Shown piece by piece: positions 1 to 33,669 of a stretch of DNA of 33,669 nucleotides; position 1 is the first letter of the stretch; each line of letters begins with the position of its first letter. A program made the position numbers and the translations under genes. The notes beneath the pieces are model-generated. The model was not told the origin of the DNA, made no database searches, and was given only the letters and a program-made list of their open reading frames with translations. This DNA is from a virus. The stretch is from the IMG/VR virus record IMGVR_UViG_3300031999_000117, positions 1-33,669 of that record, one strand, 5' to 3'.

Positions 1-77
1 TCAAACTCCACCTGTGCGCAGGCCACTGTTGAAATGCAACGATCCAAAAACGTAGTTCCAGAAAGCTCTTCGTTCAG

Positions 78-86
78 TTTAAATAT
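78..86 (+). promoter_or_regulatory. Candidate TATA box for the integrase
   Basis: TTTAAATAT lies about 35-43 bases before the TTG at 121, close to archaeal TATA spacing for a short-leader transcript. A second A/T stretch (TTATATTTAT, 111-120) abuts the TTG and could serve a later start such as GTG 184 or 187. No BRE is obvious. Sequence inspection only. Confidence 0.35.
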
Positions 87-120
87 CAGAATTCTTGTTT
101 GACGTTAAGGTTATATTTAT

Positions 121-1338
121 TTGACGTGTTGTCTTGTTTGGGTGCTTGGGTTGAAGGGTGGGAGGAGGCGTCTGGCTTATGGCGTGGTGGGTTCTGAGCT
201 GGCGGGGTTCGTGTCTGGGGATTCGTTTGTCTCCGAGTTTTTGGCGCGGTATAAGGAGCATGGTCGGACTCGGTGGGCTTATGCTTCGACGTTGTTCATG
301 TTTTTCAGGTGGCTGCGGCTTGTTCATGGTCTAAGCGTGGATGGGAGGCAGCTTCTTGACAAGCACATAGAGTATCGGGGAAGCGTGAAGGTTCAGAATC
401 GGCGTTGGGCTTTGCGTTTGGCGTTGGGATTCAGTCGCGATAATCCGGATCTGGCTGAGTGCTCGGACGGGCGCAAGTATCAGATGTTCAGCGTGGTGAA
501 GCAGTTTTTTGATTATCATGAGGCTCCGTTGACGTCGGGCAAGAGCGTGTATGGCCAGAGGATCAGGAGGAAGTTTCATCCCAAGCAGATCAGCGTTGAC
601 GATGCCAGGAGGCTGCTTGGCTTTTTCAACACGCGGGACAGGGCGATTCTGCTGGTGATGTTGCAGAGTGGAATGAGCATCGGCGACGTCCTGAACAAGT
701 TTAGCCTGATGCTTCCGCAGCTGTCCAGTGCCCTTCAAGCGGGGACGTCGCGTTTCAGGGTTGATTTTGACGAGCGCAAGGGAAACGGCTTCAACTACTT
801 CACTTTCATTTCGGCTGATGCGTTGCACGAGTTGCGGAAGTGGCTGTCGCTGCGCGTGCATTGGCTGGATGGCCGCGGGGATCCCGGCTGCATCTTCATC
901 GCTAAGCCCATAGCAACTAAGGGTGGCCACCCCTGCCTGGTGGGTAGGGCCTTGTCGGTGGTGAGTTTCGAAGTTAACTTTAATCGCGTGGTCAGGAAGA
1001 TGAAGTTGAAGGCTGATCCCTGGGGCGTGACTCCGCACATGTTCCGTAAGCTGTTTAAGACGGAGAGCCGGGCGCCTGAGCGGGGTGTGGATCAGGACTG
1101 TGTCGAGTTCTTGATGGGTCATTCGAGCGGGATTCAGGCGGTCGGCGGAATATATGATAGGACGCCTGAGCTGCACGCCGAGGTTGTGGAGAGGGAGTAC
1201 GCGAAGATGGAGCCTTACCTGAACTTGTACAGTGGCCACGCCGGGGCGGAAGAGGAGGACTTGAGTGATGAGGACGTTGCTAGTTTGAAGGAGCTGGCGC
1301 AGGCGATGAAAGAAGGGAAAATCAAGATCACGCCTTAA
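121..1338 (+). CDS. int: Tyrosine recombinase/integrase
   Basis: Site-specific recombinase of the tyrosine family, expected to integrate and excise this virus. The C-terminal catalytic half is clear: Lys220 in ERKGN (beta-hairpin Lys), His306-Met-Phe-Arg309 (HxxR box), Gly333-His334 and nucleophile Tyr345 in IYDRT. The place of the first catalytic Arg, usually G-[LM]-R-x-x-[ED]-[LV], reads QSGMSIGDVL with Ser186 instead of Arg; this is either a family variant or a damaged enzyme. The N-terminal part (about residues 30-120) fits a SAM-like core-binding domain. The start is uncertain: TTG 121 gives 405 residues, while TTG 151, GTG 184 and GTG 187 are in frame and a GGAGGAGG lies at about 161-168. 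It is the first gene in the window and reads into the virus. Confidence 0.9.
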   Translation: MTCCLVWVLGLKGGRRRLAYGVVGSELAGFVSGDSFVSEFLARYKEHGRTRWAYASTLFMFFRWLRLVHGLSVDGRQLLDKHIEYRGSVKVQNRRWALRLALGFSRDNPDLAECSDGRKYQMFSVVKQFFDYHEAPLTSGKSVYGQRIRRKFHPKQISVDDARRLLGFFNTRDRAILLVMLQSGMSIGDVLNKFSLMLPQLSSALQAGTSRFRVDFDERKGNGFNYFTFISADALHELRKWLSLRVHWLDGRGDPGCIFIAKPIATKGGHPCLVGRALSVVSFEVNFNRVVRKMKLKADPWGVTPHMFRKLFKTESRAPERGVDQDCVEFLMGHSSGIQAVGGIYDRTPELHAEVVEREYAKMEPYLNLYSGHAGAEEEDLSDEDVASLKELAQAMKEGKIKITP

Positions 1339-1352
1339 AGAAAAAAAGGGCG
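1339..1352 (-). terminator. T-rich terminator of the leftward operon
   Basis: Read on the minus strand, the 16 bases after the stop of the membrane protein contain a run of T interrupted by one C (CTTTTTTTCTTT), as in archaeal intrinsic termination. On the plus strand this is an A-run and would not terminate the convergent integrase transcript. Confidence 0.45.
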
Positions 1353-1354
1353 GG

Positions 1355-1879
1355 TTAGGATGGCGGTGGAGGTAGTGGCTGCTTTGGCTTGCGGCGCCTC
1401 TTCAACAGCAAAACCGCGAGGATGATGGCGACGATGGCGGCTATTAGTATTACTGCTCCGATTATGGTGGAGTTAATTGGGTTCGGGATCGTTTCCGCGT
1501 CCTGCTCGATGGTTATTGTGTAGCCTGTCGCTGCGAGGTTTGCCGCGCTGATTTTGAGGTAGTAGTCCTTTTGTCCCTCGTGCATGTATGCTGTGCCGCT
1601 TGTCTCGTTTCTTCCAGCTTTCAGGAGCGGTAGCTCGCTGAACTGTCCGCCTTTCTCGAAGAGGTTGAAGCCGAAGACTGCCCAGTCGCCTGTTATGCCT
1701 GAGCCTGGCGTGTAGGTCCAGATGATCTTCCATTCTGTGGCCGTTATCTTGAAGTAGCCGGTGTCCTGTGTGCTTGTTCCCGTGAAGGTTTCTACGTTTT
1801 GCCAGTCTGCAGCGTGGACGGCTGGGATGGTGATGCAGAGTAGAACGAGTAGAATCGGTAGAATGCTTCTTTTCATCAT
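1355..1879 (-). CDS. Secreted, C-terminally membrane-anchored protein
   Basis: Predicted cell-surface protein of 174 residues. It has an N-terminal signal peptide (MMKR then a hydrophobic stretch ending near AVHA), an extracellular beta-rich domain of about 110 residues with many aromatic and Gly/Thr residues, and a C-terminal transmembrane segment (IIGAVILIAAIVAIILAVLLL) followed by RRRKPK and a poly-proline cytoplasmic tail. I place the start at 1879 (ATGATGAAAAG) because GGAGGTG sits 8 bases upstream; a GTG at 1891 is part of that ribosome site. It lies just downstream of the RHH gene on the same strand, so they probably form a two-gene operon expressed in the integrated state. A role in superinfection exclusion or host-surface change is possible but only inferred from position and topology. 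No family recognised. Confidence 0.75.
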   Translation of the reverse strand: MMKRSILPILLVLLCITIPAVHAADWQNVETFTGTSTQDTGYFKITATEWKIIWTYTPGSGITGDWAVFGFNLFEKGGQFSELPLLKAGRNETSGTAYMHEGQKDYYLKISAANLAATGYTITIEQDAETIPNPINSTIIGAVILIAAIVAIILAVLLLKRRRKPKQPLPPPPS

Positions 1880-1896
1880 TTGTTCTTTCACCTCCG

Positions 1897-2289
1897 TTAG
1901 ACGTCTGGTAGTTTCCAGCCCTCTTTCCTTTTCTTTCGTATGACCGTCTGGATGTCTGGCTTTGTTAGCGCGAACTGTATGTGCTTGCAGCTGTCTTCAG
2001 CGTCTGCTGTGCATTTGATTCCCTTGGGGCTGAAAAGTATCTGGACGGCCTCTCGTATGTCTGGATCCCAAATTAGGACGCCTTGGTCGTTTAGGTTCAT
2101 GTGCCACATGCTCTTTGGCGGTCCTATCAGCTCCTTCTGGTTCTGGTTATAGTACCAGCTTATCATTGTGCGGATTGCTTCCGTGTCGTTTTCCAGCCCC
2201 AGAAAACGCTTTATTCTGATGAAGCGGTCAGCCATCTCGCCCTTTAACTGAATGTTGAGTCTTACAGTGTCATCCGTCTTGTTGGGCAT
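1897..2289 (-). CDS. Ribbon-helix-helix DNA-binding protein with C-terminal extension
   Basis: Predicted transcription regulator of 130 residues. Residues 8-48 have the RHH pattern: a beta strand (VRLNIQLKG) then two helices (MADRFIRIKRFLGL, NDTEAIRTMISWYY). The same region is shared with the divergent protein at 2402-2578, so the two are paralogs. The C-terminal 80 residues (a Trp- and Cys-containing domain of unknown role) are absent from the short paralog and may sense a ligand or make oligomer contacts. It starts at ATG 2289, in the divergent promoter region, and is followed by the membrane protein. By position it is the best candidate for a lysogeny repressor, but this is inference. Confidence 0.7.
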   Translation of the reverse strand: MPNKTDDTVRLNIQLKGEMADRFIRIKRFLGLENDTEAIRTMISWYYNQNQKELIGPPKSMWHMNLNDQGVLIWDPDIREAVQILFSPKGIKCTADAEDSCKHIQFALTKPDIQTVIRKKRKEGWKLPDV

Positions 2290-2401
2290 TGTTACACAAT
2301 TTATGTATAATCCACACGGTATTCTTAAGGTTTATTCCCATAAGGACTTCAAAACAAAGCTTATATGTAAATGCATAAAATATGTAAGGAAGAGGATGAA
2401 A
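2290..2401. promoter_or_regulatory. Divergent promoter/operator region with three TATGTA sites
   Basis: This 112-base, AT-rich interval separates the two RHH genes. Rightward, TTATATGTAAA (2361-2371) is a good TATA box about 30-40 bases before ATG 2402. Leftward, the complement of 2301-2311 gives TTATACATAAA before ATG 2289. The hexamer TATGTA occurs at 2302-2307, 2364-2369 and 2381-2386, overlapping both TATA boxes, which is where RHH regulators would be expected to bind. The ribosome site AGGAAGAGG (2387-2395) serves ATG 2402. Confidence 0.5.
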
Positions 2402-2578
2402 ATGACTGAAGAAATTGTTAAGCTGAACTGCAGACTGAAGGGAGACGTCGCCAAAAAGTTTCTTGAAATCAAGAGGGAAAGGGGTCTTTCAAGCAACACC
2501 GAGACCATTCGACTAATGATAAGTGAGATTCGCAAGAGGGTGAAGGTGGACGTAAGTGAAGCCCCTGCAGCTTGCTAG
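2402..2578 (+). CDS. Small ribbon-helix-helix protein
   Basis: A 58-residue RHH (Arc/MetJ-like) protein consisting of little more than the DNA-binding fold: strand IVKLNCRLKG, helix VAKKFLEIKRERGL, then SNTETIRLMISEIRKRV. It aligns closely with the first 50 residues of the divergent 130-residue protein (LKG, xKRxxGL, TExIRxMIS shared). I prefer ATG 2402 over ATG 2396 because the ribosome site AGGAAGAGG ends at 2395, giving six bases of spacing. It is the first gene of the long rightward early region and may act like a Cro-type or autoregulatory switch partner of the divergent gene (inference). Confidence 0.7.
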   Translation: MTEEIVKLNCRLKGDVAKKFLEIKRERGLSSNTETIRLMISEIRKRVKVDVSEAPAAC

Positions 2579-2669
2579 TCTACTTCACCAGTTAGCGGTG
2601 GAGTTCCGCGAGGCCAAAGTCAAGGCTGCTGGCGTTCAGTTGGCTGTGGAGGCCGAACACGTTGACTGA
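2556..2669 (+). CDS. Hypothetical 37-residue protein
   Basis: GTG 2556 opens a 38-codon frame overlapping the end of the RHH gene. It has a GGTGGA ribosome site (2545-2550) at five bases and stops (TGA 2667) just before ATG 2671 of the next gene. The peptide is rich in Ala, Val, Leu and charged residues and is probably a single helix (KPLQLASLLHQLAVEFREAK). Support comes only from the ribosome site and the overlapping arrangement. Function unknown. Confidence 0.45.
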   Translation: MKPLQLASLLHQLAVEFREAKVKAAGVQLAVEAEHVD

Positions 2670-2670
2670 A

Positions 2671-2934
2671 ATGCTGTTTCTCGTTGTTGGCAGGGCTAAG
2701 ACTGAGCGCGTCACCAAGGAGGGTAATCGTGAAACGGTTTTCAGGGTTTCGCTGAAGAGCGAGAACGGGAAATGCAAGCTGACGCTTGCGGATAATAATA
2801 GTAGCCTTCTTGTGCAGTACCCGTTGGGCAGCGAGGTTAACGTTGACGTTGGGAAGTCGAATCAGCGTGTCCTGACGCCCGAGGAGCTTTCTGAGGAGAT
2901 AAGTAAGGCTGAGGAAAGCTCGGAGGAGGGCTAG
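2671..2934 (+). CDS. Hypothetical small beta-rich protein
   Basis: About 87 residues from ATG 2671 (TTG 2662 would add three). The first 65 residues alternate as short beta strands (LFLVVGRAKTERV, ETVFRVSLKS, CKLTLADNNSSLLVQY, VNVDVG), like a small barrel; the last 20 are a strongly acidic tail (EELSEEISKAEESSEEG). A strand-rich fold with an acidic tail resembles single-strand-binding OB proteins in outline, but I see no diagnostic motif and do not assign it. It is coupled to the 37-residue ORF by TGAAATG. Confidence 0.6.
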   Translation: MLFLVVGRAKTERVTKEGNRETVFRVSLKSENGKCKLTLADNNSSLLVQYPLGSEVNVDVGKSNQRVLTPEELSEEISKAEESSEEG

Positions 2935-2937
2935 CGC

Positions 2938-3042
2938 TTGGCTAATTGCGCGTGCCTGAAGTGGATGTACCGCGTTGCCAAGTTCACTGAGGACCCGAAG
3001 CTGGCTGTTGACCTCGTGTACCAGATTTCGAGTGCAAGGTGA
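2938..3042 (+). CDS. Hypothetical 34-residue protein
   Basis: TTG 2938 follows a strong GGAGGAGGG ribosome site (2922-2930) with seven bases of spacing. The frame runs 35 codons to TGA 3040 and the next gene starts seven bases later. The peptide has CAC near the N terminus and a helical remainder (KFTEDPKLAVDLVYQISSAR). It is too short for family recognition. Confidence 0.5.
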   Translation: MANCACLKWMYRVAKFTEDPKLAVDLVYQISSAR

Positions 3043-3048
3043 AGGGGC

Positions 3049-3909
3049 ATGGCTAAAAAAGTGTTCTTCAAGCTTGCGATGCCGAATGGTTTTGATTTCA
3101 ACACGGGCAAAACGATAAACTATCGTGAGGGCATTGGCAAAGTCGTTAGGGTGCCAGCGTTCGACACGCCGCCGGTGCTCTGCAGCGACTCGGTTCTGCA
3201 TGCGTGCGCGAATCCTAATGACTGTTTTGTGGGCGCGAGTATTCCCTGCAGCGCCTTCAGGGTCACCGGTAACCCCGTGGTTGATGATGGGAGCAAGTGT
3301 GGCTTCAAAGAGCTAAAGGTCGTCGAGGAGATCCCGCAGGACAGGCTTGACAAACTGTTCGGTTGGAAGTATAGCGAGGTGTGCAATCCGCTTAACCCGT
3401 TGAAGGTTACGGCCCCTGCGGTTGGGCCTGAGGTTTTGGGGTTGCTGCAGAATTGGGCCTCTGTTCGGGCCTCTGTTCGGGACTCTGTTCGGGACTCTGT
3501 TCGGGCCTCTGTTCGGGCCTCTGTTTGGGACTCTGTTTGGGCCTCTGTTTGGGCCTCTGTTCGGGCCTCTGTTTGGGACTCTGTTCGGGCCTCTGTTCGG
3601 GCCTCTGTTTGGGACTCTGTTCGGGCCTCTGTTCGGGCCTCTGTTCGGGCCTCTGTTTGGGCCTCTGTTTGGGCCTCTGTTTGGGACTCTGAATACGCTT
3701 ACCTTGGAAGCCTCTTCCCAAAAATTAAGGAGTGGAAAGGCGTGCAGCACAAGGCAGGCGTTTACCCGTTCCAGTCTTGCGTGGACCTGCTGAGACTGGG
3801 TTTTATTCCCTGTTTTGACGGCGAAACGTGGCGGCTTCACGTTGGGACGAAGATGATACCCGTCTACGCGGTTACCCGTGAACAGCTCAAGAAAATTCTG
3901 GAGGCCTAG
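3049..3909 (+). CDS. Minisatellite protein with 20 tandem [W/R][A/D]SV units
   Basis: A 286-residue protein in three parts. Residues 1-135 are a globular N-terminal region with several Cys (ALCSDS-like region through PNDCFVGASIPCSAF). Residues 136-215 are 20 consecutive four-residue units, [W or R]-[A or D]-S-V, ending in WDSE. Residues 216-286 are a globular C-terminal domain (YAYLGSLFPKIKEW through FIPCFDGETWRLHVG). Repeats of the type DSVWASVRDSV followed by an aromatic segment and a short C-terminal domain occur in other phage and bacterial hypothetical proteins as I recall; no function is established to my knowledge. A four-residue period could form an amphipathic helix or a coiled stalk. 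The start ATG 3049 has GAAGGGG upstream. It stands immediately before the ParB-like gene. Confidence 0.75.
   Translation: MAKKVFFKLAMPNGFDFNTGKTINYREGIGKVVRVPAFDTPPVLCSDSVLHACANPNDCFVGASIPCSAFRVTGNPVVDDGSKCGFKELKVVEEIPQDRLDKLFGWKYSEVCNPLNPLKVTAPAVGPEVLGLLQNWASVRASVRDSVRDSVRASVRASVWDSVWASVWASVRASVWDSVRASVRASVWDSVRASVRASVRASVWASVWASVWDSEYAYLGSLFPKIKEWKGVQHKAGVYPFQSCVDLLRLGFIPCFDGETWRLHVGTKMIPVYAVTREQLKKILEA
3454..3690 (+). repeat. 12-bp coding minisatellite, 20 units
   Basis: Each unit is [C/T]GG-G[C/A]C-TCT-GTT. Only two positions vary: C/T in the first codon (Arg or Trp) and C/A in the second (Ala or Asp). The TCT and GTT codons are invariant in every unit, so the array has been homogenised at the DNA level. 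Because 12 is a multiple of three and the unit lacks stop codons on either strand, all six frames stay open through it, which explains the overlapping spurious ORFs here. Copy-number change would lengthen or shorten the protein without a frameshift. Confidence 0.95.
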
Positions 3910-3912
3910 GGC

Positions 3913-5193
3913 ATGGTTCTGAAGCTGCCTTCAGACTTCGCGAAGAAGATTGGCGAGGTTCTTTGCGTCCAGGAGCAGGGCGTCAACATGCTCTTCGACG
4001 TGTCCGAGGATAAGGCCGGTTACTTTGTAGCTAAACTTAAGCCCAGTCAACGTCTCGACAAGACGCAGTTTAAGACGACGTGCGCTTTGACGAGGGACCT
4101 GGGCGGCAAGGACTACCTGATAGGTTCAGGAGAATGGAAGGCGCCTGGCCCCTTCGCTAAGAAGTCTCCGGAAGCGCCATCTGGGCAGGGAATGGGTTCC
4201 GAACACGCTTATAAAGCGCCTGGGAACGCGACCCCAACTGCATCATCAGAGTTGGTAACGCCTAGTGTCCCTGTTAGAAGTGAATACACGTTTTTGCCGC
4301 TAACAGCGCTCTTGAGCATGCATTTTCAAAGCCGCACGGTTCAGGAAGGACCAGAATTTGATGATCTCGTTGAAAGCGTCAAAGCTCTCGGCGTTTTGCA
4401 GCCTATTCTTGTGAGGCCGAAAGGTGGACTCTTCGAAATCGTTTATGGCGAGAGGCGCACCGCAGCAGCAAAGAAAGCAGGATTGCATGAGATACCCGCG
4501 AGAATCAAGGATCTAAGTGACAAGGAAGCCTACGAGATCCAGTTGATCGAGAACATTCAGCGCAAAGACCTGTCGGACATGGAGAAGGCCAGGATGCTTG
4601 ACATGATGATCACGCAGTTCGGGTACACGCAGGAGGCGCTTGCGAAGAAGCTGGGGAAGAGCCAACCTTGGGTTTCTCAGCATCTAGCTATGCTTCAGAT
4701 TCCCGAAAATATCACACGTGTGATAAAACAAGGGGAACTTACGGAAGGACAAGCGCGTGAGATTCTTGCTGCTCCTGAAGAAAAGCGTGAAGAGATACTT
4801 GATAAAATTAATGAGACTGGTGAGGTGCCTTCTGGCCGTAAGATTCATGAGATCGCGCATCCTGACGAGAAGCCTAAGACTGTTTCTTGTGCTCGTTGTG
4901 GTGATGAGACTGTTGTCCCGGTGAATCTTGGTGGCAAGTTTTACTGTGGTGATTGCGCTGAGGCTGTTGTCGCTGAGGCTAAGACTGGTCACGGCCCGTC
5001 TATTGCGCCAGAAGAGGTAGAAGAGGTAGAAGAGAGAGAAAAAGTAGAGGGAAAGTCTTCCAGGAGCGAGCAGCTGAGGGCTGTTCAGATCGGCGAGTTC
5101 GAGTGCACGGAATGCCATAAGCGCTTCATGGTGGATCACATGCGAAACGGCAAGCACAAGCTTAGGCCTATCCTGGAGGCTGATGAGGAGTGA
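3913..5193 (+). CDS. ParB-like protein with N-terminal extension and two zinc motifs
   Basis: A 426-residue ParB/Spo0J-family protein. Residues 1-80 are an extra N-terminal domain of unknown type, then a Ser/Pro/Thr-rich linker to about 115. The ParB N-terminal (CTP-binding) domain follows at about 116-215, with the signature GERR at 179-182 and the ENIQRKDLS region. A helix-turn-helix is at about 238-261 (YTQEALAKKLGKSQPWVSQHL). After the DNA-binding domain come a zinc ribbon (C326xxC329, C345xxC348), an EVEEVEE acidic linker and a C2H2-like motif (C398xxC401, H409, H415). Classic ParB proteins bind and spread from parS sites with a ParA ATPase, but no parA is visible here, so a transcription or genome-organising role is as likely as partition. 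It ends in a GTGA overlap with the next gene. Confidence 0.85.
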   Translation: MVLKLPSDFAKKIGEVLCVQEQGVNMLFDVSEDKAGYFVAKLKPSQRLDKTQFKTTCALTRDLGGKDYLIGSGEWKAPGPFAKKSPEAPSGQGMGSEHAYKAPGNATPTASSELVTPSVPVRSEYTFLPLTALLSMHFQSRTVQEGPEFDDLVESVKALGVLQPILVRPKGGLFEIVYGERRTAAAKKAGLHEIPARIKDLSDKEAYEIQLIENIQRKDLSDMEKARMLDMMITQFGYTQEALAKKLGKSQPWVSQHLAMLQIPENITRVIKQGELTEGQAREILAAPEEKREEILDKINETGEVPSGRKIHEIAHPDEKPKTVSCARCGDETVVPVNLGGKFYCGDCAEAVVAEAKTGHGPSIAPEEVEEVEEREKVEGKSSRSEQLRAVQIGEFECTECHKRFMVDHMRNGKHKLRPILEADEE

Positions 5194-5549
5194 GCCAAAT
5201 TCCCAGTTTTGTTTTGAGTGCTCGCGACGTCGACGTTCTCCGCACCCTGCGGACTAACCTCAGGATCGAGAATCGAAAGACGTTTAGTGCTGACGACATT
5301 TTTCTCTTGAATCTGGACCGTTTCTTCGAGGATAAGGTTCATGGGGTCGGCGGCTTCTTCGCGAAGCTTCAGCACCTTGGCAAGATCGAGGCTGTGGGCC
5401 GCAAGCGCAGCGTTAGGCCTAGTAATCATCTTCGGGAGATCCGCGTGTACGCTTTCGTCTCAAAAGAAGATCTTGAGCCGGTTATAATGCATCACGAAAT
5501 GGTCACGGGAAGAAGGATTCCGTGCGCTCCTGGAGGCGGCTTGGCTTGA
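5190..5549 (+). CDS. Predicted winged-helix-like protein
   Basis: A 119-residue protein starting at GTG 5190 inside the ParB stop (GTGA overlap), with GAGGA just upstream. The order of predicted elements, helix (SARDVDVLRTLRTNL), helix (SADDIFLLNLDRFF), helix (VGGFFAKLQHLGKIEAV) and a basic beta hairpin (RKRSVRPSNHLREIRVYAFV), suits a winged helix. The assignment rests on pattern only. It is translationally coupled to both neighbours. Confidence 0.55.
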   Translation: MSQIPSFVLSARDVDVLRTLRTNLRIENRKTFSADDIFLLNLDRFFEDKVHGVGGFFAKLQHLGKIEAVGRKRSVRPSNHLREIRVYAFVSKEDLEPVIMHHEMVTGRRIPCAPGGGLA

Positions 5550-5725
5550 GGTTTTACGACTTGTTCTTCTGGTGCGTACATGGCCAGCACTTCGTCGCGA
5601 AGGAGGCCGCTGTTTTCGACGAGAGGGGTGCTCCAACGTGCCCCACGCACAAGAGGAAGCTGAGGACTAAGCCGACTCACACGGCTGAGAGGGATCGTTT
5701 GTACCCGAGGAGCCGTGTTGCCTGA
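5546..5725 (+). CDS. Small CxxH/CxxH zinc-binding protein
   Basis: TTG 5546 overlaps the preceding stop (TTGA) and has GGAGG (5532-5536) nine bases upstream, giving 59 residues; a GTG at 5522 would add eight. Two CxxH pairs (FWCVHGQHF and PTCPTHKRK) can bind one zinc. The C-terminal half is very basic (KRKLRTKPTHTAERDRLYPRSR), consistent with nucleic-acid binding. The stop overlaps ATG 5725 as TGATG. Confidence 0.55.
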   Translation: MRFYDLFFWCVHGQHFVAKEAAVFDERGAPTCPTHKRKLRTKPTHTAERDRLYPRSRVA

Positions 5726-6435
5726 TGGTGACTGTTGAGGAGCTGCGCTTGAAGTGGCCGGTGCGCGAGGTCTCGGTTTACGGCAACTGCATAGTCGTTC
5801 CGGACAAGCAGTTTAAGCGCGAGTGGGAAGAGGACCTCAAAGCTGAGGGCGCCGTCGTGCTTTACCAGGTTCTTCCAGGCGGAACGTGTGCTCTGGTGCG
5901 GTTGAAGGGTAGGCAACTAGAGGTTTCTAAGCCTAAGATCGTGTACCTGCATAAGAAGAAAGGCGGCGGCTATTATCAGAAGTGGTCGCCTGAAGAGGAC
6001 GAGCGGTTCATGGAGCGCATGGGGCAGCTGAAGGGCACTGTCTCGCATAGGTGTAAGGTTCTGGCTAGGGAGTTCAATCGATCGGGCTTGCTGCAGAGGT
6101 ACTATAAGTTTAGGGTTAAGCCTGAATTCAGGGACAAAGAGCCGAAGTTACCCACCGCGTTACCTACAACGTTACCTACTGTTTTGCCCTTGGTGGGTTT
6201 GCGTGAGGTTTTAGTCGAGGTTCGGAGCGAGGTTTACGCGATGATGAGGGAGCACGGCGACTTCAAAAGTTGCCATGAGGGTTACGCGGTGATTTTGGAG
6301 GAGCTTGATGAGTTGTGGGATGAGGTTAAGAGGCCGCCGGAGAGCCGTGATCTTCAGCGTCTCCGCTCCGAGGCGTTGAATGTGGCTGCGTCGGCAGCAA
6401 AGTTCGCGTTGTTCGTTGAGAAGGAGAAATCATGA
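5725..6435 (+). CDS. SANT/Myb-like domain fused to MazG-like NTP pyrophosphohydrolase-type domain
   Basis: A 236-residue two-part protein. The first 70 residues are a beta-rich N-terminal domain. Residues 86-130 resemble a Myb/SANT helix bundle (KWSPEEDERFMERM then CKVLAREFNRSGLLQRYYKFR), probably DNA- or protein-binding. A linker with repeated LPT units follows. Residues 173-230 match the helical pattern of phage MazG-like proteins: HGDFKSCHEGYAVILEELDELWDEV, with acidic residues E192, E193, E196, D199 and E200 arranged as in metal-binding ExxE, then a second helix with SEALNVAASAAKFAL (E216) for the distal acidic contact. Family members hydrolyse dNTPs to dNMP and PPi. Fusion to a Myb-like domain is unusual. 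It is coupled to the next gene by ATGA. Confidence 0.6.
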   Translation: MVTVEELRLKWPVREVSVYGNCIVVPDKQFKREWEEDLKAEGAVVLYQVLPGGTCALVRLKGRQLEVSKPKIVYLHKKKGGGYYQKWSPEEDERFMERMGQLKGTVSHRCKVLAREFNRSGLLQRYYKFRVKPEFRDKEPKLPTALPTTLPTVLPLVGLREVLVEVRSEVYAMMREHGDFKSCHEGYAVILEELDELWDEVKRPPESRDLQRLRSEALNVAASAAKFALFVEKEKS

Positions 6436-6929
6436 AAATCCCGTATATTAGTACAGAAATTTCGCCTGAGAGGACGCAGATAGACATTAAGCGGATGCTG
6501 CAGGAGCATGGGATACGGGATATCCAGTGGACGACGTACAAGGGAAAGACGAGTCTGCGCTTCGTTTGGCTGGTTGACGTCAGGGGCGTGCAGAAGGAGA
6601 TCCTGTTTCAGTTCGTTGTTCCAGGCATCACGACGCTGAAGAGGGTTTGGGATCAGAAGGCTCAGAGGTACGTCAAGACCACGGTCTTCTTGGAGGCGAC
6701 TTCGTACAGGCTGCTTTGGCACTACCTTAGGAACAAGCTGGAGGCTGTGCGGTGGGGCTTGGAGAGCATGGAGAAGGAGTTCCTGAGCCACGCCGTAGTC
6801 GCTCTACCGACAGGTGAGCAGATCACCGTAGGCGAACGAATCAGCCAGGTGTTTGACGCAGTCACTAATCCAGCGCTGGAGTACACGCCGCCCAAGATAG
6901 ACGCCCGTGATAATGCTATTGCACTGTAG
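6432..6929 (+). CDS. Hypothetical protein of the early region
   Basis: A 165-residue protein beginning in an ATGA overlap. It has a mixed alpha/beta N-terminal half (TQIDIKRMLQEHGIRDIQWTTYKG then a strand-rich stretch ILFQFVVP) and a helix in the middle (SYRLLWHYLRNKLEAVRWGLESMEKEFL), ending in a Pro/Asp-rich tail. No catalytic motif is apparent. Gene coupling suggests it works with the Myb/MazG-like protein. Confidence 0.65.
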   Translation: MKIPYISTEISPERTQIDIKRMLQEHGIRDIQWTTYKGKTSLRFVWLVDVRGVQKEILFQFVVPGITTLKRVWDQKAQRYVKTTVFLEATSYRLLWHYLRNKLEAVRWGLESMEKEFLSHAVVALPTGEQITVGERISQVFDAVTNPALEYTPPKIDARDNAIAL

Positions 6930-6939
6930 GTGATTGAAG

Positions 6940-7104
6940 TTGGGTGAGCCTTTGAAAATGAAGTATGGGGTTTGGTGTAATCCAACGCGGATAGGCAAGC
7001 GAGGCGACGACTACTATCGCGTGTTCAAGACTCTGGAGGAAGCGAAGGAATTCTGGAGAACGCATCCTGAGGCAGATCACGCCTATTTCAAGATTGAGGA
7101 ATGA
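6940..7104 (+). CDS. Hypothetical 54-residue protein
   Basis: TTG 6940 has AGGTGAT (6928-6934) five bases upstream and runs 55 codons to TGA 7102, overlapping ATG 7101 of the next gene as ATGA. The peptide reads like a small folded domain (KYGVWCNPTRIGKRGDDYYRV then a helix LEEAKEFWRTHPEADHAYF), with a beta-alpha order like small phage proteins that compare a residue register. An ATG at 6958 is an alternative start. Function unknown. Confidence 0.6.
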   Translation: MGEPLKMKYGVWCNPTRIGKRGDDYYRVFKTLEEAKEFWRTHPEADHAYFKIEE

Positions 7105-7457
7105 AAATGGCTGAACCTTTGAAGTTGTCTATTGAGGAGCTTAAGCGTAGGTATCCTCACGCGGCCACGCACATCACCGAGGCGGGTCTTCTGGGAGCCG
7201 GCAAGCAGACGTTGGAGACGTGGGATTGGGAAGCGAAGCAGTGTGACCGTGTAACAGAAGCCGTAAGCTCAGAAGCTTGCCCCAAATGCGGAGGCAAGTT
7301 GTGGAGGATGGGTGATGTGCTTGTCAACTTCTACTTTCCGTTTGTTCACAGCATGCGGGTTCAAGTCCCGTCCCTGTTGGGGATGAACAGTAGAGATGCC
7401 GGAAGCGTGACGTGTATCACGTGTGGCTTGAAGAGGAGGCTTAACCGTGGCGAATGA
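7101..7457 (+). CDS. Zinc-ribbon protein
   Basis: A 118-residue protein with an N-terminal helical region (LSIEELKRRYPHAATHITEAGLLG) and one zinc ribbon made of CPKCGG and CITCGL, about 40 residues apart. ATG 7101 overlaps the previous stop; ATG 7107 is also possible. The coding sequence around 7351-7373 contains a tRNA T-arm-like stretch (see findings). It probably binds nucleic acid, but no specific role can be assigned. Confidence 0.6.
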   Translation: MKMAEPLKLSIEELKRRYPHAATHITEAGLLGAGKQTLETWDWEAKQCDRVTEAVSSEACPKCGGKLWRMGDVLVNFYFPFVHSMRVQVPSLLGMNSRDAGSVTCITCGLKRRLNRGE

Positions 7458-7614
7458 GCCTCCGTGCTTCATAGGTTTTGAATCTAAGTGGAAGTCTCCG
7501 GTGGAGCAGTTCAAAAATGAGATTCTCAGCGTCTTCCGGGACGTCGACGTGCGCAAGGCCATCAAGACCATAGTTTCTGAGAAGTTGAAGGAAGAGGGGC
7601 AGGTGGGGAAGTAA
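7447..7614 (+). CDS. Hypothetical 55-residue protein
   Basis: GTG 7447 has a strong GAGGAGG site (7433-7439) at seven bases and overlaps the zinc-ribbon gene by 11 bases. The peptide ends in a helix (FKNEILSVFRDVDVRKAIKTIVSEKLKEEG). It may be an accessory subunit of a neighbour. Function unknown. Confidence 0.6.
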   Translation: MANEPPCFIGFESKWKSPVEQFKNEILSVFRDVDVRKAIKTIVSEKLKEEGQVGK

Positions 7615-7740
7615 GTGCGCCAAAAGAAGATCCTACAGGTGCCAGTCGCCGGGGCGGGGTACTGCTTCCGCCGTTCAGAGAAACCACAGTGTGCTGGGTC
7701 AGGCGCGCCCACCCTAGAACCTGCCCCACTCAAGATTTAG
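7615..7740 (+). CDS. Hypothetical 41-residue basic protein
   Basis: GTG 7615 directly follows the preceding stop (TAAGTG) with GGTGGGGA upstream, and runs 42 codons to TAG 7738. The peptide is basic and rich in Pro and Ala, with two Cys. Coding status is supported only by spacing and the ribosome site. Confidence 0.4.
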   Translation: MRQKKILQVPVAGAGYCFRRSEKPQCAGSGAPTLEPAPLKI

Positions 7741-7750
7741 GTGATTCTTC

Positions 7751-8647
7751 TTGGCTAAGACTCGCCGGTGTCAAAGTTTTGGTGTTCCAATGTCCAAAGT
7801 CAAATTTGACTTCAGTACTGTTCGAACACGAGTTATCCCGATTTTGAAGCGTGTCGAGGTTGGGGACTACCCGGCGAAGATCGGCCGCATATACGGTTGG
7901 AGCCGCCAGCATGTTGGCTACTACTTTTCTAAGCTGGAGAAGGCGAGGCTGATTAGGCGCCAGGTGCGTTCCAGAGCAACGTTTTACTCTCTTACGGATC
8001 GAGGTAAAGACTTTCTCGGGAGATGTGAGGGTGTGGTTTTCGGGTCGGGCGTTTACAGGCTTGACAAGGGACAAGTGCGTTATGGGGTCGTGGCGGAGGG
8101 TTGTTTGCCCGTGGACTTTAAGCGGATTGAGATGGTGAATTGGACGGCTTTACTGGGTTTGGAGCAGGGTGTGAAGGTTAGGCATACGTCGCGGTCTTGG
8201 ATTGTGCATGTGGAGACTTTGTATGGTAAGCATCCTGGTGAGTTGTTTGTTTTGGCGAAGAATCTTGCTGATCGCGTGGCCAGGAGTTTGATGGTGAAGT
8301 ACGGTTGCAGATTAAGTGAAGGTGAGATTTGTCGTGGGTATGAGTTGAAGGTTGATGATCCCGTTGCGAAGCTTTTGGCTAGGTACTTTTGTGTGTCGAC
8401 GCCGGAGCGGAAGATTGATCATAGTCCAGGAGTCAGCCAAGGTGAGCTTGAGCATCTTAGTCGTGACGCTGCGATCGAGTATTTGTTGATGCCGGAGCGT
8501 GTGAAGAAGCTGGAGGGTCAGGTTGAGGGTTTGCACGTGGACTTGGAGGAGTTGACTGGTGTTTTGAGGCGTTTGCTGGGGTCTGAGGAGCGCGTGGATC
8601 CCGCTGGCGTGGTGGGTCAGAGGGGGCTTGGGGACTACGTTAGCTGA
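7751..8647 (+). CDS. Winged-helix DNA-binding protein, possible replication or transcription initiator
   Basis: A 298-residue protein beginning at TTG 7751, five bases after AGGTGAT (7739-7745). Residues 20-85 have a MarR/ArsR-like winged helix: IPILKRVEVGDYPAKIGRIYGWSRQHVGYYFSKLEKARLIRR, then the wing RATFYSLTDRGKDFL. The middle (100-215) is a mixed alpha/beta domain with HVETLYGKHPGELFVLAKNLADRVARSLM, and the C terminus (255-285) is a predicted coiled coil (PERVKKLEGQVEGLHVDLEELTGVL). It is the largest DNA-binding protein of the early region apart from ParB. An initiator role is only a possibility; no polymerase, primase or helicase motif is present. Confidence 0.6.
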   Translation: MAKTRRCQSFGVPMSKVKFDFSTVRTRVIPILKRVEVGDYPAKIGRIYGWSRQHVGYYFSKLEKARLIRRQVRSRATFYSLTDRGKDFLGRCEGVVFGSGVYRLDKGQVRYGVVAEGCLPVDFKRIEMVNWTALLGLEQGVKVRHTSRSWIVHVETLYGKHPGELFVLAKNLADRVARSLMVKYGCRLSEGEICRGYELKVDDPVAKLLARYFCVSTPERKIDHSPGVSQGELEHLSRDAAIEYLLMPERVKKLEGQVEGLHVDLEELTGVLRRLLGSEERVDPAGVVGQRGLGDYVS

Positions 8648-9053
8648 GAAGACGAAAGGTAGACGCAAACTTATGGCTGATGGCGTTAGTGTCGTCGAGC
8701 CTAAGGCGTTTCAGAGTTTCATCGCGAGGACGTATGCTGAGGGTCAGAGGGCTCTATTTTTCCGTATTCCTAGGCAGATTGTGGGGCATTTGCGGTTGAG
8801 GGGGGATGATTTTCTTGAGGTTGCTGTCAGGAAAATAAGCGTTGATTACGCGAAGGAGAATTACAAACTTGGTTTTTTCAGTTTGATGACGAGGTGTCCT
8901 GTCTGCGGCGAAGTTGGTAGGCTGCAGAAAATGGGGTGTAGCTTTTTCGTACGACATACTAAGCAAGGGGTTTCTGGGACTTTTGCTTTGCATCATGTTT
9001 CTAGAGAGGTGGCTAGTAAGCTTGTTCCCGTTGTGGAGGGTGACGGGAAGTGA
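8628..9053 (+). CDS. AbrB-like/zinc-ribbon protein
   Basis: A 141-residue protein (TTG 8628, overlapping the previous gene by 20 bases; ATG 8673 would give 126 residues). A segment like an AbrB/SpoVT swapped-hairpin (ALFFRIPRQIVGHLRLRGDDF then LEVAVRKI) is followed by CPVCGEVGRLQKMG and later His residues, one likely zinc site. This suggests a small transcription factor. The AbrB similarity is by pattern of strand-IP-strand-LRxGD and is moderate evidence. Confidence 0.6.
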   Translation: MGTTLAEKTKGRRKLMADGVSVVEPKAFQSFIARTYAEGQRALFFRIPRQIVGHLRLRGDDFLEVAVRKISVDYAKENYKLGFFSLMTRCPVCGEVGRLQKMGCSFFVRHTKQGVSGTFALHHVSREVASKLVPVVEGDGK

Positions 9054-9223
9054 CGTTTTCGTTTGCTGGGGTATGTGCCGAAAGGTTTCTGTCAGTTTCA
9101 AGGGGGCATGGTGTTTTTCCATTGTTTTCGCGAGTGGGGTTTCCATTGCCTGTTGATGTAGGCTATGGGGGGTCGGCTTCGGTATACCGAAACATCATGT
9201 TCTTCGTGGATAGGAGTGTTTAG
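9050..9223 (+). CDS. Possible 57-residue protein
   Basis: GTG 9050 overlaps the preceding stop (GTGA) with GGAGG (9035-9039) upstream; 58 codons run to TAG 9221, next to ATG 9225. The peptide has aromatic and Gly-rich content without a motif. The interval also contains a perfect palindrome, so it may instead be a regulatory spacer. Confidence 0.35.
   Translation: MTFSFAGVCAERFLSVSRGHGVFPLFSRVGFPLPVDVGYGGSASVYRNIMFFVDRSV
9178..9191. promoter_or_regulatory. Perfect 14-bp palindrome TTCGGTATACCGAA
   Basis: A self-complementary 14-mer 33 bases before ATG 9225. It is a typical size for a dimer-bound operator. It lies upstream of the gene at 9225 and downstream of the AbrB-like gene. Confidence 0.4.
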
Positions 9224-9224
9224 C

Positions 9225-9722
9225 ATGGGAAAAGTTGGGGGGCAATTACTTACGCGTCGTTCTCAGGCCGATAAAGTGGGTAAACACAAGTATGAACTTG
9301 CGCTTCTGCACAGGGTTGAGGATCGTTTGGTGAGGATTGAGAAGCAGCAGCGCATCATCTTTCACGGCTTGCAGGGATACTTCAAGTTTGACAGGCCTTT
9401 AATCGAGGAGGTTGGGTGCGCGAGCGAGTTGGATCTTGCTGTTGTGAGCGTGATCTTCGAGTCAGGGTCGGGCGGGATCTTGGCGAAGGGCATTACTTCT
9501 AAGCTACCGCAATTTAGCTTGGAGCAGCACAAGATACTCCGCATCATCAAACGTGTTAACGTGAACGTTGAGAAGGCTTTCGGGAGGCCTGTGATTGAGA
9601 AGCGTGGGAAGCGGTGGGCTTTCAACAGTTTCGGCGTCGCGGTCTGGGGCAAGAGTAGGGATGATGCTGAGGACGCGTTCACGGATTCTTGGGAGAAGGG
9701 CGAGGTTAAAGGTGAGGTTTGA
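9225..9722 (+). CDS. Hypothetical protein, possible DNA-binding
   Basis: A 165-residue protein. I choose ATG 9225 (MGKVGGQLL) because AGGAGTG (9212-9218) is six bases upstream; the frame is open from 9165 but has no better site. It has a helical N-terminal half (VGKHKYELALLHRVEDRLVRIEKQQRIIFHGL) and a C-terminal region with a helix-turn-helix-like order (AVVSVIFESGSGGILAKGI then FSLEQHKILRIIKRVNVNVEKAFG) and a basic wing (VIEKRGKRWAFN). Probably a winged helix; function unknown. Confidence 0.6.
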   Translation: MGKVGGQLLTRRSQADKVGKHKYELALLHRVEDRLVRIEKQQRIIFHGLQGYFKFDRPLIEEVGCASELDLAVVSVIFESGSGGILAKGITSKLPQFSLEQHKILRIIKRVNVNVEKAFGRPVIEKRGKRWAFNSFGVAVWGKSRDDAEDAFTDSWEKGEVKGEV

Positions 9723-9730
9723 AATAATGA

Positions 9731-9976
9731 GTGGTGGATGCGGTTAAGGAAATGGACATCACCAACGAAACATTAAGGTTCACAACAAATCTGGCCCGTG
9801 TCTTGTTTGACTCTCTAGCGAACGCGGGACAGCTAGAACTTGCGTCAATGGCGCATGAAATACTGGAAAAACTAGCAGTTGAAGTCACACTTCGCGGAGG
9901 TGCGCACATGCTTCTCAATGAGAAAGCGGTTTACCCACATTTCTGTTCAGGGTTCAAAAAAAGAGAAGAGAAATAG
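9731..9976 (+). CDS. Hypothetical helical protein
   Basis: An 81-residue all-helical protein from GTG 9731 (MVDAVKEMDITNETLRFTTN). Third-position A/T is higher than in its neighbours (runs such as ACA ACA AAT). The ribosome site is weak (AGGTGAGG about 14 bases upstream). Function unknown. Confidence 0.5.
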   Translation: MVDAVKEMDITNETLRFTTNLARVLFDSLANAGQLELASMAHEILEKLAVEVTLRGGAHMLLNEKAVYPHFCSGFKKREEK

Positions 9977-10092
9977 TGATTAAGGATTTCTGTTTGGAGT
10001 GTGAGCGGCTGTCGAAGGCGCGTTGCCGGTGCTGTTGGAAGATGGCTTGGTATTTTGCGGCGCATCTTTCCGTTTTTGGCGATGCCCTGTGA
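9976..10092 (+). CDS. Hypothetical Cys-rich 38-residue protein
   Basis: GTG 9976 overlaps the previous stop (TAGTG) and runs 39 codons to TGA 10090. The peptide has FCLECERL and RCRCCWKM, four or five Cys that could bind a zinc ion. It is one of several tiny Cys-rich ORFs in this region. The ribosome site is purine-rich but not a strong GGAGG. Confidence 0.4.
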   Translation: MIKDFCLECERLSKARCRCCWKMAWYFAAHLSVFGDAL

Positions 10093-10093
10093 G

Positions 10094-10107
10094 ATTAATA
10101 AATAAGG
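10094..10107 (+). promoter_or_regulatory. Candidate TATA box before the gene at 10137
   Basis: ATTAATAAATAAGG lies in the first real spacer after a long run of overlapping genes, about 30-43 bases before ATG 10137, so it could drive a separate short transcript. The ribosome site AGAGGG (10125-10130) is downstream of it. Confidence 0.4.
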
Positions 10108-10136
10108 AGCGAATGATGGTTTGAAGAGGGCTGAAG

Positions 10137-10454
10137 ATGAGTGAAGGTGAACTTGAAAAACGCTTGAAGAAAGCCTTACCTTGGCTTTTTGAGCCAATTG
10201 AGGATGACGATTCTTTTACGTTGACAGTGAATGAAGCGGGGGAAATTAGGTACAAGGTAACCAAAATTATTCAGAGAAAGGTGAATGCTATTCCCTTGAT
10301 GTTAGTTGAGGCTAGAAAAGAGTTTCTTGCGTTAGCTCCTGAGATCACGGATCACATAAAAATGAAGATCTACGAGAAACTTGTTGCTGAAGGCCACGCA
10401 ACGGGGTATGTGAAGCTTCTTGTGGCTCTCAAGAAGTGGTTTTTCGCGGTCTAG
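10137..10454 (+). CDS. Hypothetical early-region protein
   Basis: A 105-residue protein with AGAGGG six bases before ATG 10137. It has an amphipathic N-terminal helix (GELEKRLKKALPWLFEPIE), a strand pair (SFTLTVNEAGEIRYKV) and C-terminal helices (HIKMKIYEKLVAEGHATGYVKLLVALKKWFF). It is the last gene before the packaging/structural operon. Function unknown. Confidence 0.6.
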   Translation: MSEGELEKRLKKALPWLFEPIEDDDSFTLTVNEAGEIRYKVTKIIQRKVNAIPLMLVEARKEFLALAPEITDHIKMKIYEKLVAEGHATGYVKLLVALKKWFFAV

Positions 10455-10465
10455 TGGCGAATTAA

Positions 10466-10476
10466 CTTTATAAATG
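10466..10476 (+). promoter_or_regulatory. Candidate late promoter (TATA box)
   Basis: CTTTATAAATG is the best archaeal TATA match in the window. It lies in the 111-base spacer (10455-10565) before the packaging and head genes. Expected transcription start is about 10500, leaving a leader of about 65 bases with a possible 20-codon ORF (GTG 10503 to TAG 10563). It probably drives the late operon. Confidence 0.55.
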
Positions 10477-10565
10477 CGTAGCTACTCATATTTGGGTAAC
10501 TGTGTTGTTGCCGTCGCCTTGGACGATGTGCGCCCGCGTGCGGAGTCCTGAGCGGCTGGACTAGT

Positions 10566-10844
10566 TTGGAGAATCGTGTTTTGGGTCGAAGCTTAAGTAA
10601 TTTGAGGCGTGATGCTGCTAGGCGTAGGCCTATTCGTAGGCTGGAGAACGGCGACGTGGTGGCTACCAGGCAGATTCCGCCCTGCAGGAGAGTAGTCAGG
10701 GACGTCAACAAAGTGGTTCTCTTCGTTGAGCACCTGGCGGCTTGCGACTCTGGCACCGTGGTTCATGACGCGGCCGGCCGTGGCCTGTATGATCGTGAGA
10801 CGTTTGTCTCGTTCAAGGGAGCTTTTTATGATGTCAGCGCATGA
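10566..10844 (+). CDS. Hypothetical basic protein at the head of the late operon
   Basis: A 92-residue protein from TTG 10566. The N-terminal third is very Arg-rich (SLSNLRRDAARRRPIRRL), the rest beta/alpha (NKVVLFVEHLAACDSGTVVHDAAGRG). Position just upstream of terminase could suit a DNA-packaging accessory protein, but there is no recognised motif and no strong ribosome site. Confidence 0.5.
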   Translation: MENRVLGRSLSNLRRDAARRRPIRRLENGDVVATRQIPPCRRVVRDVNKVVLFVEHLAACDSGTVVHDAAGRGLYDRETFVSFKGAFYDVSA

Positions 10845-11181
10845 TGAAAAAAAGAATTCTTTTTTTGTACATACGCTCTACTTGCGGGTTTTCACTCGAT
10901 TAGCGCAGAAAGTGAACCCGGGCGATTTTAAGAGGGCGCATGGGTACATAGCGAGAGATAAGATTTGCAGGCTTCTAGCGGAGGAGTGTTATGAGCTTGC
11001 GCAGAAGTTTCTGAATCTTCCGCAGCCAAAATATAAACTTAGTTTGCAGTACATGAAGCTTGCCGCGAAACTACTTGGTATGAGTTTGAAGCCTAAGAAG
11101 CTTTCAGACCTTGATGAGATTAAGAAGGCCATTGGTCGACTGAGGGAGAAGCGGCCTGATGTGGAGAGGCCTGCCGGATAG
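10828..11181 (+). CDS. Helical protein before TerL, possible small terminase subunit
   Basis: A 117-residue, almost entirely helical protein (MMSAHDEKKNSFFVHTLYLRVFTRLAQKV through SLQYMKLAAKLLGMSLKPKKLSDLDEIKKAIGRLREK). ATG 10828 has AAGGGA seven bases upstream; ATG 10831 is the alternative. It overlaps the preceding gene by 17 bases and the terminase start by 23. Its size, helical content, basic C terminus and position directly upstream of the large terminase match small terminase subunits, but no sequence signature proves it. Confidence 0.5.
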   Translation: MMSAHDEKKNSFFVHTLYLRVFTRLAQKVNPGDFKRAHGYIARDKICRLLAEECYELAQKFLNLPQPKYKLSLQYMKLAAKLLGMSLKPKKLSDLDEIKKAIGRLREKRPDVERPAG

Positions 11182-12010
11182 CCCTGCGGGGTTATGGCGT
11201 GAGGTTGATAAACTTGGGCAGAACGAGTTGGAGCCTGTTGTGGTACCAGAAAAACCCTTGGCTTTGGTCAAGGAGCTTTTCAATTTCACTCCGACAGAGT
11301 ATCAGGCTAGGCTTCTTGAGGACGAGAGCAAGCGCATTGTTGTGAGGTGGAGTCGTCAGGCCGGCAAGACGACGACTATAGCGCTACGGGCTTTATGGTT
11401 CGCGCTCACGCATAATAGGACTTTAAGTTTGATTGTTGCTCCGAGCTTTCGCCAGAGCATGATTATGGGTGATCGAGTGCAGGACTACGTGTCTGGTCTT
11501 CCTGCTAAAACTCGTCGTTCTCTTGTGGAGAAGCAGCAGCGCACGGTTCTCAAGTTCAGAAACGGTTCTAGGATAATCATGCTGCCTAATAGTCCTCAGC
11601 TGCTGAGGGGCTACACGGCGCACCAGGTGATTTGTGATGAGGCGGCGTTCTTTCATGAGGACGATCTGGTGTTTTACAACGTGCTTTACCCGATGCTGGC
11701 GACGACTGATGGCGCGCTTATCGCCTCTTCGACGCCTTGGAGCCGTGACAGTGTCTTCTACCGCATGTGCAACAGCAAGGATTTCAAGCAGCACGTGGTG
11801 ACTTGCGAGGATGTTGTTAGGTCTGGCTTGATTAAGCAGAGTTTCATTGATCAGATGCGCGAGGAGCTGCCTGAAGAGCGGTTTAGGCGGGAGTTCTATT
11901 CGGAGTTTGTTGAGGACGCGGATGCTTGGCTGCCTCAGGCCTTGATCGTGCAGTGCATTGAGAGCGAGTTGGAATTAATCCAAGAACACGAAATATTTAT
12001 TAATCTTTGA
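11159..12010 (+). CDS. terL: Large terminase, N-terminal ATPase part (exon 1)
   Basis: The packaging motor ATPase. It has an N-terminal Q-like region (TPTEYQARLLED), Walker A WSRQAGKTTT (K70, T71), Walker B VICDEA (D160, E161) and a coupling motif near IASSTPWS. The frame ends at TGA 12008, right after the ATPase domain (WLPQALIVQCIESELELIQEHEIFI), just where the nuclease domain should begin. The missing nuclease half is found at 12600-13166 in another frame, beyond an HNH gene. Exon 1 joined at the AA of codon 12002 to the AA at 12600 restores one frame and gives IFINFEGAFYAGVDLGK, a normal TerL transition. Start ATG 11159 follows GAGGGAGA. Confidence 0.9.
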   Translation: MWRGLPDSPAGLWREVDKLGQNELEPVVVPEKPLALVKELFNFTPTEYQARLLEDESKRIVVRWSRQAGKTTTIALRALWFALTHNRTLSLIVAPSFRQSMIMGDRVQDYVSGLPAKTRRSLVEKQQRTVLKFRNGSRIIMLPNSPQLLRGYTAHQVICDEAAFFHEDDLVFYNVLYPMLATTDGALIASSTPWSRDSVFYRMCNSKDFKQHVVTCEDVVRSGLIKQSFIDQMREELPEERFRREFYSEFVEDADAWLPQALIVQCIESELELIQEHEIFINL

Positions 12011-12600
12011 GGACATACTACATTTCGGTAGATATGAAAAGAATAGTATGCCCTATTTGCGGTCACGAATTTGAAACGAGGTCAAAAACAGGTCACACGA
12101 ACTGCGGTAAATGCTTAGCAAAAATAATATTTGACAAAGAAAGAAATCACGAATACAGACGCGCTTATTGGAGCGAAAAAAGAGAGCATCTAAGAGAAAA
12201 GGCTCGGCAGCGTTACCAGCGAAATCGTGAGAAGATTAGACTATATCAAAAAACACATTATGACCACGCAAAAGCCATACAGAGAGTAAGAAAATGGGTT
12301 ATTGAAAACCCAGAAAAGAGGAAACATTGGATACTGGAAAACAAATCGCGCAACTATTGCAAAAAGTTGACTCATTACCGTAACGCGAAGGCAAAGAAAG
12401 TTAAACTTCTAGGCGGAAAATGCCAAGTTTGCGGGTACAACAAATGCTTAGACGCTTTAGTATTCCATCATAAGGATGCCTCAACGAAAAAGACGGAAAA
12501 AGATTGGTATAAAGCTGATACTGACCTCACAAATTTGGTTCTCCTTTGCGCTAATTGTCACGAAGAACTACACTCTAAATTGAGGGAAGAGACTTTTCAA
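12003..12600 (+). other. Putative intron in the terminase gene, about 598 bases
   Basis: Boundaries are inferred from frame: removing 598 bases (ambiguous by two because AA occurs at 12002-12003 and 12600-12601) fuses the ATPase and nuclease halves of TerL. The ends carry imperfect direct repeats, AATCTTTGAGGA (12002-12013) and AAACTTTGAAGGA (12599-12611). The HNH gene fills the insert and its 3' end extends 60 bases into exon 2. I see neither a clear bulge-helix-bulge nor the U/G pair of a typical group I intron at these exact ends, so the splicing class is open. An intein is excluded by the frame change and stops. Confidence 0.6.
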
Positions 12601-12660
12601 ACTTTGAAGGAGCATTTTACGCGGGAGTCGATCTTGGAAAAGAGAAAGATCATTCAGTAA
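12034..12660 (+). CDS. HNH homing endonuclease inside terL
   Basis: A 208-residue HNH nuclease from ATG 12034 (TTG 12007 is in frame but lacks a site). An N-terminal zinc finger (CPICGHEF then CGKC) is followed by a long basic helical region rich in Lys, Arg, Tyr (SEKREHLREKARQRYQRNREK). The HNH core is CQVCGYNKCLDALVFHHKD with the downstream NLVLLCANCHEELH, containing the metal-binding Cys pairs and the catalytic His-His. Its base composition is far richer in A/T than the viral genes around it. The last 20 or so codons overlap TerL exon 2 in another frame. HNH enzymes of this type promote spread of introns or free-standing homing genes. Confidence 0.9.
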   Translation: MKRIVCPICGHEFETRSKTGHTNCGKCLAKIIFDKERNHEYRRAYWSEKREHLREKARQRYQRNREKIRLYQKTHYDHAKAIQRVRKWVIENPEKRKHWILENKSRNYCKKLTHYRNAKAKKVKLLGGKCQVCGYNKCLDALVFHHKDASTKKTEKDWYKADTDLTNLVLLCANCHEELHSKLREETFQTLKEHFTRESILEKRKIIQ

Positions 12661-13166
12661 TTGTCGTTGTTAAGAGAGAAGAGAACTTACTAAAGATTGT
12701 TTTCATCAAAAAATTCGCGCTACACACTCCATACGCATCGGTAATCGGATACTTGAAAGTGCTTAATGACAAATTGCACTATATCCGCGCAAATTACGTA
12801 GATATAACAGGCGTAGGCAATCCTGTTGTCGAAGAAATGCGGAGTTCAGGAATCCGGAACGTTACCGGCGTGTCCTTCACTCTTCAGTCGAAGGAGGAGA
12901 TGGCAACGATCCTGCGGGAGAAGATGCGTGCCGGCGGCGTGCGGATTCCGTATGTTCCTGCTAACAAGCCGAGGGACTTGGATTTGACGGCTGAGCTTAA
13001 CGTTGAGCGGTATGAGCTGCTGAAGACGGGGCACGTGAAGTTTAGTCACCCTGAGAACGGGCATGACGACGTTTTCTGGAGTGTGGCCTTGGGCGTTTTT
13101 GGCGCTGTGAAGCATCCTATTTTGTCTGGCATCGTGGATTTCGGTAAGGTTGGAGGCGAGAAGTAA
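12600..13166 (+). CDS. terL: Large terminase, C-terminal nuclease part (exon 2)
   Basis: The RNase H-like headful/cos nuclease domain of TerL. It begins FEGAFYAGVDLGKEKDHSVIVVVK, with the first catalytic Asp in GVDLGK, continues through VDITGVGNPVVEEM (second acidic position) and ends with HPENGHDDVFWSVALGVF (final Asp pair). The frame is open only from 12579 (stop at 12576-12578) and has no ATG, GTG or TTG until TTG 12753, which is downstream of the catalytic GVDLGK. It therefore cannot be expressed whole on its own from a normal start; splicing to exon 1 is the simplest explanation. The first about 230 bases use A/T-rich codons unlike the rest of the exon. The stop overlaps the portal start as TAATG. 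Confidence 0.85.
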   Translation, partial: NFEGAFYAGVDLGKEKDHSVIVVVKREENLLKIVFIKKFALHTPYASVIGYLKVLNDKLHYIRANYVDITGVGNPVVEEMRSSGIRNVTGVSFTLQSKEEMATILREKMRAGGVRIPYVPANKPRDLDLTAELNVERYELLKTGHVKFSHPENGHDDVFWSVALGVFGAVKHPILSGIVDFGKVGGEK

Positions 13167-14557
13167 TGGGTTGGCCGTTTAAGAAGAGGGAAGTTGAGGA
13201 GAAGAAGAGGATTGTTGGCATCGTGGAGACTGGTTCTCCAGGAGCTAGGCAGGGCAGCGTTGAAGCTCCGCGGGTCGTTTTCGTGGGATCAAGTGATCAG
13301 CCCCAGCAGAACTATGGCTCCATACGCAAAAGCCTTTTGGAGTGCAAGCTGATTGAGGCTTCGGTTAATCCCGCTACGGCTGCTAGGGTTAGCACGACGG
13401 TTTCGGGCGCGACTTATCCCGAGGACTTTGGCGATTTTCAGGATTACCTTGACGCGTTTAACTATATTCCGTTCGTGCACCGTGCTGTTGTGGTTAAGCA
13501 CAGTTTGATTTGGCAGATGGGGTACAGTCTTGAAAGCGAGGATGACGCGGCTAAGAAGAAGGTTGATGATCTTCTCGCGCAGTTGAAGGCTGACACCGTT
13601 ATCCGCAATGGTAGTTTGTGGAGTCTTGTTTTCGGGAACATGTACTGGCAGAAGACTAGGGAAGGCGGCGTTCAGAGGCTTAGGGCTTTGAACCCTGCGC
13701 GGGTGGGAGTCAAGCTTGATGGGAAAGACGAAATAGCGCAGTACGTTTACGAGCGCAAGTACGGTAAGAGGGAGACTTTCAAGCCCGAGGAGATAGTGCA
13801 TTTGAAGGTTGATGATGCGCCTTTCGAGTTGTTTGGGACGTCGACGCTGCGCGCTGTTTTGCCGACTGTGAAGTCGATGTTGTTCATGGAAGAGAAACTG
13901 CCCCTGATCGCTAGACGTCGTGCGGACCCGTTACTTGCGATCCAAATCGGTGACAAGGAAAACCCTATCGATGAGACGGGGTTCAAGAAGAAGAAGGCTG
14001 AGATCCTGAACCGTCAGCCGGGCGAGGACCTTTTCCACGACGGAATTCTTACGATTCAAGAAGTTTATCAAAGTGCCTCAGTGGGAGGCAGACAAACGAT
14101 AGAACCGCTCCTCAAGCATTTCAGGGAGAACGAGGTTGCTGGCCTCGGCGTGCCCGACGTGGCGCTTGGCTTCGGCGGAACATCGACGATGGCGACTGCG
14201 GAGTACCAGGAGCGTTTGCTTGAGGCTGAGGTCAAGGATTATCAGCGGTGCCTGAAGAGGATGCATGAAGCTGAGGTGTTTCCGCTGGCTGGGGTTGAGG
14301 GTGTGAAGCTTGTTTGGCGGCCTTTGAAGGAGGCGGATAAGAACGAGTTGAGCAAGAAGTTCATGGGCGAGATTGAGCATGGCGTTGCGAGTCCTGAGTG
14401 GGTGAGCAAGAGTCTGGGGTACCCGGATGATTCCCGTGTGGGCACGGTTATGAATTCTAATTTTGTGCCTGTGGGGTCTGTGGCGCAGAAGAAGCTTACT
14501 GAGGAGCTGAGGCGTAAGGTTTTGAAGCGGCTGGCCGGAGAGGACAAGAACGCCTAA
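13166..14557 (+). CDS. Portal protein
   Basis: A 463-residue HK97/SPP1-type portal, the ring at the capsid vertex through which DNA is packaged. Recognisable regions are FVHRAVVVKHSLIWQMGYSLES, the SLVFGNMYWQKTREGGVQRLRALNPARVGVKLD stretch, FKPEEIVHLKVDDAPFELFGTSTL and the clip/stem part around GVPDVALGFGGTSTMATAEYQERLLE. ATG 13166 overlaps the terminase stop. Length and position directly after terL fit. Confidence 0.9.
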   Translation: MGWPFKKREVEEKKRIVGIVETGSPGARQGSVEAPRVVFVGSSDQPQQNYGSIRKSLLECKLIEASVNPATAARVSTTVSGATYPEDFGDFQDYLDAFNYIPFVHRAVVVKHSLIWQMGYSLESEDDAAKKKVDDLLAQLKADTVIRNGSLWSLVFGNMYWQKTREGGVQRLRALNPARVGVKLDGKDEIAQYVYERKYGKRETFKPEEIVHLKVDDAPFELFGTSTLRAVLPTVKSMLFMEEKLPLIARRRADPLLAIQIGDKENPIDETGFKKKKAEILNRQPGEDLFHDGILTIQEVYQSASVGGRQTIEPLLKHFRENEVAGLGVPDVALGFGGTSTMATAEYQERLLEAEVKDYQRCLKRMHEAEVFPLAGVEGVKLVWRPLKEADKNELSKKFMGEIEHGVASPEWVSKSLGYPDDSRVGTVMNSNFVPVGSVAQKKLTEELRRKVLKRLAGEDKNA

Positions 14558-14624
14558 ACCGTGTCGTCCCTACGGTAAGCCGCCCAGGAAGAGGAGTAAA
14601 CCATCCTAGAAGAGGTAAGTCAAA

Positions 14625-14918
14625 ATGAAGTTGTTCAAGGATAAGGGTTGCGGGGTCGAGGCCAAGGATGCGGTCACGTTTGGCGAGGTTCAAGTAGGCA
14701 CGAGTGGGTGTGTGTCTCTGTGGCTGCGGAATGATAGTCATGGGCTTTTGCGGAAGATTAGGGTTTCGTGTTCGGACGTGGATGTCGCGGTGAAGAGTCC
14801 CCCAGATTTGAAGCCAGGCGAGGCTGCTGAGGTAGTTTTCACTTGGACGCCTCCGCTGGAGCTTAGGCGGGGCTTGCACGCGGACGTGGCGTTTGAAGGG
14901 GAGGAAGTCTATGAGTGA
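14625..14918 (+). CDS. Hypothetical Ig-like beta-sandwich protein
   Basis: A 97-residue protein with a pattern of short beta strands (VTFGEVQVGTSGCVSLWLRNDS, LRKIRVSCSDVDVAVKSP, EAAEVVFTWTPPLE), typical of an Ig-like or ASH-type fold with LKPGEAAEV. It has AGAGGT before ATG 14625 after a 67-base spacer. Probably a capsid decoration or accessory structural protein. Confidence 0.6.
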   Translation: MKLFKDKGCGVEAKDAVTFGEVQVGTSGCVSLWLRNDSHGLLRKIRVSCSDVDVAVKSPPDLKPGEAAEVVFTWTPPLELRRGLHADVAFEGEEVYE

Positions 14919-15030
14919 GTCCAACATCGGCTTGAACGCTGATGGCTCGGGGAAAAAGCTTCGAACTTTCAAGACTACTATTGGCGCGAACGACGTTAAC
15001 GCTGAAGCCGTGATCACTGTTGATTCCTAA
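14911..15030 (+). CDS. Short conserved-looking structural peptide
   Basis: A 39-residue ORF with GGGGAGGAAG (14899-14908) just before ATG 14911. It reads NADGSGKKLRTFKTTIGANDVNAEAVITVDS, a strand-turn-strand peptide. Short proteins of this form, often next to tail-fibre or adhesin genes in phages, are familiar to me; the role is not established. It precedes the adhesin-like block. Confidence 0.6.
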   Translation: MSESNIGLNADGSGKKLRTFKTTIGANDVNAEAVITVDS

Positions 15031-15054
15031 GAGTTGATTCACAGGTGAATCTGC

Positions 15055-15558
15055 GTGACTGTTGAAGAGGTCTACACGGACGCTTTCGACGCGACTTACG
15101 TTGCGTGGACTGAAACAGGAGCATCGCCGTACCTCAACGATTCAGACGCTAACTACATCTACACGTCTTTGACTGCTAAAAGTGAAGGTCACTGGACTTT
15201 CCCAGCTTCAGCGGGTTCAGGCGCAATCAATTCAGTCAAGCTGAGGTTTAAAGTTAAAGCGGGTTCTTACGGAGATTCCAGCAGCGCAATTGTTGTTAAG
15301 GTTTGGAACGGCGCAAGTTGGGTAACGGCTGGCACAATCTATTTAGATAGTACTGTTTACGGGTGGAAGGAAATCGACGTTTCCGCAATCCTCGACACTT
15401 GGGCTAAGATTAACGGGGCAAAAGTCCACGTCACAAGCGCAGTTACCGCTCCTCTTGACCCAGACCCGATTTACTGTAATAGGCTCACGAGGAAAGTGGA
15501 TTACACGGCTGCGGCGGGACAGCAATTATTCACCTTAATCAATGAGGAGGACTATTAG
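15055..15558 (+). CDS. Predicted beta-sandwich structural/adhesin protein
   Basis: A 167-residue protein from GTG 15055, rich in Thr, Ser, Ala, Tyr and Trp, with a jelly-roll-like strand pattern (GAINSVKLRFKVKAGSYGDSSS, AIVVKVWNGASWVTAGTI, STVYGWKEIDVSAIL). Such domains are common in virion fibres and carbohydrate-binding modules. Codon usage in this block is more A-rich than in the portal or terminase. The stop directly abuts the next ATG. Confidence 0.6.
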   Translation: MTVEEVYTDAFDATYVAWTETGASPYLNDSDANYIYTSLTAKSEGHWTFPASAGSGAINSVKLRFKVKAGSYGDSSSAIVVKVWNGASWVTAGTIYLDSTVYGWKEIDVSAILDTWAKINGAKVHVTSAVTAPLDPDPIYCNRLTRKVDYTAAAGQQLFTLINEEDY

Positions 15559-16560
15559 ATGGGAAGCATATACCTGCGCAAATACGGCGTAGCCACAACC
15601 GTGGATTTCTGCCTCTACGAACTCGACGGCACAGACCTTCAAACGGCGGCCGCATCCGCGACAGGCGACGTAAACCTCATCCGAGATGAAGCCGCGCCTG
15701 AACAACTTGACGCTAACGCATTCGTTAATGAAGGAGTTGTATACTCGTTAGCCTTGTCTGCTGCTGAAATGACGGCTGCGCGAGTAACAGTTTACATCGT
15801 TGACCAATCCAGCCCCAAAATATGGCTTGACAAAGTCCTCTTAATAGAGACTTATGGTCACGCTTCTGGGCAGCACGCGTTCGACTTGGGCACAGCTACA
15901 CAAGACGTCAATGTGGCATCAATAAGTAACATCGACTTTAGTGCAACCATGAAAACCAGTCTCGACACGATAGGCGATACTGTAGTTACAAATAGTACAA
16001 TACACACGGATTTGGGAACAGTCTCATCAAACTTATCCAATCTTATGTCAGACGTAGGTGATGCCAGTGCATCCACATTGGGAAACATCTATGCAATACT
16101 AGGTAACCCTGCGGCAAATTCAGTCAAAACAACCATTGAGAATATACATGACACTGATTTACCACTCGTAAAAACTGATACAGCGGCAATACTTGTAGAT
16201 AGTAATGAACTTCAAACGGACTGGACGAATGACGGACGACTAGATTTACTGTTGGACTCCGCAATCAGCAAAATCGACGCAGTAGATGACTACATAGACA
16301 CTGAAGTAGCCGCCATAAAAGCGGTTACCGACACATTGAGTCTAGCCACAATCGCTGACGCCGTGCTAGACGAAGTAACCGAGACAGGAATCACTCTTAG
16401 AAAGGCGATGAACATCGCACTCGCTGCTTTAGCAGGAAAGAGTTCAGGCGGAGGCACAGCAACCATAAAGTTCCGCGACCAAGCCGATGGCAAGGATCGT
16501 ATAAGCGCGACGGTTGATGCTAACGGAAACCGCACAGCAATCACAAACGACGGAGCATAA
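15559..16560 (+). CDS. Tail-fibre/baseplate-like protein
   Basis: A 333-residue protein. The N-terminal 110 residues have the arrangement of phage fibre anchoring domains: LRKYGVATTVDFCLYELDGTDL, MTAARVTVYIVDQSSPKIWLDKVLLIETYG, GQHAFDLGTATQDVNV. The middle (125-265) is a helical, Ser/Thr/Asp-rich shaft with short heptad-like repeats, and the end has RKAMNIALAALAGKSSGGGTATIKFRDQADG, DRISATVDANGNRTAIT, a small C-terminal domain that recurs in phage fibre proteins. It is probably an extended virion fibre for receptor binding. Its codons differ from flanking head genes, suggesting exchange as a cassette. Confidence 0.7.
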   Translation: MGSIYLRKYGVATTVDFCLYELDGTDLQTAAASATGDVNLIRDEAAPEQLDANAFVNEGVVYSLALSAAEMTAARVTVYIVDQSSPKIWLDKVLLIETYGHASGQHAFDLGTATQDVNVASISNIDFSATMKTSLDTIGDTVVTNSTIHTDLGTVSSNLSNLMSDVGDASASTLGNIYAILGNPAANSVKTTIENIHDTDLPLVKTDTAAILVDSNELQTDWTNDGRLDLLLDSAISKIDAVDDYIDTEVAAIKAVTDTLSLATIADAVLDEVTETGITLRKAMNIALAALAGKSSGGGTATIKFRDQADGKDRISATVDANGNRTAITNDGA

Positions 16561-16562
16561 AC

Positions 16563-16931
16563 ATGGCGTTGCTGGTTGCTGGCTACTTTCCCTCAACGTA
16601 CTCGCCAAGCAACTACTGGACACAGGATTATTGGCCTGAATATGGGATAGAGAAAGACGTAATCGTGACTGACGAGGATTTATCGACCCACTTTGGTTTT
16701 GAGTGGGACGAGATCACTTACACTGCAACCGTTCTCGATGAAGACGCTAATAAGTTGCCTGCAAGCTTCGTGGTGAGCCTGAGGCTGGACGGCGTGCCAG
16801 TGGTCGCGGATCAAGTGTTGGACGCAAGTGTTTACAGCCAGAGCACGGGGTTGCTGACTCTGGTCTGGTACGTGCCAAGCGGCTTCGGCGAAGGCACGGT
16901 GGATTTGCAGTGGGCGGAACAGGAGATTTGA
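16563..16931 (+). CDS. Virion Ig-like protein, copy 1
   Basis: A 122-residue protein starting two bases after the fibre stop. It has an aromatic N-terminal segment (GYFPSTYSPSNYWTQDYWPEYG), then an Ig-like/bacterial-Ig-type domain (ITYTATVLDEDANKLPASFVVSLRLDG, YSQSTGLLTLVWYVP) that is closely repeated in the next gene. Likely a fibre-associated or decoration protein. Confidence 0.65.
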   Translation: MALLVAGYFPSTYSPSNYWTQDYWPEYGIEKDVIVTDEDLSTHFGFEWDEITYTATVLDEDANKLPASFVVSLRLDGVPVVADQVLDASVYSQSTGLLTLVWYVPSGFGEGTVDLQWAEQEI

Positions 16932-16959
16932 GTAACGTTAACGATGAGGAGGTGATTGT

Positions 16960-17298
16960 GTGACAGTGAAGTATACGGGTGACGACTCAACTGGAACAAA
17001 CTTCACGACGGGCGAAACGAGAACCGTGGACGTGACGACCGAGGACCTTGACGTCCACGCGGGATACGAAGGCGACCCAGTAACCTACACCGCGACTGTT
17101 CTCGACAGCACAGAAGCCAAGTTGCCGGCAACGTTCGTGGTGAGCCTGAAGATAAATGGCACAGAAGTTGTTTCAGACCAAGTCTTTGACGCGGGACACT
17201 ACAGCCAAAGCACGGGACTATTGACTTTAGCTTGGGTTGTGCCAGCAGCGACGGGAGCCTTGACCGTGAAGCTGACTTGGGAAGACCAAGAAATTTAA
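16960..17298 (+). CDS. Virion Ig-like protein, copy 2
   Basis: A 112-residue paralog of the preceding protein, sharing YTATVLD, KLP-[AT]-FVVSL, the YSQSTGLLTL core and the final QEI. It has a strong GAGGAGGTGAT site and GTG 16960. The pair arose by tandem duplication. The N-terminal segment differs (TGDDSTGTNFTTGETRTVDVTTEDL), so the copies may attach differently. Confidence 0.65.
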   Translation: MTVKYTGDDSTGTNFTTGETRTVDVTTEDLDVHAGYEGDPVTYTATVLDSTEAKLPATFVVSLKINGTEVVSDQVFDAGHYSQSTGLLTLAWVVPAATGALTVKLTWEDQEI

Positions 17299-17310
17299 AC
17301 CCCCCATTCC

Positions 17311-17324
17311 TTTCCCTTGGGAAA
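17311..17324. terminator. Small hairpin after the adhesin block
   Basis: TTTCCCTTGGGAAA forms a six-base stem just after the stop of the second Ig-like gene. There is no T-run after it, so it could be a processing hairpin or a weak terminator. Confidence 0.3.
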
Positions 17325-17344
17325 CAAACTAGAGAGTCTGAAAA

Positions 17345-17950
17345 ATGAAGTATGGACATGGAAATTCCGCGGGGTGCCCCTTTAATGCGGGAACCTCTCA
17401 CAAGTGGGGCTACGTTCTCCCCTTTAGGCTCGTGCGCAAGCTGGGTATCTCGGGAGTATCCGTTAAGACATCTAACAGACATATCGGCCTGAAAGCTGTC
17501 CTCTTGGGCAGGGAAAAAGTGTTCATGGGCGCCTTGGGTTCTACATTTCACCAGGTGAAATGTTGGGCGCATGTTGAAATTTCACGTCTGGGTCGTAGAC
17601 AGGAGCTGAACCTTGGCGCCTGTGTTGTTGTGCCGCTGAAGACGTCGGCGAGAGCGCATGGACATCTGTTGCGTTCCACGAAAAGTAGTGTGAAAGTAGT
17701 GGGTGAGCAGGGGTTTGGCCTCTTGGCTGAGGTTTTGGGCCTCTTGGAATCGACTTACACTTACATGTTCGTGGCGGTTACGGATGATAAGGCGTGTGAT
17801 CTCTGCATGAAGTTTGACAAGATGATCATTGATGGAGCGGAGATTGAGAGAATGTTTCCGTATGCGACGCAGGTTGACTACAGTTTGTGGATGGTGAATT
17901 TACATCCGAATTGTCGTTGCATGCTTGTGCTGCTGGAAATTGGCGCATGA
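17345..17950 (+). CDS. MuF-like minor head protein
   Basis: A 201-residue protein. The C-terminal part has ACDLCMKFD and the ending LHPNCRCMLVLLE, the HPNCRC hallmark of the Mu gpF/SPP1 gp7 minor-head family, which binds the portal and is carried in the capsid. The N-terminal 90 residues are unusual for MuF and contain many Lys/Arg and Gly. The start is uncertain: ATG 17345 has a weak site, and GTG 17630 would give a shorter protein of about 107 residues that begins in the helical MuF region. The interval 17345-17630 also holds a strong palindrome (17543-17563). Confidence 0.65.
   Translation: MKYGHGNSAGCPFNAGTSHKWGYVLPFRLVRKLGISGVSVKTSNRHIGLKAVLLGREKVFMGALGSTFHQVKCWAHVEISRLGRRQELNLGACVVVPLKTSARAHGHLLRSTKSSVKVVGEQGFGLLAEVLGLLESTYTYMFVAVTDDKACDLCMKFDKMIIDGAEIERMFPYATQVDYSLWMVNLHPNCRCMLVLLEIGA
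17543..17563. repeat. Perfect 21-base palindrome
   Basis: Ten-base arms ACATTTCACC and GGTGAAATGT around one central A. It lies inside the 5' half of the MuF frame, or in a spacer if the later start is used. It could be an operator or an RNA hairpin. Confidence 0.5.
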
Positions 17951-17984
17951 GCCTCACGGTATAACGGTAATGGAGTAAAGGTGT

Positions 17985-19025
17985 ATGCCTAGACATCCAG
18001 ATTTTGAGAAGATCTTTCAGGCCTTCATTAAGCGTTACGGCCAGGTGGAGGGCGAGAAGAACTATTACGCTTGGCTATCGAAGATGGGGCTGGACGACAC
18101 TAAAAGCTACGCGAGGCCTCAGGAGAGCCTTGGCATGGAGCGCTTTAACTGGGCTCAAGTTCTCTTCAACTACGTTCGTGAGGACGAGACTAGGAAGTAC
18201 TTCAAGGTCGAGGCGAGTTTTCCGCTTAGCAGCATGAACAACTATGTTTACACGGAGGATGAGCTGCTGCGGGGCGCTAGGAGTCTAGTCGGCAAGCAGG
18301 TGAACCTGAATCACGAAGGCGCGTCGCTTGGCAGCGTTTCCATCGAGGGAGCGGAGTTCGAGGACGGCGCAGTCGAGTGCGTCCTTGGGTTCCTGAAGGG
18401 TAGCGATGTTCTGGGGATGGTGGAGAAGGGCGAGATCGTTCACGTGAGCACTGAGGCTGATTGCACTCAGGGTACCGAACTGACGGCTGATGGCTCCGTC
18501 TGTAAGGGTCTTGTGTACACGGGTCTTGCTTTGTTGACGAAGGACGTGTTGCCCGGCGTACCTCTGACCAGAATTATGAGTCTGGAACGGATGGTTGAGG
18601 GCTTCATGGTAACTTTGAATGGTGGTGAAAAAGTGAGTGAAAATGATAAGGTGAAAACCGAGGACAAGGTAGCTCCGGTAGCTCCTGTGGAAAAAGTAGC
18701 TCCTGTGGAAAAGGTAGAGGCGAAGGCTGAGGAGAAGAAGAACCCATGCGAAGAGGCGAAGGATGCTCTGTTGGTGCGGGTTTCGGCCCTCGAGGGCAAG
18801 TTTCAGGCGATCGAGGCTGCTGAGGCGAAGGAGCTGAAAGATACCGAGGAGAAGGCGGCTGTCGACACAAAGGCCGTTGAAGCCAAGCGGAACATGGCTC
18901 CAAGTGTTTTGACGAAGGAAGGGTTCTGGGCAAGGTTCCACGAGCTCCGAAGAGACGGCTGCAGCAAGAGCGACGCTTTCAGGATTATCAGCATGGAAGT
19001 TATCGAGGCCTCAGGCAAGCGGTAG
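17985..19025 (+). CDS. Capsid maturation protease fused to scaffold
   Basis: A 346-residue protein. Residues 1-45 resemble a short N-terminal helical module. Residues 50-215 fit a prohead protease: YFKVEASFPLSS, GKQVNLNHEG (candidate His), VHVSTEAD (candidate Ser in the strand) and VYTGLALLTKDVLPGVPLTRIM. Residues 218-300 are a Glu/Lys/Ala-rich scaffold segment with PVEKV repeats and coiled coil, and the last 45 residues form a separate helical tail (GFWARFHELRRDGCSKSDAFRIISMEV). Such fusions cleave themselves and the capsid N-terminal delta domain. It precedes the major capsid gene, as expected. The catalytic assignment is by pattern. Confidence 0.7.
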   Translation: MPRHPDFEKIFQAFIKRYGQVEGEKNYYAWLSKMGLDDTKSYARPQESLGMERFNWAQVLFNYVREDETRKYFKVEASFPLSSMNNYVYTEDELLRGARSLVGKQVNLNHEGASLGSVSIEGAEFEDGAVECVLGFLKGSDVLGMVEKGEIVHVSTEADCTQGTELTADGSVCKGLVYTGLALLTKDVLPGVPLTRIMSLERMVEGFMVTLNGGEKVSENDKVKTEDKVAPVAPVEKVAPVEKVEAKAEEKKNPCEEAKDALLVRVSALEGKFQAIEAAEAKELKDTEEKAAVDTKAVEAKRNMAPSVLTKEGFWARFHELRRDGCSKSDAFRIISMEVIEASGKR

Positions 19026-19149
19026 CAGTAGCTCTTACGGTCCTAGGTTCATCTTAGTCCATAGTTAAACGGTAAAGTAACCCTCCGGCTCTCGCGGGTG
19101 ATCCCGTCGGGCGAAATGTGGGTTATGAAAGTTTTGGGAGGAGAAAGAT
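19026..19149 (+). promoter_or_regulatory. 124-base structured leader of the major capsid gene
   Basis: A non-coding interval in front of the most highly expressed gene. It holds a D-arm-like stretch (TAGTTAAACGGTAAAGTA, 19062-19079) and a hairpin CGGG-TGAT-CCCG (19095-19106), followed by the GGGAGGAGA ribosome site (19137-19145). There is no T-arm motif, so I do not call a tRNA. It may stabilise the mRNA or hold a promoter. Confidence 0.4.
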
Positions 19150-20244
19150 TTGGCTACTACAGAAGAGTTGCTATCTGGCATACTTGCAGAGTTTCAGATT
19201 TTCTCGAAGGAAAGCAAGAAACGTGACGAGTCGCTGTCTAGCATATTTCAAGAGATCAAGGCCTTTTCGAAGGAAGGAAAGACACATGATAACCTTGCCG
19301 GCATGATAAGTATACGCGAGATCTTGGCGGCTCAGAAGAAACACAGTTGCCTCGAGAGGCTGAGTGGCTTCTACGAGGACGAGGCTAGCAAGAAGACGGT
19401 GAAAGAGCTGCTTACGAGCACGTCCAACATCGCGCTTCCGAGCCTTGTGTGTGATCGAGCATTACTTGAGCTTCTGAACTGGGCAGACTTGAGGGAGATC
19501 TGCATGATCGAGCCGGTTCCAACTGGCGCGGGTAAGACCGTTGACACGCAAATATTTACTCAGCCGACTTTCAGCGAGTGGACTGAGGGAGACGCTTTGG
19601 CTGCTGCTGACCCGACGCTGACAAAGCGAACTGCGACCCTGAAGCCTTTTGGTAAAGTCACAAAGATTACAGATCTGCTTTCGAACACAAGCGCCATTAG
19701 CTTCGTAGAGAAAATGGGCAAGATGCATGGTGCTTGTGTGCGTCAGGGCATTGTCAGCTACGTTGGTGTTGCACTTTCAGCAACTTCCGGCGGGACAGTC
19801 TCGGCGGCTTCAGGCTCAATTCTCACTTTTGCGGACGTTACCAACGCCATTAAGCACATTGCGAGTCACGGTTTCCAGCCTGACTTCATCGTCACTTCGC
19901 CGAGTAACATGTGGACGGCTTTCACTACAACTCACGCGGTCACGCAGTTCTACGGTGCACTGAATGACTTGCTTAAGCCTGGCATTGGAACTAAGCCGGG
20001 TGCTTTGGGTCTTGAGTGGTATGCTGATCCGTACTTTGACACTTTGTTCCCTGCTGGCTTGAAACGATTGGCGTACGTGGGTTGCAAGGGGTTGAGCTCG
20101 GTTTGGGCTGCGTTGCAGAATGACCCGTTAATCGAGATCTACCGTGTGCCCACTGAGCTGAGCAACTACATCATTACGCACATGGATGGTGGAGCTGCGG
20201 GCGGGAGTGCTGATAGCATCTGCGGCATTACTTACGCGAGCTAG
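19150..20244 (+). CDS. Major capsid protein, HK97 fold
   Basis: A 364-residue protein from TTG 19150 behind a strong site. The first 70 residues are a helical, charged delta-like domain (SGILAEFQIFSKESKKRDESLSSIFQEIKAF) likely removed by the protease. The rest has HK97 features: an N-arm/E-loop region (VPTGAGKTVDTQIFTQPTFSEWTEGDALAAADPTLTKRTATLKPFGKVTKITD), a spine-helix region (ISFVEKMGKMHGACVRQGIVSYVG), an A-domain with HIASHGFQPDFIVTSPSNMWTAFT and a final ITHMDGGAAGGSADSICGITYAS. The motif order and size match archaeal virus capsid proteins. Confidence 0.85.
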   Translation: MATTEELLSGILAEFQIFSKESKKRDESLSSIFQEIKAFSKEGKTHDNLAGMISIREILAAQKKHSCLERLSGFYEDEASKKTVKELLTSTSNIALPSLVCDRALLELLNWADLREICMIEPVPTGAGKTVDTQIFTQPTFSEWTEGDALAAADPTLTKRTATLKPFGKVTKITDLLSNTSAISFVEKMGKMHGACVRQGIVSYVGVALSATSGGTVSAASGSILTFADVTNAIKHIASHGFQPDFIVTSPSNMWTAFTTTHAVTQFYGALNDLLKPGIGTKPGALGLEWYADPYFDTLFPAGLKRLAYVGCKGLSSVWAALQNDPLIEIYRVPTELSNYIITHMDGGAAGGSADSICGITYAS

Positions 20245-20254
20245 AAGTCTCCAT

Positions 20255-20290
20255 AGAATCATACGGATTCTTTTCCCTTTTTTCTTCTGT
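20255..20290 (+). terminator. Terminator after the major capsid gene
   Basis: AGAATC-ATACG-GATTCT forms a six-base hairpin and runs into a T-rich tract (TTTTCCCTTTTTTCTTCTG). It fits archaeal termination after the capsid transcript. Confidence 0.55.
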
Positions 20291-20297
20291 TTTCACG

Positions 20298-20684
20298 ATG
20301 ATTGATTTATCGAAGGCGACTAGGGCCGAGTTGCTGTGTGTGGCTCATGGCTTGACGCCGTTTCTTAGGCTTAGCGAGAACATGATTATCGCGGTTGACG
20401 AGAAGGGCTGCAGTTTCAAGGTGCTGACTCTTCCGAATTCGAAGATCGTCAAGCGTCACCGGTTCAGTCCAAAATGCATCGATCTGTGTGGTTACGAGTT
20501 GAAGAGGCCTCACCTGACGTGCGGTTGCTGCGGGTGGCGGCTTCTGAAGGAGGGCAAGATCGAGCCCGTGGAGGCTTGCACTCCGTATTTCCTTACGATT
20601 ATGCGTGACCGTGGCCACAGGAGGCTGAGGGCTTGGGTGTTGAAGAAGCTGTGCTCGGCGGCCGAGTATGTTGCTAACAAGTAG
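20298..20684 (+). CDS. Cys-motif protein, copy 1
   Basis: A 128-residue protein from ATG 20298. The centre has C-x3-LCGYELKRPHLTC-x2-C, probably a zinc site. The same motif is found in the protein at 22925-23272, including a helical C terminus (RRLRAWVLKKLCSAAEYV here), so they are paralogs. It sits between the capsid and connector genes. Candidate virion or assembly protein. Confidence 0.6.
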   Translation: MIDLSKATRAELLCVAHGLTPFLRLSENMIIAVDEKGCSFKVLTLPNSKIVKRHRFSPKCIDLCGYELKRPHLTCGCCGWRLLKEGKIEPVEACTPYFLTIMRDRGHRRLRAWVLKKLCSAAEYVANK

Positions 20685-20712
20685 TTCCTTTCGCTCATGG
20701 GAGGTGATTGCG

Positions 20713-21015
20713 TTGTTTGAGAATATTCTCCTCTTGGATGTGCTGAAGAACCCTGTGCTGCTTGCCGCGTTGATCGCGCTGATCCGTAACGTCGGCGGCT
20801 ACGTGACGAGCATGCTTGGGGTTAAGAAGTACGTTCCGTGGGAGCCCGTGAAGTTCGGGGAAACCCTTGCGTTGTACGAGACGTTCTTTGTGGCTTTGAG
20901 CGCGGTTCCGAGTCTGCCAGTCGAGTGGATCGCGATAGTGGCAATCAGCGTTGATGTTGTTAGGAGCTTCAAGAAGGCGATTGCGTTGGGTCTCACGAAG
21001 ATGACTGCTGCTTAG
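20713..21015 (+). CDS. Small membrane protein
   Basis: A 100-residue protein; start TTG 20713 chosen for GAGGTGAT (20701-20708) five bases upstream. It has two or three hydrophobic segments (NPVLLAALIALIRNVGGYV and LALYETFFVALSAVP with WIAIVAISVDVV) and a basic C terminus. It may be a holin-like protein, a virion-membrane protein or a host-membrane factor; none is proven. Confidence 0.6.
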   Translation: MFENILLLDVLKNPVLLAALIALIRNVGGYVTSMLGVKKYVPWEPVKFGETLALYETFFVALSAVPSLPVEWIAIVAISVDVVRSFKKAIALGLTKMTAA

Positions 21016-21082
21016 TCGCAGCGAGTGCTTGTCTAATCATCCATTTTTTGTAGTTAACCAAGTTGAAAGAGGTGAAAAAGCG

Positions 21083-21367
21083 ATGAGTCTGAAAAAGAAG
21101 AGGCTGAAGCCAAAGCCGGACGTGAAGCCGGTTAAGGCTTGGCGGCTTGAGCTGGGGCCAACGTTCTCGAAGGAAACCGTTGATCTGAGGCTATCGGAGG
21201 GGTACACGCATTACGCGTACCCGGATGGGCGGATGTTCAAGATCCAGCCAGTCGGCTACCCGTGCAAGGGGATAAAGCTGGAGTGGCTTGAGGCAACCAA
21301 ACAGTACATGCTGGTGGCGGTCATGGAGCCTGGTTGGGCGCCTGCTGAGACGCACAAGAAAAAGTAG
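21083..21367 (+). CDS. Hypothetical basic protein
   Basis: A 94-residue protein from ATG 21083, with AGAGGTG nine bases upstream. The N terminus is Lys/Pro-rich (LKKKRLKPKPDVKPVKAWR), then beta-rich (TVDLRLSEGYTHYAYPDGRMFKIQPVGYPCKG), ending in Lys. Function unknown. Confidence 0.6.
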   Translation: MSLKKKRLKPKPDVKPVKAWRLELGPTFSKETVDLRLSEGYTHYAYPDGRMFKIQPVGYPCKGIKLEWLEATKQYMLVAVMEPGWAPAETHKKK

Positions 21368-21406
21368 CTATTGCGCGTACCTATAGCCAGAATTTGGGTT
21401 AGCTTC

Positions 21407-21432
21407 CATTTTTGTTTTGTTTTTTCTTTCTC
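21407..21432 (+). terminator. T-rich terminator before the connector genes
   Basis: CATTTTTGTTTTGTTTTTTCTTTC is a long T-tract in the spacer 21368-21452. It separates the membrane/basic protein genes from the neck operon. Confidence 0.55.
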
Positions 21433-21452
21433 CAATTCATGAGGTTTAAAGC

Positions 21453-22064
21453 ATGGTTTACCTTTCAAAAACAGAGATCAAGGACAATAGTAAGATCACG
21501 TTCACGGATCTGGGTTACGCGTCTGACGCCCTGTACGACACGTTCCTGGACACCGTCATAGTCCTCGCGGACGGCATAATTGACAATTACTGTCGTGTTC
21601 CTGCCGGGTTCTTTGAGGCGGCTGGCCTTGCGCTGTCGAATGAGCTTCTTGACTATTGCTATCCGTGGCTGAGCCTGCGGTACTTTCCTGTCGTGTCGGT
21701 TTCGAAGGTTGAGTACAACAGCGCCGGCTACGGCCAAACGGCGTCTTGGGTCACGGTTGTTGAGCCTAACTACATGGTGAAGCTGCCTGAGGGCTTATTG
21801 ATGTTGGTGAACAAGACTCCCGCGGTGATCGAGAACAGCGTGCGAGTGAGCTATACGGCTGGGTATAGTGCTGTGCCTTCGGCGATTAAGCAGGTGGCTA
21901 TTCAGCTTTGCTGTAACGCCTTGCACGTGGTTCTCCAAAGAAAGATTAATCCGGTGATCCGTCAGGACGAGTTCACGCTTAGGCTCTTGAGCAGCGACAT
22001 CCTCACGAGGGAGCTGCAGACTGTGCTTAGTCCCTTCGTTCACAGGTCGACGGGCACGGGCTAG
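21453..22064 (+). CDS. Head-tail connector (gp6-like)
   Basis: A 203-residue protein of the head-completion (HK97 gp6/YqbG-like) type: a helical N-terminal part (ASDALYDTFLDTVIVLADGIIDNYC), a strand part (PVVSVSKVEYNS, SWVTVVEPNYMVKLP, VRVSYTAGYSAVPSAIKQVAIQLCCNALH), the GY-x-AVP-x-IK-x-A signature and a helical end. It binds the portal. ATG 21453 is preceded by GAGGTTT. Confidence 0.75.
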   Translation: MVYLSKTEIKDNSKITFTDLGYASDALYDTFLDTVIVLADGIIDNYCRVPAGFFEAAGLALSNELLDYCYPWLSLRYFPVVSVSKVEYNSAGYGQTASWVTVVEPNYMVKLPEGLLMLVNKTPAVIENSVRVSYTAGYSAVPSAIKQVAIQLCCNALHVVLQRKINPVIRQDEFTLRLLSSDILTRELQTVLSPFVHRSTGTG

Positions 22065-22067
22065 GCC

Positions 22068-22490
22068 ATGATCACAGTCGAAATCAAGACGAGCGGCCCT
22101 GACCTTAAACAAGTCGCAGAAAGGCTTGCTGGGCCGGTGCGGCAGCGTTTCATCGAGCTCTTGGCAGACGTGACCTATAGCACTATGCGCGAGTTGGCGC
22201 CCGTCCGAACAGGGTTCATGCGTGAATCCATCCGTAAATCCATCGGCGTCGGTGAGGCGTACGTGGACGTCACAGACCCGAAGGCCGTGTTTGTCGAGTA
22301 TGGTACTAGGCCTCACATGATTTATCCTGTTAACGCGAGTTGCCTGGCGTTCTTTGCCGGCGGCCGCATGATCTTCACAAAGTATGTTTCGCATCCTGGG
22401 ACTAAGCCCCAGCCGTTTGTGCGATTCGCGGCTGAGGAGGCTCAAAGAAGAATTCCTGAGACCTGGGAGCAGGCGTTCAAGGAAGTATAA
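22068..22490 (+). CDS. Neck/tail completion protein (HK97 gp10-like)
   Basis: A 140-residue protein with the signature ELAPVRTGFMRESI and VEYGTRPHMIYP, and HPGTKPQPFVRFAAEE, all typical of HK97 gp10-like head-tail joining proteins. It is located between connector and terminator as in many siphoviruses. Confidence 0.85.
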   Translation: MITVEIKTSGPDLKQVAERLAGPVRQRFIELLADVTYSTMRELAPVRTGFMRESIRKSIGVGEAYVDVTDPKAVFVEYGTRPHMIYPVNASCLAFFAGGRMIFTKYVSHPGTKPQPFVRFAAEEAQRRIPETWEQAFKEV

Positions 22491-22495
22491 CAGTA

Positions 22496-22918
22496 ATGGG
22501 CTTCTACACGAATTTTCAAGCAATCTTCGCTAGGGTCAAGGCCGACCTTGAGGCGAAGACGAACATCAAAGCGGTTAGCCTCGGCGAGGCCTTCCGTCTT
22601 ACGAGTTTGCCCTTGGCCATAATCAATCCTGAGGAGACCCTGATCGAGCAGGAGACGATGGGCGAGGCTTTGCTCTGCAAGATCAACTTCAGCGTGATTC
22701 TCATTATCCGTGAGACGGAGCCCTCGGACTGGTTCACGGAGATCCTCACGGTTCTTGCGGATGCTTTTGACGCCATAGTGGCTGACAGAACCTTGAATGG
22801 AACTGTGAAGGACACGATTCCGACGCTGTTCAGCCCCGGCGAGATCAAGATGCAGAACAAGCTGTACTATGGTGGGGTCGTACGCTTCCAGAGTTCGCTC
22901 GAGTACACGCCTGCGTGA
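22496..22918 (+). CDS. Tail terminator/neck protein
   Basis: A 140-residue protein. A helical N-terminal part (FQAIFARVKADLEAKTNIKAV) is followed by strands (LPLAIINPEETL, INFSVILIIRET), another helix (FTEILTVLADAFDAIVAD) and a strand end (NKLYYGGVVRFQSSLEY). This order and the position between gp10-like and tail tube suit a tail terminator. Confidence 0.65.
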   Translation: MGFYTNFQAIFARVKADLEAKTNIKAVSLGEAFRLTSLPLAIINPEETLIEQETMGEALLCKINFSVILIIRETEPSDWFTEILTVLADAFDAIVADRTLNGTVKDTIPTLFSPGEIKMQNKLYYGGVVRFQSSLEYTPA

Positions 22919-22924
22919 TCGGCT

Positions 22925-23272
22925 TTGGTCGTTGAGAAGCGTTTCACCGAGCTTCTTGGCTGCGACAAGAAGATGTCGATCCTGATGGATGAGAATCAGG
23001 GTTTTTGGGAGTGGTACCACATTGAACCCGTGCGGGTTGGTAAAGGGTTCTTTGGGCTTCCATGTAGGGAGCTGTGTGGCTTCGACTTGAAGAGGGTTCA
23101 CCTGACGTGCCTTCACTGCAGGGCTAGGCGCGTGGCTTTGGGCTTGTTGCCTCCCCTGTTTCCGGTTTACCTGCATTTCTGGACGGTTCGGGTGCAGGGC
23201 AGGCGCTTCGCTTTGCTCAAGGATCAGGTGATCAAGTGGCTGGCTTCGATAATCGAGTTGCTGGCTGACTAG
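22925..23272 (+). CDS. Cys-motif protein, copy 2
   Basis: A 115-residue paralog of 20298-20684, with C-x3-CGFDLKRVHLTC-x2-C and a C-terminal helix (FALLKDQVIKWLASIIELL). TTG 22925 is the likely start. Its location between neck and tail tube, several genes away from copy 1, is unusual. Confidence 0.6.
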   Translation: MVVEKRFTELLGCDKKMSILMDENQGFWEWYHIEPVRVGKGFFGLPCRELCGFDLKRVHLTCLHCRARRVALGLLPPLFPVYLHFWTVRVQGRRFALLKDQVIKWLASIIELLAD

Positions 23273-23323
23273 TCCTTTCGGGCTGGTTTCGCGTGAACAA
23301 AAATAATGGAGGTAGAGGAAAAA

Positions 23324-23707
23324 ATGGGTTTGATTGGAAGAAACGGCGTCATCACAATCGGTGGCACAGTTGTGGGCAGCGTCAAAAACATGAACTTGGA
23401 CGTCAGCGCGGAGAAGCTGAAAGAATACGTGATGGGCAGCGACCTGCCTGACAGTTTGAACGCTGGGAACAAGAGCTTCACTTTCAGCATCGAGAAACTG
23501 TTTGTTGACAGTACGCACATAAATCAGGTGCTTGCTGGGACTCCGGTCACGATAATATTCAGTCCGGAAGGCTCGGCAGCGGGCAAGTGGAAGTACACGG
23601 TCAACAGTGTAGTACTCGACAAGGCTTCGATTAAGCAGGCTCAGGGCGGCTACGTGATGCACAATGTTACAGGAGAGGGCATGAGCCTAACGATTAACTC
23701 GACTTAG
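23324..23707 (+). CDS. Tail tube (major tail) protein
   Basis: A 127-residue protein. ATG 23324 chosen because GGAGGTAGAGG lies just upstream; ATG 23306 overlaps it. Beta-rich with the tail-tube pattern GLIGRNGVITIGGTVVGSVKNMNLDVSAEKLKEYVMGSD, NKSFTFSIEKLFVD and a strand end GYVMHNVTGEGMSLTI. It builds the tail tube hexamers. Its position before the chaperone genes is classic. Confidence 0.8.
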   Translation: MGLIGRNGVITIGGTVVGSVKNMNLDVSAEKLKEYVMGSDLPDSLNAGNKSFTFSIEKLFVDSTHINQVLAGTPVTIIFSPEGSAAGKWKYTVNSVVLDKASIKQAQGGYVMHNVTGEGMSLTINST

Positions 23708-23732
23708 GCGCCGTGACTGGAGAGTGGATTCA

Positions 23733-24158
23733 GTGAGTACAGAAGACGAGAAGAAGCGCGTAGAAGGGTACCAGAAGGCTCTTGACGCGGACGATGCTGA
23801 GGACGTTGCGAAGGGCAAGCTGTTCGACCCGAGGGATCTACTACATGAAGCCAAATCTATGCACCAGAAGTATCACAAGCGGCTTGGGCTTGTGAACTAC
23901 AATGTCCTGTCGTTTGATGAGCTGATGGGTCTGAGCGCGATAACTAACAAAAGTGAGAGTAGCAAAACTATGCTGTGGATGATGCTGAACAGGGCGTACC
24001 CGGACTTGCGGAAGGAGGATATTGGCAAGTTCCCGGGGACGAAGGTCGCGGAGCTGCTAAGGTTGCTTACGAAGGACGACGATTTTTTGCCGTCAACACA
24101 GGAGCCTACGTCGAAGCCGTTGAAGAGTGGATCAGGCAGAACCAGGACGCGCAAGTGA
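23733..24158 (+). CDS. Tail assembly chaperone, zero-frame product (gpG-like)
   Basis: A 141-residue protein from GTG 23733 (GTG 23724 is an alternative). It is charged and helical (EDEKKRVEGYQKALDADDAEDVAKGKLFDPRDLLHEA, NVLSFDELMGLSAI) with a Lys/Arg/Ser tail after the slip site. Located between tail tube and tape measure, it matches gpG-type chaperones, which coat the tape measure protein. It contains the slippery heptamer at 24083-24089. Confidence 0.75.
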   Translation: MSTEDEKKRVEGYQKALDADDAEDVAKGKLFDPRDLLHEAKSMHQKYHKRLGLVNYNVLSFDELMGLSAITNKSESSKTMLWMMLNRAYPDLRKEDIGKFPGTKVAELLRLLTKDDDFLPSTQEPTSKPLKSGSGRTRTRK

Positions 24159-24295
24159 TCGGGCTTTTGATGCACGAGTTTCCCCAGTTTTCTTTTAGGA
24201 ATATTGGAGAGTTGACGGTTTTTCAGAAGGAGTTCCTGCTGGGCTGGCTGGCCTGGTGGGGCAAGTTGAAGTCGGGTAAAGACGATGACGACTGA
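23733..24295 (+). CDS. Tail assembly chaperone, -1 frameshift product (gpGT-like)
   Basis: The fusion reads LLTKDDDFF then AVNTGAYVEAVEEWIRQNQDAQVIGLLMHEFPQFSFRNIGELTVFQKEFLLGWLAWWGKL, 187 residues in all. The -1 frame is open from before the slip site to TGA 24293. It has no convincing independent start near the slip site, and it overlaps the tape measure ATG 24285. The T domain binds the tail tube protein in lambda-like systems. Confidence 0.75.
24083..24089 (+). promoter_or_regulatory. Programmed -1 frameshift site T TTT TTG
   Basis: In the zero frame the codons are GAT TTT TTG, giving the heptamer T-TTT-TTG (X-XXY-YYZ). Slipping back one base moves ribosomes into a frame open to 24295. 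This is the standard arrangement for gpG/gpGT in tailed phages. Confidence 0.85.
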
Positions 24296-27200
24296 GATAG
24301 GCATCCTGTTGAAGGCGGTTGATGAGGCGAGTGCGGTTCTTAGCGGTGCGGCTGACAAGATCAAGGGAAGCATGGGCGGCGTCGAAGAAGCAAACACTAA
24401 ACTTGATGCGGCACAGAAGAGAACCGAGTTTTCAACGAAGGATCTTGCGGTTGGCTTCAGCGGGGTCGCGACGGCTGGCTTCAGTTTGTTCATGACGATT
24501 GACAGGGTTGAGAAGAGCCAGTTCGCACTTGAGAAAGCCAACCTTGCAGTCACTCGGTCTAACGAAGCCGTTGACCAAGCGCAGAAAAACTACAATGTGG
24601 CCTTGGAGAAGTTTGGCGCTAATAGCGCGCAGGCGAAGGACGCCGCTGACAAGCTTTCCATTGCGCAGCAGGCCAACACTTTAGCTAGTGAAAAGGCGAG
24701 CATGGCTCAGGGCAACGTCAACCAAGCCATGATCCAAGGCGCTTTAACCGTTATTCCTTCGGTGATCACGATGGTTTCAAGTCTGTCGTCGGTGAGGGGG
24801 ATTTTGGAGAGTGTTACTTCGGCGGGAGCCGTTGCTGAGGGGGTTGCGGCTACAGCTACTGCCGCCGCTGCTGGGCCAACAACCGCTCTTACAGGCGCGT
24901 CTTGGGCTTTGAATGCGAGCTTGCTTGCTAACCCTCTTGTCTGGATAGTTATCGCCATCGCCGCTTTTGTTGCCGCTTTGTATCTTGCGTACACGTACTG
25001 CGAGCCCTTCAGGAACGCCATCGACGGCATCGGCGCGGCACTGAAGGATAATCTTGGCAAAGCAGTCGAAGTCATTGGCACAGCACTAACTTGGCTGTGG
25101 AACAACGTTCTGGTGCCCGTCGGGAACTTCATAGGCGCAGTCTTGACAGCTTACATAAACGTTTTGGGGGCAGCATTCACGTGGCTCTACAACAACGCTG
25201 TAAAGCCGCTAGGCGAGGCTCTCTCGTGGCTCTGGAACAACGTTCTGGTTCCACTGGGCAATTTCCTTTACGCTGTTTTCATAGCTGAGCTTCAAGCGTT
25301 GGGAGCTGCTTTCAACTGGCTCGTGGGTGTCTTGCAGCCTGTAATCGATACTATCATGGGCTTCTTCAACGCTGTGAACGGAGCACTTAGCGCAGTTGGT
25401 AACGCTGTCAGTGGCTTCTGCAGTTGGATTGGTGGCGTCGTGTACGGTTCTGCTATGGGAATCGTTGACACAGTTGCTAGCATGACTGGCCAATCTGACG
25501 CTTTGACTGAGGCTTGGGCTGCTAAGAGCGTTGCCGACGTCGACGCAGCGATGAATAGTCAGCTGCAGGCAGTCACCGACTCCTATAACCAGCAGACCGC
25601 GGCGATTGATGCTGCTCTTCAAACGCAGTTAACTCAGATTGACGATTTCTACGTTCAGCAGCAGGCGGACGCGAAAACGGCTTTCGACGCTCAGTACGCG
25701 GAGTTCCTGGCCTTTTATCAGGCGCAACTTGAGCCTGCCCAAGAGACGGAGCTTCAGAAGTTAATCGATAAGTGGACCGAGCATTTTGACACCCAAATAA
25801 GCGACATGAGTGATGCTTACAATCAGCAGATTTCAGACACGAACGCTTTTTACGATGAACTGATTGACGCGGCAAACGAGAAGCTAAGCGCGATTAGAGA
25901 TGCTCGAAAGGAAGACCTTGACGATCTGGAGCTTAACATGCTCTTGGAGAAAGAGGCGCTGGAAGCCGCTCACGACGCAGGCGCCTTGAGCACTGAGGAT
26001 TACAACAAGGCAATCAAGGACATCGAGAAAACCTATAATGACTCGCGCAAAGGATTAAATGATGACTACCGACTGAAAGAGCTTCAGGCTGAGAAGGACA
26101 TCAAGACAGAAACCGAAACCATAAACACTGAACGTGCTGCGAAAGTCGAGGAAATCACGACTACGCACAACGCCAACTTAACGGCGAAGGAGCAAGAGAA
26201 GTCAGATAAACTTGCTGAGATTGATGCAGCCGACAAGAAACTGCGTGAGGATTATGCTACCACTGTGGCCGCGTTGGAGCAGGGCAAGGCAAAGGAAACA
26301 AAGGACGCTGTTGAGGCTGCGGAACTAGCTAAGAAGCATGCGACTGAGAGTTACGAGACGCAGACAAAGGCCATAGTTGAAACAGGCGAGGCAGAGAAAG
26401 CTAGACTCATCAAAGAATCCCAAGACAAGATTGCAGCTGACACTGGCACATGGTCTGACGGGCTAACTAATGCTTGGAGCGGGCTTACCGCTGGAATAGG
26501 CAACTCTTGGCAGGGACTGTGCGACGGTCTTGGCACGTGGTGGAGCGGGGCTAGTTCAGCAATTAGCACGTCAGTCGGAGGTTTCTGCGACGGGGTTAAG
26601 GACTGGTTCAGCGGATTGTCAGCAGCCATAACGGGCGGGAGCATTTGGCCTAACATGCTTGAAAGCATGACTGAACAAGCAACGACTGGCCTTGGCGCGA
26701 TAACCGAAGAGTTCACAAAGTTCAAGGACAAGCTGGTCGGGCAGTTCGAGCTTGTCAAAGCAGGCGCGGACGAGAACCTTCCCGAAGTCGCTAGCCAGTT
26801 CAACGCCGCTTTTGACGCGGGGATGTTCGATGCCGCGGCAAGTGTCGTGCAGGCATTCGCAAACGAGTATGGACTCAGTTTTGACCAAGCTGAACAAATC
26901 ATCAACAAGTTCACTGATGAAGAGAAGAAGGCTTTTGACAAGCAAACTGCCGAGGCTCAGAAGGCGGTTGACGCCCAGATCGCGGCGCATCAGAAGCTTA
27001 GGGACGCGATGCTTGACCACGCGGAGAAGCTGAAAAGCGACTATTTTGACAGGGTGACGTCTCAGAGCGAGTCCTTCATGGCTAGTGTTGACGCTCTTGC
27101 GAGTGGGATGGTTGCTTCCTGGGACAGGATGGGCGGGGCGACGCTTGGCCAGAGTTTGAGCATGAGTTTGGCGATTCAGAAGTTCGCTGACCAGTGGGGC

Positions 27201-28307
27201 TTGAGTTGGGAAGAGGCGCGTAGCATTGTTACTGATGCCGCAACCGGCATTGACGCTGAGATGGCGAAGATTCCGCTGTCGATTGAGCAGCAGCTGATAG
27301 GGAAGGCTCAGGCGGACTTCGAGACTTTCAAGGACTGTTTAACGGGCAAGAGCGCTAGTCTAGCTTCCATCGCCAGCGCCGACGTCGCGGGCATGGCTCG
27401 GAACATCACTGACCTCATAAGCTCGGGTCTCGTTGGCGAGGCACAGGCGGAGATGCAGGCGTTCGTGGACTGCAACACGAGCAAGACTGCGACTATGGTT
27501 ACAGACATAACCGGCATGATGAAGAAGCTGACCACCGACTATAACGCTCAGCTCGCGTTGATGACTGTTGAAGCCGATAGGCTAACGGGCGCACAGAAAA
27601 TTGCGGTTTTGCGGAACATTGATGCTTTAACCGTTGGGTACGAGGCGAAGATGGCGCAGCTTCGGGGCTGGCAGAACCAGCTGCTCACCAGCATGGTATC
27701 CGACGTGGACTCGGCGCTTGCTTCAATCAACGCTCACATGGCGGGAGTCAGCGGCCGAGCTGACGTGTTGATGTCGAAGCTGATGGCCGCAAAACTTTTA
27801 TCCGCTGAAGAGGCGGACCGAATAGCCAGCGCGCTTGCAGCTAAAACTGCTGGCGGCGCAATCCCTTCAGGCGCAGCTTCAACGGCGCCTGGTCCTGAAA
27901 GCATTGGGTTGAAACTGGATGAGCTGGGTCGATGGTTCGAGGAAGTTGGCGGCAGAAAAACTTTTTGGAGCCCTGGAGAGATTGCGAAGATGTTCCCTGG
28001 CTACGGTGAAGGCGGAATTGTCGAATCACCCACGCTGGCCATGTTGGGAGAACGTGGTAGGGAAGCGGTTGTGCCGCTTGACCGGGACACGTTGATGAGG
28101 GCCATAGGCGGGTCTGAGAGGCCTATCGTTAGCATCCAGATTACGGGTCCTCTCGTGGTTGTGGAGGGTTCTGCGGATCGTGCGACTGCTGAGCTCGCCG
28201 CGGTCTTGGTTGAGGAGCGGTTGAGGAGCGTGATTGTTGAGGCGACGAGCAGCGGTGCGCCGTCGACGAGTAAGATGATTAGGATTGGGAACAGGGTGAT
28301 GATGTGA
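24285..28307 (+). CDS. Tape measure protein
   Basis: A 1340-residue protein that sets tail length and is ejected with DNA. It has an N-terminal region (MTTEIGILLKAVDEASAVLSGAADKIKGS), coiled-coil segments at about 75-145, a hydrophobic Ala/Gly-rich region at about 150-245 with membrane-like stretches (LLANPLVWIVIAIAAFVAALYLAY), a WLWNN/WLYNN repeat region (about 268-350), a long heptad coiled coil (400-720) and further repeats of small helices. The C terminus has GYGEGGIVESPTLAMLGERGREAVVPLDRD, a hallmark of tape measure proteins. It is the longest gene in the window; about 4 kb predicts a tail near 200 nm at about 1.5 angstrom per residue. Confidence 0.9.
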   Translation: MTTEIGILLKAVDEASAVLSGAADKIKGSMGGVEEANTKLDAAQKRTEFSTKDLAVGFSGVATAGFSLFMTIDRVEKSQFALEKANLAVTRSNEAVDQAQKNYNVALEKFGANSAQAKDAADKLSIAQQANTLASEKASMAQGNVNQAMIQGALTVIPSVITMVSSLSSVRGILESVTSAGAVAEGVAATATAAAAGPTTALTGASWALNASLLANPLVWIVIAIAAFVAALYLAYTYCEPFRNAIDGIGAALKDNLGKAVEVIGTALTWLWNNVLVPVGNFIGAVLTAYINVLGAAFTWLYNNAVKPLGEALSWLWNNVLVPLGNFLYAVFIAELQALGAAFNWLVGVLQPVIDTIMGFFNAVNGALSAVGNAVSGFCSWIGGVVYGSAMGIVDTVASMTGQSDALTEAWAAKSVADVDAAMNSQLQAVTDSYNQQTAAIDAALQTQLTQIDDFYVQQQADAKTAFDAQYAEFLAFYQAQLEPAQETELQKLIDKWTEHFDTQISDMSDAYNQQISDTNAFYDELIDAANEKLSAIRDARKEDLDDLELNMLLEKEALEAAHDAGALSTEDYNKAIKDIEKTYNDSRKGLNDDYRLKELQAEKDIKTETETINTERAAKVEEITTTHNANLTAKEQEKSDKLAEIDAADKKLREDYATTVAALEQGKAKETKDAVEAAELAKKHATESYETQTKAIVETGEAEKARLIKESQDKIAADTGTWSDGLTNAWSGLTAGIGNSWQGLCDGLGTWWSGASSAISTSVGGFCDGVKDWFSGLSAAITGGSIWPNMLESMTEQATTGLGAITEEFTKFKDKLVGQFELVKAGADENLPEVASQFNAAFDAGMFDAAASVVQAFANEYGLSFDQAEQIINKFTDEEKKAFDKQTAEAQKAVDAQIAAHQKLRDAMLDHAEKLKSDYFDRVTSQSESFMASVDALASGMVASWDRMGGATLGQSLSMSLAIQKFADQWGLSWEEARSIVTDAATGIDAEMAKIPLSIEQQLIGKAQADFETFKDCLTGKSASLASIASADVAGMARNITDLISSGLVGEAQAEMQAFVDCNTSKTATMVTDITGMMKKLTTDYNAQLALMTVEADRLTGAQKIAVLRNIDALTVGYEAKMAQLRGWQNQLLTSMVSDVDSALASINAHMAGVSGRADVLMSKLMAAKLLSAEEADRIASALAAKTAGGAIPSGAASTAPGPESIGLKLDELGRWFEEVGGRKTFWSPGEIAKMFPGYGEGGIVESPTLAMLGERGREAVVPLDRDTLMRAIGGSERPIVSIQITGPLVVVEGSADRATAELAAVLVEERLRSVIVEATSSGAPSTSKMIRIGNRVMM

Positions 28308-29320
28308 CGCTTTTAAGCGAGCAGGTACGAGACCTGTTGACGGAAGATAACCTTGTCAACGATCCGGCGAGTTACTCTACGGCCAGCGTCACGTTTGTGA
28401 CTTTGAAGGATTTCGGCAACGTTGTTGTGCCGGCGGCTGGTCTTGTGCTTGTGAAGTACAATCACTCCGGCACTCAAGCTGCCACGCGAACCCGAATCAG
28501 GATAAAGATAGGTGGAATCTACGCTTTTACTACTATGCAGTTGACTACGCCTTCTACAACGTATTCTTTCATCTGCTACTTGGCGGCTGGAACGTACGCT
28601 GTGCTCGCGGAGGGCATGGCAAACGGCGGAACCCTGTCTATGGGCGGTTTTCAGCTTGGCTTCGTCAGCTTCAGCGACCTTCAAGGCTCTGTGCTTGCTG
28701 TTTACGCTGCTGGAATCAGCAAAACGACAACCGTAAGATTAACTCCTCTTGGCGCCATCAAGAACACTGTGTACTGCATCACCGCCTACGCGACTACTGC
28801 TGGCGCGCAAACGAACATGGAGAACAGCGGCGAATCCTTGACTAACGGCGTTCAAGTTCTTCTTGACGGGGTTCAGCAGGCATGGCATGAAAGGTATGCG
28901 GGTGACGCTCAAAACGACATGCCGGCAGGCGGGAAATGCTATGTATCGGCTTCTGCGGGAACAAGTCACACGGTGACCGTGACGAAGGACAATGTCAACA
29001 CAGTTGTCAACGTCAGCGTCGCTGTTTGCCCGTGGATTCTTCCGACCGCGGTTTTTGAGTCTGTCACGTTTGATTTTCCTCAGGGCAGCACGGCTTACGT
29101 GGTTGCTGAGCCCCTGGATGGTAACCCGACGAAGTTTGTGGGCGCTGGGAAGGAGCGCGCAGCAACATTCGGCGTATCTGACGACTATTATGGTTCCTCT
29201 TCTGCCGTGGACTTGGTGGTTTTTAGCTACACGTTTGAGGTCGTCAAGGTCGGGGGCTGCGGGGTTTTTGTGAGCGGCTTGGGCGGCTGCGTTAGCCACT
29301 TGGCGGTGGATGTTCGATGA
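28304..29320 (+). CDS. Distal tail/tail-tip protein
   Basis: A 338-residue, almost purely beta protein from GTG 28304, overlapping the tape measure end. Thr/Ser/Gly-rich strands (YSTASVTFVTLKDFGNVVVPAAGLVLVKYNHSG) and a middle jelly-roll-like part (TVTVTKDNVNTVVNVSVAV) point to a tail-tip or distal tail ring. It takes the position of Dit-type proteins, but I see no signature. Confidence 0.6.
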   Translation: MTLLSEQVRDLLTEDNLVNDPASYSTASVTFVTLKDFGNVVVPAAGLVLVKYNHSGTQAATRTRIRIKIGGIYAFTTMQLTTPSTTYSFICYLAAGTYAVLAEGMANGGTLSMGGFQLGFVSFSDLQGSVLAVYAAGISKTTTVRLTPLGAIKNTVYCITAYATTAGAQTNMENSGESLTNGVQVLLDGVQQAWHERYAGDAQNDMPAGGKCYVSASAGTSHTVTVTKDNVNTVVNVSVAVCPWILPTAVFESVTFDFPQGSTAYVVAEPLDGNPTKFVGAGKERAATFGVSDDYYGSSSAVDLVVFSYTFEVVKVGGCGVFVSGLGGCVSHLAVDVR

Positions 29321-29589
29321 TTAGGTTAACGAGTGTAAGCACGGATTCCCATGGGACCGTACTCACCTTCCTCTTCGACAGGAATGGCGAGGATCAGAGC
29401 ATTAGTTTTCTCTTGTCTGACGTGTTGGAGCGCTTGAAAATCGTCAAGAAGAATCTGGGCAGGCCTGTTGTCTTGGCAGATGCAAAGCTGGTCATAATAC
29501 AAATCATTAACGAGGTTCGGGATGGGAAGAGCTGCCTTTCGGAGCGTTTTGACCTTAGCCAATTCGTAGGGGTGGATCTTGAAGCTTGA
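29317..29589 (+). CDS. Hypothetical tail-module protein
   Basis: A 90-residue protein in an ATGA overlap. Beta hairpin N terminus (RLTSVSTDSHGTVLTFLFDRNGEDQSISFLL) and a helical rest (DVLERLKIVKKNLGRPVVLADAKLVIIQIINEV). Function unknown. Confidence 0.6.
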   Translation: MIRLTSVSTDSHGTVLTFLFDRNGEDQSISFLLSDVLERLKIVKKNLGRPVVLADAKLVIIQIINEVRDGKSCLSERFDLSQFVGVDLEA

Positions 29590-29948
29590 CCGTCTTGGTT
29601 GACACTTATAGCTTGAAGAGCAAGCACTTGACCGATGACGTCGTGCTCGTCGCTGCGGACTGGGTCGAATGGGAGTCCGGCGTGGTAGCGAAGAAGCGGA
29701 AGGTCTACGGCGCCAAGGGACAGTGGACTTTCAGTCTGTACGAGTCTGGCGTATCCTGGGCTAGCAGCGCGGCGAAGTATCTTCGGGATAAGGCCAAGAG
29801 CGGGGGCACAGTGGTTTTGGCGGTTGATGAGGGGGCAAGATTCAGTTTGAACAGCACGACCTGCTACGTTGTTGGGGCTTCGTCGAGTTTTCCGTTGACT
29901 GGCACGGTGAACATGCACTATTTCACGGTTACGTTTAGGGAGGTGTAA
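29586..29948 (+). CDS. Hypothetical beta-rich tail protein
   Basis: A 120-residue protein from TTG 29586 (TTGA overlap). Beta-rich (DDVVLVAADWVEWESGVVAKKRKVYGAKGQWTFSLYESG and TVVLAVDEGARFSLN, NMHYFTVTFREV). Possibly a baseplate component of the siphovirus-like tail tip. Confidence 0.6.
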   Translation: MTVLVDTYSLKSKHLTDDVVLVAADWVEWESGVVAKKRKVYGAKGQWTFSLYESGVSWASSAAKYLRDKAKSGGTVVLAVDEGARFSLNSTTCYVVGASSSFPLTGTVNMHYFTVTFREV

Positions 29949-29954
29949 GAGAGA

Positions 29955-30389
29955 GTGAAGAAGATGAAGGTGGCGGCGTTTGAGGATGAAGAGGATTTTC
30001 TGAGTCTTGACGCGGTTATCGCGAACCCGGCGGATCCCAAGAAGCGCTGTGACATCAAGTTTATCGTTGACACCGGCGCGGGCATGACGGCTATAACGTC
30101 GGAGATTGCGAAGCGCCTTGGCCTAAAGTACGTGGCCACAGCCGAGGTGGGCCTTGCGAACGGCACAGTCATCAAGGTCAATCTTGCGTATGCTTATCTT
30201 TACATTCATGGGGAGCACGTGTTTACTCTGGTCGGCTGCGGCGGGTGCGATGTTCCGCTTCTAGGCTTTGATGTTATGTGTCTTTTGCAGCTGCAGCTTG
30301 ACGTTGCTAACAAGAAGGTTTTGAGGCCGGCGCGGAGGAGCTTCAAGATTCTGAGAATCGTGTGGAAGAGGATGTGGCGTAATGCCTGA
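29955..30389 (+). CDS. Retropepsin-like aspartyl protease
   Basis: A 144-residue protein with the retropepsin fold markers: FIVDTGAGMTAIT (catalytic Asp39 in D-T-G), helix SEIAKRLGLKYV, EVGLANGTVIKVNLAYAYLYIHGE and the LLGFDVMCLLQLQLDV segment with hydrophobic-hydrophobic-G. This is the single-domain, homodimeric type. It lies in the tail-tip module, next to a small membrane protein, so it may process a tail-tip protein or act on the host envelope. It is the only clear protease in the window besides the prohead protease. Confidence 0.8.
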   Translation: MKKMKVAAFEDEEDFLSLDAVIANPADPKKRCDIKFIVDTGAGMTAITSEIAKRLGLKYVATAEVGLANGTVIKVNLAYAYLYIHGEHVFTLVGCGGCDVPLLGFDVMCLLQLQLDVANKKVLRPARRSFKILRIVWKRMWRNA

Positions 30390-30627
30390 CTGGGTTAAGA
30401 GGGTTTTGACTAGGCGCGTCCAGAGCAAGGGCAAAAAAGTGATTGTTCTTGAGCCGAACGAGAAGCTTGTCTACGCGGTGAAGTTCGCGCTGGGCATGAC
30501 GGCGTGTCTCTCGGCTTTGGAGGTGGCTCACATGGCCTTCCTTGGCTCTTGGAATAGTGAGATCTTCGCTGGGATATCGGGTTTGATTGGCACGGTCACG
30601 GGAATAATTCTTGCGCAGAAAGCTTAG
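30382..30627 (+). CDS. Small membrane protein, holin-like
   Basis: An 81-residue protein with a basic N terminus (VKRVLTRRVQSKGKKVIVL) and two hydrophobic segments (YAVKFALGMTACLSALEVAHMAFL and IFAGISGLIGTVTGIILAQKA). Size and topology fit class II holins. It overlaps the protease gene by eight bases. No lysin is recognisable nearby. Confidence 0.6.
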   Translation: MPDWVKRVLTRRVQSKGKKVIVLEPNEKLVYAVKFALGMTACLSALEVAHMAFLGSWNSEIFAGISGLIGTVTGIILAQKA

Positions 30628-32071
30628 TGAAGTCTTTAGAATTCATAAGGTTCTGCGTCGTTTCGACCGTCACTCAGGTAAATTCATAATCAACGTTTCT
30701 TTCGAGACGTGCGCTCCTGAGCCTTCGGATCGCGTTGTGGCGACGGCTGAGGCGTTCGGTCTCGGCTTGGGCAAGTGGGAGAAGTTCACTGTTTTTGAGA
30801 ATGTTGACTTGAAGATTGGTGTACACGATGGTGTATACATCACGGGCGACAGTGGTAGCGGCAAGAGTGTTCTGCTTCGTGCCCTTGAGAAGGACATCAG
30901 GAAGGACCTTAAACTAACTTCTTTTAACGTAAATAACGTTAAAGTGGATTCTAGCAAGCCCTTGATCGAGACCGTGGGTAAGACGGTTGAGGAGGGCTTG
31001 GCGCTCTTGGCGCGTGTGGGTCTTGGGGACGCTTTCCTGTTTCTGCGCACTTTCAGAGAGCTTAGCGACGGCCAGAAGTATCGCTATAAAATAGCTAAGA
31101 TGATCGAGTCCAAAGCGCAGTTCTGGGTTCTTGACGAGTTCGCGGCTACTCTTGATCGTGACACGGCGAAGGTTGTGGCTTGGAACCTTCAGAAGATTGC
31201 TCGATCGGAGGGCAAATGCGTTCTTGCAGCCACTACTCACAAGGACTTGTTACTTGATTTGAACCCTGACGTGCACGTGCACAAGCGGTTTGGCAAAGAT
31301 ATCCACGTCGCTTACTACCCTAATCCCGTTCTAAGAGCCTGCAGCCTCGTTGGAGAGATGAAGATTGAAGAGGGCTGTATGGCTGACTGGAAGGAGCTCG
31401 CGTGCTTTCACTACCGTAGCCATAGGCTGCCGGCTCCAAGAAAGATCTTCTGTCTCCGGCGTGGCGAGGAGTTGTGCGGAGTCATCGTCTACTGTTATCC
31501 TTCGCCGGCGTGTTTCGGCCGAAGACAGGTCCTGCCAAAGATGCAGATGAGCGAGTTGAACAAGCGCCTGAGCGTCATCAGCCGTATAGTCATTCACCCG
31601 AAATACCGTTCCCTTGGTCTTGGCGCTGGTCTTGTCCGCGAGACTCTTTCTCTTGCCGGCACAGAGTACGTGGAGTTGGTCGCTGTCATGGCTAAGTACA
31701 ATCCTTTTGCGGAGAGGGCTGGAATGAAGAGAATAGCTATGCAGGTTCAGAGTAAACAGGTGCTGGCGCTTGCGGGGATCCTGGAGTCGGTGGGCTTGGA
31801 TCGCAGGCTGTTCGGATGCGTTGGCCACGTGGAGGAGCGGCTGAAGGCCATGAGCAGGGAAAAGGTGGATCTCGTGAGGGCGGCCTTTGTCAAGTGCAAG
31901 AACGGGTCGTTTCAGAAGGTTTTTTGGACCACACCCTACGGGCGCGCTGCGGAGTACGGGAAGTGTGTTGAGAAGGCTGGCGTCGACCGGCTTGCCCTGT
32001 TGATTAAGGCGTGCGGCTTTCTACTTCAGGAAAAAGTCTACTTATTTTGGTCGAGTAGTTTGAACTCGTAG
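30611..32071 (+). CDS. ABC-type ATPase fused to GNAT-like acetyltransferase
   Basis: A 486-residue protein of the family described as ABC-type ATPase fused to a predicted acetyltransferase (COG2401-like). Residues 60-230 hold an ABC nucleotide-binding domain: Walker A GDSGSGKS (79-86, K85), signature-like LSDGQKYR, Walker B FWVLDEFAA and H-loop ATTHKD. Residues 250-390 hold a GNAT domain, with RIVIHPKYRSLGLGAGLVRETL as the acetyl-CoA binding motif. The remaining C terminus is uncharacterised. No transmembrane partner is present. The role is unknown; it may modify a substrate in an ATP-dependent way. It ends the rightward late operon and overlaps the leftward ASCH gene at its 3' end. Confidence 0.85.
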   Translation: MRRKLSEVFRIHKVLRRFDRHSGKFIINVSFETCAPEPSDRVVATAEAFGLGLGKWEKFTVFENVDLKIGVHDGVYITGDSGSGKSVLLRALEKDIRKDLKLTSFNVNNVKVDSSKPLIETVGKTVEEGLALLARVGLGDAFLFLRTFRELSDGQKYRYKIAKMIESKAQFWVLDEFAATLDRDTAKVVAWNLQKIARSEGKCVLAATTHKDLLLDLNPDVHVHKRFGKDIHVAYYPNPVLRACSLVGEMKIEEGCMADWKELACFHYRSHRLPAPRKIFCLRRGEELCGVIVYCYPSPACFGRRQVLPKMQMSELNKRLSVISRIVIHPKYRSLGLGAGLVRETLSLAGTEYVELVAVMAKYNPFAERAGMKRIAMQVQSKQVLALAGILESVGLDRRLFGCVGHVEERLKAMSREKVDLVRAAFVKCKNGSFQKVFWTTPYGRAAEYGKCVEKAGVDRLALLIKACGFLLQEKVYLFWSSSLNS

Positions 32072-32358
32072 GCTACGACAATTTGGTCTGGTAACCATTG
32101 GCCATAGATCTCCTTCCATGCGGCTTTGAACTCGTCAAGGGTTTCGAAGCCTTCTTTTTGTGCGTCTTCTTTTGAGATTTCACTGAGGCGCTGCCCGAAT
32201 CGTCTTAGTATCAGTATTTTCGCCTCAGGTTTTGCGAACCATTTGCAGGATATGCCATAAACTCGACCGACTGTCCACATGCGCCTGTGCGTTCGGCGAG
32301 TCTGCGTCTTCTTTCCTTCGAGAACTAGCTGCAGGAGAGGCCTCTTAAAGAGCGCCAT
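32038..32358 (-). CDS. ASCH domain protein
   Basis: A 106-residue ASCH (ASC-1 homology) domain: MALFKRPLLQLVLEGKKTQTRRTHRRMW at the start and the strand end QIVVAYEFKLLDQ. These domains bind RNA or modified nucleosides. It is the last gene of the leftward operon; the 3' end overlaps the ABC-GNAT gene by 34 bases. Confidence 0.75.
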   Translation of the reverse strand: MALFKRPLLQLVLEGKKTQTRRTHRRMWTVGRVYGISCKWFAKPEAKILILRRFGQRLSEISKEDAQKEGFETLDEFKAAWKEIYGQWLPDQIVVAYEFKLLDQNK

Positions 32359-32569
32359 TTTGGTGTCCCTCTTTCTTCTCTAAATATAGCTCGCGTAAAA
32401 CAAGAATCTTGGCCTCTTGGAACAGGCCTTTCTCTCTTAGTTCTCTTCGTTCAGCGGTTATTGCCTTCCAGTCCTCGCCCATCGTCCTTGCCTGCTCCTC
32501 TTGGAACATCTGCTGCGCCTTATCCCAGATCATGGCTCTTACGGGCGGCCAGAATCGGCCCTTGCTCAT
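32345..32569 (-). CDS. Hypothetical helical protein
   Basis: A 74-residue helical protein (FWPPVRAMIWDKAQQMFQEEQARTMGEDWKAITAERRELREKGLFQEAKILVLRELYLEKK). ATG 32569 overlaps the preceding stop as ATGA and its 3' end overlaps the ASCH start by 14 bases. Function unknown. Confidence 0.6.
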   Translation of the reverse strand: MSKGRFWPPVRAMIWDKAQQMFQEEQARTMGEDWKAITAERRELREKGLFQEAKILVLRELYLEKKEGHQNGAL

Positions 32570-32718
32570 GGAGTCACCTTGGCCGCTGCTATTTCCGTTT
32601 CTAGCGCTCGGATGTCGCGAAGGGTTTTAATGGTTTCTTCGGCGCCTACTGTTTTCTTGAGTGCCCTGGTTTTCTTGTTGAGTTCCAATACTTTCTGTAG
32701 TAGATCTTGCTTGTTCAT
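32566..32718 (-). CDS. Hypothetical 50-residue coiled-coil protein
   Basis: ATG 32718 to TGA 32566, 51 codons, stopping in an ATGA overlap with the next gene. The peptide is a single helix with heptads (KQDLLQKVLELNKKTRALKKTVGAEETIKTLRDIRALETEI). It starts with MNK, like two others in this operon. Likely real because both ends are coupled. Confidence 0.6.
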   Translation of the reverse strand: MNKQDLLQKVLELNKKTRALKKTVGAEETIKTLRDIRALETEIAAAKVTP

Positions 32719-32723
32719 TTCTG

Positions 32724-33080
32724 CTACTCTCCGCATTTTCTTTCGCCTAATGTAACTCCGAAATTCTTTTGAATCACCTTATTGGCTTCTTCATCATCTT
32801 CTGGAATTTTTTTTAGATAGTGAATTTGTATTTGATGCCCGAATTCATGCCAAAATATTCCCCGTTGCAAAGATTTTTCTTCGTTTTCTAGTGCTTGCGC
32901 ATATATAATCTCGTATTTGCGCGAATCAGGATTGCAAGCGGCGTATGTTTCTGGATTGTGTATGTGCCAGTTGTCCATGAATGGGTCGCGTATTAATTTA
33001 ACTCGTCCTAGTTTGGGGAATTTCCCGGTTACTATGGTTTTTATTTGCTCAAATTCTGCGTTAACTTTTTGCTTGTTCAT
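32724..33080 (-). CDS. HExxH zinc metallopeptidase-like protein
   Basis: A 118-residue protein with WHEFGHQIQIHYL (H78, E79, H82), the zincin motif, and acidic residues some 15 positions later (PEDDEEANK) that could supply the third ligand. ATG 33080 overlaps the preceding stop as ATGA. The N terminus has RVKLIRDPFMDNWHIHNPETYAACN. It may be an active peptidase with a host or viral target (inference). Confidence 0.7.
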   Translation of the reverse strand: MNKQKVNAEFEQIKTIVTGKFPKLGRVKLIRDPFMDNWHIHNPETYAACNPDSRKYEIIYAQALENEEKSLQRGIFWHEFGHQIQIHYLKKIPEDDEEANKVIQKNFGVTLGERKCGE

Positions 33081-33166
33081 TTGAAAAACTCCATGAATTC
33101 CTTTAGTTCCCTGCGGAGTCTGGCGCACTCTTCATCTTGTTTTGCACATTCTCGCTTGTTCATCAT
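33077..33166 (-). CDS. Leader 29-residue protein of the leftward operon
   Basis: ATG 33166 (or ATG 33163) to TGA 33077, 30 codons, with GAGGT five bases upstream and a TATA box at about -35. The peptide is charged and helical (NKRECAKQDEECARLRRELKEFMEFF). It ends in an ATGA overlap with the metallopeptidase gene. Confidence 0.55.
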   Translation of the reverse strand: MMNKRECAKQDEECARLRRELKEFMEFFK

Positions 33167-33196
33167 GTTAACCTCACTAGCTCATATGGCCGACCG

Positions 33197-33207
33197 CTTA
33201 ATAAACG
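33197..33207 (-). promoter_or_regulatory. Candidate TATA box of the leftward operon
   Basis: On the minus strand CGTTTATTAAG lies about 36 bases before ATG 33166, giving an expected start near 33175 and a leader of about nine bases. Confidence 0.5.
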
Positions 33208-33214
33208 TTGGAGT

Positions 33215-33282
33215 GGGCGGGGTCTAAACGCGGAAAACGCCGTGAAACAGGGCGCAAAAGCGGAGTAGAAGCGTCCCCGCCC
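33215..33282. ncRNA. Candidate structured RNA or DNA element
   Basis: GGGCGGGG (33215-33222) pairs perfectly with CCCCGCCC (33275-33282). Inside, ACGC (33228-33231) pairs with GCGT (33271-33274), and CGCC (33238-33241) with GGCG (33251-33254); CGC-AAAA-GCG (33253-33262) is an alternative inner hairpin. The local GC is far above the flanks. I see no tRNA, 5S, SRP or RNase P signature. It lies in the 322-base gene-free stretch 33167-33488 before rps12. It could be an RNA, an attachment structure or a strong terminator for the upstream host or viral transcript. Confidence 0.4.
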
Positions 33283-33488
33283 CGAGCCAGAAACCAGCAT
33301 GAGGTTAACATGACGGCGAAAGGCCAGAGGCGAGAACAAGCAAACTAAAGCCGCCTGGACCGCTTAAGCCTTCCGCAAAGAGGTCGACGTCTAATTTGGA
33401 ACTGCATTGTTTGACCCACTTCAAACATACAAGCCAAAACCCTTTAATGGAAGAATTGTGATTAAACGTAGCGAGAGCGAAAAACACC

Positions 33489-33669
33489 ATGGGTTCCAAA
33501 TCTCCAAAAGGCGAATTCGCCGCCAGAAAACTGGCTAAGAGGAGGGGAAAGCTCAGATGGAGCAGCAGGTACTACAACCGCAGAATCCTGAGACTGGACG
33601 TGAAAGCAGACCCGCTTCAAGGAGCCCCCATGGGAAGAGGAATAGTTCTAGAAAAAGTAGGAGTCGAAA
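33489..33669 (+). CDS. rps12: Ribosomal protein uS12 (30S S12), partial
   Basis: The first 60 residues of archaeal uS12, cut by the window end: [50 protein letters not shown], which includes the conserved [20 protein letters not shown] segment. uS12 sits at the decoding centre. Its presence marks host chromosome at the right end. The upstream 33313-33488 has a TTTAATGG box (33442-33449) as the only promoter candidate. A virus-carried copy cannot be excluded but is less likely. Confidence 0.95.

Follow-up and report, generated by a model that had tools for sequence, protein, structure and literature searches.

In TAL effector and PPR repeats, structured units of 34-35 residues keep a fixed frame and vary at two positions per unit, with a conserved target code. 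Focused diversification of phage proteins is known from diversity-generating retroelements. The repeats in Liberibacter prophage genes are reportedly long, at about 130 bp, and we know of no two-site alphabet in them. According to Zhou et al. 2011, as cited in PMC3862640, in-frame repeats of Liberibacter asiaticus prophage genes vary between strains. For the Acinetobacter phages fEg-Aba01, fLi-Aba02 and fLi-Aba03, the authors listed "27 bp repetitions (6-13 repetitions)", suggested that some mutations arose during laboratory propagation, annotated the array gene as an ADP-ribosyltransferase forming a possible toxin-antitoxin pair with its upstream gene, and saw no gross growth effect in fEg-Aba01, which is without the 3′ end of that gene (PMC7354433). 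Variation of the 27-bp repeat is already on record, in passing, in that one paper. A search of the open-access literature returned no description of [WRG][AD]SV arrays and nothing under DUF7666, DUF6745 or the repeat strings. Here, such an array is described in a viral stretch of 33,669 nucleotides (the window; IMG/VR record IMGVR_UViG_3300031999_000117) and compared with its relatives.

A 12-bp In-Frame Array in a Lysogeny-Region Gene

The array (Table 1) was recovered by TRF as a single tandem repeat (3455-3691, period 12, 19.8 copies, no indels, score 376). The initial annotation had described a 12-bp minisatellite of twenty units varying at two bases; its period and its two variable bases were confirmed by TRF and by per-base heterozygosity (H), but only 19 units in frame from 3454 are complete, the twentieth consisting of nine bases (TGGGACTCT, WDS) after which the C-domain begins. 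Base 1 of the unit is C or T, giving Arg or Trp (H 0.49), and base 5 is C or A, giving Ala or Asp (H 0.39), while H = 0 at the ten remaining bases, every silent position included, across the 19 window units. Exact double-unit matches in the window numbered 18 on the plus strand and 0 on the minus strand, and a reversed control pattern gave 0. Minus-strand ORFs at 3313-3840 and 3407-3721 and plus-strand ORFs at 3422-3793 and 3453-3692 were set aside as frame shadows of the repeat. A pentapeptide repeat protein (five-residue period A(D/N)LXX) was ruled out, the period being exactly 12 bp, or 4 residues, and the Pfam pentapeptide family having no match on the window protein; weak PADLOC matches on the array region (REase_II and Cas2, E >= 2.8e-4) were judged compositional. 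A second short tandem repeat in the window (18678-18717, 18 bp x 2.2) lies inside ORF 17985-19025.

Table 1. Coordinates of the array gene, its parts and neighboring genes in the window
Feature	Coordinates	Strand	Basis or remarks
Tyrosine integrase	121..1338	+	PF00589, E 1.6e-7
Array-carrying ORF (N-domain, array, C-domain)	3049..3909	+	286 aa; ATG start, open frame
N-terminal domain, candidate divergent DUF7666 (Pfam) relative; ART-like fold as a lead only	3049..3450	+	Profile and fold comparison
Array	3454..3690	+	19 units [TC]GG-G[CA]C-TCT-GTT plus partial 20th, coding [W/R][A/D]SV
C-terminal domain	3691..3906	+	YLGSLFP..WK...YPFQ..DL...GFIPCFDGETWRLH; alignment; AlphaFold2 pLDDT 85-97
ParB-like partition protein, next gene	3913..5193	+	PF02195, E 3.3e-22

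Relatives of the array ORF share 40-62% identity over most of its length, and the window C-domain is common to more than 50 array proteins; in the window-type architecture, the N-domain resembles FKLARPDGFDFYTGKTINYR... and the C-domain ends in PSFDGKTWRLH. The proposed HMM search of the C-terminal domain matched no Pfam family. An NCBIfam search gave no match, a PDB sequence search gave nothing below E 0.078, and tblastn of P0001 against phages found no match.

The ParB gene starts 4 bases past the array gene, with which it is probably co-transcribed, and the position of the integrase identifies the lysogeny side of the genome. The combination of integrase and ParB with terminase and portal genes in the window indicates a tailed temperate virus, and TFIIB-like zinc ribbon and winged-helix proteins encoded there hint at an archaeal host. 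Elsewhere in the window, a terminase large-subunit ATPase ORF of just 283 aa is overlapped by an HNH endonuclease ORF (11159-12660), possibly reflecting a terminase split by a homing-type insertion. Also present in this tailed virus are a retropepsin-like aspartyl protease (29955-30389; PF13975, E 3.2e-10) and an ABC-type ATPase fused to a GNAT-like region (30611-32071; PHROGs category moron/host takeover).

Diversity at Coding and Silent Sites

A degenerate DNA pattern of three NGG-GMN-TCN-GTN units matched at least 119 viral-contig stretches, the {W,R,G}[A,D]SV alphabet is present in well over 100 viral contigs, and 79 loci were confirmed by tblastn as relatives of the window protein. Cellular and prophage matches comprised a few genuine loci amid many unrelated simple repeats, including GASVGASV and RASVRASV in GC-rich genomes; the Lactococcus (L330) and Halobaculum (L329) loci carry other repeats, not this array type. 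In a pooled set of 135 arrays (2868 units), the limited residue choice first seen in the window emerged as a general rule, the types WD, RD, WA, GA, GD and RA accounting for 12-17% each and together for 83% of the units. The description of the array as binary is true of the window, but not of its relatives, whose first position takes three letters, W, R and G (arrays without G: 11/135).

For 122 arrays of at least 10 units each, which are related and therefore not a count of independent events, mean heterozygosity at coding bases 1 and 5 was 0.604 and 0.451, respectively, whereas silent bases 6, 9 and 12 gave 0.028, 0.019 and 0.032. H >= 0.4 was reached at base 1 in 97.5% and at base 5 in 81% of arrays but at only 1.6% of silent array-sites, and silent heterozygosity equaled or exceeded coding heterozygosity in 0/122. 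Since the search pattern left bases 1, 6, 9 and 12 free, restricting base 5 to A or C, the contrast at those four bases was not made by the search. Silent codons vary between arrays and hardly within one: silent sites are homogenized within arrays, whereas many arrays retain a mixture at two residues per unit, one taken from {W,R,G} and the other from {A,D}. Turnover alone predicts equal silent variation, so that the 15-25-fold coding-site excess implies selection or targeted change; in a neutral copy-replacement simulation with matched silent H, H >= 0.4 arose in 2% of cases. Arginine is encoded by AGG only in 98 arrays, by CGG only in 27 and by both in 3, and this exclusivity within arrays indicates that units spread by copying rather than by fresh mutation. 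Simple one-unit slippage is disfavored, lag-1 similarity being below random at base 5 (z -4.6).

Turnover between Near-Identical Viruses

Turnover of units is rapid and proceeds by their gain, loss and shuffling in frame. The recent turnover proposed in the initial annotation was substantiated, as the length and order of arrays differ between viruses that are near-identical over kilobases; identical arrays in relatives, with the synonymous pattern of old sequence, were not found. Among pairs drawn mostly from short-read metagenome assemblies, in which individual differences may include errors, L059 and L072 do not differ in the 2.9 kb of flank compared, while their arrays have 25 and 24 units (two lost, one gained); L086 and L259 show 6 differences in 9613 bases, including a D-to-A change inside the array; L032 and L278 (98.7% over 9.9 kb) have genes of equal length with scrambled arrays; and L276 and L279 (flanks 98-99% alike) likewise have scrambled arrays. 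Isolate phages from Acinetobacter make the stronger case, since the metagenome contigs are largely short-read assemblies: fLi-Aba02 and fLi-Aba03 have 0 mismatches over 2.5 kb upstream and 1.8 kb downstream of arrays that are six units apart, and the three undetermined bases (N) of fLi-Aba03 all fall in variable codons of the array. At least 20 assembled phage contigs start and end inside such an array (e.g., 3300031716_000030 and 3300022666_000061), twelve SV-array contigs having been chosen because both ends had matched, and it follows that such arrays break metagenome assemblies.

Architectures, Domain Kinship and Gene Context

Proteins with the array fall into at least three architectures, which together involve a minimum of three N-terminal and two C-terminal domains. 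Beside the window type, a second architecture joins a different N-domain (MCKFFS...) to the window-type C-domain, and the third (type B) combines the N-motif WCGSPLSQ with a C-domain corresponding to Pfam DUF6745 (PF20530), which type-B proteins match down to E 2.9e-66; the window protein has no match to this C-domain. At 45 loci (L009 6090-6413 and 44 others), the DUF6745 array gene is immediately preceded or followed by a small conserved gene of about 100 aa (YRQGDVLI...GEATGHHH...HEEH...LPPGxYEV.RQREY), matching no Pfam family among those scanned and a possible functional partner of the array gene. A DUF6745 protein of a Mycobacterium abscessus prophage (L331 4932-6377) has [WRG][GD]QL units, and one from Nocardia farcinica (L326, about 6001-7353) has mostly [WGRE][AD]QV units; with nearly the same variable residues beside fixed QL or QV, the alphabet evidently outlives fixed-residue change. 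A Streptomyces DUF6745 gene without an array (L328 4872-5939) lies beside an STM4012-4015 radical SAM cluster. In L100, L042, L124 and L061, clusters of many short ORFs (about 60-130 aa), several to a contig, consist almost wholly of xxSV units.

Against DUF7666 (PF24703), the window protein scored 18.3 bits in full and 20.8 bits for the domain alone, under the curated cut-off of 27 bits, the N-domain alone reaching E 5.5e-4, below the cut-off; 3/10 close relatives matched at E <= 0.01 (best 1.2e-6). An hhalign comparison of the window-type N-domain profile (A3) with true DUF7666 (A4, of which 20/20 members match PF24703, best 2.3e-39) gave E 7.5e-5 and a probability of 62% over 93 columns. 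Foldseek against BFVD with the full-length model returned DUF7666-named matches at E 3.8e-5, 2.2e-4 and 4.4e-4, with a shared predicted fold. These profile and model comparisons point to the window N-domain as a divergent relative of DUF7666. Phage proteins that truly belong to DUF7666 have another array, GAASATGxx, with a 27-bp unit (75 arrays, 681 units), whose two variable codons show H of 0.14-0.52, compared with 0.015-0.073 at silent sites; 20/20 sampled GAASATGxx proteins match PF24703, and a C..G[FLMI]H motif occurs in 66/68 with enough upstream sequence. No DUF7666 gene was found in E. coli genomes.

The proposed structure prediction succeeded in part, AlphaFold2 modeling the flanking domains of array proteins well but the array only as a low-confidence helix (mid-array pLDDT about 40-56 in the window protein and 28-43 in a DUF6745 protein). 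Foldseek of the full window model against the PDB gave nothing below E 0.001. For residues 1-109, the PDB rows returned by VIA nearly all belong to the ADP-ribosyltransferase superfamily (Z 4-5.8), among them Arr (Z 5.8, rmsd 5.1, 89 aligned) and Tpt1 (Z 5.7, rmsd 3.0, 76 aligned), values below Z 8 that may reflect a common arrangement; an ADP-ribosyltransferase-like fold of the modeled N-domain is a lead. VIA on the DUF6745 model was uninformative (best Z 3.3).

Among 86 neighbors of array genes in relatives, with the first 25 families listed, those matched more than once among the matches listed were DUF6745, DnaB, KaiC/AAA ATPases, RecT, HNH and two small kinase families, with ERF, methylases, integrase and two terminase genes once each and no tail families. 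The recognizable neighbors are thus mostly early, DNA-metabolism or lysogeny genes, not tail genes. Reverse transcriptase (RVT_1) was found in 0/26 records, which include the window and may be fragments; a control matched in 3/14 genomes.

Discussion

The reading favored here, which receives about half of our credence, is that the array is a hypervariable recognition module in an early-region phage protein that is probably intracellular. In such a protein, the hypervariable array would lie between an N-domain of DUF7666-like type and a small C-domain. Selection would favor diversity, so that the array would act as a combinatorial surface for recognition, its length and unit order being reset again and again, and the domains on either side would contribute an activity that stays constant and is targeted or regulated by the array. 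If diversity is selected, something variable would be recognized, by an intracellular protein expressed early or in lysogeny, and the driver may be, for example, an arms race against a host factor or among competing prophages. Of the functions suggested in the initial annotation, a putative variable binding surface fits best. Counting against a recognition module, the order of units is not conserved, as would be equally expected of an order-independent segment, composition per array is over-dispersed, the array lacks a confident predicted fold, most of the arrays compared stem from short-read metagenome assemblies, and growth of fEg-Aba01 was not grossly affected by the missing 3′ end of its array gene (PMC7354433).

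The strongest rival, tentative but still with an appreciable chance of being right, is such an order-independent low-complexity segment, in which a mixture of aromatic, positive, negative and small residues is selected as stickers and spacers, as a flexible or weakly helical linker or as a former of condensates or coacervates, while order and length drift freely. Order is indeed scrambled even at 1-2% flank divergence, the six types are used near-evenly with only a weak serial pattern, the array lacks a confident predicted fold, and some short ORFs are almost only xxSV units; arrays with a higher fraction of R also tend to have a higher fraction of D (rho 0.27, p 0.0017), as charge balance would lead one to expect. 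A constraint on composition alone, however, should also admit residues such as K, E, Y and N, but the six types account for most units, and the alphabet recurs with other fixed residues. Distinctly less probable is an intracellular effector or toxin-like module, its ART-like DUF7666 domain stabilizing the lysogen or acting on the host or a rival phage and its array a tether slipping under weak constraint. The VIA rows, the lysogeny-region position and the annotation and proposed toxin-antitoxin pairing of the Acinetobacter homologs (PMC7354433) speak for it, but the low Z scores may reflect a common arrangement, the three N-domains show that the array is not tied to one activity, and weak constraint leaves the coding-site excess unexplained.

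A neutral minisatellite, functionless and driven by slippage and unequal recombination, would account for the rapid turnover and for the contigs that start and end inside arrays; with silent sites fixed and two coding sites polymorphic consistently across the 122 arrays, it was already disfavored and is very unlikely. Targeted mutagenesis of bases 1 and 5, for instance by a diversity-generating retroelement, would fit the limitation of change to two nucleotide positions and the single D-to-A change between L086 and L259, but the absence of reverse transcriptase from the 26 records (possibly fragments) and a base 1 that is A or C, almost never both within one array, leave it barely credible. 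The tunable stalk suggested initially, a virion stalk or receptor-binding protein of adjustable length, would exploit a frame kept at any array length and residues rich in W, R and D; it is highly improbable because the window gene has integrase, ParB and early genes around it, and in relatives those neighbors whose function is known are mostly of the RecT, DnaB and ERF kind, not tail genes.

A broader and more speculative proposal, which we consider unlikely, is that of a protein "barcode" family common to phages and archaeal and bacterial proviruses, in which four-residue units with a fixed 3 x 2 alphabet, shuffled by recombination and maintained at near-maximal diversity, would serve self/non-self or target recognition in the host cell and be exchangeable between effector domains. 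The silent sites provide an internal gauge of unit turnover, so that every array tests selection by itself, and this array-internal test strongly indicates that two residues are kept diverse. Hundreds of uncharacterized viral genes in two DUF families are concerned. If the arrays are recognition modules, they would offer a simple, readable arms-race record and an instance of phage protein diversification without reverse transcriptase.

Comparison with Known Systems

The Liberibacter prophage genes, as far as the citing source describes them, resemble the window array in having in-frame repeats that differ between strains. TAL effector and PPR repeats share with it a fixed frame and two variable positions, whereas the units here have 4 residues and their order is not conserved. 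Unlike diversity-generating retroelements, the array occurs with no reverse transcriptase in the 26 records, and its alphabet is unlike that of adenine mutagenesis. DUF6745 phage and bacterial proteins likewise hold a [WRG][AD]SV array between N- and C-domains, but both domains differ from those of the window, and many of their genes adjoin the conserved QGDVLI/GHHH/HEEH gene, which the window is without. The DUF7666 GAASATGxx proteins, like the window protein, combine a related N-domain, a hypervariable two-residue array and a C-domain in a lysogeny-region gene, and the Acinetobacter phages among them, like window-type relatives, differ in unit number between near-identical phages; their unit, however, has 9 residues rather than 4, their variable residues are adjacent and drawn from a broader alphabet, and, unlike them, the window N-domain scores under the Pfam cut-off.
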